A stretch of DNA of 64,000 bases from positions 62,001 to 126,000 of the forward strand of contig JACPPD010000009.1 of the NCBI GenBank assembly GCA_016191145.1. The letters are read 5' to 3'. The position numbers were made by a program, and so were the translations under genes. Positions 1 through 64,000 of this stretch are shown here, piece by piece. The notes below the pieces were generated by a model that had not been told where the DNA came from, did no database searches, and saw nothing but the letters and a program-made list of their open reading frames with translations. Each line of letters begins with the position of its first letter. Within the stretch, counting starts at the first letter, position 1. This DNA is from Ignavibacteria bacterium (GTDB lineage: Bacteria; Bacteroidota; Ignavibacteria; Kapaibacteriales; Kapaibacteriaceae).

Positions 1-3000
1 CCGCGCTTCGGCTTGTCGATGGAAACTATTCCATCGATTTCAGTGACTGCCGCGGGATTGGTGGGCGACCGCGCTTCAAACAATTCGGTTACGCGTGGCA
101 AGCCCCCTGTAATATCTCGAAGTCTGCCAAGATCGCGAGGCATTTTAACGAGTTTAGCGCCAATTGCAACAGTATCGGAATCATCCACTACAATTTGTGC
201 CCGTGTTGGGATGATGTATGATTGGATTAGCACTCCATCTTCGTCGACGATTTCAATTGCCGGACTCTTTGTCCTGTCGCGTGAATCTATAACGATTTTT
301 GTGGTGTGTCCAGTCTGTTCGTCGATCGCTTCCTTAAATGTAAGATTTGAAATGAGGTCGCGATATCGGACACGCCCTGCTTTCTCTGTGATAATGACTG
401 AGTTGTATGGATCCCATTCATACAGTGTGTCGCCTTTGGAAACCTTCTGGCCGTCGGTAACCTTCAGCTCTGCTCCATAAACAACGTCGTATTTGGTAAC
501 CACGCGGTTGGAGCCCGGTTCTACGATGTTGATTACTCCTGCGCGAGAAACAACAACTTCTACATCTTCCTCGTCGCCAACAGTGATAACGGCGCGGATA
601 TTCTCAAACTGTACTAAGCCATCAAACTTTGCATGTGCAGTGCTTTGCGATAGCGACAGCGAAGCTGTACCACCGGTGTGGAACGTCCGAAGAGTAAGCT
701 GTGTGCCCGGCTCGCCAATAGACTGCGAAGCAATAGTTCCAACAGCTTCTCCGGTGTCTACAATATGCCCGGTGGCCATGTTTCTGCCGTAGCAGCGTGC
801 GCACACACCTCTTCTGGATTCGCAGGTTAGCACAGACCGAATGGTAATTGCTTCAAGCGGCGATGCTTCTATGCGCTCTGCAACTTCTTCATCGATGATC
901 TCACCTGCCTTGGCATAAACTTCGTTCGTAATTGGATCGATGATGTCGGTAAGCGAAGTACGGCCAAGGATGCGCTCCTTCAATGGCTCCTTAACATCCT
1001 CGCCATCTTTAAGTGCGCGCATTTCCACGCCGCGGATTGTACCGCAATCGAAATCGGAAATCACCACGTCTTGAGCAACGTCGTGAAGCCGTCGCGTCAG
1101 GTACCCTGCATCTGCAGTTTTTAGAGCAGTGTCTGCAAGACCTTTTCGTGCGCCGTGAGTGGAGATGAAGTACTCAAGATTACTGAGTCCTTCTTTAAAG
1201 TTTGATATAATCGGATTTTCAATCAGCTCTGCGCTCGATGCAGCAGCAGTCTTCTGTGGCTTTGCCATGAGACCGCGCATACCTGCAAGCTGACGTATCT
1301 GTTCTTTCGAACCTCGGGCCTGCGAGTCCATCATCATAAAGAATGTGTTGAAGCCCTGTTTGTGCGAAGCAAGTTCGCTGTAAAGCTTGTCTGCAACACG
1401 GTTCGTAGCCGTCGACCATGTGTCGATGATTTTGTTATATCTCTCACCTTCGGTGATAACACCGGAGTGATAGTAGTCTTCAATCTTGTCGACTTCCGCC
1501 TGCGCCTTTTCAATGATGGCAATTTTTTCGATGGGCACAACAACGTCGGCAATCGAAACAGACAATCCGCCGCGGGTAGCGGTTGCAAACCCGGCATCCT
1601 TCAGCTTGTCCAGGAATTCAACTGTCTTTGCCAGTCCGGCTTTGCGGAAACAGTCCGAAATAACCTGGCGCAGGCGCTTCTTGCCGAGCATCTCATTCAT
1701 GTAGCCGAGTTCAGAAGGTACAATCTGATTAAAGAGAACACGGCCTGTTGATGTTTCTACGTATTCTCCGTTAACACGAAGCTTGATTTTTGCATGCAGG
1801 TCTATATGACCTGTGTTGTATGCAACAATAACTTCATTAGACGATGCGAAAATTTTTCCTTCGCCCTTAGCTCCGCTGCGTGCCTTGGTGAGATAGTACA
1901 CACCAAGAACCATGTCCTGCGAGGGTACTGCAATAGGCTCACCATTTTGCGTGTGCATGATGTTGTGACTCGAAAGCATCAGCAGTAATGATTCGAGCTG
2001 AGCTTCATGGCTCAACGGAACGTGCACGGCCATCTGGTCGCCATCGAAGTCGGCGTTAAAGGCAGTTGTTACAAGCGGGTGCAACTGAATAGCCTTGCCT
2101 TCGATAAGACGCGGCTGGAATGCCTGAATACCAAGGCGGTGAAGTGTTGGAGCGCGATTGAGAAGCACAGGATGACCATCGATGACCGTATCAAGAATGT
2201 CCCATACTTCAGTTGTTTTCTTCTCGACCTGCTTCTTTGCACTCTTAACAGTTTTGCACAAGCCTCTTTCAATCAATTTTCTTATGATAAGGGGCTTGAA
2301 CAGCTCAACCGCCATGTCCTTTGGTAAGCCGCATTCGTGGAGCTTTAGCTCTGGTCCTACAACGATTACAGAGCGGCCGGAATAATCAACACGTTTACCA
2401 AGTAGGTTCTGACGGAACCGTCCGGTCTTGCCCTTCAGCGTATCCGCTAGAGACTTAAGCGCACGCTGCGATTCACTGCGCACCGAACGACGCGAATTGT
2501 CAAACAACGCATCAACTGCTTCCTGAAGCATTCGCTTTTCGTTGCGGAGAATAACTTCGGGCGCCTTAATGTCGATTAGTCTTTTGAGACGGTTGTTGCG
2601 AATGATTACCCGACGATAAAGATCGTTAAGATCTGACGTAGCGAACCTGCCCCCTTCCAATGGAACAAGAGGGCGCAGATCCGGAGGAATAACAGGGATA
2701 ATGTCGAGCACCATCCACTCCGGACGATTAGATTCTTTGTTATCGGCAGTGCGGAATGCATCGAGGATTCGCAGACGCTTGAGAATGTCGGCGCGCTTCT
2801 GCTGCGACATGTCATCTCTAAGCAGTTCCCGCAACCTATAATAATCTTCATCGGCATCAACGCGGCTCAGCAATTCCTTGATTGCTTCGCCCCCAATCAA
2901 TGCGATGAATTTGCGCGGATCTTCATCATCGATGTTGCGTTCCTCGGGCCGCAAACTTGCAAGCACTTCGAGGTACTGGTCTTCCGTTAACAAGTCCTTC

Positions 3001-3449
3001 GGCTGCAGACCCGTCGAGCCTGGCTGAATTACCACGTACGATTCGTAGTAGACAATGCGTTCGATATCTTTTGTGGGCATACCGATAACGCCAGAAATTT
3101 TGCTGGGCAGCGATCTGAGAAACCAGATGTGTACTACAGGAACGGCAAGCATGATATGCCCCATGCGTTCGCGGCGTACACTTTTCTGAGTTACTTCGAC
3201 ACCACATCTGTCGCACACGATTCCCTTGTAGCGAATACGTTTGTATTTGCCACATGCGCATTCCCAGTCACGGATAGGACCGAAGATCTTTTCGCAGAAC
3301 AAGCCATCCTTCTCTGGACGGAATGAGCGGTAATTGATCGTCTCCGGTTTCGTTACTTCTCCATGAGACCTGTTAAGGATGTCGTCGGGAGAAGAAATGC
3401 GGATAGTGATACTGGTAAACCCGCGTTTTGGGATGTTTTGAAATTGCAT
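1..3449 (-). CDS. rpoC: DNA-directed RNA polymerase subunit beta' (3' end beyond window)
   Basis: This is the catalytic beta' subunit of RNA polymerase; about 1149 codons are present and the C-terminus lies outside the window. The frame is open from the start to base 1. The first zinc site is C64/C66/C79/C82, and the catalytic magnesium loop [12 protein letters not shown] lies near residue 465. The second zinc site includes [14 protein letters not shown] near residue 875, preceded by DFDCGTIRG. Two adjacent ATGs (3452 and 3449) follow the rpoB stop. The second sits about 5 nt behind a GGAG and was chosen, though 3452 is possible. It is cotranscribed with rpoB, 11 nt upstream. The identification is certain. 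Confidence 0.97.
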
Positions 3450-3460
3450 CATTACTCCAA

Positions 3461-6400
3461 TTATTCAATCTTAACATCAAGACACAAACCTTGAAGCTCG
3501 CGAACCAGTACGTTGAACGACTCCGGAATATTAGGCGTCGGGAGGTTCTCACCTTTAACAAGCGCCTCGTACATTTTTGCCCGACCCTGCACATCGTCGG
3601 ACTTCACGGTAATCATCTCTTGCAGTGTATGTGCAGCGCCATAAGCTTCCAGCGCCCACACTTCCATTTCTCCCAATCGCTGTCCGCCGAACTGTGCCTT
3701 ACCACCCAGCGGCTGCTGAGTAATCAGGGAGTACGGTCCAATCGATCGCGCGTGAATCTTGTCGTCGACGAGGTGCGAGAGCTTCATCATGTAAATGATA
3801 CCAACCGTTACTTCATTTTCGAAGGGTAGGCCCGAACGACCGTCGTACAACAATGTCTTTCCTGTTCTGGGTAATCCGGCTTGCTCTAAGTATCCTCCAA
3901 CCTCGTCCCACGATGCGCCATCAAATATTGGCGTTGCAAAGTGCACACCGATCTTGCGCGCAGCCCAACCAAGCGCTGTTTCGTAAAGCTGACCCAGGTT
4001 CATTCTCGACGGAACGCCGAGAGGATTAAGCACAAGGTCTACAGGCGAACCATCGGGGAGGTATGGCATGTCTTCGATGGGAACGATCTTCGAGACGATA
4101 CCCTTGTTTCCGTGACGTCCCGCCATTTTGTCTCCAACCTGAAGCTTGCGTTTTTTAGCAACGTAAACCTTGGCCATTTGCAGAATGCCAGGCTGCAGTT
4201 CATCGCCGGCTGCAATTTTGTTGCGTTCGATTCTGCCGTCGAGCATAATTTCCTGCCGACGAGTTTCGTAATTAGTAATGAGCGTCTTGAGAAGCTTCAT
4301 CACCTTTTTATCGGCAACCCAATCCTGTTCCAGGTTCATTGCCGAAGGAACAAATGTGCCGCCTTCGAACTTGGAGATTATTTCTTTTTGCGAAAGTTTC
4401 GATCCGGAACGGAAGACAACGGTATCGTTTGCCGAACGAATGCCAAGCGATGTTTCACCATCTATCAACTGGCCGATGCGTTCAACACAATCAATGTCGA
4501 GTGAGCGTAATGCCTGATGCTCACGTTTTGTAATAAAGTCCTGACGCTTCTTTTCTTCCTGACGGAATTCACTGTCGCTCGTCAGCACCCTACGCGCAAA
4601 CAGCTTCGTGTTAATCACAGTTCCTTTTAGTCCGGGCGGAGCCTTCAGCGAAACATCTTTCACGTCGCCTGCTTTGTCGCCGAAAATTGCACGCAACAAT
4701 TTCTCTTCTGGTGTAGGATCTGTTTCTCCCTTGGGAGTAATCTTTCCAATAAGAATATCGCCTTCGCGAACCTTTGCGCCAATTCTTACAATACCTCGCT
4801 CATCAAGATCCTTGGTTGCCTCTTCGCTCACATTTGGAATTTCGCGCGTGAACTCTTCCTCACCACGTTTAGTATCCCTAACCTGCAGTGTGAATTCTTC
4901 GATGTGAACGGAAGTGAAGATGTCTTCGGCTACCATGCGTTCGCTGATAACAATGGCATCTTCGAAGTTGTATCCGCGCCATGGCATGAAGGCAACCATG
5001 ACGTTACGTCCCAATGCGAGCTCGCCCTGCTCTGTGGATGCTCCATCGATAAGGGGTTGACCACGCTTAACAACCTGACCGGCTTTCACAATCGGTCGCT
5101 GATTTACTGCCGTATCCTGGTTAGTTCTATAAAACTTCAGCAGTTCGTACCGGTGTACGCGATCGTTATCGAACGAAACGAGTTTCTCATCGACAGAACG
5201 TTTGTCGTCGTACCGAACCTGTACAAAATCGGCACACACATACTCAACTACGCCATCATCTTCGGCAAGGACAAGCGCCCGCGAGTCTCTTGCAACCCGG
5301 GCTTCCATGCCAGTTCCCACAATAGGCGCTTCTGGGCGCAGCAGAGGCACTCCCTGGCGCTGCATGTTCGAGCCCATCAACGCACGGTTAGCATCGTCGT
5401 GTTCGAGAAATGGAATCAGCGATGCGGCAGGAGAGGTGATTTGGTCCGTGCTGACCTCCATGTAGTTCACTTCACCAGGAACAACCACTCGGTAGTCGCC
5501 ACTCACGCGAACTTTTACCGTCTCACCAACGATCCGTCCCTTGCTATCCGTTTCCGTGGATGCTGGAATGATAATCATTCCTTCTTCCTTATCCGCAGGC
5601 AGAAATTCTAACTCCTCCGTAACCACACCATTAACAACTTTTACATAGGGAGTTTCGATAAAACCGAACTTGTTCACTCTTGCGTGAATAGCAAGAGATG
5701 AAATAAGTCCAATGTTCGGACCTTCGGGTGTTTCAATGGGGCAGAGGCGTCCGTAATGCGTGTAATGCACGTCGCGAACTTCGAAACCTGCCCGCTCTCT
5801 CGTTAGACCACCTGGTCCGAGCGCAGATGTCCGACGTTTATGCGTGATCTCGCTAAGAGGATTTGTCTGATCCATGAACTGCGAGAGCTGATTAGTTCCG
5901 AAGAACTGATTAATAACGCTAGTTATAGTCCTGGCATTTACTAATTCGGAAGGCGTAATATTTTCACTGTCGCGTACGCTAAGTCGTTCCTTGATTGTTC
6001 GCGCCATCCGCGTTAGTCCTAGGTTGAACGTCGATTCAAGCTGCTCACCAACGGTTCGAACCCGACGGTTAGCAAGGTGATCGATATCATCTACCGGCAT
6101 TTTTGAATCGCGTACATCGATGAGGTACTTAACAATAGAAACGATATCGTCTACGGTAAGTGTAGTAACATCGAGTGGGACATTCATGCCCAACTTTTCA
6201 TTGATGCGATACCGTCCTACAACTCCCAAATCATAACGCTTTGGATTGAAGAACAGTTTTTCAAGCAAGCCCCACGCTGTGTCGAGATCGGGCGGGTCTG
6301 AGGAGCGCAGCTGCCGATAGATTGTTTCGAGCGCATCTTCGCGTGTTCGCGCTGTGTCCTTGGCAAGAGTTTTTGCAATTATCGGTTCATCATTCGGATT

Positions 6401-7282
6401 GTCGTACCGATACACCCGTACCGACTCAACTTCTGCCTGTCCGATTTGCTTTAGGATTTCCGGTGAAACGATATGATCGCGCTGTGCAATGATTTCACCG
6501 GTGGCAAAATCAACCACGTCGGACGCAATACGCCGGCCGAGATGATCTTCGGTCAGCTCACCAGAAGGAATATCTTCTGTAAGCTCAAACAAGTTGAGCA
6601 AATCTTCATCACTTGAATACCCAAGAGCGCGCAGCAGTGTAGTTACCGGGAATTTCTTTTTACGATCGATGTATGCATACATCACGTCATGGATATCGGT
6701 TGTAAACTCAATCCATGATCCTTTAAACGGAATGATGCGTGCAGAAAAAATCTTTGTACCATTCGGATGCAGGGCTTCGTCAAAGAAGCATCCCGGCGAA
6801 CGGTGAAGCTGCGCCACAACAACACGCTCGGCTCCGTTGATAATGAACGTGCCTCGCGGAGTCATAGCAGGAATCTGACCCAGGTATACTTCCTGGTCGA
6901 TTGCCTCGATATAGTCCTCCGAACTTGGATCGGCTTTCGATGATAGCCGCAGCCTCGCCTTCAAAGTTTTGGCGTGCGTCAGTTCACGTTCCCGGCACTC
7001 CTCTTCTGTGTATTTCGGCTTTTCGACGAAATATTCAAGAAAGCTGAGTTCGTACACTCCGGAGTTATCCTCGATTGGGAAATTCGATTGGAATGCACGT
7101 TGCAAGCCGATGGTGCGCCGCTCATCTGGCAACACATCTTCCTGAATAAATTCCTTGAACGAATCAATCTGGATGCCCAGCAGGTCGGGGTAGGTAGAGT
7201 GTTTGGCAACGTTGCCAAACGTCACCCGTTCACGCAATCTCTGCAGAGGCAACTGATACAGGGGGGAATCCTGAAGGGTCAT
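3461..7282 (-). CDS. rpoB: DNA-directed RNA polymerase subunit beta
   Basis: This is the RNA polymerase beta subunit, 1273 aa, normal for the family. Visible motifs include the rifampicin-pocket region ([24 protein letters not shown] read in two parts, with the following LGPGGL), the [17 protein letters not shown] block, and the C-terminal clamp motif [20 protein letters not shown]. The Q, D and H residues where rifampicin resistance usually arises are in their wild-type form. It lies between rplL and rpoC in the standard order. No strong ribosome binding site precedes the ATG, and a 10-bp hairpin lies upstream. Confidence 0.98.
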
Positions 7283-7346
7283 AAGAGCACTTAAAAACGT
7301 TAGAACTCGGGGAATCGAACCAATGAAATAGAAAAGACAAATACTC

Positions 7347-7371
7347 CGGAACGGCGTACAACGCCGTTCCG
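7347..7371 (-). promoter_or_regulatory. Perfect 10-bp hairpin in the rplL-rpoB spacer
   Basis: CGGAACGGCG and CGCCGTTCCG form a perfect 10-bp stem around a 5-nt loop in the 105-nt gap between rplL and rpoB. On the transcribed strand it is followed by a broken U-rich stretch rather than a clean U run. By analogy with the rplL-rpoB gap of other bacteria it could be an attenuator or an RNase III processing site that lowers rpoBC expression relative to L7/L12. The role is inferred. Confidence 0.5.
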
Positions 7372-7387
7372 TGTTGTTCCAGCCTAA

Positions 7388-7765
7388 TTACTTGAGTGTA
7401 ACCTTGGCACCAGCTTCTTCAAGCTTCTTCTTGATGGCCTCAGCTTCATCTTTAGGTGCTGCTTCCTTGAGAACCTTAGGTGCACCTTCGACAGCATCCT
7501 TGGCTTCCTTCAGTCCGAGACCGGTAATCTCTCGCACAACCTTGATGACGTTAAGCTTTTGCGATCCTGCGTCAGTAAGCTCAACGTCGAATTCAGTCTT
7601 CTCTTCTTCCGGAGCAGCCGCCGCGGCCACAGGTCCAGCGCTCATCATCATTGGCGCTGCTGCCGTTACTCCAAACTTCTCCTCAAGAGCTTTCTTGAGA
7701 TCGGATGCTTCGAGAAGTGTAAGACTACCAATCTTCTCTACAAGTTCTTCAACAATTGCCGACAT
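7388..7765 (-). CDS. rplL: 50S ribosomal protein L7/L12
   Basis: This is the L7/L12 stalk protein, 125 aa, which recruits translation GTPases. It shows an N-terminal dimerisation segment, an Ala/Pro/Met-rich hinge near residues 35-52, and the C-terminal domain with [19 protein letters not shown]. The ATG at 7765 was chosen because GGAG lies 6 nt upstream; a TTG four codons earlier would overlap that site. It lies downstream of rplJ with a short tandem duplication in the spacer. Confidence 0.98.
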
Positions 7766-7812
7766 TCTGTTCTCCAAATTTTTGTTTGTAATTCTGTTGC
7801 TTCTTTACTCGT

Positions 7813-7840
7813 CACCTGGCACACGGCACCTGGCACGCGG
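7813..7840. repeat. 14-bp tandem duplication in the rplJ-rplL spacer
   Basis: Two 14-bp units, CACCTGGCACACGG and CACCTGGCACGCGG, lie head to tail and differ at one base. They fill much of the 89-nt spacer between rplJ and rplL. No function is visible. A similarly simple repeat lies in the spacer upstream of secE. Confidence 0.7.
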
Positions 7841-7854
7841 AATGCAGTCCTCCG

Positions 7855-8376
7855 TCATGCCGCCTTCTTCGCCACTTCTTCAATAAGCATAACAACATCT
7901 CGCATTACTGCATTGATGCTGCCGTGAATACCAGAAATGGGTGCATGTATGCTTCCAATAATGGCTGAAATCATGTCTTCGCGTGTTGGGAGCTCCGAAA
8001 CGGCTTTCAGTTGTGAGCCATCGAAAACCTGTCCTTCCACAACTGCCAGTTTGAGTTTGGGTTTTTCTCCTTTATCAAAAAACTGACGGATGATCTTGGC
8101 AGGCGCGATTGCATCTTGTGCTCCAAAAACCATCGCTGTTTGCCCGAAGAGTTTCTTCTCCTCTATTTCGTAGCCGCCAACTTCTGCCAGCGCACGTAGG
8201 ATCAGGGTGTTTTTTGCAACCTTGATGCCAACGCCCTTTTCCCGCAGTACCTGGCGGAATGCTTGGTCTTCCGCCACGGACATGCCGACAAAGTCTACAA
8301 AGTACAGGCTCGATGCTCTGCGGATTCTACCCACGAGATCTGTAATGACTTCCTGTTTCTTATCCTTCGTTACCAT
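7855..8376 (-). CDS. rplJ: 50S ribosomal protein L10
   Basis: L10 is the base of the ribosomal stalk and binds L7/L12 dimers through its C-terminal helix. It is 173 aa, with typical segments YFVDFVGMSVAE near the start, KVAKNTLILRAL, and a C-terminal helix ending in EEVAKKAA. GGAG lies 5 nt before the ATG. In most bacteria L10 represses its own operon by binding an mRNA leader, and the 118-nt gap upstream could carry such a site. Confidence 0.97.
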   Translation of the reverse strand: MVTKDKKQEVITDLVGRIRRASSLYFVDFVGMSVAEDQAFRQVLREKGVGIKVAKNTLILRALAEVGGYEIEEKKLFGQTAMVFGAQDAIAPAKIIRQFFDKGEKPKLKLAVVEGQVFDGSQLKAVSELPTREDMISAIIGSIHAPISGIHGSINAVMRDVVMLIEEVAKKAA

Positions 8377-8494
8377 ACGGCTCCGATATTGAAATGATGT
8401 AGTTCCCTATTCAATCGCACGAATGCGGATAGAAGCTGAACGAGGAACGTGCGTAATAGTCAGTTGTCACCCGCGAACGTTCACGGGTCGGTTG
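8377..8494 (-). promoter_or_regulatory. rplA-rplJ intergenic leader (possible L10 autoregulatory region)
   Basis: This 118-nt gap lies between rplA and rplJ. Just after the rplA stop is a near-perfect palindrome at 8470-8487 (CCCGTGAACGTTCGCGGG on the transcribed strand). Further inverted segments follow before the rplJ ribosome binding site. Known bacterial L10 leaders occupy this position. I could not match the conserved kink-turn, so the identity is a guess from location. Confidence 0.35.
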
Positions 8495-9193
8495 TTAGTG
8501 ATCGGCTCCGATGGAGTGTTCATCCACACGGACGCTTGGACCCATTGTGCTTGTAAAGTAAAGGCTCTTAACATACAAGCCCTTTGCTGAAGCCGGTTTC
8601 GCCCTCATTACCGTTGCAATAAAAGCCTGAGCGTTTTCGGCAAGGTATTCCTTCGAAAAAGAACACTTGCCCACTGCAGCGTGGATATTGCCTGCCTTAT
8701 CGACGCGAAATTCGATTTTACCTGCTTTGACTTCCGCAACAGCTTTGGCAACATCGAAGGTAACAGTACCGGACTTTGGATTAGGCATGAGACCTCGCGG
8801 ACCAAGCACACGGCCGAGTTTACCAACGTCGCCCATAACATCGGGCGTAGCAATGATGATATCCACTTCTGCCCAGCCCCCTTGCAATTTTTCGATGTAT
8901 TCCGAAAAACCTGCAAAGTCGGCGCCAGCTTCGAGTGCCTCCTTGTCTTTCGGACTCTTTGCAACCACGAGGACTCGTACACTCTTACCAGTGCCGTGCG
9001 GGAGGGCAACGGTGCCGCGGACGAGTTGATCTGCCTTGCGAGGATCGACGCCGAGATTCATTGCAATCTCGAACGACTCATCGAACTTCGCCGTGGCATT
9101 GTTCTTCACCAATTCAATCGCCTGCCGATACTCGAACGTCGTCTTTTTATCGTACGACTTCACTGCTTTTGCATATCGTTTATGCGATGCCAT
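8495..9193 (-). CDS. rplA: 50S ribosomal protein L1
   Basis: L1 forms the mobile L1 stalk near the ribosomal E site and is a translational repressor of the rplKA operon in many bacteria. It is 232 aa, normal length. The signature is visible: [20 protein letters not shown] followed by NPKSGTV. It starts 3 nt after the rplK stop codon, consistent with translational coupling. Confidence 0.98.
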
Positions 9194-9196
9194 GAT

Positions 9197-9622
9197 TTAG
9201 CCCTCCACCGTAATACCCATCGAGCGGGCTGTTCCTGCAATCATGCTTACGGCATGATCGAGATCGTTTGCATTTAGATCGGCCATTTTGATTTTGGCAA
9301 TTTCCTCGAGCTGCGCTCTGCTAACAGTTCCAACTTTGTTCCGGTTGGGTTCTGCAGATCCTTTGGCAATGCCTGTAAGCTTTAACAAGAGGACTGGGGC
9401 AGGGGGCGATTTAACTTCAAAGACAAAGCTCTTGTCGCTAAAAAATGTTACAACAACAGGAAGAATCATTCCCTGCTGTTTCGATGTTTTAGCATTGAAT
9501 TGTTTAACGAATTCCATGCCTGCAAGACCTCGCTGTCCAAATGCTGGACCGACGGGCGGAGCCATTGTTGCTTCACCGGCCTTGATCTGGAGTTTGAAAC
9601 TCCCCATGACCTTTTTTGCCAT
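9197..9622 (-). CDS. rplK: 50S ribosomal protein L11
   Basis: L11 is part of the GTPase-associated centre and binds 23S rRNA. It is 141 aa. The N-terminal domain contains [18 protein letters not shown] and [19 protein letters not shown], and the C-terminal RNA-binding domain ends in the usual [14 protein letters not shown]. The order nusG-rplK-rplA is the standard one. Confidence 0.98.
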
Positions 9623-9675
9623 GTGTTCCTTTCGTGGTCAACGGCGGAGTATTCCGCCTCCCACACTAATGATGT

Positions 9676-10242
9676 TTAATGATTCTCGAGTTCAACCTGG
9701 TGAAAGTCCAGTTCTATCGGAGTTTTGCGTCCGAGAATACCGACCTCAACCTTGAGTTTTTGTTTTTCGACGTTAATTTCTTTTACAGTTCCGGAGAAAT
9801 TCGAAAATGGTCCGTCGACAACCTTCACCGGATCGCCCTCGCGGAATGCAGTTTCAACTGTTGTGATGTCCTTGCGCTCTTCCACGCGACCCAATATTCT
9901 GTCTACCTCATCTTTTTGCAAGGCCTGCGGCTCCGTTTTAGTGCCAACAAAGCTCACAATAGACGGAAGTGAAAGAATGACTTCTTTGAGTCGCTTGTCC
10001 AGTGTGCATTCAATAAGAATATATCCTGGTAGAAAATTTTTCACCTTTGTCCGACGTTTTCCATTCCGAACTTCGTAAACCGTTTCTTGTGGTATCACGA
10101 TGCTAATAACGCGGTTCTCCATTCCAAGCCTGGTCATTTCAAGCTCGATCGCCGTTTTAACTTTTGCTTCATGTCCAGTAAAAGTTCGAACAGCATACCA
10201 CTTGGGCTCTAAAACAATGGTGTGTCGCGGATCTGCAATCAT
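9676..10242 (-). CDS. nusG: Transcription termination/antitermination factor NusG
   Basis: NusG binds RNA polymerase and links it to Rho or the ribosome. It is 188 aa, with an NGN domain (KWYAVRTFTGHEAKVKTAIE, LPGYILIEC) and a C-terminal KOW domain (FREGDPVKVVDGPFSNFSGT). The N-terminus carries about 13 residues before KWYAVR. No good ribosome binding site precedes the chosen ATG. It is 18 nt downstream of secE, a conserved pairing. Confidence 0.97.
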   Translation of the reverse strand: MIADPRHTIVLEPKWYAVRTFTGHEAKVKTAIELEMTRLGMENRVISIVIPQETVYEVRNGKRRTKVKNFLPGYILIECTLDKRLKEVILSLPSIVSFVGTKTEPQALQKDEVDRILGRVEERKDITTVETAFREGDPVKVVDGPFSNFSGTVKEINVEKQKLKVEVGILGRKTPIELDFHQVELENH

Positions 10243-10260
10243 GAAGTGGATTGGATGTTC

Positions 10261-10443
10261 TTAGAAAATAAAATTCATTGCCGCTGTCGTGCCCTGGTCA
10301 ATCACAAACACGATAACGGTAATAATCAAACACGTCACAATAACAACGATGGTACTCTCGCGCAGTTGGTCTCGTGTGGGCCACGATACTTTGCGCATCT
10401 CTTTGTTGACGTCGATAAAAAACTGCTTCGTCTTGTTCAGCAT
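10261..10443 (-). CDS. secE: Preprotein translocase subunit SecE
   Basis: SecE is an essential part of the SecYEG channel. It is 60 aa, the short single-helix form. The cytoplasmic amphipathic segment with EMRKVSWPTRDQLRES is followed by one transmembrane helix (about residues 30-50). GAGGA lies just upstream of the ATG. It is the first protein gene after the tRNA block. Confidence 0.95.
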   Translation of the reverse strand: MLNKTKQFFIDVNKEMRKVSWPTRDQLRESTIVVIVTCLIITVIVFVIDQGTTAAMNFIF

Positions 10444-10460
10444 TTCAGTCCTCTTTTCAA

Positions 10461-10481
10461 GTGCTACGTGCTACGTGCCAC
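10461..10481. repeat. 7-bp triple tandem repeat upstream of secE
   Basis: GTGCTAC-GTGCTAC-GTGCCAC are three copies of a heptamer in the 60-nt spacer between tRNA-Trp and secE. No role is evident. It resembles the short GC-rich duplication in the rplJ-rplL spacer. Confidence 0.6.
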
Positions 10482-10504
10482 GTATTCATTTTACCTTGCC
10501 TCTG

Positions 10505-10577
10505 CAGGGGCGGCAGGGATCGAACCCGCGGCCTACGGTTTTGGAGACCGTCGCTCTACCAGCTGAGCTACACCCCT
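10505..10577 (-). tRNA. tRNA-Trp (CCA anticodon)
   Basis: This 73-nt sequence folds as a cloverleaf with acceptor stem AGGGGTG/CGCCCCT and discriminator G73. The anticodon loop CTCCAAA gives anticodon CCA, and the T arm contains GGTTCGATCC. The 3' CCA is not encoded. It is the last of four tandem tRNAs before secE. Confidence 0.95.
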
Positions 10578-10582
10578 AGGGG

Positions 10583-10655
10583 AGCTGATGACCGGGATTG
10601 AACCGGTGACCTCCACCTTACCAAGGTGGTGCTCTACCAACTGAGCTACATCAGC
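10583..10655 (-). tRNA. tRNA-Thr (GGT anticodon)
   Basis: The cloverleaf has acceptor GCTGATG/CATCAGC and anticodon loop TTGGTAA, giving anticodon GGT. The T loop is TTCAATC. CCA is not encoded. It lies 5 nt upstream of tRNA-Trp; in many bacteria a tuf gene stands between these tRNAs, but here it does not. Confidence 0.95.
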
Positions 10656-10669
10656 AGCTTCGTTTCAAG

Positions 10670-10742
10670 AGCGGGAGACGGGACTCGAACCCGCGACCAA
10701 CAGCTTGGAAGGCTGTGACTCTACCAACTGAGTTACTCCCGC
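10670..10742 (-). tRNA. tRNA-Gly (TCC anticodon)
   Basis: The cloverleaf has acceptor GCGGGAG/CTCCCGC, an ACAGC/GCTGT anticodon stem and loop CTTCCAA, giving anticodon TCC. The T arm contains GGTTCGAGTCC. CCA is not encoded. It is the second tRNA of the four-gene block. Confidence 0.95.
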
Positions 10743-10766
10743 GCTTTTGGTCGCATACCTGCCACG

Positions 10767-10849
10767 TGGGCAGGGAAGGATTTGAACCTCCGTAGGCATT
10801 CGCCAGCAGATTTACAGTCTGCCCTCGTTGACCGCTTGAGTACCTGCCC
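10767..10849 (-). tRNA. tRNA-Tyr (GTA anticodon)
   Basis: This is an 83-nt class II tRNA with a long variable arm. The acceptor stem is GGGCAGG/CCTGCCC with discriminator A. The anticodon loop CTGTAAA gives anticodon GTA. It is the first gene of the tRNA block, directly behind a candidate promoter. Confidence 0.95.
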
Positions 10850-10868
10850 AAAAACGTCAGAGCCGACA

Positions 10869-10897
10869 AACTTACTGGAAGTTTGGGGAATATTCAA
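10869..10897 (-). promoter_or_regulatory. Candidate promoter of the tRNA-secE-nusG-rpl-rpo region
   Basis: On the minus strand TTGAAT (10892-10897) and TAAGTT (10869-10874) are separated by exactly 17 bp. They lie about 20 nt upstream of tRNA-Tyr. The spacing suits a housekeeping sigma factor, but both hexamers are imperfect and the start site is not known. Confidence 0.4.
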
Positions 10898-10963
10898 GAA
10901 ATCGCGGCATAATCAAATTTTGGCCTGAGCCGAGACTTACAATTGTTCACCTTTACCCCCGAT

Positions 10964-12091
10964 TCACCTCTTAGGCATCATTTCTACAAAGTCCCTGAAC
11001 AAATAATCTGAATCGTGTGGACCGGGACTAGCTTCAGGGTGATATTGCACGGCAAATGCAGGAGCGTCCGTAAGCGCGATGCCTGCACATGTATTGTCGT
11101 TGAGGTTCACATGGGTCATCTCAACATTTCCGGGAAGCGTTGTGTGGTCGACAGAGAACCCGTGATTCTGCGAAGTAATCTCAATCTTACGCGTCTTCAA
11201 ATTCATAACAGGATGATTTGCACCCCTGTGTCCAAATTTCAGCTTGTACGTTGCGGCCCCAAGGGCAAGCGCCATAATCTGATGCCCAAGACATATTCCA
11301 AACACGGGCTTCTTTCCGAGCAAGGCTTTTACGGTCTGTATTCCACTTAGAACAGCAGCAGGATCGCCCGGACCGTTGCTAAGGAAAACACCGTCGGGAT
11401 TATAGTTCAGTATCTCTTCGGCACTTGTGCTTGCAGGAACTACTGTTACATCGCAGCCATAGGCCGTAAGCCTTCGCATAATGTTTCTCTTAATACCAAA
11501 GTCTACGGCTACAACATTATACCGATGTTCAACAGTGTACTTCGCATACCGAAAATCTTCCGCAGACACTTCGTTCCATTGATATGGCTGCGGAGCCGTA
11601 ACCAGATTTGTTAGGTCCGTGCCTGCCATCGGAGAAACCCGGCGCGCACGCTCAACTAATTCATTGCCATCAAGGTTCTCCCCATGCGCTATCACACAGC
11701 GCATGGCTCCTTCCTGCCTGAGTATCCGAACGATGTGCCGTGTATCAACACCCTCAATACCAGCAATTCCATGCATTTCAAGATATTCCTGAAGGGGGCG
11801 ATTGGCACGGTAGTTCGAGACGACGCGGGATAACTCGTGAACGACAATTCCTGCAGCCTGTATATGCGATGATTCAACATCATCGTCGTTAACGCCGTAG
11901 TTGCCAATATGAGGATAGGTAAATGTAACAACCTGCGAACAGTACGAGGGATCGGTCAGGATTTCCTGATACCCCGTCATCGCGGTATTAAAGACGAGCT
12001 CTCCCGAGCATTCCGCGCCGATTGCACCTATGGCATCACCCGCGATGATCATTCCATTTTCAAGTGCAAGGAGAGCCGGAACTCTGGTCAT
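10964..12091 (-). CDS. carA: Carbamoyl-phosphate synthase small subunit
   Basis: CarA is the glutaminase subunit that supplies ammonia to CarB for carbamoyl phosphate, feeding pyrimidine and arginine synthesis. It is 375 aa. The N-terminal domain has the family segment [20 protein letters not shown]. The C-terminal class I amidotransferase has the nucleophile in [12 protein letters not shown] and the His/Glu pair in [10 protein letters not shown]. carB is not in the window. It is transcribed divergently from the HNH gene. Confidence 0.97.
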
Positions 12092-12166
12092 GTAGTGATG
12101 TTAGTAAATGCGAAAAATGTTTGTGCAAAAATACCGTTTTGATGAGTTATGTTTAAGTTGTGGTAA

Positions 12167-12748
12167 GGAGTATTAGCCTTCAGTAGTAACGTTGCTCATC
12201 TTCGCGTTGATTATACCCGCCCAGCGGCGGAAGTACCAGCGTCTCTCAATTCCAAGGTTCTTGTTCTAAATCAGAGTTACGAACCAATCAGCGTTTGCAG
12301 CGCAAAAAAGGCACTCCTTCTCCTGTTCCTCACAAAAGCCGAAATGGTTGAGCACCGCGCTTCGCTTGTAGTTAGAACTATTCGCGAAGTCTATGCCTAT
12401 CCAAGTGTGATCCGCCTGAGCGCATACCTAAGAGTGCCTTTTAAAAAAGTTGAATTGTCGCGGAAGAATATTCTTCGTCGCGATGGATTCCATTGCATGT
12501 ATTGCGGCGATCATCACCCGCCCCTTACCGTAGATCACATCATACCTCGTTCACGCGGAGGTGGAGATGTGTGGGAGAATCTTGTTTGTGCCTGCGTTAA
12601 ATGCAACAACAGAAAGGGTAGCCGCACACCCGAAGAAGCGGGAATGCGGCTGCTGACAACACCTCGCAAACCACACCATGTGCTCTTCCTGAAGCACTAT
12701 GCGGGCAGGGTCGACGATACGTGGCGCCCGTATTTGTTTATGGACTAG
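12167..12748 (+). CDS. HNH endonuclease family protein, start codon unclear
   Basis: This is a small HNH nuclease. The finger reads CMYCG ... LTVDHIIPRSRGG ... NLVCACVKCNNRKG, so the HNH core and both zinc CxxC pairs are intact. The conserved N-terminal segment VLVLNQSYEPISVCSAKKA begins near 12257, upstream of the first in-frame ATG at 12344. The open frame begins after a stop at 12164-12166 and contains no ATG, GTG or TTG before 12344. A good AAGGAG lies at 12165-12170. The real gene therefore probably uses a rare start codon soon after that site; the coordinates given are the open frame. The substrate is unknown. It ends 3 nt from the convergent gene. Confidence 0.75.
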   Translation, partial: GVLAFSSNVAHLRVDYTRPAAEVPASLNSKVLVLNQSYEPISVCSAKKALLLLFLTKAEMVEHRASLVVRTIREVYAYPSVIRLSAYLRVPFKKVELSRKNILRRDGFHCMYCGDHHPPLTVDHIIPRSRGGGDVWENLVCACVKCNNRKGSRTPEEAGMRLLTTPRKPHHVLFLKHYAGRVDDTWRPYLFMD

Positions 12749-12751
12749 ACG

Positions 12752-15652
12752 TTATCTGACAACGATTAGGGGCTTAAGAATACGTCCAGTGTTGGTTGTT
12801 ACCTCTACGGTATAGGAACCCGATGGCAGCCGATCTGTTGGAATTGTTATATCATTCAGATAATCAACTTGTTTAGCAAGTACTGCAGTCCCATACAGAT
12901 CTAAAATTTTAACACTGCGAAGTGCCTCAGATTTAACATGCACGTAATCAGCGGCAGGGTTCGGAGAAATCTCGACTGCCGATGCCTCTGTTTCGGCAAC
13001 GCCCGTACCCAGCCTTGTAAACAGAATCTTATACCAGGGAGTCTCATCGCTCCGCGTATCAATTTCAATCGAAAACCTGCCCGTTGGACTGCGGGGTACA
13101 TTCCGCCTTATGCCCTTATGGCGAGCATCGTTACCTAATGGGACAACGAAGCATGAATCGAATGCGGGAGCAGTAATTGTAATCCTCACCGTCCGTGCCT
13201 CGAGCTGCATGGGACCGGAACCCCACGATTCAAGGTCAAGTGAATCCGGAGCGAACACTGTTCCCCGATTCAATCCTCTGGCTCCGATGACAAGAAGATT
13301 CCTTTCACTTTCTGCTATTGGATTATCGGTAAGAGACGAGAACACGACGCTCGTGTACCTACCTGCAGATGTCTGCTCAACAATGATACCCGGCTCGTTA
13401 ATTATTTGCCCCTCTAAGATTCCTGCTATTGCGATGTAGCGTGGTGTAATTACACGTAAAACGCCAATGGCTGCATTTAAAAATATCTGACCGTTCTCGG
13501 CATCCAGAGTAGTGGGATCGACAACATTTCCGGACAGGGCCGAAATTTCTCTGTGTGGCAGGAAGGACTCCTGCGCTGCAAGATCTGGCATCATTTCGAC
13601 TCGGCGGAACAAAGGCATACGCGAGTCGGTTGGCATGCTTAACGAATACGCATAAACAATGTGTAATGGCGGATACGACAGTGTCTCGGTGCTGTTCGTG
13701 ATTTGAACGACTTTTTGAGATGGCAATACATCGAACGAACGAAGTGCATTGCTAACAGACGGCAGCATTGTGAGAACAAATGGTTTGTCGAATATCTCCC
13801 AAGATGATCCTGAGTCGACCCGTACGTTCCCAGTTCTCGGAGTGCTTGTAAATACTGAAAAGAACACTCCGTCCCAATCCTGCAGTCCCGCATACGCCGG
13901 CATTACAACGGTCATTTCCGATTGGTACGGTCGTGGATATACAATTCCTCCGGTTGCAAGAATGAATGGCTTGTCCGCTAAATCGTACTGAGTATGATTA
14001 TACACCGTGCCGCCGCCTGGCTCCAACAACATTGAAGTTGCCGATGTTCTCCAATCTGTAGAAACAAACAAATCATAATCAGCAATTGAATGCAACTCGA
14101 CATCGGTGTACGTTCTCATTGATGGGCACAGTAATACCTTGCTCTGCAGAGTGTCGCGTACCAGTGAATACACTCCCTTCAACATCGACGTAAACTGGTC
14201 CATGTAGAAATTGAACTCTTCTTTAATCCTCTTAGGGGATACGCTTGCATCCCAGATGTCGCTCCTAGTGAGAGAATTATTTGATATTGACTCACCTGGA
14301 CGCAGCCCGTCAAAACCTATCTCTTTAAGGCTCACTGCATCAATAAACACACTGCCAGGGTCAAGCCCAAATTGAATCTGGATTATAGCTGATATTTCGT
14401 CGGTCGCAGACGAAACAAACGTGTACGTGTATTGAGCCCACTGATTCGAAATTGTATCGACCCGTGAAAAACCATAAGAGTTGAATGGATACGAAGGGGC
14501 ATGAATCAGAAAAACAACCCTGTGTGTAGGCGTCGCGTTATCAGCCTTCATCCAAAGCGATAACGTATAACGACGCAGACGTTTTAGATTCGACAGCGTT
14601 TGGTAAAGATAAATACCTTGACTATTACGGTTTCTGTCAAGTGAACCAATAAGAATTTTCCCGCTCTGATTACCTTCCCGCTTCTCTGTTTCGGAGTATT
14701 GCATCAATGCTTGTGCGCCATCACCTGAATTGACTCCCAGTGTCCAGGAAGGGTTGAATGGATCTTCAAACCCGCCATTGCGAATCTTTTCAGCCGGATC
14801 GTCTGGAGTTGTCTTCCATGCGGCATTCAGCTTTGCATCGGTATTGAGCCCCTTACCCCTTAATCGCGCATAAAACAACGAATCGATGTAGGCGTGATGT
14901 TGAAGTCCAAGGTTAAAACTGGCGCCGTAATTATTCAATCGGATGATATCTTTTGTGTACATCCAGTACACCATTACCGATGCGTCTTCGCCTGCTATGA
15001 TGAAGGCCAGTGCTGGATCTTCTTTATAGGCAAGGCCGGTATGCGGATTTACATGTTCAAGGAGCAGCCGAATAATGCCTCGATGGATTTGTTGAACATT
15101 TGATTCAAAGAACAATGGCACACGCGCTCCAAATCCTGTTGAATCATTCACGCCGTCGCCCGGCCGCGGATTCCACACACCATGAAATGTGAATACATAG
15201 TAGATTCCATTCGAACGCAATTGGTGCATGAACCAGTCAAAGCGCGCCATCTGCTCCGGATCAAGTCCATTCTCCAACGTGCTGTTGCCATTGGCAAGTA
15301 TGCTGATGTTTCGTGAGTATGTGTAGTCAAAGTATGCCAGCCTAACACATGTAATCCCGAGCGCACGCAATCTCTTTGCAAGACGAATAGCCTGCAAGCT
15401 GTCCGGAAATATGGCGCCTAGCTGTAGTGTTGTTCCAACTGGCCTGAAGCGCGTGCTGTCCTCGAACGCTAAGTGACCATTCAGAGATATTACCCTTCCA
15501 TGAGAACCTGCCGAATCTATTGGTCCAACAACAAGCGCTGTGTCGAGATCAACAGAGTCGGGAATCGAAAAATCGTACGGGTTGGTAAGGGGCTGTGCAT
15601 TTAAACATGCTGAGCACAACACAACAGCCAGGGCGAAACGAACTGACGTCAT
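12752..15652 (-). CDS. Secreted glycoside-hydrolase-like protein with CBM-like and T9SS sorting domains
   Basis: This is an exported protein of 966 aa. A signal peptide (about residues 1-20, ending SACLNAQ) is followed by a region that looks like a cellulase-fold barrel (FRPVGTTLQLGAIFP, LGITCVRLAYFDY, YYVFTFHGVWNPR). A carbohydrate-binding-module-like segment begins NGGFEDPFNPSW near residue 300. The C-terminus is a T9SS type A-like sorting domain (EISPNPAADYVHV, DLYGTAVL). The catalytic acids cannot be assigned with confidence and the substrate is unknown. The ATG at 15652 overlaps the DUF1501 stop in TGATG, so it is the third gene of an operon. A TTG one codon earlier is less likely. Confidence 0.7.
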   Translation of the reverse strand: MTSVRFALAVVLCSACLNAQPLTNPYDFSIPDSVDLDTALVVGPIDSAGSHGRVISLNGHLAFEDSTRFRPVGTTLQLGAIFPDSLQAIRLAKRLRALGITCVRLAYFDYTYSRNISILANGNSTLENGLDPEQMARFDWFMHQLRSNGIYYVFTFHGVWNPRPGDGVNDSTGFGARVPLFFESNVQQIHRGIIRLLLEHVNPHTGLAYKEDPALAFIIAGEDASVMVYWMYTKDIIRLNNYGASFNLGLQHHAYIDSLFYARLRGKGLNTDAKLNAAWKTTPDDPAEKIRNGGFEDPFNPSWTLGVNSGDGAQALMQYSETEKREGNQSGKILIGSLDRNRNSQGIYLYQTLSNLKRLRRYTLSLWMKADNATPTHRVVFLIHAPSYPFNSYGFSRVDTISNQWAQYTYTFVSSATDEISAIIQIQFGLDPGSVFIDAVSLKEIGFDGLRPGESISNNSLTRSDIWDASVSPKRIKEEFNFYMDQFTSMLKGVYSLVRDTLQSKVLLCPSMRTYTDVELHSIADYDLFVSTDWRTSATSMLLEPGGGTVYNHTQYDLADKPFILATGGIVYPRPYQSEMTVVMPAYAGLQDWDGVFFSVFTSTPRTGNVRVDSGSSWEIFDKPFVLTMLPSVSNALRSFDVLPSQKVVQITNSTETLSYPPLHIVYAYSLSMPTDSRMPLFRRVEMMPDLAAQESFLPHREISALSGNVVDPTTLDAENGQIFLNAAIGVLRVITPRYIAIAGILEGQIINEPGIIVEQTSAGRYTSVVFSSLTDNPIAESERNLLVIGARGLNRGTVFAPDSLDLESWGSGPMQLEARTVRITITAPAFDSCFVVPLGNDARHKGIRRNVPRSPTGRFSIEIDTRSDETPWYKILFTRLGTGVAETEASAVEISPNPAADYVHVKSEALRSVKILDLYGTAVLAKQVDYLNDITIPTDRLPSGSYTVEVTTNTGRILKPLIVVR

Positions 15653-17232
15653 CAATGTTGAACCTGCAGTAACGTATGAGCGATAAATCTACCGGAACGA
15701 AGCGTTAGGACGTAGGTGCCGGAAGGCATATCGGAAACATTGAACGATGCCGACCCGCTGAAAGAATCTACTGTATGTGAACGGATCATGCGCCCCTGCA
15801 CGTTCGATATGTCGATGCCTGCATCTTCGAATGCGTCAATGTAAACATTTATACTAACGTCACCCGATGCTGGATTAGGACTCACAGAGCGAAAGCCAAA
15901 CGTCTGCCCTCGTCTTGTTTCGGCAACACTCACAGTACTATCAAAAATGGGAACTGCAGTTGAGCTAAAATCACGATACAGAACATTTTGAGCCAGCGAC
16001 GAAGGCTCGGCAAACCACTGCAGCAACATAGCTGCATAGACGTCGCGATAATCATTCTGCATGAGCATGTCGCCGCGCTCATCGAGATTAACCAAATCCG
16101 GATCTGAACCAAAAATTGCACTATTCACTCTCGATCCGAAAACATACAAAGGAGCAGCCGTACCATGATCGGTTCCGATGGATCCGTTTTCGGCAACCCG
16201 ACGTCCAAATTCACTAAACGTCATTCCAGCAACGCGGTCTTGCAGTCCCTTGTTCTTCAGGTCTGTCATGAATGAGTTAACGGCGTCACCCAGCTCTCTG
16301 AGCAGCGCTGCATGAGCACCCTGTGTTGGATCGTCTGTGAGCACTTGTCCGGCATGGGTATCGAAACTCCCGCTCGTCATCGACACCAGATATACCCTGC
16401 TTTGCAGTCCGCCACTTATGAGCTGCGAAACTACTTTTAGTTTTCCTGCAAGATCTGTATTCGGATAAGTAATCGTTGATGCTATGGCCGCATCGGCAGC
16501 CTGTTTAACAACTGCAGCATACGTGTCTGCAGACCGTGCAATGTTGCGCATATACTCAACTTCGCGTCCGGCAGGAGTATCACCAAGATCTGTTGCCGGG
16601 ATCTCTTCTATAGCACCGCCGCTGTTTACAAGGCGGTAGAATTCGTCGGGGTCGCGGAACGTAACACCCATAGCGCCTCGCGGTCCCAGTAATCCTAAAG
16701 AAAGTGATGTTCCGATTTGCACGGCAAGTGGGTGAGGAGGAAGAACATCTGGGAAGGCCGGTGCAAACGTATCAACGTATCTGCCAACCCATCCGGATGT
16801 GCCGAATACCTCGGCATCTGTAGCTGTAAGCCAGATGTCTGTTCCTCTGAAATGCGACCTGTTGGGGTTTGGGTACGTCACTCCCTGTACAATCGCCAGG
16901 CGACCGGAGTCGTAGAGATCGCGAAATCCAGCAAGCGCCGGATGCCAGCCCAATGTATCGGTGAGAGGCAGTGTGGCATTCTTTTTAATCGACAGACGCG
17001 GTCGATTCTCATAGTAAATAGAGTTAGATACCGGTATGATGTTGTTCAGGCCATCGTTCCCACCCTGCAACTGGATGAGAACCAAAACACGATCGGATGT
17101 GCCGAGTAAGCGTTCCAGATTTGTGCCGCCCCCGGCGAGTGCTTTAACGGCAAATGAATCGACGATTGTTGGCAATGTTGCAACAGCCACTCCGGTTGCG
17201 CCTACGGATCGAATGAATTTTCTGCGGTTCAT
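15652..17232 (-). CDS. DUF1501 family protein with Tat signal and T9SS-like C-terminus
   Basis: This is a DUF1501 (sulfatase-fold-like, uncharacterised) protein of 526 aa. The N-terminus NRRKFIRSVGATGVAVATLP is a twin-arginine signal. The family segments VLVLIQLQGGNDGLNNIIP, HPALAGFRDLYDSGRLAIVQ, SFDTHAGQ and FSEFGRRVAENGSIGTDHGT are present. The C-terminal about 80 residues form a T9SS type A-like domain (SVSPNPASGDVSI ... SGTYVLTL). The start is the ATG 7 nt after GGAG; a TTG one codon earlier exists. It lies between DUF1800 and the GH-like gene. Function is unknown; DUF1501/DUF1800 pairs are common in Bacteroidota and Planctomycetota. Confidence 0.85.
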   Translation of the reverse strand: MNRRKFIRSVGATGVAVATLPTIVDSFAVKALAGGGTNLERLLGTSDRVLVLIQLQGGNDGLNNIIPVSNSIYYENRPRLSIKKNATLPLTDTLGWHPALAGFRDLYDSGRLAIVQGVTYPNPNRSHFRGTDIWLTATDAEVFGTSGWVGRYVDTFAPAFPDVLPPHPLAVQIGTSLSLGLLGPRGAMGVTFRDPDEFYRLVNSGGAIEEIPATDLGDTPAGREVEYMRNIARSADTYAAVVKQAADAAIASTITYPNTDLAGKLKVVSQLISGGLQSRVYLVSMTSGSFDTHAGQVLTDDPTQGAHAALLRELGDAVNSFMTDLKNKGLQDRVAGMTFSEFGRRVAENGSIGTDHGTAAPLYVFGSRVNSAIFGSDPDLVNLDERGDMLMQNDYRDVYAAMLLQWFAEPSSLAQNVLYRDFSSTAVPIFDSTVSVAETRRGQTFGFRSVSPNPASGDVSINVYIDAFEDAGIDISNVQGRMIRSHTVDSFSGSASFNVSDMPSGTYVLTLRSGRFIAHTLLQVQH

Positions 17233-17244
17233 CAATGTTCTCCG

Positions 17245-18633
17245 TTACGTCAGTTGAAATTCCGGCATGCGGGTAATAGCCTGCATCAGCAATTTGATTC
17301 TGCTGGGTGCAGTGCCGCTATTGATATCCCACGAATATGTTGGCGCTCCGGCCATCATGATGTCGAGTAATATCTCACGCTGCTGTGCACTCGTCTGAAT
17401 TGGAAGCAAAAGCCTGGCAACATTTTCCACAACTTTCTCGGCTGTATTATAGTTGGGCATCTGCTTCACAAGCTCAACAAAATCGATGGTAAGGGGCGTA
17501 TCATTCGCATCTCTAAGCCTCATAGAGGAACCCGCTTCGCGTCCGTCCAAGAATGCCTCCGCTATGCGCTGCCTGGATGGGAACAACGTTGAATTGATCC
17601 ACAACCTGTGCCCCTTCCAGCCCTCTACAGACGGCGGATAGAAGGGGACTTGGGAGAGAGACGACATGATGCCAACAACGTATGCAGGCGAGAGATTTGT
17701 TAGTCCAAATATTGACGAAAGCCCAATCGAAAAATCCATGGGCCCCTTAATCAGAGCACCACGAAGTGATTCGGAATAAAAGTATTCACTGGAGAGGAGC
17801 GATGCCATCACGGGACGTATGTTATAGTCGTTTGTGCGAATTAACTCGGCAACCTGTTCGATGGTCTCTGCTTCAGGGAAATACTCTACAAACATTTTTA
17901 TAATCTTCTGTGCTATCCACCGAGCACAGGCTGGCTGTTCAAGCGTAATGCGAACAACATCGTCGTACGCCCACTCTCCTGTTTGGTTCAGGATGGTTTT
18001 TTCGCCGAGATCGGCAAGCTGAGGATTGTATACGCCTGTCAGCCCGTTGATTCTCCATCCTGTGAATGCGCGGGCAGCTTCGATGATGTCGCGTTCTACA
18101 TAATTCCCAACACCAAGCGTAAACAGCTCAAACCATTCGCGACCAAAATTTTCGTTCGGATTTCCCTTAATACTCTGTTCGCCGTTCAGGTAACGCAGCA
18201 TTGCAGGATCGCCGATGATACCGAGAGCCATATCTCGGAAGTTGTAAACCTTCGATCTCAACATTGCACTCTGCGTTGTCATCCACATCGCTGCATACAC
18301 GGTTACATAATCACTTGTAAAATGATTGTGCCACATCGCCATCATACGTTCGCGCATGGACACGTTAGCAATGCAATGCCCAATCCACCATCTTTGCAAT
18401 TCGGGCCACAGTTTGGCAGCAGCGGCGAAGTCGGAAAATTCAGGCGGATCGTCTGCCCAATCTGGCATTGGGATTGGTGGCGAGAGCGCCATCAATGTTT
18501 CAACGGCCATGCCTGGAGTCTGCCCCGCAAGGCTCGAAGCCAACTGCCAAGTTGGATGAAATGTTGCGCGACGTATCAGATGCAATGCGTCGTCGATTGT
18601 TAAGGCCGCACTGCGCGGCGAAAGATTGACCAT
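17245..18633 (-). CDS. DUF1800 family protein
   Basis: This 462-aa protein matches DUF1800 by the N-terminal HLIRRATFHPTWQLA, the central RMMAMWHNHFTSDY, ENFGREWFELFTLGVGNY, AARAFTGWRING and the later PPSVEGWKGHRLWIN. The start is the ATG at 18633 with GGAGG 4 nt upstream, rather than a TTG seven codons earlier that precedes the binding site. I see no clear signal peptide. It is the first gene of the operon with the DUF1501 and GH-like genes, 12 nt before the former. Function is unknown. Confidence 0.85.
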   Translation of the reverse strand: MVNLSPRSAALTIDDALHLIRRATFHPTWQLASSLAGQTPGMAVETLMALSPPIPMPDWADDPPEFSDFAAAAKLWPELQRWWIGHCIANVSMRERMMAMWHNHFTSDYVTVYAAMWMTTQSAMLRSKVYNFRDMALGIIGDPAMLRYLNGEQSIKGNPNENFGREWFELFTLGVGNYVERDIIEAARAFTGWRINGLTGVYNPQLADLGEKTILNQTGEWAYDDVVRITLEQPACARWIAQKIIKMFVEYFPEAETIEQVAELIRTNDYNIRPVMASLLSSEYFYSESLRGALIKGPMDFSIGLSSIFGLTNLSPAYVVGIMSSLSQVPFYPPSVEGWKGHRLWINSTLFPSRQRIAEAFLDGREAGSSMRLRDANDTPLTIDFVELVKQMPNYNTAEKVVENVARLLLPIQTSAQQREILLDIMMAGAPTYSWDINSGTAPSRIKLLMQAITRMPEFQLT

Positions 18634-18714
18634 GAGTCCTCCGCGGGAAAACAAATCTGCGGCTAGCGAAAACTACATACTATTTTGCGCACTTCATACT
18701 CTTGAGAATGTGAA

Positions 18715-21270
18715 ATGACATCTAAACGGCAACATCCATCAGCCAGTACTAAACCTTTATCAAAACTTGATCCGGCGCGCAGAGAATTCGTCTTGGATCT
18801 TCTTTCATGGGGAACCATCCTTGCAGCGGTGCTCTTATTTTTTTCTGACGCAATTTTTTCCGGAAAAAACTTCTTAAGCCAGGGCGATAACGTAGCCTTT
18901 TATTCTTTTATCCCATATCTCAAGGCTGCAAAGGCTGCTGGTGAGTTTCCATTGTGGGTGCCGTACATTTTTTCCGGGATGCCGTCTCTTGCGTCGTTCC
19001 TTGCAGCAGGTGAACGAACGTGGGACATTGTGGGAATGATTTTGTTTTCCATTCCCAAATTTTTTGGCGAGCTAACTGCAAACGACACAACTCGACTGGC
19101 GCTGTGGTACGCCATTTACGGTTGGGGCGTTTATAGTCTGATGAGGGTAAAACGTCACGACAGACTTGTTGCAATATTTAGTTCTGTTGCTGCAATCTTT
19201 TCGACATTCGTTATCGTGTGGGTCATGATCGGCCACAGCACAAAACCGGTTTCCCTGGCAACACTACCGTGGATCCTTCTTTCACTTGAACGCATGCGGG
19301 AACGATTTTCTCTCACCAACCTCTTCATCGTCATCCTGGCAATGATTGCTCTGGTAACGGCAACGCACCCACAGATGATGTTCTATATGGGCTGCGCTGC
19401 AGCAATCTATTTGCTAATAGAACTTATTATCCGACTCATAACCAAACAGGGCGCGCTTTCCGTACTCAAGGCCGGAGCCGGACTTGCTGTTGCCACGCTG
19501 ATTGCCCTGGGGACACATGCCGACATGTTTTTAGCCACGAGAGACTATACTCCACACTCAACGCGTGGTTCGGCGCCGATAGTTCAAATGCAGGACAAGA
19601 CTACAGACCAAGCTGGAGGCAATGATTACGAGTATGCTACTAATTGGTCGTTCTCTCCCGGAGAGATGGCAACCTTTCTTATTCCCAACTACTATGGGTT
19701 TGGGAACCTCTCTGCCAAGATGTCTGGGTCTGCGCGCGAGCAGCAAACAAACCTGTATTGGGGGCAGATGCCTTTTACCGACGCCGCAAACTATATGGGT
19801 ATTGGCGTGTTGTTGTTGGCTGTGATAGGAATATTTTTCAACCGCCGCGATCCGTTTGTAATTTTTCTTACAGTCTTGGGCTTGTTCTCTCTGCTTCTTT
19901 CCTTTGGAAAGAATTTTCCCCTATTGTATGATGTGTTTTATAACATGGTGCCCTCCTTCAACAAATTCCGCGCTCCGTCGATGGCACTGTGCCTTCTGCA
20001 GTTCGCTACGCCAGTGCTGGCGGGGTACGGCTTGTCGGCAGTGTTGCGGTGGCATAAGAACAAAGAAATGAGAAGGACTGCCAAATGGATTGCCGCACTC
20101 ACGTCTGCCTTTCTTGTTATTGGATTTGCCTATACAACCATTTCGGAAGCGACTTATAAGAGGACAGTAGCTGAAGCACTCGCGGAAAAAGAACCAAAGC
20201 AGTTCAGATCTCCCGACGATGTATCGCCTCAGTACACACAGGTTGTGTTCGACAACATGAGGTCTGACTGGATTGCATCCGGCTTCATCGCTGCTGGTTT
20301 TGGGTTGATGATACTGCTCGTGGTTAGCGGTTCAATGTCTCCCAAGTTTGTACCGCCGGTGGCAATTCTACTTGTACTCATAGACCTGTGGCGTGTTGAT
20401 GCTCGCCCTTATGAACCACGTGAAGGAACACCTGAGAAGAATGTATTTCGGAAGTACGACGTGGTGGACTTCATTAAGTCCGATCCCGGAGTGTTTCGTA
20501 TCGCCGATGTTTCTGGTTCGTTGCCAGCAAATTGGTGGGCATATTTCCTGATCGAAAATGTGCACGGATATTCGTCAGCCAAGCTGCGCCTGTATCAGGA
20601 TATGCTCGATGTAGCAGCGCGCGGAAGCGGGCAGCAACCTGTTCCCGGAAATTCTGTTATCACTAGTCCTTTCATGTGGAACTTGCTAAATGTAAAGTAT
20701 GTTGTTTCGCGACAGCAGCTCAGTGGCATCGCCGCAGCGTTTCAGTCTCCGACGACAGGCATGTTTGTTTATAAAAACGATAACTATCTTCCACGCGCCT
20801 GGTTTGTCGACTCGGTAAAGATTGAACGGAGCGCGGCAAATGTGTTAAATAAACTTCGAGACGGATCATTTGATGCGCGAAAAACAGCATGGGTAGAGAA
20901 TGATGTTAGGGGGCAGATAACAGCGCCTGATTCGGCTGCAACTGCAAGAATTACGCATAGGGGTAACCAAACTATGGCGATTGAGACGAACAACACAAAT
21001 GCGTCATTCTTGGTTGTTAGTGAAATTTATTATCCTGAATGGCATTGTTATCTCGACGGAAAGGAAGTTACAATTCACAAAGCAGATTTTCTTCTGCGAG
21101 GCATTGCTGTGCCAGAGGGAAAGCATACAGTTGAGTTTAGATTCGATAGTCCGGCATTTGAACGTGGTCGAATGATAAGCATGGCATCGAACGGCTTTGC
21201 TCTGCTAATAGGATTCGCGGGAATATTCATTGATCGACGTCGTAAAAAGTCAGAAACCATTCCTGCGTGA
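18715..21270 (+). CDS. YfhO family membrane protein
   Basis: This is a large polytopic inner-membrane protein, 851 aa. It has about 12 hydrophobic segments in residues 25-530 and an extracytoplasmic C-terminal part, with one more membrane segment near the end. The N-terminal luminal loop GDNVAFYSFIPYLKAAKAAG and FPLWVPYIFSGMPSLASF fits the YfhO/GtrOC-like family, which in Firmicutes is linked to glycosylation of lipoteichoic acids. A related role in envelope glycosylation is inferred. It overlaps the next gene by 4 nt (GTGA). Confidence 0.8.
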   Translation: MTSKRQHPSASTKPLSKLDPARREFVLDLLSWGTILAAVLLFFSDAIFSGKNFLSQGDNVAFYSFIPYLKAAKAAGEFPLWVPYIFSGMPSLASFLAAGERTWDIVGMILFSIPKFFGELTANDTTRLALWYAIYGWGVYSLMRVKRHDRLVAIFSSVAAIFSTFVIVWVMIGHSTKPVSLATLPWILLSLERMRERFSLTNLFIVILAMIALVTATHPQMMFYMGCAAAIYLLIELIIRLITKQGALSVLKAGAGLAVATLIALGTHADMFLATRDYTPHSTRGSAPIVQMQDKTTDQAGGNDYEYATNWSFSPGEMATFLIPNYYGFGNLSAKMSGSAREQQTNLYWGQMPFTDAANYMGIGVLLLAVIGIFFNRRDPFVIFLTVLGLFSLLLSFGKNFPLLYDVFYNMVPSFNKFRAPSMALCLLQFATPVLAGYGLSAVLRWHKNKEMRRTAKWIAALTSAFLVIGFAYTTISEATYKRTVAEALAEKEPKQFRSPDDVSPQYTQVVFDNMRSDWIASGFIAAGFGLMILLVVSGSMSPKFVPPVAILLVLIDLWRVDARPYEPREGTPEKNVFRKYDVVDFIKSDPGVFRIADVSGSLPANWWAYFLIENVHGYSSAKLRLYQDMLDVAARGSGQQPVPGNSVITSPFMWNLLNVKYVVSRQQLSGIAAAFQSPTTGMFVYKNDNYLPRAWFVDSVKIERSAANVLNKLRDGSFDARKTAWVENDVRGQITAPDSAATARITHRGNQTMAIETNNTNASFLVVSEIYYPEWHCYLDGKEVTIHKADFLLRGIAVPEGKHTVEFRFDSPAFERGRMISMASNGFALLIGFAGIFIDRRRKKSETIPA

Positions 21271-21869
21271 CCCTCAACGAAATCATATCGCATTGCAACG
21301 AGTCGATTGGAGATTGTGATTATATCATATTTACCGACGACCAGCTCCGGTTGATGACTGCGAAACAGGCTCAGGTACTGAAGGCTACCTTTGGCGACAG
21401 GTATCTGATGCAATTACCTAAGAATGAAATCAAGTTTTTTGAATGGTTGAAAATTGCTGATGAGCCTGTATGGAACGATCTATGGAAGGAATCCACCGAT
21501 CCGCCTTACACAGTAAGCCTGGCGTTTCTCCAGGATTTATGCGGAGCAAATTTTGGCGGTGCGTTTCTCATTTGTGAGCTTCGAAATACAGATAATTATT
21601 ACTTCGCCCCCTCCATGTTCATCGATAAAGAATCTTCCGATTTTATGGCTGCTGTAAAGGATCGGTTTGTTAGCAGACAAAAGCTTTCTCCGGCACAGGC
21701 TCTGGCGCTCGAAGCAAGCATTGCACCCATTGATATTTGGCATTTTGCTTACAAGTACGGATTCCATATCGGAGCTGCAAAGAATGCAGTTCGCGAACTG
21801 GTTGAAGACAGAATATTACTTCATGTGACAGATGCCGACCACCTGACGCAATATTTCGACGTGCATTAG
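21267..21869 (+). CDS. Conserved-looking protein of unknown function
   Basis: I do not recognise this 200-aa soluble protein. It starts with GTG overlapping the YfhO-like gene's stop, and ends 2 nt before lysC, so the three genes are probably cotranscribed. The C-terminal about 60 residues (SPAQALALEASIAPIDIWHF ... AAKNAVRELVEDRILLHVT) could form a small winged-helix-like unit, but this is only an impression. There is no signal peptide, membrane segment or cysteine motif. Confidence 0.7.
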   Translation: MTLNEIISHCNESIGDCDYIIFTDDQLRLMTAKQAQVLKATFGDRYLMQLPKNEIKFFEWLKIADEPVWNDLWKESTDPPYTVSLAFLQDLCGANFGGAFLICELRNTDNYYFAPSMFIDKESSDFMAAVKDRFVSRQKLSPAQALALEASIAPIDIWHFAYKYGFHIGAAKNAVRELVEDRILLHVTDADHLTQYFDVH

Positions 21870-21871
21870 CC

Positions 21872-23188
21872 ATGATAGTAATGAAATTTGGCGGCACATC
21901 GGTTGCCGATTCAGCGGCGCTGACGTCCGTATTAACAATCGTTACAAAAACTATAGACCGATCTACGAAATTGCTCGTTGTTGTGTCGGCAGCCAGCGGA
22001 ACAACAAACCAATTGCTGGAACTGGCACGTATGGCCGTCACCGATGGCGATGAGGCTATCAGCTTGTGCAAGGCAATCATTATGCGTCACATACGCATCT
22101 GCAATGAGCTGATTCCTGCTCCCGACGCTGCCTGCCTCGATGTATCGGAGATCGGTAACGAGTTAACGCGCTATGTCGAAGGAATTCATTTCCTCAATGA
22201 GTGTACAAATCAATCTCTGGATAAAATTGCCTCGTTCGGTGAGCGGTTCACAAGCTGCATTCTTGTCCACGCACTTCGGTCAGTAAACGTGCGTTGCAGG
22301 CTGTTCGATGCAACATCTGTGATGCGAACAGACGACCAGTACCACAAAGCCAATGTTGATTTCAACGAAACACGTAGACTCTGCACTCGCGCTCTGATTC
22401 CTGAATTCGATGCACACGATGTTGTAGTAACCCAAGGCTACATAGGTGCAACACCGGACGGATTCGTTACAACACTTGGTCGTGGTGGGTCTGACTATTC
22501 CGCAGCTATTCTTGGTTCTGCTGTAGGCGCCGAGCTGATTCAAATCTGGACAGACGTCAGCGGAGTTTTTAGTGCCGATCCGCGGTTGGTAGCAACTGCG
22601 CGTCCGATACCATCGCTATCGTTTAGCGAAGTTCGCGAACTGGCCTTGTATGGGGCAAGGGTGCTTCATCCCGACACAATAAAGCCGGCTATCGACGCCG
22701 GAATTGCTGTTGCTGTGCTCAACACCTTCAGACCTGATGATGAAGGTACGATGATAACCCATGTGGACGTGACGCACTCAAGACTTCATGCTGTTTCGAT
22801 AGTTCGTGATTGCACATTCATCAGCGGACAGACTGCAGAGCTTAAGAACGTGCTAGGCCACGCCAATATCAAATCAAAGATTCTCCTCGAATCACATTCA
22901 ATCGAAAGATCTTCGGCAGTTTTAATATCACAGACGGAAGAATCGAGGACTGAGATCGATGTGAGTTTAGTTGGAACAGGACTCGAAGCAAAGAGTGCAT
23001 CGATAATTATTGCAACAGGTCCCGGTGCAACCGAGGCGTCGGTGTTGTCTGCAATAGCCACTGCCTGCACTGAACACGAAATACATGAGCTTTGCAATGG
23101 TATGAGCCGTCTATCAGTGTTTATCGTATGCAGGTCTGAATCGGGCGCCGATATTCTGAACAAAATCCACGGGATAGTGGTCAACTAA
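21872..23188 (+). CDS. lysC: Aspartate kinase
   Basis: Aspartokinase phosphorylates L-aspartate at the head of lysine, threonine and methionine synthesis. It is 438 aa and monofunctional. The kinase domain begins IVMKFGGTSVADS, with SFGERFTS and the nucleotide-binding TLGRGGSDYSAAILG, then ARVLHPDTIKPA. The C-terminal about 140 residues form the ACT regulatory part, usually the feedback site. No homoserine dehydrogenase domain is attached. It converges with plsY. Confidence 0.92.
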   Translation: MIVMKFGGTSVADSAALTSVLTIVTKTIDRSTKLLVVVSAASGTTNQLLELARMAVTDGDEAISLCKAIIMRHIRICNELIPAPDAACLDVSEIGNELTRYVEGIHFLNECTNQSLDKIASFGERFTSCILVHALRSVNVRCRLFDATSVMRTDDQYHKANVDFNETRRLCTRALIPEFDAHDVVVTQGYIGATPDGFVTTLGRGGSDYSAAILGSAVGAELIQIWTDVSGVFSADPRLVATARPIPSLSFSEVRELALYGARVLHPDTIKPAIDAGIAVAVLNTFRPDDEGTMITHVDVTHSRLHAVSIVRDCTFISGQTAELKNVLGHANIKSKILLESHSIERSSAVLISQTEESRTEIDVSLVGTGLEAKSASIIIATGPGATEASVLSAIATACTEHEIHELCNGMSRLSVFIVCRSESGADILNKIHGIVVN

Positions 23189-23200
23189 CATATCGACAAC

Positions 23201-23216
23201 TGTAAATATATTTACA
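23201..23216. promoter_or_regulatory. Perfect 16-bp AT-rich palindrome between convergent genes
   Basis: TGTAAATATATTTACA is a perfect palindrome between the lysC and plsY stops, overlapping the plsY stop codon. It looks like a dimer-binding operator, but its position at two converging 3' ends makes a weak bidirectional terminator or chance more likely. Confidence 0.35.
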
Positions 23217-23850
23217 TCTCATCGCTTCGAGCTTCAGCGGCAATTAGTTCACGAAGAGGCTGCAGAAGACGGAAGAATATTGGAATCAAGACGGCAAATG
23301 CAAACAACCGAGCTTGTATGGCTTCGTAGCAGACCACCAGCATCGTTTCGAGAACAACACGCTCCGGAAAACTGAAAACCAACAATGCAGTTGCAATAAC
23401 TGCAGTCATAGAGCCCACATGTTCGTTACGTCGGATAACATAGTAACCCACCACGAACATTAAACCCCACGTAACAACGAATAGCGGATTTATTACCAAT
23501 CCAACACCTAATGCAGTTGCAAGCCCCCTTCCACCCTTAAACCGAAGGAAGACGTTGTAGTTGTGTCCGAGAATTGCGCCGGTTGCCGCCCATGCTTTGG
23601 CTGCGAACCAATCGTGGTGTATTGCTGTTGCGGCAACAATGGCTGCAACACCTTTGAGAGCATCGATTACACCTGTAAGGATTCCCAGCCAAACATTATT
23701 GGAAACCTCTGCAAGATTTCGAGCGCCAACATTACCGGTTCCCTCGGTGCGAATATCCTTGCCTGATGTGAGCCGACGCACAATGTATGCTGTTGGAAGT
23801 GTACCAATCAGATAACCGATAAGTCCAATTAAGATCAATCCTGGATTCAT
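23212..23850 (-). CDS. plsY: Acyl-phosphate:glycerol-3-phosphate acyltransferase
   Basis: PlsY is an inner-membrane enzyme that transfers an acyl group from acyl phosphate to glycerol-3-phosphate, the first step of phospholipid synthesis. It is 212 aa with five or so hydrophobic segments. The family motifs are GYLIGTLPTAYIVRR, EGTGNVGARNLAEV and the glycine-rich FKGGRGLATALG. It overlaps the permease gene upstream by 4 nt (ATGA). Confidence 0.95.
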   Translation of the reverse strand: MNPGLILIGLIGYLIGTLPTAYIVRRLTSGKDIRTEGTGNVGARNLAEVSNNVWLGILTGVIDALKGVAAIVAATAIHHDWFAAKAWAATGAILGHNYNVFLRFKGGRGLATALGVGLVINPLFVVTWGLMFVVGYYVIRRNEHVGSMTAVIATALLVFSFPERVVLETMLVVCYEAIQARLFAFAVLIPIFFRLLQPLRELIAAEARSDEM

Positions 23851-24707
23851 GTTCTGGCCTTTAGCAACATCATTTGGATGAATGATAGTCCAAGTAGAAT
23901 TGCAAATATCACGTATGCCAGAGCCGAAGCATAACCCATCATATCGGTTTGCTCAAATGCGTTGTGATACACCAGATAGACAAGTGTTGTGGTTGCTCCC
24001 AACGGTCCGCCCTTCGTCATAACATAAACTTCAATAAATATTTGGAAGCTCTTAATTGAATTAATCACTACAACGAATGTCAATGTCGGCCGAAGTAATG
24101 GCAGTGTAATTTTCCAGAACTGCTGCCACTTGGATGCTCCTGCAAGTGCAGCACTTTCGTAAAGATCCTTAGGTATTGCTTCCATACCCGCCATAAACAG
24201 CACCATATAATACCCGGTGCTTATCCAAATGTCCATGGCCATAATCGCAGGCAATGCAGTGGCTTCGGTTAACAGCCAGCCATTTTCAGGAAACGGCAGT
24301 CCCGTCATTGAACAAAGTGCATTTACATAACCGTCGCGAGCATATAGATTTGTAAAAATCAATGCAATCACAACCAGTGACGTTACACTTGGAAGAAAGT
24401 AGGATGCACGCATTGCAGCGCCAAGTTTCACACTACGGTGTTGCAATGCCGCTGCAAGCAGCACTGCAAACGTTGTTGTAATCGGTACTGTTCCAAGGGT
24501 GAATATGAGTGTGTTTGAAAGCGCCTTCCAGAACAGTGCGTCCGAAACAACATTGGAATAGTTCGAAAAACCAATCCACGTCATCTCGTTGGTTAGAGTC
24601 TGATATTTGGTCAGACTCATAAAGAATGCGTATACCAACGGGTATATCCAAAAAACACAAAGCGTAATCAGCCACGGGGCAACGAGTACTGCCGTGAAAC
24701 GCTTCAC
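23847..24707 (-). CDS. ABC sugar-type transporter permease (MalF/UgpA-like)
   Basis: This 286-aa inner-membrane permease of the binding-protein-dependent family has six hydrophobic segments. The cytoplasmic EAA loop is visible as ESAALAGASKWQQFWKITLP, the contact for the ATPase. No partner permease, solute-binding protein or ATPase is nearby; the gene overlaps maf and plsY by 4 nt on either side. By sequence type the substrate would be a sugar or glycerol-3-phosphate-like compound, and the link to plsY makes the latter attractive, but this is speculation. Confidence 0.85.
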   Translation of the reverse strand: MKRFTAVLVAPWLITLCVFWIYPLVYAFFMSLTKYQTLTNEMTWIGFSNYSNVVSDALFWKALSNTLIFTLGTVPITTTFAVLLAAALQHRSVKLGAAMRASYFLPSVTSLVVIALIFTNLYARDGYVNALCSMTGLPFPENGWLLTEATALPAIMAMDIWISTGYYMVLFMAGMEAIPKDLYESAALAGASKWQQFWKITLPLLRPTLTFVVVINSIKSFQIFIEVYVMTKGGPLGATTTLVYLVYHNAFEQTDMMGYASALAYVIFAILLGLSFIQMMLLKART

Positions 24708-25318
24708 AGTAATTCCTGCCTTACAAAATCCCGAAGCGTTGTGTAGAGAAGTTCAACGGGAAGGCCGACGATTGTGTAGTAGCAGCCTTCGACGTGGGAA
24801 ACAAATACTGCTCCAAAGTCATCCTGAATTCCGTAAGCGCCTGCCTTATCCATTGGCGAACCGGAATCGACATAGGCATCGATCTCTTCCTGCGACAACG
24901 AACGAAAGGTAACACGCGTCGAGCGTGACGCGGTGACTTCGCGCTCCCGCGTTGTTGTAAGCGCAATGCCTGTAAAAACGGTATGCGTGTTACCCGAGAG
25001 TATCGAAAGAATGCGCTTGGCATCCTGCCGGTCGGTTGGTTTGTTAAGAATCTGACCATCAAGGACAACGGTGGTATCGGAGCCAAGGACGATGCATTCC
25101 CCTGTGGCCATTTCCAAACCTCGACGCGCCTTTAACAGAGCGATATGCTCAACATATTTATCATAGAGATCGGAATGAGGAACGCTGTCTTCATCGATAT
25201 CAGGATTTACAATCGTAAAATCAAATCCGATATGACGCAGAAGGCTTTGCCTCCGCGGCGACTGCGAGGCTAGGACGAGGGGAAAAGGCAGCCTCAATAA
25301 ATCATTCAATCGCACCAT
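24704..25318 (-). CDS. maf: Maf-like nucleotide pyrophosphatase
   Basis: Maf proteins hydrolyse non-canonical nucleoside triphosphates to monophosphates (house-cleaning). It is 204 aa, normal length. The N-terminal LVLASQSPRRQSLLRHIGF, the central GSDTTVVLDGQILNKPTDRQ and the MDKAGAYGIQDDFGAVFV segment are all conserved. It is the first gene of the maf-permease-plsY run, each pair joined by an ATGA overlap. Confidence 0.95.
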   Translation of the reverse strand: MVRLNDLLRLPFPLVLASQSPRRQSLLRHIGFDFTIVNPDIDEDSVPHSDLYDKYVEHIALLKARRGLEMATGECIVLGSDTTVVLDGQILNKPTDRQDAKRILSILSGNTHTVFTGIALTTTREREVTASRSTRVTFRSLSQEEIDAYVDSGSPMDKAGAYGIQDDFGAVFVSHVEGCYYTIVGLPVELLYTTLRDFVRQELL

Positions 25319-25386
25319 GATCGGATCAACTTTCGAACAAATACTTTGCCGTCTCTATTGTTTCGCGCCAGGGTCATGTTATCAAA

Positions 25387-25923
25387 TTACTGGTTAAGCG
25401 CCTTCTCCACATCGGCAATAAACGCCTCACTCGTGGGTTCTATATCGCGTTTATAGCGCGCAAGCACCTTCCCAGATTTGTCGATTAAAAATTTTTCAAA
25501 ATTCCATTTAATCTCACCGGATAGCGAGCTGTTGCCCCCGCCAGATGTAAGCCACTCATACAGTGGATGCTTAGAATTGCCTTTCACAGTGATTTTCGAA
25601 AACATGGGAAATGTAATATTGTAATTTTTATTACAGAACTCCTTGATCTCTGCATCTGTGCCTGGCTCTTGTGCGCCGAAGTCATTAGAAGGGAAAGCTA
25701 GTATTACCAGCCCCCTGTCCTTGTATTTGCTATACAACCTTTCGAGCATGCTGTATTGATAGGTGAATCCGCAGTAGGAAGCAACGTTTACAACAACGAC
25801 AACCTTCCCCTTATACTCAGAAAGAGACTGTTCATCGCCGTCGATAGTTTTCATCGTCAGATCGAACAAGGTTGTTTGAGACGTGAGCATCATAGCCGTA
25901 AAAAGAAGATGTAGCATAATCAC
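25387..25923 (-). CDS. Glutathione peroxidase family protein (Cys type), probably exported
   Basis: This is a thioredoxin-fold peroxidase, 178 aa. The peroxidatic cysteine is in NVASYCGFTYQY; the usual second motif appears as LAFPSNDFGAQEPGT and the tryptophan as IKWNFEKFLID. The first about 16 residues are hydrophobic (MIMLHLLFTAMMLTSQ) and look like a signal peptide, so it may act in the periplasm. In bacteria such enzymes usually take electrons from thioredoxin. The start overlaps the upstream methyltransferase stop (ATGA). Confidence 0.88.
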   Translation of the reverse strand: MIMLHLLFTAMMLTSQTTLFDLTMKTIDGDEQSLSEYKGKVVVVVNVASYCGFTYQYSMLERLYSKYKDRGLVILAFPSNDFGAQEPGTDAEIKEFCNKNYNITFPMFSKITVKGNSKHPLYEWLTSGGGNSSLSGEIKWNFEKFLIDKSGKVLARYKRDIEPTSEAFIADVEKALNQ

Positions 25924-26513
25924 CGAACGATGGTGTTGGTGAGTTCATTTGAACGTGATGAAACAACAAAGACAATTGGAGGATTGCCGCGCTGATTGAC
26001 AAACGACACTTCGACAACCGTGTATTTTTCCTGCGTCCACAAAGACAACAACTCTCTTACTACTGCAAGCTCGCGTTCACCTTCGGAGTGTCGATAGCAA
26101 ACCACTGTAATTATTCCGTTCGGTGACAATAGAGTACGCGCATCATTCAATCCGCGCCGAGTAGTATCTACGTGCGTCGAAATTTCTTTGTCACCTCCCG
26201 GAAGGTAGCCGAGATTAAACGTAATGGCTTTCACCTTTTCTACATGCTCCGGATCAATGCACTCAGTCATTGATTCATGTCCGTGAAGAAACAGCCGCAC
26301 AGTAGCTGGGCATCCTGATGTTCTCGATCGGGTAACATCTATTGCTACAGACTGGACATCGAAACCATATACAACACCTTCGGCGCCAACAAGGTCTGCC
26401 ATCAATGCAGTATCCCAACCGTTACCAACAGTTGCATCTATGGCCACATCGCCTTCATGCAGAGTGGAACCAAGCATTGAGTGAACATAGCCAACTGCGT
26501 TTTCGTAATTCAT
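25920..26513 (-). CDS. mnmM: MnmM/YtqB-like class I methyltransferase
   Basis: This 197-aa SAM-dependent methyltransferase matches the YtqB/MnmM family, which in Bacillus subtilis methylates the wobble nm5(s2)U of tRNA to mnm5(s2)U. Motifs are AIDATVGNGWDTALMADLVG (SAM site), AITFNLGYLPGGDKEIST (the family signature) and QRGNPPIVFVV near the C-terminus. It lies 3 nt after an MnmC(o)-like oxidoreductase and overlaps the peroxidase. The name rests on motif recall; the older annotation is rRNA methylase. Confidence 0.82.
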   Translation of the reverse strand: MNYENAVGYVHSMLGSTLHEGDVAIDATVGNGWDTALMADLVGAEGVVYGFDVQSVAIDVTRSRTSGCPATVRLFLHGHESMTECIDPEHVEKVKAITFNLGYLPGGDKEISTHVDTTRRGLNDARTLLSPNGIITVVCYRHSEGERELAVVRELLSLWTQEKYTVVEVSFVNQRGNPPIVFVVSSRSNELTNTIVR

Positions 26514-26516
26514 TGA

Positions 26517-27536
26517 TTATTGATTCCACCATCTAACAATGTTGGTTTCGGCGTTAAGAGGAGTTCCATCAAGGATGTGGTCTGCAAGCTGCTGTGCAGC
26601 CCATGGTGCCCACAGTGCCCCTTTTGCACCAAAGCCATTCAAAATTGCATGTTTTTTATGAGTTGGATGAATACCCAGATATGGCCGCTTGGAACGCGCC
26701 GCAGGTCTTACAGCAGCTCTGTGCCCCGTAATTACAACCGGTCTGCCGAGAATAGTTTCAGCCATCGACACTAGCGAGGTGCGCGCGTGTTCAGTTGGCA
26801 CGTCGCTCAAATCATCCCAATCGTAAGTAGATCCGATTCTGATGCTCTGCTTTCCTACCACGCGTTCTTCGTCGCTTACGGGAACAATCCAAATACTTCT
26901 TGTAATGATTGTTGTAAGGGGCTGTCCATCAATAATTGCATCGAGAATTTCGCCCTTTACTGGTTGGAACGGAAGCCACCGCCACAGTTCATTACGGCTC
27001 GCTTCCCAGCCTTCGCACCAAATGGTGAAATCGACGTCTTCTTGAGGCACGTCAACTTCTACAACATGCTTTCGAACACACTCAATCACGCCAGCCGTGT
27101 TAACAATAGCACCACCATACTCCACGCCGCCATAGTCATAGCTGATTCCTTCCAACATGCCGGATGTCAGGGTCTCCCACATCACATTAAAGCCGGCAAA
27201 GTCATTTCCATACCATTGCCGTGTGGAGGCGTGATCCCAAAGCCTCACATCTTCCTCGGTTATGAAAACCCGACGAACTTTACACTGTGTGAGCAATGGT
27301 TGATTGACTTCACTCGACATCTCGTGGTATGCGCTGTATGCAAACGGCAAGAGAACATCAGCCAGCCATGTTGGTCTGGGACGCGTGCCATTGATTGGAT
27401 TTATCAGACCCGCAGCAATACGCGACGATGAATTCGGATTATAACGATCGGTAATAACTACGTCGATGCCTCTCTTAATCAGCTCCCACGCCATCCATGA
27501 ACCAGCCAGGCCAAAGCCGATAATCTGGATTTTCAT
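26517..27536 (-). CDS. FAD-dependent oxidoreductase, MnmC(o)/DadA-like
   Basis: This is a 339-aa flavoprotein of the DAO fold. The dinucleotide site is IIGFGLAGSWMAWELIKRG at the N-terminus. The C-terminal GHRAAVRPAARSKRPYLG and LNGFGAKGALWAPWAAQQLA resemble the MnmC oxidase domain and glycine-oxidase-type enzymes. Directly followed by the MnmM-like gene, it would fit the oxidase that converts cmnm5U to nm5U in tRNA before methylation. That role is inferred from context; another small amine or amino acid is possible. Confidence 0.78.
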   Translation of the reverse strand: MKIQIIGFGLAGSWMAWELIKRGIDVVITDRYNPNSSSRIAAGLINPINGTRPRPTWLADVLLPFAYSAYHEMSSEVNQPLLTQCKVRRVFITEEDVRLWDHASTRQWYGNDFAGFNVMWETLTSGMLEGISYDYGGVEYGGAIVNTAGVIECVRKHVVEVDVPQEDVDFTIWCEGWEASRNELWRWLPFQPVKGEILDAIIDGQPLTTIITRSIWIVPVSDEERVVGKQSIRIGSTYDWDDLSDVPTEHARTSLVSMAETILGRPVVITGHRAAVRPAARSKRPYLGIHPTHKKHAILNGFGAKGALWAPWAAQQLADHILDGTPLNAETNIVRWWNQ

Positions 27537-27584
27537 ACACAGATTGCAGAGTTAGGTAAATGTCTGGTGACACTCGAATTATAA

Positions 27585-28271
27585 TTACTGTTTGTTGAAT
27601 ACACTGTTAAAATTTCGAACAAGTATATCACAAAGCGCCTGCGTACCGATACCTCTCAGGTTGGCCACTCGTTCCGTTATTTCCTCGATACCTACACTTG
27701 AGTTAGAGCCGGTTTCCAAATGGATTCGATCGTCGGGACAAAACTTTACCACCTCAATCAGTGTCTGCGTCTCCTTCATTATTGTCGAATCGAATGAGAG
27801 GTGCATTCCTGCATCGAGGTATTGCCGTGCGAGTTCCTGCCCCTTAACAAAACCATGAAGAACCCACGTCTGAACAGCATCGACATCTTTTTGCACTTGA
27901 AACAATTCGTCGTACGCTTTCACGCACCGCACCACCATCGGCTTCGACACGCGTTCAGCCAAATCGGCGAGAGCGTTAAAGGCATCGAGTTGTAACAGCC
28001 AGGGGGCGTCGCAGGCGCGGTCGAGTCCGCACGCACCAATTCCCACCACAAGCTCGTCTGATGCGAGCTCTTCAACAATGTCGAATGCATCGCGCCAATC
28101 ATCGTCGACATCGGACGGGTGCAGACCTACGGTACAGAGGCCGTCTTCGACGAACTCTTCTGTATCCTTTGTAATTCTAATGCTTGCCAGCGAAATAACG
28201 TCCGGCCTATGCGTGTGTTTTGTTGAGTGAACGTCTACGTACTGCATCAATGGCAAAGATGCAACAAGCAT
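27585..28271 (-). CDS. TatD-family protein with degenerate metal site
   Basis: This 228-aa protein follows the short Bacteroidota TatD layout: YVDVHSTKHTH, LCTVGLHPSDV, VVGIGACGLDRA, VVRCVKAYDELF, TWVLHGFVKGQEL, HLSFDSTIM and IHLETGSNSS. The family's metal-binding glutamate in GEIGLD is alanine-cysteine here, and the aspartate of ETD is glycine. Hydrolase activity is therefore doubtful. The start could be the ATG at 28247, matching the usual family N-terminus; neither has a clear binding site. Confidence 0.75.
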   Translation of the reverse strand: MLVASLPLMQYVDVHSTKHTHRPDVISLASIRITKDTEEFVEDGLCTVGLHPSDVDDDWRDAFDIVEELASDELVVGIGACGLDRACDAPWLLQLDAFNALADLAERVSKPMVVRCVKAYDELFQVQKDVDAVQTWVLHGFVKGQELARQYLDAGMHLSFDSTIMKETQTLIEVVKFCPDDRIHLETGSNSSVGIEEITERVANLRGIGTQALCDILVRNFNSVFNKQ

Positions 28272-28304
28272 GGTGATAGGAAAAATTTTACTAAGCTAAT
28301 TCAA

Positions 28305-28338
28305 ACAAAAAGCTCCGATCATTTTCACAACCGGAGCC
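28305..28338 (-). terminator. Rho-independent terminator of groESL
   Basis: On the minus strand GCTCCG and CGGAGC form a stem around a 14-nt loop and are followed by a run of five T residues. It lies about 60 nt after the groEL stop. Confidence 0.7.
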
Positions 28339-28397
28339 TTTATTCATCTATCGGACTGCCTTCTGCCGACAGTCAGAGGCGGCTGATGCCTTCCGAA

Positions 28398-30035
<1,638 letters not shown>

Positions 30036-30062
30036 TTAAGTTAGTGTGAATATTTTGTTTTG

Positions 30063-30353
30063 TTACTTTTTAACAACAGCAAAGATGTCACCCTCACGCA
30101 TGATGAGGAGTTCATCGCCATCAACAGTAATCTCTGTACCGGCATACTTACCGTAGAGAACCTTATCACCAATCTTAACCGACAGCGGAGTAATCTTTCC
30201 GTCGTCATTAACTTTTCCATTACCGACAGCAATTACTTCACCCTGCATGGGTTTTTCCTTTGCTGTGTCGGGAATAATGATTCCACCTTTTGTTGTTTCT
30301 TCCGGTGTAGCCGGCTTGATGATCACGCGATCATGAAGCGGAGTGAGATTCAT
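30063..30353 (-). CDS. groES: Co-chaperonin GroES (10 kDa)
   Basis: GroES caps the GroEL chamber. It is 96 aa, with [19 protein letters not shown] at the N-terminus, the mobile loop [13 protein letters not shown] and [11 protein letters not shown]. It is the first gene of groESL. Upstream lie a promoter, a CIRCE operator and an extra palindrome, pointing to HrcA control. Confidence 0.99.
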
Positions 30354-30428
30354 ACATTTCCTCCAGATAAGTTCCAGGTTCTATTTTCATCAATTCAGCG
30401 GAGTAGTCGCTCTCGCTGAACCTAGATT

Positions 30429-30465
30429 CAGTTTCGGATTCACGGAACTCTGAATTCCGAAACTG
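30429..30465 (-). promoter_or_regulatory. Perfect 10-bp inverted repeat in the groES leader
   Basis: CAGTTTCGGA and TCCGAAACTG are perfect inverse copies separated by 17 bp, between CIRCE and the groES start. They overlap the CIRCE by 3 bp. In the mRNA they would form a hairpin; a second protein site or an RNA structure affecting stability are both possible. Confidence 0.5.
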
Positions 30466-30489
30466 GCACTCTCCACTTGAGAGTGCTAA
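30463..30489 (-). promoter_or_regulatory. CIRCE operator (HrcA binding site)
   Basis: On the minus strand TTAGCACTC, a 9-nt spacer, then GAGTGCCAG. This matches the CIRCE consensus TTAGCACTC-N9-GAGTGCTAA with two mismatches in the right arm. It lies just downstream of the groESL promoter, the usual place for HrcA repression. hrcA itself is not in the window. Confidence 0.92.
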
Positions 30490-30507
30490 GACATTTGATT
30501 GGGCGCA

Positions 30508-30536
30508 AAATTAGCCCCTTACCATCGTCGCGTCAA
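30508..30536 (-). promoter_or_regulatory. groESL promoter
   Basis: On the minus strand TTGACG (30531-30536) and TAATTT (30508-30513) are spaced 17 bp. The predicted start lies a few bases before CIRCE. This is a standard sigma-70 type promoter, unlike the -33/-7 form of Bacteroidia. The spacer contains one copy of the recurrent 10-mer GGTAAGGGGC. Confidence 0.75.
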
Positions 30537-30541
30537 GTGAA

Positions 30542-30566
30542 AAGATGGCAATAGAAGAGCCATCTT
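30542..30566 (-). terminator. Candidate terminator of mlaE
   Basis: AAGATGGC and GCCATCTT form an 8-bp stem around a 9-nt loop, followed by a short T run on the minus strand. It lies about 20 nt after the mlaE-like stop and just before the groESL promoter. Confidence 0.5.
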
Positions 30567-30588
30567 GTCCAGCGTCTGCCATTTTGTC

Positions 30589-31371
30589 TTAGAACAAGAT
30601 GCCAAATATTGCATCAATAACGAGAATACTCGCAGCAGAAATGGTAAAGGCACGAACGGTTGAGGCACCAACGCCTTCGGCTCCTCCAGAGGTGCGGAAT
30701 CCTACGTGACAGCCTATGAGAGCAGTAAAGCCACCAAATACAAATGATTTTGTGATACCTGTGGTGACTTCGGAGACTTTGAAAAACGATTCAATGGAAT
30801 TGAAGAATGTTGCCGATGTAAAATCAAATTTAAATGACGTTAGAATATATGCTCCGATTAAGGCTACTGCATTGGAAAACACAGCAAGGATGGGCATCAT
30901 TGTTAGGGCAGCCAGCATCCTGGGCATGGCCAAATAGCGGTTCTTGTCTATTGCCATTAATTCGAGTGCATCGATTTGTTCCGACACCTTCATGGTGCCT
31001 ATTTGCGCAGCAATGGCACCACCGACACGCCCTGCAATAACTAATGCTGTGAGCACAGGTGTTAACTCGGTAAACACAACTGTTGCGATAGACCCGCCAA
31101 TGAAAGGTCTTGCAATTGAAATCAAGTTGAACTTTGCAAAGAGATTCGTTGCCTGTAGTGCAGCGATAGCACCGGTAAAGGATCCAACAAGGATGACAAG
31201 GGGCAGGGAATCTGATCCGACAATTTTCATCTGATCAACAACGAGCGCTCTGTCTTTAAACGCTCGCGGCAGGTACCGAATGGTATTGACCAGTAGAAGT
31301 GATATCTGTCCAAATTCGGCTAAAAAATTCCGAACAAACCGTCCTGAGCGGGCAAAGAAATCCAATAGCAT
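30589..31371 (-). CDS. mlaE: MlaE-family ABC transporter permease
   Basis: MlaE is the permease of the ABC system that moves phospholipids between the inner and outer membrane. It is 260 aa with five or six hydrophobic segments. Family motifs: VGSFTGAIAALQATNLF, FTELTPVLTALVIAGRVGGA, IGTMKVSEQIDALELMAIDK, and CHVGFRTSGGAEGVGASTVR. The ATPase (MlaF) and MCE protein (MlaD) usually follow, but here the gene stands alone ahead of groES. Confidence 0.93.
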   Translation of the reverse strand: MLLDFFARSGRFVRNFLAEFGQISLLLVNTIRYLPRAFKDRALVVDQMKIVGSDSLPLVILVGSFTGAIAALQATNLFAKFNLISIARPFIGGSIATVVFTELTPVLTALVIAGRVGGAIAAQIGTMKVSEQIDALELMAIDKNRYLAMPRMLAALTMMPILAVFSNAVALIGAYILTSFKFDFTSATFFNSIESFFKVSEVTTGITKSFVFGGFTALIGCHVGFRTSGGAEGVGASTVRAFTISAASILVIDAIFGILF

Positions 31372-31418
31372 AATTATAGCAATCTAGCGAACGGCTGACA
31401 ACAATTGTTAACAAACGA

Positions 31419-31453
31419 TAAGACCCGTTAAGTTTTCACCTAACGGGTCTTTA
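31419..31453 (-). terminator. Terminator of the Met-Gly repeat lipoprotein gene
   Basis: AAGACCCGTTA and TAACGGGTCTT form a perfect 11-bp stem around a 10-nt loop, with A/T flanks on both sides. It lies downstream of the lipoprotein gene and could act in both directions. Confidence 0.75.
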
Positions 31454-31487
31454 GGATGCTCAATCAGGTATTAACCTGAATTTTTTA

Positions 31488-32261
31488 TTATCCTCTGGTA
31501 CCAGTGGAACGATTGGCCAAATACCTTTCCAGAATCGCAAGTTGTTCTTCAGTGAGAATGCCCTTCAGAGAGGCCAGGAATTCGTCGTCACAGGCTTTCA
31601 TTGCTTCGCGAGCTTGATTACGGGCATCGGAATTCTTAAGAGCTGCACGTGCATCTGCGTTAATGGCACGGATTTTTTCACGTGCTTGTTCGCGAGTTAT
31701 ATCGCCAGCTTGCAACGCAGCCAAAACTTCTGCACGAGCTGCCTTGGCTCGGGCAATAATGCCGCGCATTGATGCTTTAAAGTCGCCCATTGCAGCGCGT
31801 ACACACGTATCATGATCTGCCAAAAACCCGCGGACCTGTGATACCTGATCGTCAGTGAGGTTCAGCGCTTTGAGGAGTCGGCCAAAAGGATGACTAAGCA
31901 TCTTTCCACTTGGGTCCATCATCTTGTCCATGCCCTGATCCATACCCTGACCCATGCCTTCACCCATGCCCTGACCCATGCCTTCACCCATGCCCTGACC
32001 CATGTCTTCACCCATGCCCTGGCCCATGCCTTCACCCATGCCTTCACCCATGCCCTGACCCATATTGTCATGGATCATCATTTCCTGTTCAATTGTGGCG
32101 TCTGTGACCTCTATCGGCGCTACAAGGAGTTCGTAGCTCGAAGTTATGTTTTCGTTGTTCACAGCAGATGCAGGATTAACGGTGCCGTCGCTGCATGCTA
32201 CTAAACCAAAGGCAGTTAAAAATGCCGCTGCTATCAATCCAACCCACGTGCTGTTTTTCAT
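31488..32261 (-). CDS. Met-Gly repeat lipoprotein with LTxxQ (Spy/CpxP-like) domain
   Basis: This 257-aa envelope lipoprotein has a signal peptide with lipobox ending LVAC-S at about residue 23. Around residues 70-115 are about twelve tetrapeptide units of the form MGQG, MGEG or MGED. The C-terminal half is helical and carries two LTxxQ motifs (LTDDQVSQVRGFL and LTEEQLAILERYL), the mark of Spy/CpxP periplasmic chaperone and metal-sensing proteins. The Met-rich tract could bind Cu(I) or be a flexible tether; both are inferences. ATG at 32261 was chosen because GAGG lies 8 nt upstream and the signal peptide begins there. Confidence 0.82.
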   Translation of the reverse strand: MKNSTWVGLIAAAFLTAFGLVACSDGTVNPASAVNNENITSSYELLVAPIEVTDATIEQEMMIHDNMGQGMGEGMGEGMGQGMGEDMGQGMGEGMGQGMGEGMGQGMDQGMDKMMDPSGKMLSHPFGRLLKALNLTDDQVSQVRGFLADHDTCVRAAMGDFKASMRGIIARAKAARAEVLAALQAGDITREQAREKIRAINADARAALKNSDARNQAREAMKACDDEFLASLKGILTEEQLAILERYLANRSTGTRG

Positions 32262-32356
32262 CTCCGAAACCTCAGTTGTGTAATGTAAATGTATCGTTTT
32301 GTTTTCTTTTCTGTTGTTCACGTGCAAGAATCCGAGTCCTTTGTATAGGTTACATC

Positions 32357-34480
32357 ATGAGTCGTTTAAAATCTGACCTTGAAGCCGTCACTTTCCTTGT
32401 TACTGCGTTCTGCCTATTTGTCTTTAATTCTCTTGCAGCAATAGCACAAACAACTAAGCAGGCTGCGGTGAATTTGACGGCACGGTATCAGGATTCGTCT
32501 ACTCAAAACATACGGGCGTGGTGGACGCCAGCTTCAACGCCAACATCGGCTACAATTTATACAAAGCCAGCTTCAAACAGGACATGGGCCTTCAAGGATT
32601 CGATACCTGCACCTCGAGATCAATGGGAAACGGAGCTGCTCTCCTATGAGTCAGAAGTCGCTGTTGAACAATTCTGGAATGTCAGGGGCTTGGATATTTT
32701 CGCTACCGGATACATGTCTTCGCGTTACGACATGCCCCCTGATGCGCTTTCAACAAATCGAAAAGTTTTGATTATAACCGACATCGAAACACGTTCCAAA
32801 TTAATCGCATCGTTTAATCGGCTGATTGATGACTTACAACGAGAAGGTTGGGTTGTTGATTTTAAGGGGGCATCCTCTGCAAGTACGCCGAAAGAATTAA
32901 AAAAATTGATATACGCCTCGCGTTACGATACAGTAAGAGGGATGCTGACACATGTTCTAATTGTGGGAGATCTTCCGTATGCAATGTCTGGAGGTTTTAG
33001 CGCATTTGGTGCTATCCACCCTCCAGACGGCCACACAGAGCATGGCGGCGCATGGGCTTCCGATGCATACTACGCAGACGTTGAAACATCTCCGGGCATA
33101 AATGCTGAGTATCAGTGGACTGATGACCTTGTTGATATGCCATTGTCGGAACTTGTAGCTCGACCGGATAATGTAAACATTCCGGGTGACGGCAAGTTCG
33201 ATCAGTCGCTCATTCCCACGGATCTCGAGCTGTGCGTTGGACGTGTTGACATGCGTAGGCTGCAAACTTTTGGCGTTGTTGGTGGAGATAGAAAGCGCGA
33301 ACTCGAGCTCATTGGGCAATACCTTGATCGGAACCACTCATATCGCACAAGGGAGTTCGAACCTCCGAGTCGTGCGTTGATCGACGACAACTTTGGAATG
33401 TTTGTGTACGTTCAGCAGGGACTGACAATTACCGAAGCCTTTGCTGCTTCGGGATGGCGCTCGTTCTCTCCAATCGTCGGCGCCGAAAATGTATTTGTTG
33501 GCGATTGGATTAGTGATTCGCTTTCACAAACACTTCCATCTCTGCAGACACATCCATCGTTGTTTGCATACGCCTGCGGAGGTGGACAATACGATGCATC
33601 CGTGGGAGTGGGAACGGTTAGCGACTTTGCAAGAGACTCACTGAAAGCCTCGTTTACATTGTTGTTCGGTTCATATTTCGGAGACGTCTGGAGCGATGAC
33701 AACTTTATGCGTTCAGCTCTTGCGGCAGATGGATGGGTATTAACATGTGGCTGGTCTGGCCGTCCGCATTGGTTCCTTCATACCATGGCATCGGGAGAAA
33801 CGATTGGCGAATGCCAACGTTTATCGGCAAATAATGCGGGTGAATATATTGGAGCAACACAATACGATCCGAGCTCGATGACGTGGGCTCCATACACAGA
33901 GGGCTTCCGCTCAATAAATAATCTTCTGCTAGGCGACCCAACGCTGACGCTACAGGGTCCGGTACTCGAAGGTGATTTATCAATCACTCAAAGCACTACC
34001 TCAAACCGTATTGAGCTTCTCTGGAGCAAATCGCCGCAACACGTGGAATCCGATCCGAATGCACAGGTCGCCTACATTGTTGAAAGCACATCTACATTAA
34101 GCGAACCGTTCACGTACCTTAAATACATCGCACCTGCAGACAATCCTATTATTTCAACCGAAATTGAACTGCCGAAATTTCATGCATTCGTTAGAGTCAG
34201 ACCACTCTTTACAACCGTCGGCAGACTCTCTCCCCTTGTTGGCAGGGGGCTGATCAGGCAATGGATAGCAACTAGTGTCGATGAATCCACAGAGGCGTTT
34301 CAATTGGTTGGGCTTCGTGGAATTACCCACATCTACGATATTCTTGGAATGCATATCGGTACTATTAATGTTGTTGACCATAATCCACGCAGATTTCTGG
34401 AATCATTAAGGCTTAACACAGGGCTATATTTGCTGGTTGACGAAGGTGGAAATACCGACACTATTTATCTGACGCGATGA
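32357..34480 (+). CDS. C25-like (gingipain-fold) secreted protein
   Basis: This is a 707-aa exported protein with a signal peptide ending near SLAAIAQ. It shares features of the C25 peptidase-like domain: THVLIVGDLPYAM, WASDAYYADVE, ELCVGRVDM, then FAYACGGGQYDAS with a candidate nucleophile, and FGSYFGDVWSDDNFMRSAL. A GHG-type catalytic histidine is not evident, so protease activity is unproven. The last about 60 residues (YDILGMHIG ... TGLYLLVDEGG) resemble a T9SS sorting domain. The start at 32357 precedes the signal peptide; only a weak AGG is upstream. It overlaps the subtilase gene by ATGA. Confidence 0.72.
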   Translation: MSRLKSDLEAVTFLVTAFCLFVFNSLAAIAQTTKQAAVNLTARYQDSSTQNIRAWWTPASTPTSATIYTKPASNRTWAFKDSIPAPRDQWETELLSYESEVAVEQFWNVRGLDIFATGYMSSRYDMPPDALSTNRKVLIITDIETRSKLIASFNRLIDDLQREGWVVDFKGASSASTPKELKKLIYASRYDTVRGMLTHVLIVGDLPYAMSGGFSAFGAIHPPDGHTEHGGAWASDAYYADVETSPGINAEYQWTDDLVDMPLSELVARPDNVNIPGDGKFDQSLIPTDLELCVGRVDMRRLQTFGVVGGDRKRELELIGQYLDRNHSYRTREFEPPSRALIDDNFGMFVYVQQGLTITEAFAASGWRSFSPIVGAENVFVGDWISDSLSQTLPSLQTHPSLFAYACGGGQYDASVGVGTVSDFARDSLKASFTLLFGSYFGDVWSDDNFMRSALAADGWVLTCGWSGRPHWFLHTMASGETIGECQRLSANNAGEYIGATQYDPSSMTWAPYTEGFRSINNLLLGDPTLTLQGPVLEGDLSITQSTTSNRIELLWSKSPQHVESDPNAQVAYIVESTSTLSEPFTYLKYIAPADNPIISTEIELPKFHAFVRVRPLFTTVGRLSPLVGRGLIRQWIATSVDESTEAFQLVGLRGITHIYDILGMHIGTINVVDHNPRRFLESLRLNTGLYLLVDEGGNTDTIYLTR

Positions 34481-37400
34481 ACAACACTTTTAGATTTCTC
34501 GTTGCATTCTTGAATGCATTTGTCTTGTTACTTCTCTCTTACGGCAGTGCTTCCGGTCAAAATCGTCTTGACGGAATTAATATCTATCAGGCGCCCCGAC
34601 AATTTCCCAACGGTTATAGTACACTGCCGCGCTCAGTGTTCATTGAGCGTCCGAACGTGGGGACGTACCTCACTGGTGTTGTTCGCGTTAAAACACGCGT
34701 TACACACGGAGTTCACAAAGGCGATAATGTTATAAACGGCAGCGCCTCGAACACCCTGCTGTCTCAATTTGGTATGAATTCCGTTACGTCAGCGTTTACA
34801 AGTACATCACCTTCGCGAGTGGCTGACGCTGAAATTGAGCGCATAGCAGGTCTTGATCGGATTTACGACGTGAAGTATTCCGACGGTATAGATCCATTCG
34901 ACCTATGCATGAAGCTGATGGAATCGCCCGACGTTGAGTATGCAGTACCGATTCAAATTCATAAGCCCGACTTCATACCAAACGATGTCCGCTATGCCGA
35001 GCAAACATGGCTAAAGAACATGCAGCTCGAAAAGGCATGGGATATTTCAAAAGGTGGAAAATCAATTCTTATAGCAATTGTGGATACGGGTACAGATTAC
35101 ACTCATGATGATTTAAGCGGTCAGATTTTTACTAACCCAAATGAAATTGCAAATAACAGCATCGACGACGACGGGAACGGCTATGTTGATGATATACGGG
35201 GCTGGGACTTTGTCGGCAACATTACATTAGCCCAAGCACAGGTAGGACAGTACCTGCCCGACAACGATCCAAAGGTCAATTGGGTGCAGATCAACATGAT
35301 TAATGGGCACGGCACGGTAACTGCCGGATGCGCATCTGCCACAACAAATAACACCACAGGAATAGCCAGCCCAGGATTTAATTGTACAATCATACCGATA
35401 AAGGTTGCTGCGGACGACCCCGGTATCGGAGCAATTCTTGGAGGATACAGCGGTATTAAATATGCTGCCGATCTTGGTGCTCATATCATCAATTGTTCCT
35501 GGGGCGGCCCGGGAGTCGATCCAACGCAGCAAGATATCATCGACTATGCCACTGCGAAGGGTTCTTTAGTTGTTGCATCTTCCGGTAACTCAGGTCTTAA
35601 CACCGATAAATCGCCGTCAAATCCAAGCAGCCTCGACGGTGTATTATCGGTTGGTTCTTCTTCTTCTACAGACAGACCGAGCTATAATTTCTCCAACTAT
35701 GGATGGGGTGTTGATGTTTTCGCTCCAGGTGAGAATATTTTGTCGACGTTTCCGGGTAACAAATATTCACCGGTAGGCTCAACAATTGGTACATCATTTT
35801 CGAGCCCCTTTACTGCTGGTATTGCTGCGCTGATCAAGTCTATCCACGGTGATTGGACACCCGAAATGATTAGACAGCAAATTCGGTCAACGTCCGATGC
35901 AATGGTTGGCGTTACCGGCACCGACCGTCCGTTATACTATGGCAGGGTTAACGCCGAAAAGGCTCTGAGATATAATCAATCATTCTCGTCGGGCGACAGG
36001 ATACCAGGCATCATTGTAACAAACGTTACTATCAGTGGCGGACGCATTCGTAATTACGACCCTACAAGCATCAAGATTTCTTTGAAGAACGTACTGGGCG
36101 ATGCTGAACAAGTGATGCTGACGATTGAAGCACAGCCCTCGACTATTATCATGTTACCTGCTGGAGTACGGCAGCTTGGGACCATGCTGAATGCAGCCAC
36201 GAGGGATATTGACTTAACAATTCAATTAACTGAGAACTTCCCTTGGTTCGATACCAATCTGGAATTGGGGCTTATCATTCAGAGCGGGTCGTACACCGAC
36301 TATGAATTAGTTAATGTACCAGTTTCACTTCCAACTTCAAATACGTTCACCGCCATAGGCGTACCTTCATCGACATTCCAGCACATTGATTATACACCTG
36401 TTGGCAAGGCAGCATGGTCTACAGGAATATTATTTGGTGCCTACACTGGTTTCGTTACTGGTGATGTGTCTGGAAATGCAATATGGGGAGTGACTCCATT
36501 TCTTGCCGATGCTCTGGAAGCATTAAGTGCCCAATCGGCAATTATTGGTGGCAAGCTTCAGGGCAATCCGACGATTTCGGTAACAGCTAATTCCGGCAGC
36601 AACTGGTCTGCTGTTAATGTGAGTTCCGCCCTGAAATCAGTTGTTGGAATTGTAATGTTTGATAATACTACAGGATTAGCAATTGGGAATCCTGTGACGA
36701 ACAGGATTGGGATTGTAAAAACTACTGACGGAGGGTCAACGTGGACAGCACTGCCGAACGCTCCAGTAGTGAGCGGTAGTGGGGAAACAGTCTTACCAGG
36801 AGCAGTCTTCAATGTTGGCAAATCAATGTGGTTTGCAACATCAAGCAACAGGATTCTGTATACAACTAATACTGGAGCTACGTGGAGCAGTGGGATGCTC
36901 AATGCTCCTGGTGCTGTGATTGTGTCTTTGGCATTCCGAGACGCATTGAATGGTATCCTTTTATATAAAACTTCAGCGTCTCCAACTGCGCCATATAAAA
37001 TTGCTTCGTCGCTAGATGGAGGTCGCACGTGGACTGTGAATGTTCTTGATCCCGCGACGCTTGGTATCACTGCTGCACTCGTTGCCAGTCCGGGAGGCCA
37101 TCACCTTCTCGTTGGCCAGGAAGGAGAGGTGTTCGGCAGCGGTGATAATGGCGCAAGCTGGCAAGTGATTCTCTCCAAACCACCACAGACTGTTGCAGCT
37201 GGTGTTGCTGTATCGGATGGTGGGACCATGTTGTTTATGGCCGGTACGATGATATCAACGCTTGAGTATAAATTCAACAACCCGTTCGGCACAAAGATTC
37301 TCGGCATGAGGAGCGATACTGTTGACTTTGGCTCGATTGGTATTGGCCAGAACAGGCAACGATTTGTTGTTGTTGAAAGTAGTGGTGAATCCGACGTAAA

Positions 37401-37875
37401 CGTCGACTCCGTTGTAATTACCTCCGATGCTGGCACACCTGCAGATGCTTTCAGAATAGCTATTGCGCTGGACGATGTAGTTGAAGCCGGGACTACGGAT
37501 CAAATTGCAGTGCGAGTTTATGGGACAGACACCGGAACCTATAGTGCAACACTAACCGTTTACTCGAATTCGACACCGCCAACAACATCAACGAAGCTGA
37601 AAGCACGTGTTCAATTTGCTACGTCGGTAGATGAACTAAATGAGTTTAATATCTCAATTTCACCTAACCCTGCTTTCGATGCAGTAACTGTTATCAGTGA
37701 AGCCGACGGTACACTGGGAATTTCAGATCTAACCGGGCGTCTGTTGAATGAGTGGGAGATCAAGAGTGGATTGCCCCTTACCATCTCAGTTGCGGATAAA
37801 TCGTCAGGAACCTATCTGTTAGTAGTGACGAGCAGAGACAAACGTGCGGCTTATCCGCTACACATTATCAAATGA
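34477..37875 (+). CDS. Secreted subtilisin-like serine protease with C-terminal T9SS domain
   Basis: This is an S8 family protease of 1132 aa. After a signal peptide and a propeptide region, the catalytic triad is visible: Asp in AIVDTGTDYTHDDL, His in NGHGTVTAGCAS, and Ser in GTSFSSPFTAGIAALIKS. The middle C-terminal part has BNR-like repeats (TTDGGSTWTALPNAP; SLDGGRTWTVNVLD), then an ASH-type segment (VDFGSIGIGQNRQRF). It ends in a T9SS type A-like sorting domain (ISPNPAFDAVTV, DLTGRLL, SGTYLLVV). It is expected to act at the cell surface, cotranscribed with the C25-like gene. Confidence 0.9.
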   Translation: MNNTFRFLVAFLNAFVLLLLSYGSASGQNRLDGINIYQAPRQFPNGYSTLPRSVFIERPNVGTYLTGVVRVKTRVTHGVHKGDNVINGSASNTLLSQFGMNSVTSAFTSTSPSRVADAEIERIAGLDRIYDVKYSDGIDPFDLCMKLMESPDVEYAVPIQIHKPDFIPNDVRYAEQTWLKNMQLEKAWDISKGGKSILIAIVDTGTDYTHDDLSGQIFTNPNEIANNSIDDDGNGYVDDIRGWDFVGNITLAQAQVGQYLPDNDPKVNWVQINMINGHGTVTAGCASATTNNTTGIASPGFNCTIIPIKVAADDPGIGAILGGYSGIKYAADLGAHIINCSWGGPGVDPTQQDIIDYATAKGSLVVASSGNSGLNTDKSPSNPSSLDGVLSVGSSSSTDRPSYNFSNYGWGVDVFAPGENILSTFPGNKYSPVGSTIGTSFSSPFTAGIAALIKSIHGDWTPEMIRQQIRSTSDAMVGVTGTDRPLYYGRVNAEKALRYNQSFSSGDRIPGIIVTNVTISGGRIRNYDPTSIKISLKNVLGDAEQVMLTIEAQPSTIIMLPAGVRQLGTMLNAATRDIDLTIQLTENFPWFDTNLELGLIIQSGSYTDYELVNVPVSLPTSNTFTAIGVPSSTFQHIDYTPVGKAAWSTGILFGAYTGFVTGDVSGNAIWGVTPFLADALEALSAQSAIIGGKLQGNPTISVTANSGSNWSAVNVSSALKSVVGIVMFDNTTGLAIGNPVTNRIGIVKTTDGGSTWTALPNAPVVSGSGETVLPGAVFNVGKSMWFATSSNRILYTTNTGATWSSGMLNAPGAVIVSLAFRDALNGILLYKTSASPTAPYKIASSLDGGRTWTVNVLDPATLGITAALVASPGGHHLLVGQEGEVFGSGDNGASWQVILSKPPQTVAAGVAVSDGGTMLFMAGTMISTLEYKFNNPFGTKILGMRSDTVDFGSIGIGQNRQRFVVVESSGESDVNVDSVVITSDAGTPADAFRIAIALDDVVEAGTTDQIAVRVYGTDTGTYSATLTVYSNSTPPTTSTKLKARVQFATSVDELNEFNISISPNPAFDAVTVISEADGTLGISDLTGRLLNEWEIKSGLPLTISVADKSSGTYLLVVTSRDKRAAYPLHIIK

Positions 37876-38535
37876 CGATCGGCTCATGTCAAGTGCTCCG
37901 GCACGAGCCCTTCGCCGTTTACCGCGTAGCCATACATACAGAATGTAACCTCCTCCTCCAACGAGGATGAGCATAAAGAAAACCGTTCCCCACTGGAACG
38001 TACCCGGGTATACACTTGTGGTACCATCTGGATTAACTGCTGTATAGGGTCTGGAATAGTAGTATGCCGGATGGAAGGGCATGCTGTAGTACCATGGGAC
38101 TGAACCCATCAGGTACCCCATCATGAAGCCGTCGGAAATACCGCCATAGCGGTTAACCGTATAGTTGGCAGTACCATTTGGTGTTGCCATACGTTGCTGT
38201 TCACTTTTTCGGGGTATGCCATACCGCGAGGTATAGTCGGCAGACGAATTCATCCTTGTGCCACCAAATGTATTTCGTGATGATCCATATAAGGGGCTGG
38301 CACCAGGTCTTGTTGAAGGCCTGGATCCGTATGGTTGTGACTGCCGCGTGGAGTATGGCTGCCGAGATCCGCCAAATGAACCTCCAGGCCTCGGAGTCGA
38401 ATACGAACGGCCAAACGACCTACTTCCTCCAAAGCTTCCGCCGCCTCTGCGCTGCGATAAAACATCTGCTGGCGTAATTGATACCAGTACTGCCGCCAGC
38501 ATTGCAATAACCGAAAGTTTTTGCACCAGTTTCAT
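37858..38535 (-). CDS. Gly/Ser/Arg-rich exported protein with C-terminal membrane helix
   Basis: I do not recognise this 225-aa protein. It has a signal peptide (residues 1-27), a disordered region rich in Gly, Ser, Arg, Tyr and Gln (RRGGGSFGGSRSFG and similar) to about residue 120, a YLMGSVPWYYSMPFHPAYYY stretch, then one transmembrane helix (FFMLILVGGGGYILYVWL) and a basic cytoplasmic end. The start overlaps the upstream gene's stop (TAATG). Its 3' end overlaps that of the convergent subtilase by 18 bp. Confidence 0.75.
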   Translation of the reverse strand: MKLVQKLSVIAMLAAVLVSITPADVLSQRRGGGSFGGSRSFGRSYSTPRPGGSFGGSRQPYSTRQSQPYGSRPSTRPGASPLYGSSRNTFGGTRMNSSADYTSRYGIPRKSEQQRMATPNGTANYTVNRYGGISDGFMMGYLMGSVPWYYSMPFHPAYYYSRPYTAVNPDGTTSVYPGTFQWGTVFFMLILVGGGGYILYVWLRGKRRRARAGALDMSRSSFDNV

Positions 38536-38960
38536 TAGAATATTCCTTCTGTTGTCATTGTGCCGTCGTTTTCTCGATAGGTAATTTCTGCCTTGATCGT
38601 TGATTCGGGAGGAGCGACGATATGTAGGTACAGGCTCACAATTCCAAATTGCTCATTACCGTCGATCGAGACAATTGTTGATTCAAGATCACCCTCGCTC
38701 GCTATCGTAAGCAGCCGCATCGATTGAGCTTCCTCCTCTGAAAACGACGGCTCGCGTGTCTGCAACCCTTCGAGCATATCTTTCATCACATTCTTTGTGA
38801 ACTGTCTGCCATTTTCGCCTGTGTAGGACAAAATTGTATCAAAGGTTCCGTTCTCTTCGATACTCAACATCAATTCCTTAATTCCGCGGAGCTGCTCGCC
38901 GTTATAGTACACGGCCGTGTTTTCGATGCGACCATTACTTTCGATGCTAAGTTCGGGCAT
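38535..38960 (-). CDS. Protein of unknown function
   Basis: This is a 141-aa soluble acidic protein that I do not recognise. Its composition suggests beta-strands (ELSIESNGRIENTAVYYNGE; AEITYRENDGTMTTEGIF). No signal peptide or cysteine motif is present. The ATG at 38960 is preferred over an alternative start seven codons earlier, though neither has a binding site. It is coupled to the membrane protein downstream by TAATG. Confidence 0.65.
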   Translation of the reverse strand: MPELSIESNGRIENTAVYYNGEQLRGIKELMLSIEENGTFDTILSYTGENGRQFTKNVMKDMLEGLQTREPSFSEEEAQSMRLLTIASEGDLESTIVSIDGNEQFGIVSLYLHIVAPPESTIKAEITYRENDGTMTTEGIF

Positions 38961-39040
38961 AGACGAAACTACGACGAACAATAAACGCGTAGGTTGTATA
39001 TCTTACGAATTAGCTTCCATCACATTTTTCCTTTTGCGCC

Positions 39041-40252
39041 ATGCCTTCAGAAGATGCCGGAGTAATGTTTAATGTGGGCAATCCGTATGAGCGCCCAACA
39101 TTCACGCTGGGAATAGAGGAAGAGTACATGGTACTCGATCCTCAGTCATTCGATCTCCGATCGCACGTTAAGCTTGAATTAATTTCAAAGGGACGTGTGT
39201 TGCTTCATGAACACATCAAGCCTGAAATGCACGGTTCGATGCTGGAAATCGGGACCGGTGTCTGTAAGAATGTGTTGGAAGCAAGATTCGAGCTGACAAA
39301 AATTCGGTCTATTGTCAATCATTTGGCTAAGCAGAACGGTTTGTTAATAGGGGCTGCAAGCGCTCATCCGTTCGCCCGCTGGCAAGAGCAGGAAATATAT
39401 CCCGACGATCGTTACCAAATTATCGTCGAAGACATGCAACTGCTTGCACGCTCTCTATTGATCTTTGGAATGCACATTCACATTGGCATAGAAAACAGAG
39501 AAGTTCAAATTCAACTGATGAATGAAATGCGCTATTTCCTCCCGCATATTCTTGCCATTAGTACAAATTCACCCTTTTGGGAAGGTGTCGATACTGGTCT
39601 TAAAAGCTTCCGCTCAAAGATTTTCGAACGGTTCCCACGAACCTCATTACCAGACTTGTTCTCTGATTGGGATGACTATGAGAATTACGTCAATCTCCTA
39701 ATTAAAACACGATCGATCGATGATGCTAAAAAAATCTGGTGGGACATTAGGCCGCATCCGTTCTTTCCAACACTTGAAATCCGAATCTGCGATCTGCCGA
39801 TGCGAATTGAAGAGACAATTGCGATTGCTGCATTATGTCAGGCAGTGGCCGCCAAACTCTATTCCCTTTATGAAAGAAATTTATCGTTCCGACATTACCG
39901 CAGATCACTCCTCATGGAGAACAAATGGCGTGCCGTCAGGTACGGTCTCGATGGCAAGTTGATTGATTGGGGTAGACAGCGCGAATTGCCGGCGCGAGAT
40001 CTAATTCGTGAACTTCTTCATTTTGTTGACGATGTAGTAGATGATCTCGGATCGCGTCGCGAAGTGGAGTATATTAATACTATCCTCGAAAACGGAAGCG
40101 GTGCAGACAGGCAACTAAAAGTCTTCCGCGAAACAAATAGTTTGGAAGCTGTGACGAGATATATCAACTCTGAAACAACAATTGGACTGTTCGATGACGT
40201 TTCACCCTTCGTTGAGAGCATACGTCCACAACCCCCCGGTATCGTCATCTAG
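39041..40252 (+). CDS. YbdK-type carboxylate-amine ligase (glutamate-cysteine ligase family 2)
   Basis: This 403-aa protein belongs to the GCS2 family. Motifs: FTLGIEEEYMVLDP (substrate/ATP site), KPEMHGSMLEIGTGVC, FGMHIHIGIENRE, and LEIRICDLPMRIEETIAIAALCQ. Characterised members (E. coli YbdK) have weak glutamate-cysteine ligase activity, and the physiological substrate is uncertain. No glutathione synthetase is in the window, although a glutathione-peroxidase-type protein is. It stands as a single gene. Confidence 0.87.
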   Translation: MPSEDAGVMFNVGNPYERPTFTLGIEEEYMVLDPQSFDLRSHVKLELISKGRVLLHEHIKPEMHGSMLEIGTGVCKNVLEARFELTKIRSIVNHLAKQNGLLIGAASAHPFARWQEQEIYPDDRYQIIVEDMQLLARSLLIFGMHIHIGIENREVQIQLMNEMRYFLPHILAISTNSPFWEGVDTGLKSFRSKIFERFPRTSLPDLFSDWDDYENYVNLLIKTRSIDDAKKIWWDIRPHPFFPTLEIRICDLPMRIEETIAIAALCQAVAAKLYSLYERNLSFRHYRRSLLMENKWRAVRYGLDGKLIDWGRQRELPARDLIRELLHFVDDVVDDLGSRREVEYINTILENGSGADRQLKVFRETNSLEAVTRYINSETTIGLFDDVSPFVESIRPQPPGIVI

Positions 40253-40294
40253 AACTCGTATAAATTGATGAACTTCTAATCAGGAAATTCAACC

Positions 40295-41815
40295 GTGCAC
40301 AACATCGTTGTATGCTTTTGGCTACTTGCACTAATGGTGCCGCCAACGTTCTCACTGCTAGCCGACACGACTGCAGTTAAAGCATCTGTCCCAATTTTTC
40401 AGGAACCGGTAACAACAAAACATAGTGTAACCATCGATGGTCAAAAAATTGGCTATGATGCTACGGCTGGTCACCTGACGCTTGTCAGCGAAGATGGAAC
40501 GGTTAAAGCAAAAGTATTTTTCGTTTCGTATGTGCGCACGGGAGACAAGGGCGCTACTGCCGGAGGATCGGCAGCAATGCGGCCAATAACATTCTCCTTC
40601 AATGGAGGGCCAGGATCTTCGAGCGTGTGGCTTCACTTGGGAGTGTTGGGACCGCGCAGAGTACTGATGAACGACGATGGCACTGCAAAGCCCCCTCCCA
40701 ATCAACTTGTTGATAACGAAATGTCGTGGCTTGATCTTACAGACATGGTGTTTATCGACCCCGTCAGCACAGGCTACTCGCGCACTCCGGTTGAAAAGGA
40801 CGCAAAGGAATATCACGGCTACCAGCAGGATATCGAATCCGTTGGAGAATTTATTCGACGCTGGATTACCGACAATAAGCGATGGGCGTCGGCCAAATAT
40901 TTAATAGGCGAATCGTATGGCACAACGCGCGCATCTGGTCTGAGCGAGTATCTTCAGCAGCGTTATGGAATGTATTTGAACGGAGTGATTTTGGTTAGCG
41001 CCGTTTTGAATTTTCAAACAATTGATTTTGCAGAAGGAAATGACCTCCCGTATGTCATGTTTCTTCCAACCTATGCCGCTACTGCATGGTATCACAAAAA
41101 ACTTTCGAAGGAAATGCTGGCAAAACCGGTTGATGACGTGGTACAGGAAGCGCGCCAGTATGCATCTACAGAGTACACGCTGGCACTTATGAAGGGGGCT
41201 TCCCTATCGAAGCAGGAGCGTACCGACGTAGTAAATAAACTTAGGATGTATACCGGACTTTCTGAGGTTTATATTAACAAAGCTGAGCTACGTCCGGTTA
41301 TCTATCGATTTTGTCAGGAGCTCCTGCGCGACAGCGGCGAAGTTGTTGGACGTTTTGACAGCCGGTACAAAGGAGCCGTGGCAGATAAACTCAGTGAATC
41401 CATGGAGCGGGATCCAAGCCATCACCCAACCATTGGGGGATCCTTTGCCACATGCATAAACGATTACCTCACACGCGAATTAAATGTTAGCACTACTCTG
41501 CCCTATGAAGTGCTTACAGGCCGCGTTCATCCGTGGGATTTTTCTGTTGCACAAAACGAGTACCTGAACGTTGCACCTAAGCTTCGCGAAGCAATTCTAA
41601 TGAATCCAAATCTGCGTATATGGGTCGCAAACGGTTATTACGATCTTGCGACTCCTGTCTATGCTACAGAGTACACATTTGACCACATGTTCCTGCCCGA
41701 GCGGCACAGGAAGAACATCAGAATGACGTACTATCATGCCGGTCACATGATGTATCTATTAAACAGCGAGTTAATCAAGATGAAAGGCGATGCTAAAAGT
41801 TTTTACAGCAAATAG
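40295..41815 (+). CDS. Serine carboxypeptidase (peptidase S10 family)
   Basis: This is an exported S10 peptidase, 506 aa, starting with GTG. The signal peptide covers about the first 24 residues. Catalytic motifs: the oxyanion segment SFNGGPGSSSVWLHLG, the nucleophile in IGESYGTTRA, Asp in ANGYYDLATP, and His in YHAGHMMY. These enzymes remove C-terminal residues and act best in acid in eukaryotes; the bacterial role is probably peptide breakdown in the periplasm. Confidence 0.9.
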   Translation: MHNIVVCFWLLALMVPPTFSLLADTTAVKASVPIFQEPVTTKHSVTIDGQKIGYDATAGHLTLVSEDGTVKAKVFFVSYVRTGDKGATAGGSAAMRPITFSFNGGPGSSSVWLHLGVLGPRRVLMNDDGTAKPPPNQLVDNEMSWLDLTDMVFIDPVSTGYSRTPVEKDAKEYHGYQQDIESVGEFIRRWITDNKRWASAKYLIGESYGTTRASGLSEYLQQRYGMYLNGVILVSAVLNFQTIDFAEGNDLPYVMFLPTYAATAWYHKKLSKEMLAKPVDDVVQEARQYASTEYTLALMKGASLSKQERTDVVNKLRMYTGLSEVYINKAELRPVIYRFCQELLRDSGEVVGRFDSRYKGAVADKLSESMERDPSHHPTIGGSFATCINDYLTRELNVSTTLPYEVLTGRVHPWDFSVAQNEYLNVAPKLREAILMNPNLRIWVANGYYDLATPVYATEYTFDHMFLPERHRKNIRMTYYHAGHMMYLLNSELIKMKGDAKSFYSK

Positions 41816-42041
41816 AATGTCTATAGTAAACTAATGATTACTACTGTATCGCATATATCCATCTCTGCTCTGAAAACGTACAATTTGTATCTACCAGGGT
41901 GGATAGTTCACAACTATTTAATAATAAATAACATAATAAAATTTAGCTATTGAACCAGCTTATCATACTCCATTGTACAGATCAGAAAATCCACATAGCC
42001 GGAACAGTGGGACACAACCCTAACCACGTATCCACATCATT

Positions 42042-42360
42042 CTAGAGTATCTCCCAGTTGACGTATATCCCGAATTCCGGAAAATCGGAGCCAGACGGCC
42101 AGTTAGATCCGCCGCCTCCCCCACCCAGATTCTCGCAGTCGGAAATTTCATCGCAAAAATATGTTCCTCGGTGGCTCGCGCACCATCTATATTGTTGTTG
42201 GTCCACCTAACACAAACCAGCAAGAACAATAATATGGGCCAGGACTGGGTCCCGGACATACATCCTTGGGAGTAGGAATGTCACCAAACCATGCGCATTT
42301 CGCCGCAATTGGAAGGGATATCGTTATGATGATGATTATTGTGGCTATTCTCCAAAGTAT
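42042..42360 (-). pseudogene. Frameshifted small secreted Cys-rich protein gene
   Basis: This lies in a 560-nt stretch with no intact gene. On the minus strand one frame (42360 to 42187) reads a hydrophobic leader, WRIATIIIIITISLPIAAKC, then a Cys/Pro-rich part (DVCPGPSPGPYYCSCWFVL), but has no ATG. A second frame, offset by one base (42206 to 42042), continues in the same style with WCASHRGTYFCDEISDCENL, a six-Gly run and an acidic end. A third frame to about 41947 (SHCSGYVDFLICTMEYDKL) may be a further remnant. One gene broken by frameshifts is the simplest reading; sequencing error is possible. The rest of 41816-42041 is AT-rich and shows nothing else. Confidence 0.4.
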
Positions 42361-42373
42361 GAGGTTTAGTCCT

Positions 42374-43417
42374 TTATGGAATTAACAACTTCTTAGTACA
42401 TGATGGTCCTTGAGTGCCTTCCCCTACTATTATGTACAGTCCGGAGTTTAAAGCAATAAATGTTGGAGTTGCCTGCAAAGGCACGGAATGCGACCAGAAA
42501 AGCGTCCCGTAAACATTGAAAATCAGCAATTGAGTTAACTCGCTTGATTGCGGCACTGACACTTCTATGCCCGTTGGAGAATTTTTTACGGCGTACGTGA
42601 CATCGCACGACAGAAAGTCGGTGCATAATATGTTTGTTGATACACTATCGTTATACGCGGTCCAAATGGACGACGAAAGCTGTGTTTGAGACTGCATAAA
42701 ATCAAATCTGTCGATACGCACGAACGGATTTGGTGCTGTCCCCTTATCATAAAAATTAATTCTTATAAATACCCATACTGAGTCGGAAATGATTGATGGG
42801 ATATAGGCATTTACACGACTTAAAGCCGGGTACCAAGATTGAATACACGGAGCGGTTAGGTATTCCGAGGATTTAAACTCAGCAGTATCCAGTAATAGCA
42901 GCCGATTTTGAGTTGAAGATTCCACTAACTCAACAGAGAAGCTTACTGTGGATGGAAGAAATATGCGATTATATGAAACATCATTCAACAGTCTGTCAAT
43001 CCACCAATAGACGCGGTAAAATTGAATTGTATCGCCTGCAATTACTCTAAAGGGTCTGGTTTTAGACCTGTCTCTAAGTTGTTGGGCTGACCATTCTTCA
43101 TACGGCACGTTGAGAGAATCGTCCCAATTAATTACTCTATCCATGCACCAAAAGTCCAAAAACAACTTTCTTCTGTTAACTAGAAATTCAGAGAATTCAA
43201 ATCTAATTTTTGAAGAATCGGATGCATAATAAAAGGCATAGCTCGGCGTTAAAAACGCAACAGAAACTGAATTGGCAGAGTCAATATGTCCTTCGGCGTC
43301 AGCCGGGGCTAGAAATGCATTTGAATCTGTGATTGCTTGTGATAATGAGTCACATTGACATTGCACGCCGACAGAAAACAGAACAAAGCATAAACAACAT
43401 ATTGAGAAAGATTTCAT
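42374..43417 (-). CDS. Secreted protein with T9SS-like C-terminus, function unknown
   Basis: This is a 347-aa protein with a signal peptide ending about SVGVQC-QC (residue 21). The body has no recognised domain; it contains sparse cysteines and aromatic-rich beta-like stretches (RVYWWIDRLLNDVSYNRI; SVWVFIRINFYD). The last about 60 residues (LLIFNVYGTLFWSH ... LNSGLYIIVGEG) look like a sorting domain. ATG at 43417 with GGGAG 7 nt upstream was chosen over an ATG 21 codons earlier. It is followed by the broken Cys-rich gene. Confidence 0.75.
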   Translation of the reverse strand: MKSFSICCLCFVLFSVGVQCQCDSLSQAITDSNAFLAPADAEGHIDSANSVSVAFLTPSYAFYYASDSSKIRFEFSEFLVNRRKLFLDFWCMDRVINWDDSLNVPYEEWSAQQLRDRSKTRPFRVIAGDTIQFYRVYWWIDRLLNDVSYNRIFLPSTVSFSVELVESSTQNRLLLLDTAEFKSSEYLTAPCIQSWYPALSRVNAYIPSIISDSVWVFIRINFYDKGTAPNPFVRIDRFDFMQSQTQLSSSIWTAYNDSVSTNILCTDFLSCDVTYAVKNSPTGIEVSVPQSSELTQLLIFNVYGTLFWSHSVPLQATPTFIALNSGLYIIVGEGTQGPSCTKKLLIP

Positions 43418-43493
43418 TATTGAACTCCCTTCCGCTTGGCGGAACTTGTCTGAAATCGCCTTGCGTAGCGGTATGATCAATCAATTGCAGGCG

Positions 43494-43519
43494 ATCAAAA
43501 CGATCGAACACGTTTTGAT
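43494..43519. promoter_or_regulatory. 9-bp inverted repeat between tag and a secreted-protein gene
   Basis: ATCAAAACG and CGTTTTGAT are perfect inverse copies with an 8-nt loop, in the 187-nt gap between tag and the secreted-protein gene. There is no T run, so an operator or mRNA-end structure is as likely as a terminator. Confidence 0.35.
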
Positions 43520-43604
43520 GCGGCTCACGTCTTAACACCTAACTTGAAGGTAACTTAAAAAAAATGTGTAATCCAAATTATTTTTCAAAAATTTACTGTG
43601 GTGC

Positions 43605-44171
43605 TTATAGCCTGGCACACTCCGTATACCGAAAACACGACATCAAATGGTCGTTCACCATACCAGTTGCCTGCATGTGGGCATAGACGATAGTTGAACC
43701 CACGAACCCAAAGCCTCTTTGTTTGAGGTCCTTGCTAAGTATGTCGGACTGTTTTGATGTTGCTGGTATTTCAGATATCTTCTTCCATTTATTTATTATC
43801 GGCGCCCCGTCCGTAAACCGCCATATATAGGCATCAAAGCTTCCAAATTCTTCTTGTGCCGTAAGGAAGCCTCTAGCATTCCGGATTGATGCCGCGATTT
43901 TTAATCGGTTGCGAATTATACCAGCGTCATTCATCAGGCGCTGCACGTCTCTATCGTTGAAACGAGCAACTTTTTCAGCGTCAAACATTTTGTATGCGGA
44001 ACGAAATGAATCACGTCTTTTCAGAATCGTGTGCCAACTCAATCCTGCCTGCATAGTTTCCAGAATCAGGAACTCGAACAACAACCTGTCGTCATGCTGC
44101 GGCACACCCCATTCCTCATCGTGATATTTAGTGTAAATATCATCCTTCAGACACCATTCGCATCTAGTCAT
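43605..44171 (-). CDS. tag: DNA-3-methyladenine glycosylase I
   Basis: Tag removes 3-methyladenine from alkylated DNA. It is 188 aa. Motifs: TRCEWCLKDDIYTKYHDEEWG at the N-terminus (first half of the zinc site), LILETMQAGLSWHTILKRRD (helix-hairpin-helix region), GFGFVGSTIVYAHMQATGMV and NDHLMSCFRY. The ATG at 44171 matches the family start; longer readings run into a 29-bp repeat array and are not credible. The array is about 40 bp upstream and may lie in its leader. Confidence 0.95.
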   Translation of the reverse strand: MTRCEWCLKDDIYTKYHDEEWGVPQHDDRLLFEFLILETMQAGLSWHTILKRRDSFRSAYKMFDAEKVARFNDRDVQRLMNDAGIIRNRLKIAASIRNARGFLTAQEEFGSFDAYIWRFTDGAPIINKWKKISEIPATSKQSDILSKDLKQRGFGFVGSTIVYAHMQATGMVNDHLMSCFRYTECARL

Positions 44172-44211
44172 GAGTATCATCTCACAAAATGAAATCAAAA
44201 TATCGCAAATC

Positions 44212-44310
44212 TTCCCCGGCAGCATATGCCTCCCGGCATGTTCCCCGGCAGCATATCTCTCCCGGCATGTTCCCCGGCAGCATACCGCTCCCGGCATGTT
44301 CCCCGGCATC
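44212..44310. repeat. 29-bp tandem repeat array (about 3.4 units)
   Basis: Units start at 44212, 44241 and 44270, with a partial fourth at 44299. The unit reads TTCCCCGGCAGCATATGCC then TCCCGGCATG; copies differ mainly in the four bases around the central CATATG. Each unit contains an imperfect palindrome (CCCGGCAGCAT/ATGCCTCCCGG). A second array of the same family lies at 57456. No cas genes or unique spacers are present, so it is not CRISPR. Confidence 0.9.
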
Positions 44311-44394
44311 GTTTAGGTGTACGATTTAAGTGATTGCCATTACATCGAACTATAAAAACTGCCCAGGATCACTGGTTCAATCTGAAACCACCGG

Positions 44395-44793
44395 TTATAG
44401 AAATATCGAGAGAAGAAATGGCAGCAGTCCGAGTACTACCGAGAGTGTTGCTAGCCCGATGAGCTTGAGCGCCTTGTCTCTTCCTGACGGAACCTTTGAG
44501 TAATTGATGGCCATCGCGCTCAAGAAACCACCTCCCGCAACACCATACATTGCAGCAAGGATGATGAGTGACGTTAGGGTCATTACGGCACCGCCGAATT
44601 CGCTAACTGTTGACTTGAATGTTAAAACAAACACCAAGCCCCACGCACTGAGAATCCACGCCGGTACCTGAAGGAATAATGCAGCGAGATGCCCGCGTCG
44701 CTCTGGAAAATACTTTCTGATAACAGCAGATACTACTTCTGTTACAACCATAAGACTGATTGCAGATAAAACTATCGTTGTCTTGTCGATCAT
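44395..44793 (-). CDS. Small integral membrane protein, unknown function
   Basis: This 132-aa protein has four hydrophobic segments (about residues 5-24, 37-60, 66-90 and 108-131) joined by short charged loops. I do not recognise a family. There is no conserved motif apart from a Gly-rich GVAGGGFLS turn. It stands alone behind a candidate TATAAT promoter element. Confidence 0.7.
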   Translation of the reverse strand: MIDKTTIVLSAISLMVVTEVVSAVIRKYFPERRGHLAALFLQVPAWILSAWGLVFVLTFKSTVSEFGGAVMTLTSLIILAAMYGVAGGGFLSAMAINYSKVPSGRDKALKLIGLATLSVVLGLLPFLLSIFL

Positions 44794-44844
44794 ACCCCTA
44801 AGTCCTCTCCGGAATGTAAAGTCTCAACCTTAATAGAAGCGTGA

Positions 44845-44850
44845 ATTATA
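44845..44850 (-). promoter_or_regulatory. Candidate -10 element upstream of the small membrane protein
   Basis: A perfect TATAAT lies on the minus strand about 50 nt before the ATG. I see no convincing -35 hexamer 16-18 bp upstream. The rest of the 219-nt gap (44794-45012) shows no gene that I accept. Confidence 0.35.
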
Positions 44851-45012
44851 CGGAACCGGTCCTTGAGGTGTTCCTGTTCATCATTCGTCACCTTGCAGTT
44901 CAGTCTGTCTCAGAAAACATGCAGGGAGGCATTCTTGCTGTTCTGCCCAAGCTGCCAACATGCACGGTGCTACCATCACTAATCCTCGGAAGCAAAAGAG
45001 CCACCGACGCGT

Positions 45013-45876
45013 TCAGGTAAGCATGCGAACAACTGAGAGATAGATAAACAGTAGGGGGCTAGCGAATAGCATGCTGTCGAATCGGTCGAGAACTCCACCA
45101 TGACCCGGAAGAATGCGCGAGCTGTCCTTAATCGTTGCATCTCTCTTCAGCAGTGATTCGGCAAGATCTCCAATCTGACCAAGTGAACCGATTATTGCGC
45201 CACCGGCAATTGCATGTTCAATTGGGAACGATTTCATGAGCCATGCCGACATCGCAATAAATGCTATGACGGATGCGATGCCTCCGGCGATGGCACCTTC
45301 CCATGATTTCTTCGGACTCACACGCGGAAACAGCTTGTGCTTACCAAATCGAACGCCAATGAAGTACGCCGCGATATCGCACATCCACACGCTCACAAAC
45401 AGTGTAAGCACGAGTGCTCCGCCCCCTTCCGCGAAAGAACTCGATACTATAGGGCTGTCGATTTCGCGAAGAAAAATTAACGTAGTCATACAAACGGTAA
45501 CGTACGATACTCCGGCAATGGTGAGTCCAGTATTCACCAATGCATTTCTTCGTCCACGCCAAAGCTCTGCCATGAGTGTTAGAACGACTCCCGAAACAAA
45601 GATTAAAATCGCAACACCGAACCACACCAATCCATCGAAAAATTTAGAAATGGTTGCCATCACAACGGAGCCCTGAAAGATCACACTCCAAATAATTCCA
45701 ACCGTTTGATTTGCGCTGGCATCCTTGCTCTCAGCCAACCTGTAAAATTCCCACAGGGCGACTGATGTAACAACGATCACGGCAAGGCCAAATACCACAC
45801 CGCCATACCACAGAACTACGATTGTTATCGGAATCCCGATGATTGCAACAAGAAATCTCTTAAAAAGGTTATTCAT
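45013..45876 (-). CDS. cdsA: Phosphatidate cytidylyltransferase (CDP-diglyceride synthase)
   Basis: CdsA makes CDP-diacylglycerol from phosphatidic acid and CTP in the inner membrane, the branch point for phospholipid head groups. It is 287 aa with about eight hydrophobic segments. The family signature is near the C-terminus: RVSPKKSWEGAIAGG, then IGDLAESLLKRDATIKDSSR and ILPGHGGVLDRFDSMLF. It diverges from the dehydrogenase-like gene. Confidence 0.96.
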   Translation of the reverse strand: MNNLFKRFLVAIIGIPITIVVLWYGGVVFGLAVIVVTSVALWEFYRLAESKDASANQTVGIIWSVIFQGSVVMATISKFFDGLVWFGVAILIFVSGVVLTLMAELWRGRRNALVNTGLTIAGVSYVTVCMTTLIFLREIDSPIVSSSFAEGGGALVLTLFVSVWMCDIAAYFIGVRFGKHKLFPRVSPKKSWEGAIAGGIASVIAFIAMSAWLMKSFPIEHAIAGGAIIGSLGQIGDLAESLLKRDATIKDSSRILPGHGGVLDRFDSMLFASPLLFIYLSVVRMLT

Positions 45877-45938
45877 AGCAGTACAACAAATCTACTCCCG
45901 TACATTCGCATTCCACGATTTCAATCTCATTTGCTGCC

Positions 45939-46814
45939 ATGCACGTTTACACTCTTCCCGGCTCATCAAAGTATAACGTCCTCTTAACCGGTGAAAGCGA
46001 TTTCGTGATGGAGTTCGCCTCTATCCTGGAATCAAAGGGCATCACGTTTTCTATTCTGCCTCCCATGGATGAGCTCGATGAACTCGATATGGAGCTCGAT
46101 ATCGTTGAACAGGCAATGGGCGAAGCGTCGTTCGATGCCGATGAGTATGGCAAGTTTGCCGACAAAGTTATCGGCGACATAAGAGATAATGCCGGAACGT
46201 TTACGCATTTAATCGACCTTTCGATTGAGATGCTGATGGATAGAAAGACAACGCTGGAAGTCGCAGGCGTTGTTAACCCACTGGCAACGGTTATCGTAAC
46301 AAGTCTTGCAAATACTGCCACAGAAATTGGCGTAATGACTGGGACGGCATCGCGCATCGTCGGGATAGGTCTTGCACCATCGGTGATGTCTTCCTCGACA
46401 CGAATTGATCTTGCTGGAGGTTTGAATACGAGACCTGAACACGTTGAAATGGCGCGCGCGTTTTTTGAATCACTCGGTTACGGCGTCGACGTTGTGGAAG
46501 ACCGCGTGGGCCTGGTGCAAATGCGTATCCTGGCAACACTCGTGAACGAAGCTGCATTTGCCGTGATGGAAGGAGTGGCTTCGCCTGCAGACATCGACAA
46601 TGCGATGAAGCTCGGTGTGAATTATCCAAAGGGGCTTCTCGAATGGACAGATGAAATCGGCATTTCAGTCATCACCGTTATTCTCGATGGATTGTACCGC
46701 GAATATGGACAGGAACGCTACCGTCCGTGCGTTTTGCTCAAGCAGTATGTTCGGGCAGGATGGGAAGGCAGGGCAAGCGGCAAAGGGTTTTATACATACG
46801 AGAAGCGTAAGTGA
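45939..46814 (+). CDS. 3-hydroxyacyl-CoA dehydrogenase-like protein lacking usual active-site motifs
   Basis: This is a 291-aa protein. The C-terminal half matches the 3HCDH dimerisation domain (LVNEAAFAVMEGVASPADID, then NAMKLGVNYPKGLLEW, and SGKGFYTYE). The N-terminal Rossmann part lacks the GxGxxG loop (VLLTGESDFVMEF in its place). The catalytic HFFNP segment is replaced by GIGLAPSVMSS, so the catalytic histidine is missing. It is probably not a normal NAD-dependent dehydrogenase. The stop overlaps the start of the phosphatase gene (GTGA), which suggests coupled expression. Confidence 0.75.
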   Translation: MHVYTLPGSSKYNVLLTGESDFVMEFASILESKGITFSILPPMDELDELDMELDIVEQAMGEASFDADEYGKFADKVIGDIRDNAGTFTHLIDLSIEMLMDRKTTLEVAGVVNPLATVIVTSLANTATEIGVMTGTASRIVGIGLAPSVMSSSTRIDLAGGLNTRPEHVEMARAFFESLGYGVDVVEDRVGLVQMRILATLVNEAAFAVMEGVASPADIDNAMKLGVNYPKGLLEWTDEIGISVITVILDGLYREYGQERYRPCVLLKQYVRAGWEGRASGKGFYTYEKRK

Positions 46815-47536
46815 TCAGGTTGTATCTGGATTTCGACGGAACAATAACGCTCAGAGATGTCGGCGATGAATTGTTTATGGAGTTTGGCGATTTCCATGTG
46901 CACTCTGCCGCATTGATGTCGGGGGAGACCGATGTACGGTCGTATTACAAGGGTGTGGTGCAGTCACTTCGTAAGGAGTGTACACCAGAAGCGTTAAAAT
47001 CATTTGTCGAACATCAAGAGGTTGACTCTGGTCTACTCGACCTACTTGAATTTTGTAAAAAACGAGATATTGAGGTTTTGATAGTTAGCGACGGTTTCGA
47101 TAGTTATATCAATCCGATACTGAGCAAGCATGTACTCAGCAATTCAGAGATTGGAATCGGCGATCTGAAAGTAATGAGCAATACGCTCGAATACCGAGGA
47201 TTGCATTGGGTGCCAGCGTTCCCCGGCGCTACTGAGTCGTGCTCATGCTTCTGCGCTTCGTGCAAGCGAAATGCTGTTATCGGAACCAGCACTGAGTCCG
47301 ACGTAACAATTTACGTGGGAGACGGAATGTCGGACGAGTGTGCTATTCAATACTGCGACGTTGTGTTCGCAAAACACTCTCTCGCTGCATATTGCAACTC
47401 GCATCGAATTCCTCATCATCCATTTAAAAATCTCAGCGATGTTCAGCGAATCCTTGCATCCAAATTGGCCACTGGAGAACTGCGGCACCGACGGCAGGCT
47501 GCCGTTGCCAGAGCAATTGCACTGAGAAGCGAATAG
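46811..47536 (+). CDS. HAD-family phosphatase (MtnX/PSP-like)
   Basis: This is a 241-aa HAD hydrolase, starting with GTG. Motif I is LYLDFDGTITLRD, motif II is in VLIVSDGFDSYINP, and motif III/IV in YVGDGMSDECAIQYCDVVFA. A Cys cluster, SCSCFCASCKRN, is in the position of the CxxC found in MtnX-like proteins and may bind zinc. Relatives act on phosphoserine or on the methionine-salvage intermediate HK-MTPenyl-1-P. No other salvage gene is nearby, so the substrate is open. It ends 4 nt from convergent hutH. Confidence 0.82.
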   Translation: MIRLYLDFDGTITLRDVGDELFMEFGDFHVHSAALMSGETDVRSYYKGVVQSLRKECTPEALKSFVEHQEVDSGLLDLLEFCKKRDIEVLIVSDGFDSYINPILSKHVLSNSEIGIGDLKVMSNTLEYRGLHWVPAFPGATESCSCFCASCKRNAVIGTSTESDVTIYVGDGMSDECAIQYCDVVFAKHSLAAYCNSHRIPHHPFKNLSDVQRILASKLATGELRHRRQAAVARAIALRSE

Positions 47537-47540
47537 CCAA

Positions 47541-49052
47541 TTACAAATCAAAACCAATCGCTTTCCGTATTTCTCCGCCGACAACAAGCTTGCGTACATC
47601 TTCCATGTCTTTGTAGAGAATGCGATCCGATTCGGCAAAGGGCACATGCTTTCTTATCGAAGCAATCACCTTTTCCAGAGCGATGCTCGATGTGAGCGGA
47701 CGCAATAAGTCAATACCCTGAGCAGCACAAAGCAGCTCAATTGCAAGCACCGATTCAGCATTACCGACAATCTCCCACAACTTTCTTGCAGCAATGCTTC
47801 CCATAGAATTGTGGTCTTCCTGATTTGCACTGGTTGGTATGCTATCAACGCTTGCCGGGTGTGCGAGCACTTTGTTTTCGCTTACCATGGATGCAGCAGT
47901 GTATTGCGCAATCATCATTCCCGAGTTTAAGCCACCCCCTACCGCTAAAAATCTCGGTAGTCCTCCAAGAGCAGAATTGACGAGACGTTCCGTGCGGCGC
48001 TCGGAAATACTTGCAATTTCAGATACAGCAATGGCAAGAAAATCGAGTGTGATGGCAAGGGGCTGACCATGAAAGTTCCCGCCCTCGAGAGCAGTGTCGG
48101 CATCAGCAAAAACCAGCGGATTATCTGTAACGCTGTTTGCTTCAAGCTGAAATACCTGCACAGCATATTCAAAAGCGTCGCGGCTGGCCCCGTGCACCTG
48201 TGGCATGCATCGCAACGAATATGCATCCTGCACCTTAAAATCGCCCACACGATGCGATTCGCGAATTTCACTTCCTTTAATAAGTGCTCTGAGGTTCCGG
48301 GCACAGTGCAACTGACCAGGGTGAGGGCGTGCAAGATGTAAACGTTCGTCGAATGCATTGTCGGTACCGCGCAGAGCATCTGTCGACAATGCTCCTGCAA
48401 TATCAGCTACATCAAGCAGGTTGCCTATACGGCGAAGAGCCAAAGCCCCGTATGCACACATCATTTGCGTGCCGTTAATAAGCGCAAGTCCCTCCTTTGA
48501 ATCCAGCACAACAGGCTCGATGCCATGAGCAAGCAAAACGTCTGCCGCAGGCTTACCGCCTATTTCGCCTTTGCCTATTAGCGCCAACGCCAGATGAGCT
48601 AACGGCGCAAGGTCGCCACTGGACCCAACAGAACCCTTGCCCGGGATATCAGGCACAAGGTTGTTATTAAACATTGTTATCAACGTTTGGAGTGTCTGCA
48701 CACGAATGCCCGACAGCCCCTTTGCAAGCGCGTTGATACGCAAAATCATCATTGCACGAACGATTTCCGGAGCAAGGAGTGGACCCATCGCAGCGCTGTG
48801 CGACATGATTAGATTCTCCTGCAGCTTTCTCGTGTTTTCGGGTGAAATAACTACGTTGGAGAACTCTCCAAATCCAGTTGTTAGCCCGTATACAACGCGA
48901 CCTTCCAACGTCCAGCGTTCAACAGCATCTCTGGATGCCTGCATTCGCCGGATTGCAGAATCGGTAAGTTCAATTTGAGTTTGAGCGTCATAGGCTGCTT
49001 GTGCTACGTCGGAAATCGTTAGCGACTCACCATCAATGTGCAGCGTATGCAT
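47541..49052 (-). CDS. hutH: Histidine ammonia-lyase
   Basis: HutH deaminates L-histidine to urocanate. It is 503 aa. The MIO cofactor site is GSVGSSGDLAPLAHLALALI; the tripeptide is Ser-Ser-Gly where most enzymes have Ala-Ser-Gly. The substrate-selectivity pair in LQENLIMSHSAAMG is Ser-His, as in histidine-specific members. Other motifs include YGLTTGFGEFSN and DNPLVF. The ATG at 49052 was chosen because the family N-terminus starts there. No hutU, hutI or hutG is present. It lies 7 nt after an ATP-grasp gene. Confidence 0.93.
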   Translation of the reverse strand: MHTLHIDGESLTISDVAQAAYDAQTQIELTDSAIRRMQASRDAVERWTLEGRVVYGLTTGFGEFSNVVISPENTRKLQENLIMSHSAAMGPLLAPEIVRAMMILRINALAKGLSGIRVQTLQTLITMFNNNLVPDIPGKGSVGSSGDLAPLAHLALALIGKGEIGGKPAADVLLAHGIEPVVLDSKEGLALINGTQMMCAYGALALRRIGNLLDVADIAGALSTDALRGTDNAFDERLHLARPHPGQLHCARNLRALIKGSEIRESHRVGDFKVQDAYSLRCMPQVHGASRDAFEYAVQVFQLEANSVTDNPLVFADADTALEGGNFHGQPLAITLDFLAIAVSEIASISERRTERLVNSALGGLPRFLAVGGGLNSGMMIAQYTAASMVSENKVLAHPASVDSIPTSANQEDHNSMGSIAARKLWEIVGNAESVLAIELLCAAQGIDLLRPLTSSIALEKVIASIRKHVPFAESDRILYKDMEDVRKLVVGGEIRKAIGFDL

Positions 49053-49059
49053 AAGCCCC

Positions 49060-49983
49060 TTACTTGATGAAGGTGCTCCAGGAGTATTCCCTTGGAGTTG
49101 TGCGGCCCTTCTTGGCAAGTTCTATCAGAAAGGTTGCAGCAGTTTTTAGGATCCACTCGAAATTCTCTTCTTGAATAGACGACCGTTCTGCATCGGGAGC
49201 AGGATTCATGTAATCTATTGCATACGGAATTCCGTCGCGCACTGCAAATTCAACAGTGTTAAAATCGTACCCCAGCATGGTGCAGATTTTAATGCAGAGG
49301 TTGGTTAACATGCTCGTCATTTCTTCGGTAGGTGCAAACGATGCCTTGTATCTTAGGTGGTGTGGGTTGCGCGGATCGTAGGGCATGATGTGCACATGTT
49401 CTTTTCCGATGCAATAACACCGGTAGTATTCAGTGAATTCGATGCCTTCCTGAAGCGTCATCACTATATCGGCGGTCTCGCTATAGCGTTCAAAGAATTC
49501 ATCGATAGAGTGAATTTTGTATACGTGTTTCCAGCCCCCTCCATCATGAGGTTTCAGGTATGCCGGGAAACCGACGTAATCAAAAATTTCTTTCCAATTC
49601 AGAGGATAGGCAAGATTTCTGAATGATTCCGACGTAGTATCGTGCGGATGATTCTTTGTTGGCAGCAGTACCGTTTTGGGAACTGGGATGCCAATTTTGT
49701 TAGCAATGGCATAGTTGAAAAATTTATCATCTGCCTCCCACCAGAACGGATTGTTCACTACCCGAACTCCCTGCATAGCTGCAATCTTGAGCATTGACCG
49801 ATAAAAGGGAACGTCTTGCGAAATGCGGTCAAGAATTACATCAAACTCAAACACCTGATCGAGCCGTATTCCTCCAACCTTCAGGAACTCGGCTGAAACG
49901 CCATCGTCGCGACCGTTTATCTCAGCAACAAGTGCGGGCGGAAAGGTTTGTTCCATGCCGAACAACAAACCAACTTTCTTCAT
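49060..49983 (-). CDS. ATP-grasp superfamily ligase
   Basis: This is a 307-aa ATP-grasp protein. The N-terminal part is a Rossmann-like preATP-grasp fold (VGLLFGMEQTFPPALVAEIN). The ATP-binding segments are GFPAYLKPHDGGGWKHVYKI and LQEGIEFTEYYRCYCIG, and the metal-site region is NTVEFAVRDGIPYAIDYMNP. It probably joins a carboxylate to an amine or thiol; the substrate is unknown. It sits directly before hutH, probably in one operon. Confidence 0.82.
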   Translation of the reverse strand: MKKVGLLFGMEQTFPPALVAEINGRDDGVSAEFLKVGGIRLDQVFEFDVILDRISQDVPFYRSMLKIAAMQGVRVVNNPFWWEADDKFFNYAIANKIGIPVPKTVLLPTKNHPHDTTSESFRNLAYPLNWKEIFDYVGFPAYLKPHDGGGWKHVYKIHSIDEFFERYSETADIVMTLQEGIEFTEYYRCYCIGKEHVHIMPYDPRNPHHLRYKASFAPTEEMTSMLTNLCIKICTMLGYDFNTVEFAVRDGIPYAIDYMNPAPDAERSSIQEENFEWILKTAATFLIELAKKGRTTPREYSWSTFIK

Positions 49984-50001
49984 GTTAATCTCTCGCTGGG
50001 G

Positions 50002-50784
50002 CTAGTGGGATGCAAAGATAAGTTGCATGCCTTCGCGCGGAGTGAATCGGCCAAGCATCGGCGAAGATCCGAGCCAGTCGCCAAGGTTTACGTACAGGCC
50101 GTGGTTGATGTGTTCGTAGGCAGCTTGGTGACGATGCCCCATAACAACAACATCGTAACCCTCGCTCAGCTTGGACAGCGCAAAGTCTCTCAATCCATCG
50201 GTTGTGCCGTAATCCTTCGACGCTGTAAAGTCCCGACTACTCTTTGATGTATGCGATGCCAATCGGATGCCGAGATCGGGATGAAGAAATCGAAACACAG
50301 ACTGTGACACACGGCTTCGTAAAATGCTTCGCAGCAATAGATATCCCTTGTCGTTGATTGCCTTGCCGTCGCCATGGCTAATGTAAAATCGTTTGTCCCC
50401 TATCAACGCATCAACGTCTCCAACTTCAACCTTGATACCAATCTCTTCCTGGAAGTATTTCCAGTGCCCGAAATCGTGATTGCCCATAAGGTAGGTAATC
50501 GGGATTCCTGCATCAATGAAATCGTGCAGGATGGCAAGCGTTCGAACATGCCCCTTGGGAATTGTTGTTTTGTAGTCGAACCAGAAATCAAATAAGTCGC
50601 CAACGATAAAGAGATGGCAAGTTGTGTTCCTAATGCCAGACAAGGTTTGAATGAGAGTTCTTTCTCGTCTGCGATCCGTGTCCCTATCGCCAAAACCAAG
50701 GTGTACGTCGGATATAAAGGTAACGTCTTTTCCTTCAGGCACTTCTAAGATCAGGTTCTTTATGGAGACGACGGGAGAAAGCAT
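50002..50784 (-). CDS. lpxH: UDP-2,3-diacylglucosamine diphosphatase
   Basis: LpxH hydrolyses UDP-2,3-diacylglucosamine to lipid X in lipid A synthesis. It is 260 aa. Metallophosphoesterase motifs: FISDVHLGFGDRDTD, VGDLFDFWFDYKT, YLMGNHDFGHW, YISHGDGKAIND and VMGHRHQAAYE. The FDFWFDY and HGD segments favour LpxH over other members. It shows that the organism makes lipid A. Divergent from panB. Confidence 0.93.
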   Translation of the reverse strand: MLSPVVSIKNLILEVPEGKDVTFISDVHLGFGDRDTDRRRERTLIQTLSGIRNTTCHLFIVGDLFDFWFDYKTTIPKGHVRTLAILHDFIDAGIPITYLMGNHDFGHWKYFQEEIGIKVEVGDVDALIGDKRFYISHGDGKAINDKGYLLLRSILRSRVSQSVFRFLHPDLGIRLASHTSKSSRDFTASKDYGTTDGLRDFALSKLSEGYDVVVMGHRHQAAYEHINHGLYVNLGDWLGSSPMLGRFTPREGMQLIFASH

Positions 50785-50847
50785 AACGGAAAAATAACGA
50801 CACGAAGTGCCGCGACGGCTATCTTTGCGCCTTGTTTAAAGTTTGCT

Positions 50848-51666
50848 ATGGCTCAAAATCCGACCACTCGTAAGCGAGTAACAACGTTACGCCTCGCACA
50901 GATGAAGGAAACGCAGACACCGATTACGTGTCTAACGGCCTACGATGCGCTGACTGCCGAGATCTTTGATCAGGCTGGTATCGATCTGCTGCTTGTAGGT
51001 GATTCGCTAGGGAATGTTGTTCAGGGTCACGACACAACAATTCCCGTTACGCTTGAGCACATGATTTATCACACGCAGGCAGTGGTGCGTTCTGTACATC
51101 ATTCAATGGTTGTTACGGACATGCCCTTTATGTCGTATCAAGCCTCTCCCCGCGAAGCATTTCGAAATGCCGGCAGACTCATGAAGGAAGCCGGGTCGGG
51201 AGCAGTTAAATTGGAAGGGGGCTTGCGAGTAATCGAGGCAGTGCGGCTGATGACGGAGAACGGAATACCAGTAATGGGACACTTGGGTCTCACGCCTCAA
51301 AGCATTCATCAGTTTGGTTCATACCGAGAGCGTGGCGCTTCGGAAGAAGAAGCCGATCAAATCAAAACCGATGCTCTCGCTCTTGAGCAGGCAGGTGTTT
51401 TTGCAATCGTCCTGGAAAAAATCCCTGCGTCTCTTGCCGCTGAAATTACAAATGCATCGCGAGTACCTACTATTGGTATTGGCGCAGGACAGCATTGCGA
51501 CGGACAAATACTCGTGTGGACAGACATGATGGGAATGTCTACTCAGTTCAGGCCACGTTTCGTTCGCCGGTATGCAGAGCTCAACGAAGAAATAACGAAG
51601 GGTGTAAAGCAATACATTGCAGATATTCATGCACACAAATTCCCATCCGATGAGGAAAGCTATTGA
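50848..51666 (+). CDS. panB: 3-methyl-2-oxobutanoate hydroxymethyltransferase
   Basis: PanB adds a hydroxymethyl group from methylene-THF to ketoisovalerate in pantothenate synthesis. It is 272 aa. Motifs: ITCLTAYDALTAEIFDQAGI, LLLVGDSLGNVVQGHDTT, the catalytic glutamate in IVLEKIPASLA, and IGIGAGQHCDGQILVWTDM. The stop overlaps the next ATG (TGATG). It precedes the redox cluster; coaBC in the same pathway is at 58 kb. Confidence 0.97.
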   Translation: MAQNPTTRKRVTTLRLAQMKETQTPITCLTAYDALTAEIFDQAGIDLLLVGDSLGNVVQGHDTTIPVTLEHMIYHTQAVVRSVHHSMVVTDMPFMSYQASPREAFRNAGRLMKEAGSGAVKLEGGLRVIEAVRLMTENGIPVMGHLGLTPQSIHQFGSYRERGASEEEADQIKTDALALEQAGVFAIVLEKIPASLAAEITNASRVPTIGIGAGQHCDGQILVWTDMMGMSTQFRPRFVRRYAELNEEITKGVKQYIADIHAHKFPSDEESY

Positions 51667-52052
51667 TGAGCGGAAGGATAATTGCGGCGGCAGTATCGAT
51701 AGTTATCACAAGTTTGTACGGGTGTTCGCAGTCGCCAGTTACTAACTCCAACGACATCGTATTCCCAGATTCTCTTGTCAGCTACCAAAAACACGTCAAG
51801 CCATTTCTCAATCTTAGATGCGGACAATGTCATAGCGACTCGTATGCAGCCGGCGGCATTCGGTTAACACAGTATTCATATTTACTTTTTGACAAGCCGA
51901 ATCTCATTGTGCCTGGCAAGCCCGACGAATCGTTAGTAAATCAGGTGTTAGAGAGGATAATAGCTCACCAGGCAGGCCGAATGGAAACGATTCCCTCGAA
52001 TCAAATCAATGGCATGCGAACATGGGTTACTGAAGGAGCGCTGAACAATTGA
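51666..52052 (+). CDS. Mono-haem c-type cytochrome-like lipoprotein
   Basis: This is a 128-aa lipoprotein with signal and lipobox (ITSLYGC). One haem-binding motif, CGQCH, lies near residue 53 in FLNLRCGQCHSDSYAAGGIR. The layout (VKPFL..RCGQCH...GGIRL, PGKPDESLV, MRTWVTEGAL) matches the short cytochrome-like domain called planctomycete cytochrome C. A methionine ligand could come from the GRMETIPSNQ stretch. The ATG at 51666 overlaps the panB stop. It begins a run of five envelope genes that look redox-linked. Confidence 0.82.
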   Translation: MSGRIIAAAVSIVITSLYGCSQSPVTNSNDIVFPDSLVSYQKHVKPFLNLRCGQCHSDSYAAGGIRLTQYSYLLFDKPNLIVPGKPDESLVNQVLERIIAHQAGRMETIPSNQINGMRTWVTEGALNN

Positions 52053-52080
52053 AAATTCACCGATCACAAATCAATCAAGG

Positions 52081-53112
52081 ATGTCAATCATGCCACTGAC
52101 ACGCTTGTCGCTTGCAATATTGCTAATCAGTTCTGCTGTCTTTGGGTGTACCCGTAAGGCTACACCAACACCCATCGAAGAATTGAAACTGATCAAGGAT
52201 GATGTAAGAAAATTTGAAATTAAAGTTCCTGCAAACTGGTACATTCAAACAGTGAGTGGCGAACTAGTACTTGCAACATCGCACAAGGGAGTTTCGCGGC
52301 GTTTCTTCGATTTCAGTAGAGGCGAAGGTGGAGCCAAGGTAGAGTTCAGAGCAATACAACTGGACAGTACACGATCAATGGACTCCCTGATCAAGAACAG
52401 TAAGCTCGAATTCGAAGATCATCTCGATCGGTACACAGTTACAGATGTATCTGTTGGCGGAAAGAAAGGAAAGCTTCTTGCAGTTCACTTCGATCAGGAA
52501 GATGGAGAGTATAGATCTGAAGCGTATTTCGCTGAAAACGATTCCGTTGTATCTATTCTTACGCTTGCGGCCTTTGGAAAAACATTCGAAGATTACAAAG
52601 AGCCCTTCGATGAAATTGTAAAGTCGGTAAAACTCGCGCGGCGTCCAGATGTCATCAGCAACATTCCCGACACGATAGCGCCCACAGGTCCAGAGCCCCC
52701 TTCAGACACATTGCGTCCGTATAGCTCCAGTGAATTTACCATTCAGATTCCGCAGAACTTCGAAGGTAAGAATGCTAACACTGCCGGACTTTCCGCGATA
52801 AACTTCGTGGGATCTCGTCTGGACTGCAACATCCAGATAGATGTATTTGATGCGACAAAACAGAACAAGCTTGACAAGATCATCGAGCAGAACAAACCGA
52901 ACTATGGTGGGGGCGATGCGAGGAGTACTTCGCTCGGAGGAACGAAAGCGTATTATTTTTCCTACACGCCAACAAAGACTGTATCGAGCAGAGCATACTT
53001 TGTAATCAAGGACAAAAAGCTGTTCCGCATTACAGTGAACTGGTATAAGGCTCAGGAAAAGTTGTATTTGCCAATATTTGAGAAATCGCTGGCGACTGTA
53101 ACTTTTAAATAA
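52081..53112 (+). CDS. Lipoprotein with two PsbP-like halves
   Basis: This is a 343-aa lipoprotein (lipobox SAVFGC). The body consists of two similar parts. The first (residues about 40-190) has FEIKVPANWYIQ ... SEAYFAENDSVVSILTLAA; the second (about 215-343) has FTIQIPQNF ... SRAYFVIKDKKLFRITVNW. These resemble the PsbP/MOG1 fold, so the gene may have arisen by internal duplication. The role is unknown. It is 28 nt after the cytochrome-like gene and has a terminator behind it. Confidence 0.72.
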   Translation: MSIMPLTRLSLAILLISSAVFGCTRKATPTPIEELKLIKDDVRKFEIKVPANWYIQTVSGELVLATSHKGVSRRFFDFSRGEGGAKVEFRAIQLDSTRSMDSLIKNSKLEFEDHLDRYTVTDVSVGGKKGKLLAVHFDQEDGEYRSEAYFAENDSVVSILTLAAFGKTFEDYKEPFDEIVKSVKLARRPDVISNIPDTIAPTGPEPPSDTLRPYSSSEFTIQIPQNFEGKNANTAGLSAINFVGSRLDCNIQIDVFDATKQNKLDKIIEQNKPNYGGGDARSTSLGGTKAYYFSYTPTKTVSSRAYFVIKDKKLFRITVNWYKAQEKLYLPIFEKSLATVTFK

Positions 53113-53131
53113 ACTAAAGATCGACCGACGC

Positions 53132-53159
53132 AACGGCGATCGTTATGGTCGCCGTTTTT
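53132..53159 (+). terminator. Rho-independent terminator after the PsbP-like lipoprotein
   Basis: AACGGCGA and TCGCCGTT form an 8-bp stem around a 9-nt loop, followed by a run of T residues. It lies about 20 nt after the stop and separates the lipoprotein from the barrel gene. Confidence 0.75.
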
Positions 53160-53173
53160 GTTTCTCACCCCGC

Positions 53174-54367
53174 ATGCGTGTTCACATGAAATGGATTCGC
53201 GGTCTTGTTGCATCAATTGTTTTTTCAGGCATTTGTTCAGCAACACCGCAATTGTCTTTGTTAACGGGCAACCGTTGTTCAAACTGTCATGTCGCATTTT
53301 CCGGCGGAGCAACCCGTAACCAGCTTGGTTGGTACTCCATGTATGATGTGAGCATCATCCCACGGGATTCAGACATTCTATCGTGGCTTTATCCATCTGA
53401 TTCGACAAACGACATCTCAAAAAAGCAATTCATCTATGGGTGGGATTTCCGTATTCAGAGCACTAAATCTTTTACAGATGAAAATGCCAGCAGGGTAATT
53501 TTTCCCATGCAAGCTGCAGTGTACGCAGCATATCAACCAGTAAAAGCGTTTACTATCGAGGGGTCGTACAACATTGCATCTCTCCGCCAGGCCCCCAACT
53601 CCGATCAGCAGATACGCTTTCCAGGGCAGCGGGCCGGATGGCTGAGTACCATCATTCAGCCAGGACGCATGCTTCCTGCATTGAGAGCAGGACTGTTCCG
53701 CCCGTCGATCGGCATTAGGTACGATGACCACACCATATACACATACAACTACGTTCTGCCTCTTTCCCGCCAAGTGATTATTGCTCCCAACTGGGCAGAA
53801 TATGGTGCTGAAGTTTCATACGAAGGGCTGACGTGGCTTACCGCTGAAATGGGCATATTCGGCTCAGGAGGTTTGTCTCAAGTTCCGCTGTGGGACGGCG
53901 TTGCATTTCGCAGTGCAATTACAGGAAATGCTCCAACAGTGACTGCACGCCTTGTTGCATGGCCAAAAATTTCGGAGGGGTTGTCTGCAGGGTATGTAGG
54001 GGGCTCGTATCTGTTTAACAATGATTTCTCGATGCTCAATGCGTTTGTTGGTATTGGACTCACAGATTATCTCTCGCTGATAGCAGAGACTGTGTTTACG
54101 TCTAAAACCGACGTAATGAAATCGACGACATTCATGACTGAGTTGCTGTGGCAATTGTGGTCTCCGGTACTCGCCTATGTGAGGTACGAAACAGGCACTA
54201 CCAATTTCGTTAATACTGCCAATAGCTCAACCATCAATAGCCTCATATTCGGATCGCAGCTATTTGTGCTGCCATTTGTTGAATTCAGACCCGAGTATCG
54301 GATCCAAGACACCTATCTTGACGGTTATTCGTCTCGATGGAACTTTCAACTCCACATCTTTTATTAA
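53174..54367 (+). CDS. Outer-membrane beta-barrel protein with N-terminal CxxCH haem motif
   Basis: This is a 397-aa protein. The signal peptide (to about residue 24) is followed at once by LLTGNRCSNCHVAFSGGATR, a CSNCH haem-binding motif with a Gly-rich follow-up. The remaining about 330 residues alternate polar and hydrophobic residues, rich in Tyr, Trp and Gly, as in a transmembrane barrel, and end in an aromatic residue (QLHIFY), typical of outer-membrane proteins. A haem at the periplasmic mouth of a barrel suggests an electron conduit, but this is inference. The start at 53174 or at ATG 53186 cannot be decided. Confidence 0.75.
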   Translation: MRVHMKWIRGLVASIVFSGICSATPQLSLLTGNRCSNCHVAFSGGATRNQLGWYSMYDVSIIPRDSDILSWLYPSDSTNDISKKQFIYGWDFRIQSTKSFTDENASRVIFPMQAAVYAAYQPVKAFTIEGSYNIASLRQAPNSDQQIRFPGQRAGWLSTIIQPGRMLPALRAGLFRPSIGIRYDDHTIYTYNYVLPLSRQVIIAPNWAEYGAEVSYEGLTWLTAEMGIFGSGGLSQVPLWDGVAFRSAITGNAPTVTARLVAWPKISEGLSAGYVGGSYLFNNDFSMLNAFVGIGLTDYLSLIAETVFTSKTDVMKSTTFMTELLWQLWSPVLAYVRYETGTTNFVNTANSSTINSLIFGSQLFVLPFVEFRPEYRIQDTYLDGYSSRWNFQLHIFY

Positions 54368-54386
54368 TGAATATTATCATTTTGCA

Positions 54387-54686
54387 ATGATCTGGAAGTT
54401 CATCATCGTATTGGCAACATTCGCAATCGTTCTTGGCGGCATTGTATGGTATGCCCACGGACGCCACGTCTACACAAAGACCCGCGAAGAGGTAGTGACA
54501 ATTGTAAATGACGATTTGTTTGGCTCTCGTGAAGAGCGGACGTGGATTGATACATTCAAACTTGGGATGCTACCCGATGATGCATCGGTAACCGTTCTGT
54601 ACAGATCGTATGCATTCATTATCGGTGTTAGTGTTACCACAATCGTTTTCAGTTCAATAATGTTGAGAAGGAGAAAACGCAAATGA
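54387..54686 (+). CDS. Small protein with two membrane segments
   Basis: This is a 99-aa protein of unknown function. A hydrophobic segment at residues 3-22 (WKFIIVLATFAIVLGGIVWY) and another near 72-92 flank a polar domain of about 50 residues (TKTREEVVTIVNDDLFGS, TWIDTFKLGMLPDD); the end is very basic (LRRRKRK). It lies 19 nt after the barrel gene and overlaps the Rieske gene by ATGA, so it is part of the cluster. No clear ribosome binding site is seen. Confidence 0.6.
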   Translation: MIWKFIIVLATFAIVLGGIVWYAHGRHVYTKTREEVVTIVNDDLFGSREERTWIDTFKLGMLPDDASVTVLYRSYAFIIGVSVTTIVFSSIMLRRRKRK

Positions 54687-55153
54687 AGCTCGACCGACGA
54701 GCATTCCTCACGGCATCATTAAAGTCCGTTGGGCTTACACTTAGTGCATCTGCAATTACCGCATTACTAGCGTCGTGCGAAAAATCGGAAACGTCTCCAA
54801 CCAAGTCCGGCGGAAAATTTAAGATAGACACTACAAGTTATCCCGAGTTAGGATACGTTGGCGGAATAACGTCGGTGTCCATTAACGGACTGAACAATGA
54901 TCGGCCCATATTTGTCTCGCGAATTGCACAGAAAACGTTTGCTGTTTTTACAACAGTCTGTACACACCAGGGGTGCATTGTAGATCTTCCGGGATACGCG
55001 GGCAACAATTGTATATGCCCATGCCATTTCGCCGAATTTTCACCAACCAATGGTAGAGTTGTCAAACAACCCAATATCGGATCGGCCACCGATCTTCCTA
55101 CGTTTGCTTCGTCTTTCGATATCACAACACAGATTCTTACAGTAACAGGTTAA
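54683..55153 (+). CDS. Rieske [2Fe-2S] lipoprotein
   Basis: This is a 156-aa Rieske protein. The N-terminus is a Tat-type signal (DRRAFLTASLKSVGLTLS) that also ends in a lipobox-like ALLASC. The cluster-binding motifs are CTHQGC at about residue 93 and CPCHFAEFSPTNG at about 112, so all four ligands are present, along with the disulfide-forming cysteines. There is no cytochrome b gene beside it, unlike a bc1/b6f operon. Together with the haem proteins upstream it points to periplasmic electron transfer. Confidence 0.88.
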   Translation: MKLDRRAFLTASLKSVGLTLSASAITALLASCEKSETSPTKSGGKFKIDTTSYPELGYVGGITSVSINGLNNDRPIFVSRIAQKTFAVFTTVCTHQGCIVDLPGYAGNNCICPCHFAEFSPTNGRVVKQPNIGSATDLPTFASSFDITTQILTVTG

Positions 55154-55154
55154 C

Positions 55155-56225
55155 ATGGGTACTTTCACAAACGAGGAGCGCACCACATTATATCGGGCGT
55201 TTCTCGATGTGACGAAGCGCGGACATTACCTTTCCTCTGAAATCGATCTTGTCTTTAAGCTGCTGTCTCCAACGGCCGATAAAGCAACATACTATCGTTC
55301 GATACTATTCCAGGCAATCCGCTACAACGATTTCGATGGCGCGGTAAAGGGTGTGTATGACGAAGTCTGCAACCCTGAAAAGATGTATATGACGGAATGG
55401 ATGCGCGAGGCTCTCGTTCGTTCGTTGGGAGAGAATTTTGATGGGTTCATTTCACACTCACTGACCAATGCTCCCGTATTCATTCGTGTAAACATATTAA
55501 AGACTACTGCCAGTGTTCTTGTTTCACAGCTTTCGTCGTTTAATGCCAGCGTTGTTAATAAGGAATGCATACTCATTGGTTCGCCGTATGGTTTGTTTCG
55601 AAGCGATGCATTTGCGCATGGATACTTTGAGCAGCAGGACATTAACAGTCAGCGTGTTACAGAAAGTCTCAATGTAGGTATAGGCATGCGCGTAGTTGAT
55701 GCCTGTGCAGGCAGCGGAGGTAAGACGCTACACATTGCCGCAAGGATGAAGAATCGGGGGACGTTGGTTGCACTTGACATTGATCCACACAGACTCGAAG
55801 TATTGCACGAAAGAGCCATTAGAGCTGGCATTGATAATATCGATAAACGTCAGGTTTCGTCGACTAAGGTTATTAAACGAATTGAGGGAACGGCCGATCG
55901 AGTTCTCATCGACGCTCCATGCACAGGGACAGGCGTGCTGAGAAGAAATCCTGACATCTTATACCACCTTTCGGAAAGATCATTAGACACATTGCTGACG
56001 CTACAAAAGGATATTCTGCGCCGCAATGCGCTAATTGCAAAACCTGGTGGTCGAATTGTTTATGCTGTTTGCAGTGTCTTAGCCGAAGAGGGCGAACAGC
56101 AAGTGCACGGATTTCTCGAAAACAACGGTGAGTTTGTTCTCGCGGAGGAATGGAAAACCTTACCCGGAGACAATGGTGGTGACGGATTCTACTGTGCCGT
56201 GATTACGAGATCAGTACGCGCATGA
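55155..56225 (+). CDS. RsmB/NSUN-like RNA cytosine-C5 methyltransferase
   Basis: This 356-aa SAM-dependent methyltransferase has an N-terminal NusB-like helical part (residues 1-100) and a RsmB-type catalytic domain. Motifs: RVVDACAGSGGKTLHIAARM (SAM site), DRVLIDAPCTGTGVLRRNPD (first catalytic Cys), and IVYAVCSVLAEEGEQQV (second Cys). Target is probably 16S rRNA C967 as for RsmB, but it is shorter than E. coli RsmB, so the exact site is not certain. The 3' end overlaps that of the convergent gene by 23 bp. Confidence 0.85.
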   Translation: MGTFTNEERTTLYRAFLDVTKRGHYLSSEIDLVFKLLSPTADKATYYRSILFQAIRYNDFDGAVKGVYDEVCNPEKMYMTEWMREALVRSLGENFDGFISHSLTNAPVFIRVNILKTTASVLVSQLSSFNASVVNKECILIGSPYGLFRSDAFAHGYFEQQDINSQRVTESLNVGIGMRVVDACAGSGGKTLHIAARMKNRGTLVALDIDPHRLEVLHERAIRAGIDNIDKRQVSSTKVIKRIEGTADRVLIDAPCTGTGVLRRNPDILYHLSERSLDTLLTLQKDILRRNALIAKPGGRIVYAVCSVLAEEGEQQVHGFLENNGEFVLAEEWKTLPGDNGGDGFYCAVITRSVRA

Positions 56226-56916
56226 GCTTGCGTTTTGCAACCGGTAGTATTGTTTCGTCGAATGGGAAATCAAGATCTGTGTCAACGATATATGTTGCAG
56301 GATTAGGCATGTCCTGATGTTCTTTTATCAATTCCAATTTAACAGACTCGGGAGCCTCATGTACAATCCTCATGTCCCGCGTTTGCAGCTCAATGGTCTT
56401 CATCGCTCGGTATTTGTCGTTATCGTCGTGGTACAACGACATTTCATATCGTATCACATGCGACAATCCTGCCTTCGGATCGGGAATAAACGCATATCCT
56501 TCATCGCGGTATAGCGGCATGATGCCAACAATATCGATGGATAGATTATGCGTTACAAAGTCAAACATTGCAACACCTTCTTCGGTTAGCTGTTTGATGC
56601 TGGGCAATGCCCATGCAATAAGTTCAAACATGCGCTCCACGGCTACTTCATCGGCTGGGATTGCGTCGAACAAAAGAGTCTTTTTCTCGATATCCACACC
56701 CTTCAGACGTCGCGGCAAAACCGTCCGATACTGATCTCTGTTTGCCTGGATTGTTTCCAGTACAGAAACCAACTCGATAAAATCACCGAGCCTCGGATAA
56801 AGCATGTTGTGACGAAATTCCTTTTCCGCCTGCTGTACAGAGGCGAGGATCTTGTACTGAGTAGTTTCGATATCTGTTGAACTACTCGTGAACATCTCCA
56901 GATCAAGTGCTGCCAT
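56203..56916 (-). CDS. Unknown protein of 237 aa
   Basis: I do not recognise this soluble, acidic protein. It has an N-terminal helical region (TQYKILASVQQAEKEFRHNM) and a mixed C-terminal part with ELQTRDMRIVHEAPESVKLE and YIVDTDLDFPFDETIL. No signal peptide or membrane segment. The ATG at 56916 was chosen because AAAGGAG lies 6 nt upstream, the best ribosome binding site in the area; a longer reading adds seven codons. It converges with, and overlaps, the methyltransferase gene. Confidence 0.75.
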   Translation of the reverse strand: MAALDLEMFTSSSTDIETTQYKILASVQQAEKEFRHNMLYPRLGDFIELVSVLETIQANRDQYRTVLPRRLKGVDIEKKTLLFDAIPADEVAVERMFELIAWALPSIKQLTEEGVAMFDFVTHNLSIDIVGIMPLYRDEGYAFIPDPKAGLSHVIRYEMSLYHDDNDKYRAMKTIELQTRDMRIVHEAPESVKLELIKEHQDMPNPATYIVDTDLDFPFDETILPVAKRKLMRVLIS

Positions 56917-57038
56917 CTCGATCTCCTTTGCGTCCACCCTACCAATTGGGCGTATTACTTTATAACAAACATTGCGCCAATTTTGTTACAAAATCGTCTG
57001 CGCCCATCAACACAACCGATTAGCCGGAACCCGACTCT

Positions 57039-57449
57039 TTGAATAATCCCATCGTCATATTCGACGGAGTATGCAACCTCTGCAATGCAACCGTTGATTT
57101 CCTTATCACGCACGATCGGACATCAACTCTCAGGTTCACATCGTTTCAGGGGAAGGGGGCTGAATTACTTGTCGACTTTGGAATAATCGAGATGCCCGTC
57201 ACCATTTATGTAATCGATAACAACACACTGTACTCTGAATCCACGGCAATTCTTTACCTCACGCAGTTTCTGCCATTCCCCTATCGCATGCTGTGGTATT
57301 TATGGTCACTAGGTTTTCTAAGCCCCTTACCACCCTTCCTTCGTAACGCCCTATACCGTCTCGTAGCGCGGAACCGATATCGTTGGTTTGGTGAACGTGT
57401 TAGCTGCCGTACGCCAACCACCGAAGAACAACACCGTTTTCTGAATTAA
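57039..57449 (+). CDS. DCC-family (DUF393) thiol-disulfide oxidoreductase-like protein
   Basis: This 136-aa protein has the DCC family hallmark at the N-terminus, VIFDGVCNLCNATVDFLI, with the CxxC that gives the thioredoxin-like redox site. The later ESTAILYLTQFLPFPYRML and ARNRYRWFGE parts also match the family. Function in bacteria is unproven. The start is TTG; no ATG lies in frame upstream and the binding site is weak. A 29-bp repeat array follows directly. Confidence 0.85.
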   Translation: MNNPIVIFDGVCNLCNATVDFLITHDRTSTLRFTSFQGKGAELLVDFGIIEMPVTIYVIDNNTLYSESTAILYLTQFLPFPYRMLWYLWSLGFLSPLPPFLRNALYRLVARNRYRWFGERVSCRTPTTEEQHRFLN

Positions 57450-57455
57450 TCGACC

Positions 57456-57566
57456 TTACCCGGCAGCATATGTCTCCCGGCATGTTACCCGGCAGCATAT
57501 GCCTCCCGGCATGTTACCCGGCAGCATATGCCTCCCGGCATGTTACCCGGCAGCATATGCCTCCCG
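57456..57566. repeat. 29-bp tandem repeat array (about 3.8 units)
   Basis: Units begin at 57456, 57485, 57514 and 57543 (partial). The unit reads TTACCCGGCAGCATATGCC then TCCCGGCATG, the same family as the array at 44212 but with TTACCC in place of TTCCCC. Units 2 and 3 are identical. It fills the gap between the DCC gene and rpoZ. A diverged copy lies 50 bp further on. Confidence 0.9.
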
Positions 57567-57598
57567 AAAGATATTCCAGCAACCCACCAAACAGCCAT

Positions 57599-57641
57599 AC
57601 CGGGTATCAAGAGATACCCGGCATCAGATGCCTCCCGGTAA
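57599..57641. repeat. Hairpin followed by a diverged 29-bp repeat copy
   Basis: CCGGGTATC and GATACCCGG form a perfect 9-bp stem around AAGA. The right arm runs into ACCCGGCATCAGATGCCTCC, a diverged copy of the 29-bp unit. It looks like a terminator-shaped stem, but no T run follows. Confidence 0.6.
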
Positions 57642-57719
57642 GTAATTGCTGTATTGCCCTCATGTCCCAGTTTCACCTTATCTTTGAAGTCGCGTAAAAT
57701 TGACCCACTTCGGAGCATT

Positions 57720-58028
57720 ATGAGTACCTATATCGTAAATCCTGTTGTTGTGCGTGCTGAAGAATCGAGCAAGGGTTCGATCTATAAGTCAATCGTCGCA
57801 ATGGGAATGCGTGCACGTCAGGTCAACGATCAAATCAAGACTCAGATTTCGGAGCGAATGGCCGACGTAATCATCGATACCGATGAGAACGAAGGACCTA
57901 ATGCCGATCAGATTGCGATTAGTAAGGAGTTTGACAAACTTGCAAAGCCAACCTTTATTGCCATGAAGGAAATGATTGATGGGCAGATTCACTTCAGAAT
58001 TGATGGCATTACTCCAGACAGCGAGTAA
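57720..58028 (+). CDS. rpoZ: RNA polymerase omega subunit (Bacteroidota type)
   Basis: This is a 102-aa omega/RPB6-like protein. The core GSIYKSIVAMGMRARQVNDQ and EFDKLAKPTFIAMKEMIDG segments match the omega form of Bacteroidota rather than E. coli. ATG at 57720 has GGAG 4 nt upstream; longer readings are unlikely. It stands just ahead of coaBC, the order seen in many relatives, with a terminator between. Confidence 0.88.
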   Translation: MSTYIVNPVVVRAEESSKGSIYKSIVAMGMRARQVNDQIKTQISERMADVIIDTDENEGPNADQIAISKEFDKLAKPTFIAMKEMIDGQIHFRIDGITPDSE

Positions 58029-58047
58029 GAACAGCGGCTAATGATCC

Positions 58048-58082
58048 GAGAGCCATCCGGCATTGCCGCGGTGGCTCTTTTC
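58048..58082 (+). terminator. Terminator after rpoZ
   Basis: AGAGCCA and TGGCTCT form a stem with partly paired inner GC-rich bases, followed by TTTT. It lies about 20 nt after the rpoZ stop and before coaBC. Confidence 0.6.
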
Positions 58083-58128
58083 GTTTGATGGAACCGATGA
58101 AGTACATGGTGAAAAGAGTATCGAGTGC

Positions 58129-59400
58129 ATGAATCTCATTCTAGGAATAACCGGAAGCGTTTCGGCATATAAGATGCCGTGGCTCGTGCGCGACCTGCGG
58201 CGTGTCGGTCATGACGTCGCCGTGATCATGACGCCATCGGCACGAGCATTCGTGGCACCACTGGCATTAGAAGCTGTATCAACGAGGCGAGTGATTGTTG
58301 ACCCCTTTCAGCCAGAAATTCAGGAAGGGGGCTCGTGGCACGTCCACCTTGCCCGTTGGGCCGATGCAATGCTGATAGCTCCATGCACAGCTACAACACT
58401 TTCGCGCCTAGCGGCAGGTATGGCTGATACGGCACTTACGATGGTAGCATTATCTCTTCCGAGCGAAACTCCACTGATTATTGCTCCGGCAATGGATGAT
58501 GATATGTGGAGCCACGCTGCTACGCAGCGTAATCTTCAGCGTGTTCGTAAGGATGGCGTCATCGTCATCCCTCCGGAAACAGGTGAACTTGCCAGTGGTC
58601 TTTCGGGTACGGGACGTCTTACTGATTTATCTAATATTATTGACATTGTCAATTCTTATGAAGTGACTCAAGAGCATGTGTCTTTGCCAGCACATGTCCG
58701 GGATGGTTCAGCATTGGCGGGTCGAAGTATTGTAATTACTGCAGGACCTACGCACGAACCGATAGATGCTGTGAGATCGGTAGTTAACCATAGCTCTGGA
58801 ACTATGGGATTCTCTTTGGCGGAAGCGGCGCGTGACAGAGGCATGCTCGTGACGCTCATCACCGGACCAGTATCACTACAAACACCGCATGGTGTAGAAC
58901 GCATAGATGTTACTACTGCCGAAGAAATGATGAACGCTGTCCGGCAGAATACCCACGCAGACATTGCAATAATGGCTGCTGCGGTGGCTGACTATACTCC
59001 AACAACGAAATGGGATGGTAAGATCAAGAAGAAGAATGCAGGCAATTCAATTTCAATTGATTTCAGACAAACCGAAGATATTCTAGCCTACCTCGGAGCA
59101 CATAAAACCCGCAATCAGATTGTTGTTGGTTTTGCATTGGAATATGATAACATTGTTGAATATGCGCTCGAAAAATTACATCGTAAAAATGCCGATATGA
59201 TTGTTGCTAACCAGGGTGGTTTGGCTAACTCCGGCTTTGGCAATGCCAACAACACTATTTCCATTTTTTCGCGGAGCGCAGAAGATCTTTCTACTGCCCT
59301 ACCGCCGACAAACTATCCGCCAATGAGCAAGCGTGCGTGCGCCGAAGTAATCCTCGATCATATCGCGGCATTGATAAGGGCGCGATCGGAGCGTGCTTAA
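58129..59400 (+). CDS. coaBC: Bifunctional phosphopantothenoylcysteine decarboxylase/synthetase
   Basis: CoaBC makes 4'-phosphopantetheine from 4'-phosphopantothenate and cysteine in coenzyme A synthesis. It is 423 aa. The CoaC flavoprotein half begins LILGITGSVSAYKMPWLVR, with the catalytic His in WHVHLARWADAMLIAPCTA; the PxMNxxMW substrate loop appears as PAMDDDMW, with Asp for Asn. The CoaB half begins SIVITAGPTHEPIDAVRSV. The start at 58129 matches the family N-terminus. The stop overlaps the ABC-F start (TAATG). Confidence 0.95.
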   Translation: MNLILGITGSVSAYKMPWLVRDLRRVGHDVAVIMTPSARAFVAPLALEAVSTRRVIVDPFQPEIQEGGSWHVHLARWADAMLIAPCTATTLSRLAAGMADTALTMVALSLPSETPLIIAPAMDDDMWSHAATQRNLQRVRKDGVIVIPPETGELASGLSGTGRLTDLSNIIDIVNSYEVTQEHVSLPAHVRDGSALAGRSIVITAGPTHEPIDAVRSVVNHSSGTMGFSLAEAARDRGMLVTLITGPVSLQTPHGVERIDVTTAEEMMNAVRQNTHADIAIMAAAVADYTPTTKWDGKIKKKNAGNSISIDFRQTEDILAYLGAHKTRNQIVVGFALEYDNIVEYALEKLHRKNADMIVANQGGLANSGFGNANNTISIFSRSAEDLSTALPPTNYPPMSKRACAEVILDHIAALIRARSERA

Positions 59401-61379
59401 TGTTATCCTTACAGAGTGTTGAAGTTGATTTCGGAACCCGACTGTTGTTTAAGAATGTGTCGTTCCTCGTTCAGCAAGGCGATCGCGTTGGTCTCGTTGG
59501 AAGAAACGGAGCGGGCAAGTCTACACTTCTGCACATTATGAATGGCGAACGACAGCCAACGTCGGGTGAAGTACATAGGGCAAACGACACAAGCGTCGGC
59601 ATGCTGTCTCAGGACATTACCATCGACCTCAGCCACACGCTTCGTGCAACTGCTATGCAAGCGTTTATCCAAGTTCTTGCACTTCAGGATACTATCGACG
59701 ATCTGCAGCATGAGGTGTCGCGCAGAACAGACTACGAGAGCGACGACTACATGAAGATTGTGCAGAAGCTAACCGATGCACACGAAATGTTTGAACGTCG
59801 GGGCGGACTAACAATGCATGCAGACTTAGAGAGGGTTCTCACTGGCCTTGGCTTCGAGCAGAACGAGCTTGATATGCCCCTTACCGCGTTCTCAGGCGGC
59901 TGGCAGATGCGCGCTGAATTGGGAAGGCTATTGCTGTCGGGACCACGAGTGCTTCTTCTCGATGAACCTACAAACCATCTCGATATTGAATCTGTTCAGT
60001 GGCTCGAGGAATTTTTAAGCAATTATGATGGCGCTGTGATCCTGGTTTCGCACGATAGAACATTTCTTGATAACGTTACGAACAGAACGATTGAAATAAC
60101 ACAGTCCCGAATACACGACGCCCCGGTTGCTTACTCCGACTACGAAATTCTTCGCGACGAGAGATTGGAACAGCAGCGAACCGCTGCAATTAAGCAGGCG
60201 CGGGAACGTGCCAGGATTCAAAAATTCGTCGACCGGTTCCGATACAAGGCAACGCTTGCAACACGCGTTCAAAGCCGCATCAAGCATCTTCAAAAAATGG
60301 ATATTGTTGAAGTCGAAGACGTCGACACTTCTGCAATGCATTTTACCTTTCCTTCTGCACCGCGTGCAGGTCGGGTTGTTGCTGAATGTATTAACCTGTC
60401 GAAGTCGTACGGCTCAAAGGACGTACTCGATAACGTCAACTTTCATTTGGAGCGCGGTGAAAAGGTAGCATTCATCGGCAAGAACGGCGAGGGAAAAACA
60501 ACGCTCAGTAAAATCATCGCTGGAACAGAAGCTGCATCTTCGGGCGAGGTTCGCATAGGGTACGGTGTTAACATTGGTTACTATGCGCAACATCAGGCAG
60601 ACATGCTGGGAGGCCACCAAACTCTTCTGGAAGTCTTGGAACAGGCTGCACCTGCAGCGATGCGTCCGCGCGTCCGTACATTGCTGGGAGCTTTTCTATT
60701 CAGTGGCGATGAGGTTAACAAACGCGTAAGCGTTCTCAGCGGCGGAGAGAAATCAAGGCTGGCACTCGCCCGCATGTTGCTGCAGCCCACAAACCTCCTC
60801 ATCCTGGACGAGCCAACAAATCACTTGGACATGCTTTCGAAAGAAGTGCTAAAGCAGGCACTCCTAGAGTTTGACGGTGCGATGATTGTTGTCTCGCACG
60901 ATCGGGACTTTTTAGATGGCCTTACCGACCGCGTAATCGCCTTCCGCAAAGGACATGTGTTTGAATATGAAGGCGATATAGACGACTACGTGAACGTTAC
61001 AAGGGGGCAGGCGAACAAGGCGGCGAATACCAATGGAAGCACTGCCATAGGTGGAAAAGCTCCGGCTGTGGCTGCCAGCACAGGCTCGGATTCGAAACGG
61101 CATGCCGAGGTAAAGCACGAGGAAAGAAAAAAAGAGAAGGAACTGGCAAAGGAACGGATTAAACTGGAGAAGAGAATTGCCGATATTGAACGTCAGGTTG
61201 AAGTGCAGGAAAAGACTATCGCCGAATGTGAAGTGGAATTGGCGGATCCGGAACTGTACAAGGACTCTGTACGACAACACAAAATCACTTCTAAATATGA
61301 GACTGCCAGGAAGCTGGTAGTCACCCTCACAGATGAATGGACACAATGTCAGCAACAATTACAAGAGGCACAATCATGA
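59400..61379 (+). CDS. ABC-F family ATPase (Uup/YdiF-like)
   Basis: This is a soluble 659-aa protein with two ABC domains. Domain 1 has GLVGRNGAGKSTLLH and LLLDEPTNHLDIES; domain 2 has FIGKNGEGKTTLSK, LSGGEKSRLALARMLL and LILDEPTNHLD. The linker includes QKFVDRFRYKATLATRVQSR, the P-site tRNA interaction motif of ABC-F proteins. The C-terminal about 90 residues are a charged coiled coil, as in Uup. These proteins act on the ribosome. The paralogue group is not certain. It overlaps coaBC and the SIMPL gene. Confidence 0.92.
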   Translation: MLSLQSVEVDFGTRLLFKNVSFLVQQGDRVGLVGRNGAGKSTLLHIMNGERQPTSGEVHRANDTSVGMLSQDITIDLSHTLRATAMQAFIQVLALQDTIDDLQHEVSRRTDYESDDYMKIVQKLTDAHEMFERRGGLTMHADLERVLTGLGFEQNELDMPLTAFSGGWQMRAELGRLLLSGPRVLLLDEPTNHLDIESVQWLEEFLSNYDGAVILVSHDRTFLDNVTNRTIEITQSRIHDAPVAYSDYEILRDERLEQQRTAAIKQARERARIQKFVDRFRYKATLATRVQSRIKHLQKMDIVEVEDVDTSAMHFTFPSAPRAGRVVAECINLSKSYGSKDVLDNVNFHLERGEKVAFIGKNGEGKTTLSKIIAGTEAASSGEVRIGYGVNIGYYAQHQADMLGGHQTLLEVLEQAAPAAMRPRVRTLLGAFLFSGDEVNKRVSVLSGGEKSRLALARMLLQPTNLLILDEPTNHLDMLSKEVLKQALLEFDGAMIVVSHDRDFLDGLTDRVIAFRKGHVFEYEGDIDDYVNVTRGQANKAANTNGSTAIGGKAPAVAASTGSDSKRHAEVKHEERKKEKELAKERIKLEKRIADIERQVEVQEKTIAECEVELADPELYKDSVRQHKITSKYETARKLVVTLTDEWTQCQQQLQEAQS

Positions 61380-62080
61380 AAACCGTTATTCTAATAATAT
61401 TTAGTATCGTTGTATCTGCAATGATCGTAATGGCACAAGGTCCGCCAGACCTGAGACGAGCAATCGTTATCGAAGGCGAGGCGGAAGCAATTGTAATTCC
61501 CGATCGAGCATCGGTGATGATTGGCGTCGAAACGGAAGGCTCTGACGTTTTGACGATCAAGCGGGACAACGATAAGCGCGTCAAGACGCTGTACAGTGCT
61601 CTTAAGGAGCTTGGTATCCCTGAAAGGGATATTCAGACAAGCGATTTGCAGATACATCCACAGTATGATTTCAGCATGGGCAAGAGAACGCTGCTCAAGT
61701 ATATGATGCGCAATGTTGTTTACGTAACTGTTAGAGACCTTTCAAAAATCGACAAGGTCATTAACACAGCCGTTTCCGGTGGTGTTAACATTCTCGATAA
61801 TGTTAGCTTTTCGTTAAGCACTGCAAAACAGATCCGCGACTCTTTGCGTATCGAAGCCGTCAAAGACGCCATGGTAAAGGCTTCTGCACTTGCTTCAGCG
61901 GCAGGCGCAAAGGCCGGACGTGTGATGAGCATCGAAGAAGAGGACAGCAATCCTGCCCCCTACCCAATGAATCGATCAAATGCAACGGTTCAGGAATCAG
62001 GTAGCGCTTCTGGAACCGACGTTTCTGCAGGACACCTAACAATTCAAGTCAAGGTCAATGTAAGAGTTGGGATTGAATAG
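61376..62080 (+). CDS. SIMPL domain (DUF541) exported protein
   Basis: This is a 234-aa protein with a signal peptide (about residues 1-21, ending VMAQ). The SIMPL domain covers most of the rest: IVIEGEAEAIVIPDRASVMI, LYSALKELGIPERDIQTSDL, VYVTVRDLSKIDKVINTAVS, and AAGAKAGRVMSIEE. Members are periplasmic and poorly understood. It starts at ATG 61376 overlapping the ABC-F stop (ATGA) and is 3 nt before the glycosyltransferase. Confidence 0.87.
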   Translation: MKTVILIIFSIVVSAMIVMAQGPPDLRRAIVIEGEAEAIVIPDRASVMIGVETEGSDVLTIKRDNDKRVKTLYSALKELGIPERDIQTSDLQIHPQYDFSMGKRTLLKYMMRNVVYVTVRDLSKIDKVINTAVSGGVNILDNVSFSLSTAKQIRDSLRIEAVKDAMVKASALASAAGAKAGRVMSIEEEDSNPAPYPMNRSNATVQESGSASGTDVSAGHLTIQVKVNVRVGIE

Positions 62081-62083
62081 GGA

Positions 62084-62821
62084 GTGGTTAACGGGAACAA
62101 AGTTGTTGTTGTTCTGCCCGCATTCAATGCCGGTAAGACACTGGAAATGACGTATCGTGAGATACCGTCAGATATTGTGGACGATGTTGTACTCGTTGAT
62201 GACCATTCAAACGACCGTACTGCCGACCTTGCTGCAGCGCTTGGCATACGCCATGTTATACGCCACGATGAGAACCGTGGATATGGCGCGAATCAAAAGA
62301 CGTGCTATGCAAAAGCCCTTGAACTCGACGCAGATATCGTAATCATGCTTCACCCCGATTATCAGTACACACCGAAGCTGATTCCCGTAATGGCGTCGCT
62401 GATTGCAAGTGGCTTATACTCCGTTGTCCTCGCATCTCGCATTTTAGGGAAGGGGGCTCTAAGCGGGGGAATGCCGCGTTACAAATATGTTGCAAACAGA
62501 ATACTAACTCTTGTACAAAACGTTCTCGTTGGCCAGAAGCTCTCCGAATATCACACTGGTTACCGTGCGTTTTCCCGTTCTGTTCTTACTTCTATTAACC
62601 TTAATGATAATTCTGATGATTTTGTCTTTGACAACCAAATGCTGTCGCAGATTATTATGAAAGGATTCGAAATTGCAGAAGTATCGTGTCCTACAAAATA
62701 TTTTCCCGAGGCATCAAGCATTAACTTCATGCGAAGTTCATTGTATGGCTTAGGGGTTCTTGCAACCTCGGTGCAGCACCTGATGCACAAGATGCGAGTA
62801 ATTAAAAATAAAAGGTATTAG
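62084..62821 (+). CDS. Family 2 glycosyltransferase
   Basis: This is a 245-aa GT-A glycosyltransferase starting with GTG. Motifs: VVVVLPAFNAGKTLEMTYRE, VVLVDDHSNDRTADLA, and the DxD-like region IVIMLHPDYQYTPKLIP. One hydrophobic segment near residues 130-145 may be a membrane association point. It resembles dolichol-phosphate-mannose-synthase-like enzymes that load lipid-linked sugars; the sugar is unknown. It converges with the lipoprotein gene. Confidence 0.88.
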   Translation: MVNGNKVVVVLPAFNAGKTLEMTYREIPSDIVDDVVLVDDHSNDRTADLAAALGIRHVIRHDENRGYGANQKTCYAKALELDADIVIMLHPDYQYTPKLIPVMASLIASGLYSVVLASRILGKGALSGGMPRYKYVANRILTLVQNVLVGQKLSEYHTGYRAFSRSVLTSINLNDNSDDFVFDNQMLSQIIMKGFEIAEVSCPTKYFPEASSINFMRSSLYGLGVLATSVQHLMHKMRVIKNKRY

Positions 62822-62830
62822 CAAACTAAT

Positions 62831-63562
62831 TCATTCTCCTAAAAAGAACGTCGTAGTAACTTCTGAAAATGAACTGCTAACGATGCGGATGCTTGCGTTT
62901 GGAAACTGCTTCGAGCTTCCACGTTCAACCGAAAGCACGTAGCGCCTATTTGGTTTCAGACCTTCCAGTATTGCCGGCGTTAGATCAATTCTGCCATTAT
63001 CGCTCTGATCAAACATCGCATGGCTATCATCTCCGTTACTGCGTTCACCTGTTGATTGGTCAAGCATGATTAAACAATAAACACGTTTATCACTTGTTGC
63101 GTTGGTTGCCGACGTGCTGGCATACACTATGCTTGCACCAGTGCGTTTCGGAACGGTATCGGTTGAACCCGTCGGAGAAAGCAGCATCGGAGAGTCTACC
63201 GTATCGGCAAGTCTCACCGTACTATCGCCATATCCCGCAATGGTCCAGTTCAGTACATACGGTTTTTCAAGAATAGCGGCCTCGTTCAACAAGTACGATC
63301 CCTCACCTGCCTCCTGAAGATCCTTACCGTTCAAATCAAACGATGCCGTCACGGCCACCTTCGGTCTGTACTTACTCTTTGTGTAGATGTGTGCCCTTGC
63401 AATTGCACCTTGTTCGGGTCGTTTTGATTTAGAGGTGTACGACGATTTAATCCGATACTGCAACTGAATGACTGCATCTTCCTCATCAGGGGCTGTACTG
63501 CAGGCAAACAGGAAGCCCTGCAACGCCATGGCAGTTAACAATATTGATTTCGGAGTTTTCAT
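62831..63562 (-). CDS. Putative lipoprotein, unknown function
   Basis: This is a 243-aa lipoprotein with lipobox GFLFAC-S at residue 21. The body looks beta-rich (VAVTASFDLNGKDLQEAG, YVLNWTIAGYGDST) and the C-terminus RYVLSVERGSSKQ is reminiscent of immunoglobulin-like folds. I do not recognise a family. It ends 9 nt from the glycosyltransferase stop. The 107-nt gap before dcd shows nothing clear. Confidence 0.7.
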   Translation of the reverse strand: MKTPKSILLTAMALQGFLFACSTAPDEEDAVIQLQYRIKSSYTSKSKRPEQGAIARAHIYTKSKYRPKVAVTASFDLNGKDLQEAGEGSYLLNEAAILEKPYVLNWTIAGYGDSTVRLADTVDSPMLLSPTGSTDTVPKRTGASIVYASTSATNATSDKRVYCLIMLDQSTGERSNGDDSHAMFDQSDNGRIDLTPAILEGLKPNRRYVLSVERGSSKQFPNASIRIVSSSFSEVTTTFFLGE

Positions 63563-63669
63563 ATTATTTATGTACGGTCAAATAAAACAATATTGTTCCA
63601 ATTTCACAGTTTCTCGTGCCTGGTGCATACCTCCTCCGTTCCCCAACTCCTCACTAGCTATCTTCGTAC

Positions 63670-64000
63670 ATGATCCTCACCGACCACGAAATCCTGGAAG
63701 GAATGCAACGAGGCACGATTGTTATCGAGCCGTTTGACCCGATCTGCCTTGGCTCCAATTCGTACGATGTGCATCTGGGAAGCACGCTTGCCACGTATGA
63801 ATCCAGCGAGCTGGATGCTCGAAAACATAACTCCATACAAACGTTCGACATTCCCCCGGAAGGATTTGTCTTGCAGCCAAATACGCTCTACCTCGGAGTC
63901 ACTAAGGAGTATACAGAAACACATCAACATGTGCCATTCCTCGAAGGAAAGTCGAGCGTTGGACGTCTGGGAATAGACATTCACGCTACAGCAGGGAAGG
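63670..64000 (+). CDS. dcd: dCTP deaminase (3' end beyond window)
   Basis: About 110 codons of dCTP deaminase, which makes dUTP for dTMP synthesis, are present. The start MILTDHEILEGMQRGTIVIE and CLGSNSYDVHLGSTLATY match the family. The catalytic and substrate motif VPFLEGKSSVGRLGIDIHAT is at the window end. No clear ribosome binding site is visible before the ATG. It is truncated only by the window. Confidence 0.94.
   Translation, partial: MILTDHEILEGMQRGTIVIEPFDPICLGSNSYDVHLGSTLATYESSELDARKHNSIQTFDIPPEGFVLQPNTLYLGVTKEYTETHQHVPFLEGKSSVGRLGIDIHATAGK

Follow-up and report, generated by a model that had tools for sequence, protein, structure and literature searches.

A predicted Spy-like lipoprotein with a variable Met-Gly tract, a likely tether, and a probable ECF sigma factor circuit in Kapabacteria-type bacteria

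Spy, CpxP and ZraP are grouped as LTXXQ proteins (Pfam PF07813). CpxP exerts feedback on CpxA, and CnrX is the sensor for the ECF sigma factor CnrH. CnrX is anchored by a transmembrane segment, is encoded within the sigma operon and has His/Glu/Met metal ligands. Hallmarks of ECF systems given in excerpts of PMC8103513 are AAC in the -35 block, CGT in the -10 block, an anti-sigma partner and autoregulation. For Met/His-rich regions, excerpts of a study of PcoB (PMC12509749) indicate that function is possible despite disorder and poor conservation.

Here we compare these systems with a gene found in a 64,000-nucleotide stretch of DNA (the window, G000:C1:62001-126000) from genome G000 (2.47 Mb, 19 contigs), in which the gene has one match. 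In the NCBI taxonomy, Kapaibacterium is placed under Bacteroidota, Eximiradiia. Like Spy, CpxP and ZraP, the predicted protein has two LTxxQ motifs, an export signal and a helical hairpin domain. It differs from them in its lipid anchor, an invariant Cys pair, a conserved R-[G/P] C-terminus, about 101 residues between the motifs, an ECF-type promoter and a single-sequence score under the Pfam cut-off. With CnrX it shares a structural match over the full domain and an association with an ECF sigma/anti-sigma pair, but, in contrast to CnrYXH, the gene lies outside the sigma operon, metal ligands are not conserved and the anchor is that of a lipoprotein. The sigma operon itself resembles those of the RpoE-RseA type, since it encodes sigma2 and sigma4 regions and an overlapping anti-sigma-like gene with a transmembrane-like segment, and an AAC-containing -35 block precedes both the operon and a target. 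It departs from them in a -10 block that reads GGnTTnTT without CGT, in an anti-sigma ORF that ends in a TPR-like part and in an apparently small regulon to which the Spy-like lipoprotein and a T9SS-tailed protein would belong. Finally, the protein carries a disordered, poorly conserved Met-rich segment, as envelope proteins with PcoB-type N-terminal regions do, but this segment lacks His, occurs in only two of 30 members and is carried by a Spy-like domain.

The following features were assigned to the locus:

31488..32261, minus strand: CDS of a 257-aa Spy-like lipoprotein, whole gene (ORF translation)
32193..32261, minus strand: signal peptide and lipobox, residues 1-23, LVAC23 (sequence)
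31932..32063, minus strand: Met-Gly tetrapeptide tract, residues 67-110, predicted to be disordered (repeat search, codons, pLDDT)
31509..31892, minus strand: helical Spy/CnrX-like domain, residues about 124-251 (AF2, profile, structural neighbours)
31845..31859, minus strand: first LTxxQ motif, LTDDQ 135-139 (L and Q invariant in 30/30)
31542..31556, minus strand: second LTxxQ motif, LTEEQ 236-240 (L and Q invariant in 30/30)
31803..31805, minus strand: Cys153 codon, inferred disulfide partner of Cys224 (invariance, Cys pairing)
31590..31592, minus strand: Cys224 codon, inferred disulfide partner of Cys153 (invariance, Cys pairing)
31491..31496, minus strand: C-terminal Arg-Gly (R-[G/P] in 26/30 members)
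32326..32354, minus strand: ECF-type promoter element TGTAAC-N15-GGATTCTT, 64 nt 5' of the ATG (motif comparison)
31420..31451, minus strand: terminator-like hairpin of 14 pairs with a weak T tail (ATCGTTTGTT), between the Spy-like gene and mlaE

A variable linker is situated between the lipobox and the helical domain of the protein, which is predicted from lipobox Cys23 to be a lipoprotein and not a soluble Spy. The overlapping plus-strand ORF (31890-32204) reads the complementary strand of the repeat and was not accepted as a gene.

The original prediction of two LTxxQ motifs in a Spy/CpxP-like domain was borne out, the latter by a match of a 30-row family profile to E. coli Spy in the PDB (3oeo), with alignment of both motifs and E values of 1.3e-5 over the whole sequence and 0.0014 over its best stretch. 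The same profile matched 3o39 (E = 3.6e-5) and STV (E = 0.0078), while a single-sequence phmmer search of the PDB gave nothing useful. Against Pfam PF07813, with its gathering cut-off of 24.3 bits, the sequence reached 14.4 bits as a whole protein and 16.5 bits as a domain, and the NCBIfam Spy model matched it at E = 1.0e-4 with 22.6 of 174 bits, far below the cut-off. For these reasons we name the predicted domain Spy-like and do not file the protein as an LTXXQ member. Among the 30 members, 18 matched PF07813 at E up to 0.1 (best 4.1e-6).

The AF2 model, built from three sequences, had a mean pLDDT of 91.7 over the domain, with helices starting at both LTxxQ motifs. VIA-align placed STV (Z 10.7) and CnrX (Z 9.8, 3.1 A over 105 residues; CnrX structures span Z 8.3-9.8) above Spy (Z 8.4) and CpxP (Z 7.3). 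It should be noted that even a Z near 10 does not settle the fold of a helical bundle. Unrelated chains from RNA polymerase (Z 8.5) and the tubulin ring complex (Z 8.0) ranked close to Spy, and we weigh the structural matches jointly with the profile match. No chain labelled ZraP occurred in the VIA-align listing, which excludes nothing. Foldseek returned no match below E 0.001 and ranked Spy 18th (E 1.2).

Matches to the family were found in 48 of 60 related genomes (own included), two of them (G037 and G059) through the Met-Gly tract alone, and in all 23 genomes of the uncultured bacterial family f1 (G000-G022). Across the phylum, the profile matched 55 of 296 genomes drawn, many of the weaker matches covering part of the model. 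Judging from the sequences, the Spy-like family is an old one. The 30-row alignment was made after dropping L024 (G020, partly masked) and L031 and L032 (same contigs as L002 and L004). All 30 members had a lipobox-type N-terminus, 28 by pattern and two by eye (MQSC, LQSC), and nine columns were invariant (M1, C23, L135, Q139, C153, A193, C224, L236 and Q240). The two LTxxQ motifs were 101 residues apart in 26 members; four deviated, L003 through an artefact of the search pattern. By contrast with these positions, linker (48-99 residues) and tail (12-93 residues) varied freely among members.

The cysteines of the domain were counted in the 30 members and 17 more distant ORFs (47 in total). Excluding L059, L060 and L061, which have a gap at one Cys, 44 sequences covered both C153 and C224: 39 had both, five had neither and none had a single one. 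Since the two residues occur only as a pair, a C153-C224 disulfide is likely. Judging from the helix boundaries of the model, the helices bearing them would form the arms of one hairpin, with both residues at similar height. Four of the five sequences without the pair belong to family f12, so the pair was perhaps lost only twice. A Cys/Cys/His metal site that includes His150 (H in 22/30) is a thinner alternative to the disulfide. A further two cysteines, located shortly before the first LTxxQ and within the last 25 residues, respectively, were both present in eight of the 47 sequences and both absent from 34; the pre-motif Cys stood by itself in one contig-cut ORF and the tail Cys in four, which are the f12 members lacking C153/C224 and having a shifted internal Cys.

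The C-terminus was R-G or R-P in 26 of 30 members (21/23 in f1, 5/7 outside f1), and the tails before this end do not align. Among 304 ORFs mechanically chosen in 400 kb of G004, the only one with an R-[G/P] end was the Spy-like gene itself; two of the 17 more distant ORFs had it. This raises a clean question: could the extreme C-terminus of a chaperone be a signal?

Upstream of the Spy-like genes, a two-block element TGTAAC-N15/16-GGnTTnTT with near-fixed block spacing was found. TGTAAC was present in 23 of 30 upstream regions of 250 nt (2.1 expected from shuffles), namely in 21/23 within f1 and 2/7 outside; it was absent before the G013 copy and in five of the seven aligned members outside f1, and G002 reads GGTAAC. 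In the 23 aligned sites, the last T was found in all and the second G in 22, and the middle was nearly uninformative (L019, whose site is near-identical to that of L017, was left out of the column count). The site within the window lies in a stretch of DNA that G000 and its sister species G001 share almost unchanged.

A strict pattern derived from the element occurred twice in G000, once before the Spy-like gene and once at an ECF sigma gene (G000:C11), 24 nt upstream of its ATG. Counts in G000 showed no enrichment over a backward control (strict pattern, 2 vs 2; relaxed pattern, 6 vs 9), the strict counts over four genomes being 9 vs 5, so the case for a promoter rests on position and conservation. 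Seven of the nine strict matches in the four genomes precede a Spy-like, sigma or Ig-fold gene; L106 (G014) and L111 (G004), with no family, sigma or Ig-fold gene 3' of them, were judged to be chance matches. Open frames cross accepted sites as well, therefore being within a frame does not decide.

Position and conservation were assessed with a weight matrix trained solely on 16 sites of the Spy-like gene family. In all 23 f1 genomes, it located a TGTAAC-N15/16-GG site 39-61 nt ahead of the ECF sigma orthologue, defined as the best match and having at least 61% identity. These upstream regions scored 13.2 or more (median 21.4), a minimum reached by 3 of 423 control regions; five of 425 control rows had reached it before two that were the Spy-like gene itself (L088 and L089) were removed. 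The AAC expected of an ECF -35 block was thus present as TGTAAC in 23/23 sigma upstreams, and the CGT of the -10 block was absent, GGnTTnTT standing in its place.

The sigma factor of G000 (182 residues) consists of sigma2 (PF04542, 27-92) and sigma4 (PF08281, 118-169) only, with a short linker, and is over the TIGR02937 cut-off (89.6 vs 42.9 bits). Directly 3' of its gene, an anti-sigma-like ORF was present in all 23 f1 genomes, overlapping it in 22 (offset -1) and separated in one (offset +15). The label rests on this position, on a transmembrane-like segment recognised by eye and on a weak match of the G000 ORF to an NCBIfam anti-sigma model (25.6 of 100 bits, G000 only); the C-terminal part is TPR-like, and TPR models matched the G000 ORF below their cut-offs. 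The gene order supports co-transcription of the presumed pair. The promoter motif is shared by the Spy-like gene and the sigma operon, and the sigma/anti-sigma order is constant in f1; we infer that the ECF sigma factor uses the TGTAAC-GGnTTnTT motif. This common ECF-type promoter favours the envelope-stress role that had been suggested for the protein from its LTxxQ motifs.

Two further observations concern this operon. A C-x8-C pair is seen in the TPR-like part of the anti-sigma ORFs (L112:8249-9178, L117-L139), replaced at both positions, by eye, in several of them (L121, L126, L128, L133 and L137); the pattern suggests a second disulfide in the circuit. Relatives of the ECF gene in f7 (six loci, L141-L146) and f10 (L140) also have TGTAAC in their upstream regions, at distances of 73-167 nt, and in f7 the second block is weaker; this hints that the -35 specificity may be older than f1.

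A third gene preceded by the motif encodes an Ig-fold protein; scans of the G004 and G008 copies showed a T9SS sorting tail together with Ig/carboxypeptidase-regulatory domains. The 5' end of this gene was intact in 13 f1 genomes, and ten of these, G000 among them (C17:7928-7956), had the motif before it in a looser form. The motif was missing in G002, G003 and G012 and in all four relatives outside f1; G001 was left out of the count due to a contig cut. Three of the six relaxed matches in G000 precede the Spy-like, sigma and Ig-fold genes, and the others are L177, L178 and L180. The match at L178 (G000:C12:40407-40436) is followed after 141 nt by the first Met of a 453-aa ORF; its N-terminus is signal-like, and the ORF is possibly a further regulon member.

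Based on the above results, we consider it probable that the protein is a lipid-anchored, Spy-like envelope effector of an autoregulated ECF sigma factor in Kapabacteria-type bacteria, and we suggest the following pathway. Envelope damage would inactivate the membrane anti-sigma factor, with its TPR-like part beyond the membrane helix. The freed sigma factor would then transcribe its own operon, the Spy-like lipoprotein and the T9SS-tailed Ig-fold protein from TGTAAC-N15/16-GGnTTnTT promoters. The lipid would keep the lipoprotein in the membrane, where a disordered tether carries the helical domain, presumably stapled by its disulfide. This domain may bind unfolded or aggregation-prone envelope proteins in the manner of Spy; the chaperone (or buffer) activity is proposed by analogy. 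In two species, the Met-Gly stretch of the tether may add weak hydrophobic client binding and is no conserved active site. The analysis outlines an apparently conserved envelope-stress regulon by its promoter motif, its sigma/anti-sigma pair and two targets; in the literature searched, represented partly by excerpts, no such regulon was described for this lineage.

The Met-Gly tract is the most striking part of the protein. Tandem Repeats Finder reported the DNA array at 31928-32063 with a period of 12 (11.3 copies, score 174) and, scoring better, a period of 24 (5.7 copies, score 202). The codons are ATG GGT CAG/GAA GGC, and residues 67-110 form 11 units, nine of them MGQG/MGEG, one MGED and one MDQG. 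Of the original prediction, the repeat, its 12-bp periodicity and its variability in copy number therefore stood, the last between species (11 units in G000, eight in G001), and the count of about twelve MGQG/MGEG units had to be corrected. The linker holds 17 Met, and its run of 13 Met at an exact period of four was never equalled when residues 24-124 were shuffled 20,000 times (longest run, 7). In an AF2 model of the mature protein, pLDDT was <50 from precursor residue 61 to 120, a range that covers the tract and its flanks. Matches of Pfam TrAA12, keratin-head and KRTAP and of NCBIfam FliH were below cut-off, lay mostly over this low-complexity tract and were rejected.

The repeat is restricted to G000 and G001 among the 30 aligned members and is absent from the other 28. 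The two Spy-like proteins are 81% identical, and the coding DNA flanking the arrays is 86% (N-side) and 82% (C-side) identical. The G000 array has near-zero synonymous variation, and the later units of G001 are built on ATG GGT GGC GGT / ATG AGT GGC GAC; the two arrays thus appear to have been homogenised separately, and for that reason uniform Met codons within one species are no evidence for selection. Matches to the tract alone in frames elsewhere (G004:C1:2236658, G017:C41:26600, G018:C80:893, G029:C7:13593, G037:C69:8087 and G059:C6:8513; E 4.5e-6 to 1e-3) indicate that Met-Gly-rich low complexity also occurs elsewhere in related genomes.

Most likely, the tract is a flexible, slippage-prone tether that was recently expanded. 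Whether the repeat does anything itself is a separate matter: it may be a neutral expansion of low-complexity DNA in a tolerant linker, and we rate this as a serious contender, slightly less than an even chance. Near-uniform codons within each species and different units between them point to recent slippage or unequal exchange, and unrelated low-complexity repeats occur in the tails of other members (e.g., PER and GGPGGPRGGGDTTNV). Against it, the phase of Met and Gly is kept in both species although the spacer residues differ, which is weak evidence for selection. Since this explanation concerns the repeat only, it can hold together with the role of the lipoprotein as an ECF effector. The case shows how the feature that first catches the eye in a protein, here a repeat, can be its least conserved one.

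It is unlikely, in our estimate, that the lipoprotein is a regulator and not a chaperone, targeting the anti-sigma factor as a sensor or feedback inhibitor in the way of CnrX or CpxP. The CnrX structures among the best full-domain matches, the promoter motif common to the Spy-like gene and the sigma operon, and the combination of a TPR-like part beyond the transmembrane-like segment of the anti-sigma ORF with a conserved free C-terminus on the lipoprotein are consistent with such a role. However, the Spy-like gene lies outside the sigma operon, and metal ligands of the CnrX kind are not conserved, with His, Glu and internal Met all lacking among the invariant residues.

A role as a Cu/Ag buffer, in which the thioethers of the tract bind several Cu(I)/Ag(I) ions and the lipoprotein protects envelope proteins in metal stress, seems rather improbable. 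It is favoured by the Met content of the linker, by Met at every fourth residue in the sister species despite different spacer residues, by two Cu-ATPases above the family cut-off in the genome, by the metal sensor CnrX among the nearest folds and, as far as excerpts of PMC12509749 go, by the functional Met/His-rich region of PcoB. On the other hand, the tract lacks His, the Cu-ATPases are near-universal (14/14 control genomes match, 13 over the cut-off), and the position of Met is partly due to recent homogenisation of the DNA. The neighbouring genes that were scanned (MlaE, subtilase and a 761-aa ORF) or read by eye (groEL/groES) included no recognisable copper gene. The only invariant Met of the family is the start Met and none of its His is invariant, and the conserved methionine metal site that had been envisaged was not upheld. 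Since two of 30 members carry the tract, in differing versions, metal binding would not be a function of the whole Spy-like family, and it was rejected as a family-defining property. In the two tract-bearing species, the composition makes Cu(I) buffering possible.

We give still less credit to an oxidant sink, in which exposed Met would scavenge hypochlorite-like oxidants, an exported methionine sulfoxide reductase would regenerate them, and the chaperone and the envelope would be protected. The sole MsrB match in G000 (L182:1477-2001) has a lipobox-type signal (VSSC) and is probably an exported, predicted lipoprotein, its export having been checked in G000 only; no MsrB match was found in G001, an assembly that is 80% complete. 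However, MsrB is common (10/14 control genomes), the G000 msrB has no TGTAAC in the 250 nt upstream, and four genomes searched gave no match to NF003767, which we take to be the MsrP model (listed as PRK05363). The limited presence of the tract (2/30) also speaks against this role. Excerpts of PMC12503329 describe an N-terminal Met hotspot in E. coli Spy and the repair of oxidised Met in Spy by MsrP, but also report that these N-terminal Met are nonessential in the assay.

The R-[G/P] end on a regulon member, together with the TPR-like part of the anti-sigma ORF, invites a feedback hypothesis, likened to CpxP-CpxA but with ECF parts and a carboxy-terminal tag, in which the lipoprotein would be both effector and signal: the TPR-like part would read the free R-G/R-P C-terminus, and a lipoprotein busy with clients would withdraw its tail and so release sigma, a long shot in our opinion.

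Returning to the gene encoding the proposed ECF effector, its surroundings are well conserved in f1. The groEL (named by eye) and mlaE clusters were found in 16/16 f1 stretches around the gene (window 28398-32261, L083-L102) and the divergent subtilase cluster in 15/16; in L098, the Spy-like gene was displaced in the neighbourhood count by a longer overlapping ORF. An operon with the neighbours was rejected: the conserved synteny is read as vertical inheritance, and the hairpin separates the gene from mlaE. Terminator-like sites in the region numbered two, with 1.0 expected, and a sigma-70 promoter scan gave one match, before mlaE, at about the frequency seen in shuffles.

The divergent 761-aa ORF (32195-34480, plus strand) had no Pfam or NCBIfam match up to E 1; by eye, it resembles, we presume, a C25-type peptidase or a T9SS-related protein, and its likely start adjoins the promoter element of the Spy-like gene. 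Elsewhere in the window, two separate tandem arrays (44212-44308 and 57456-57566) share nearly the same 29-bp unit (CCCGGCAGCATAT..CTCCCGGCATG), with 3.3 and 3.8 copies and 94 and 98% matches, respectively.
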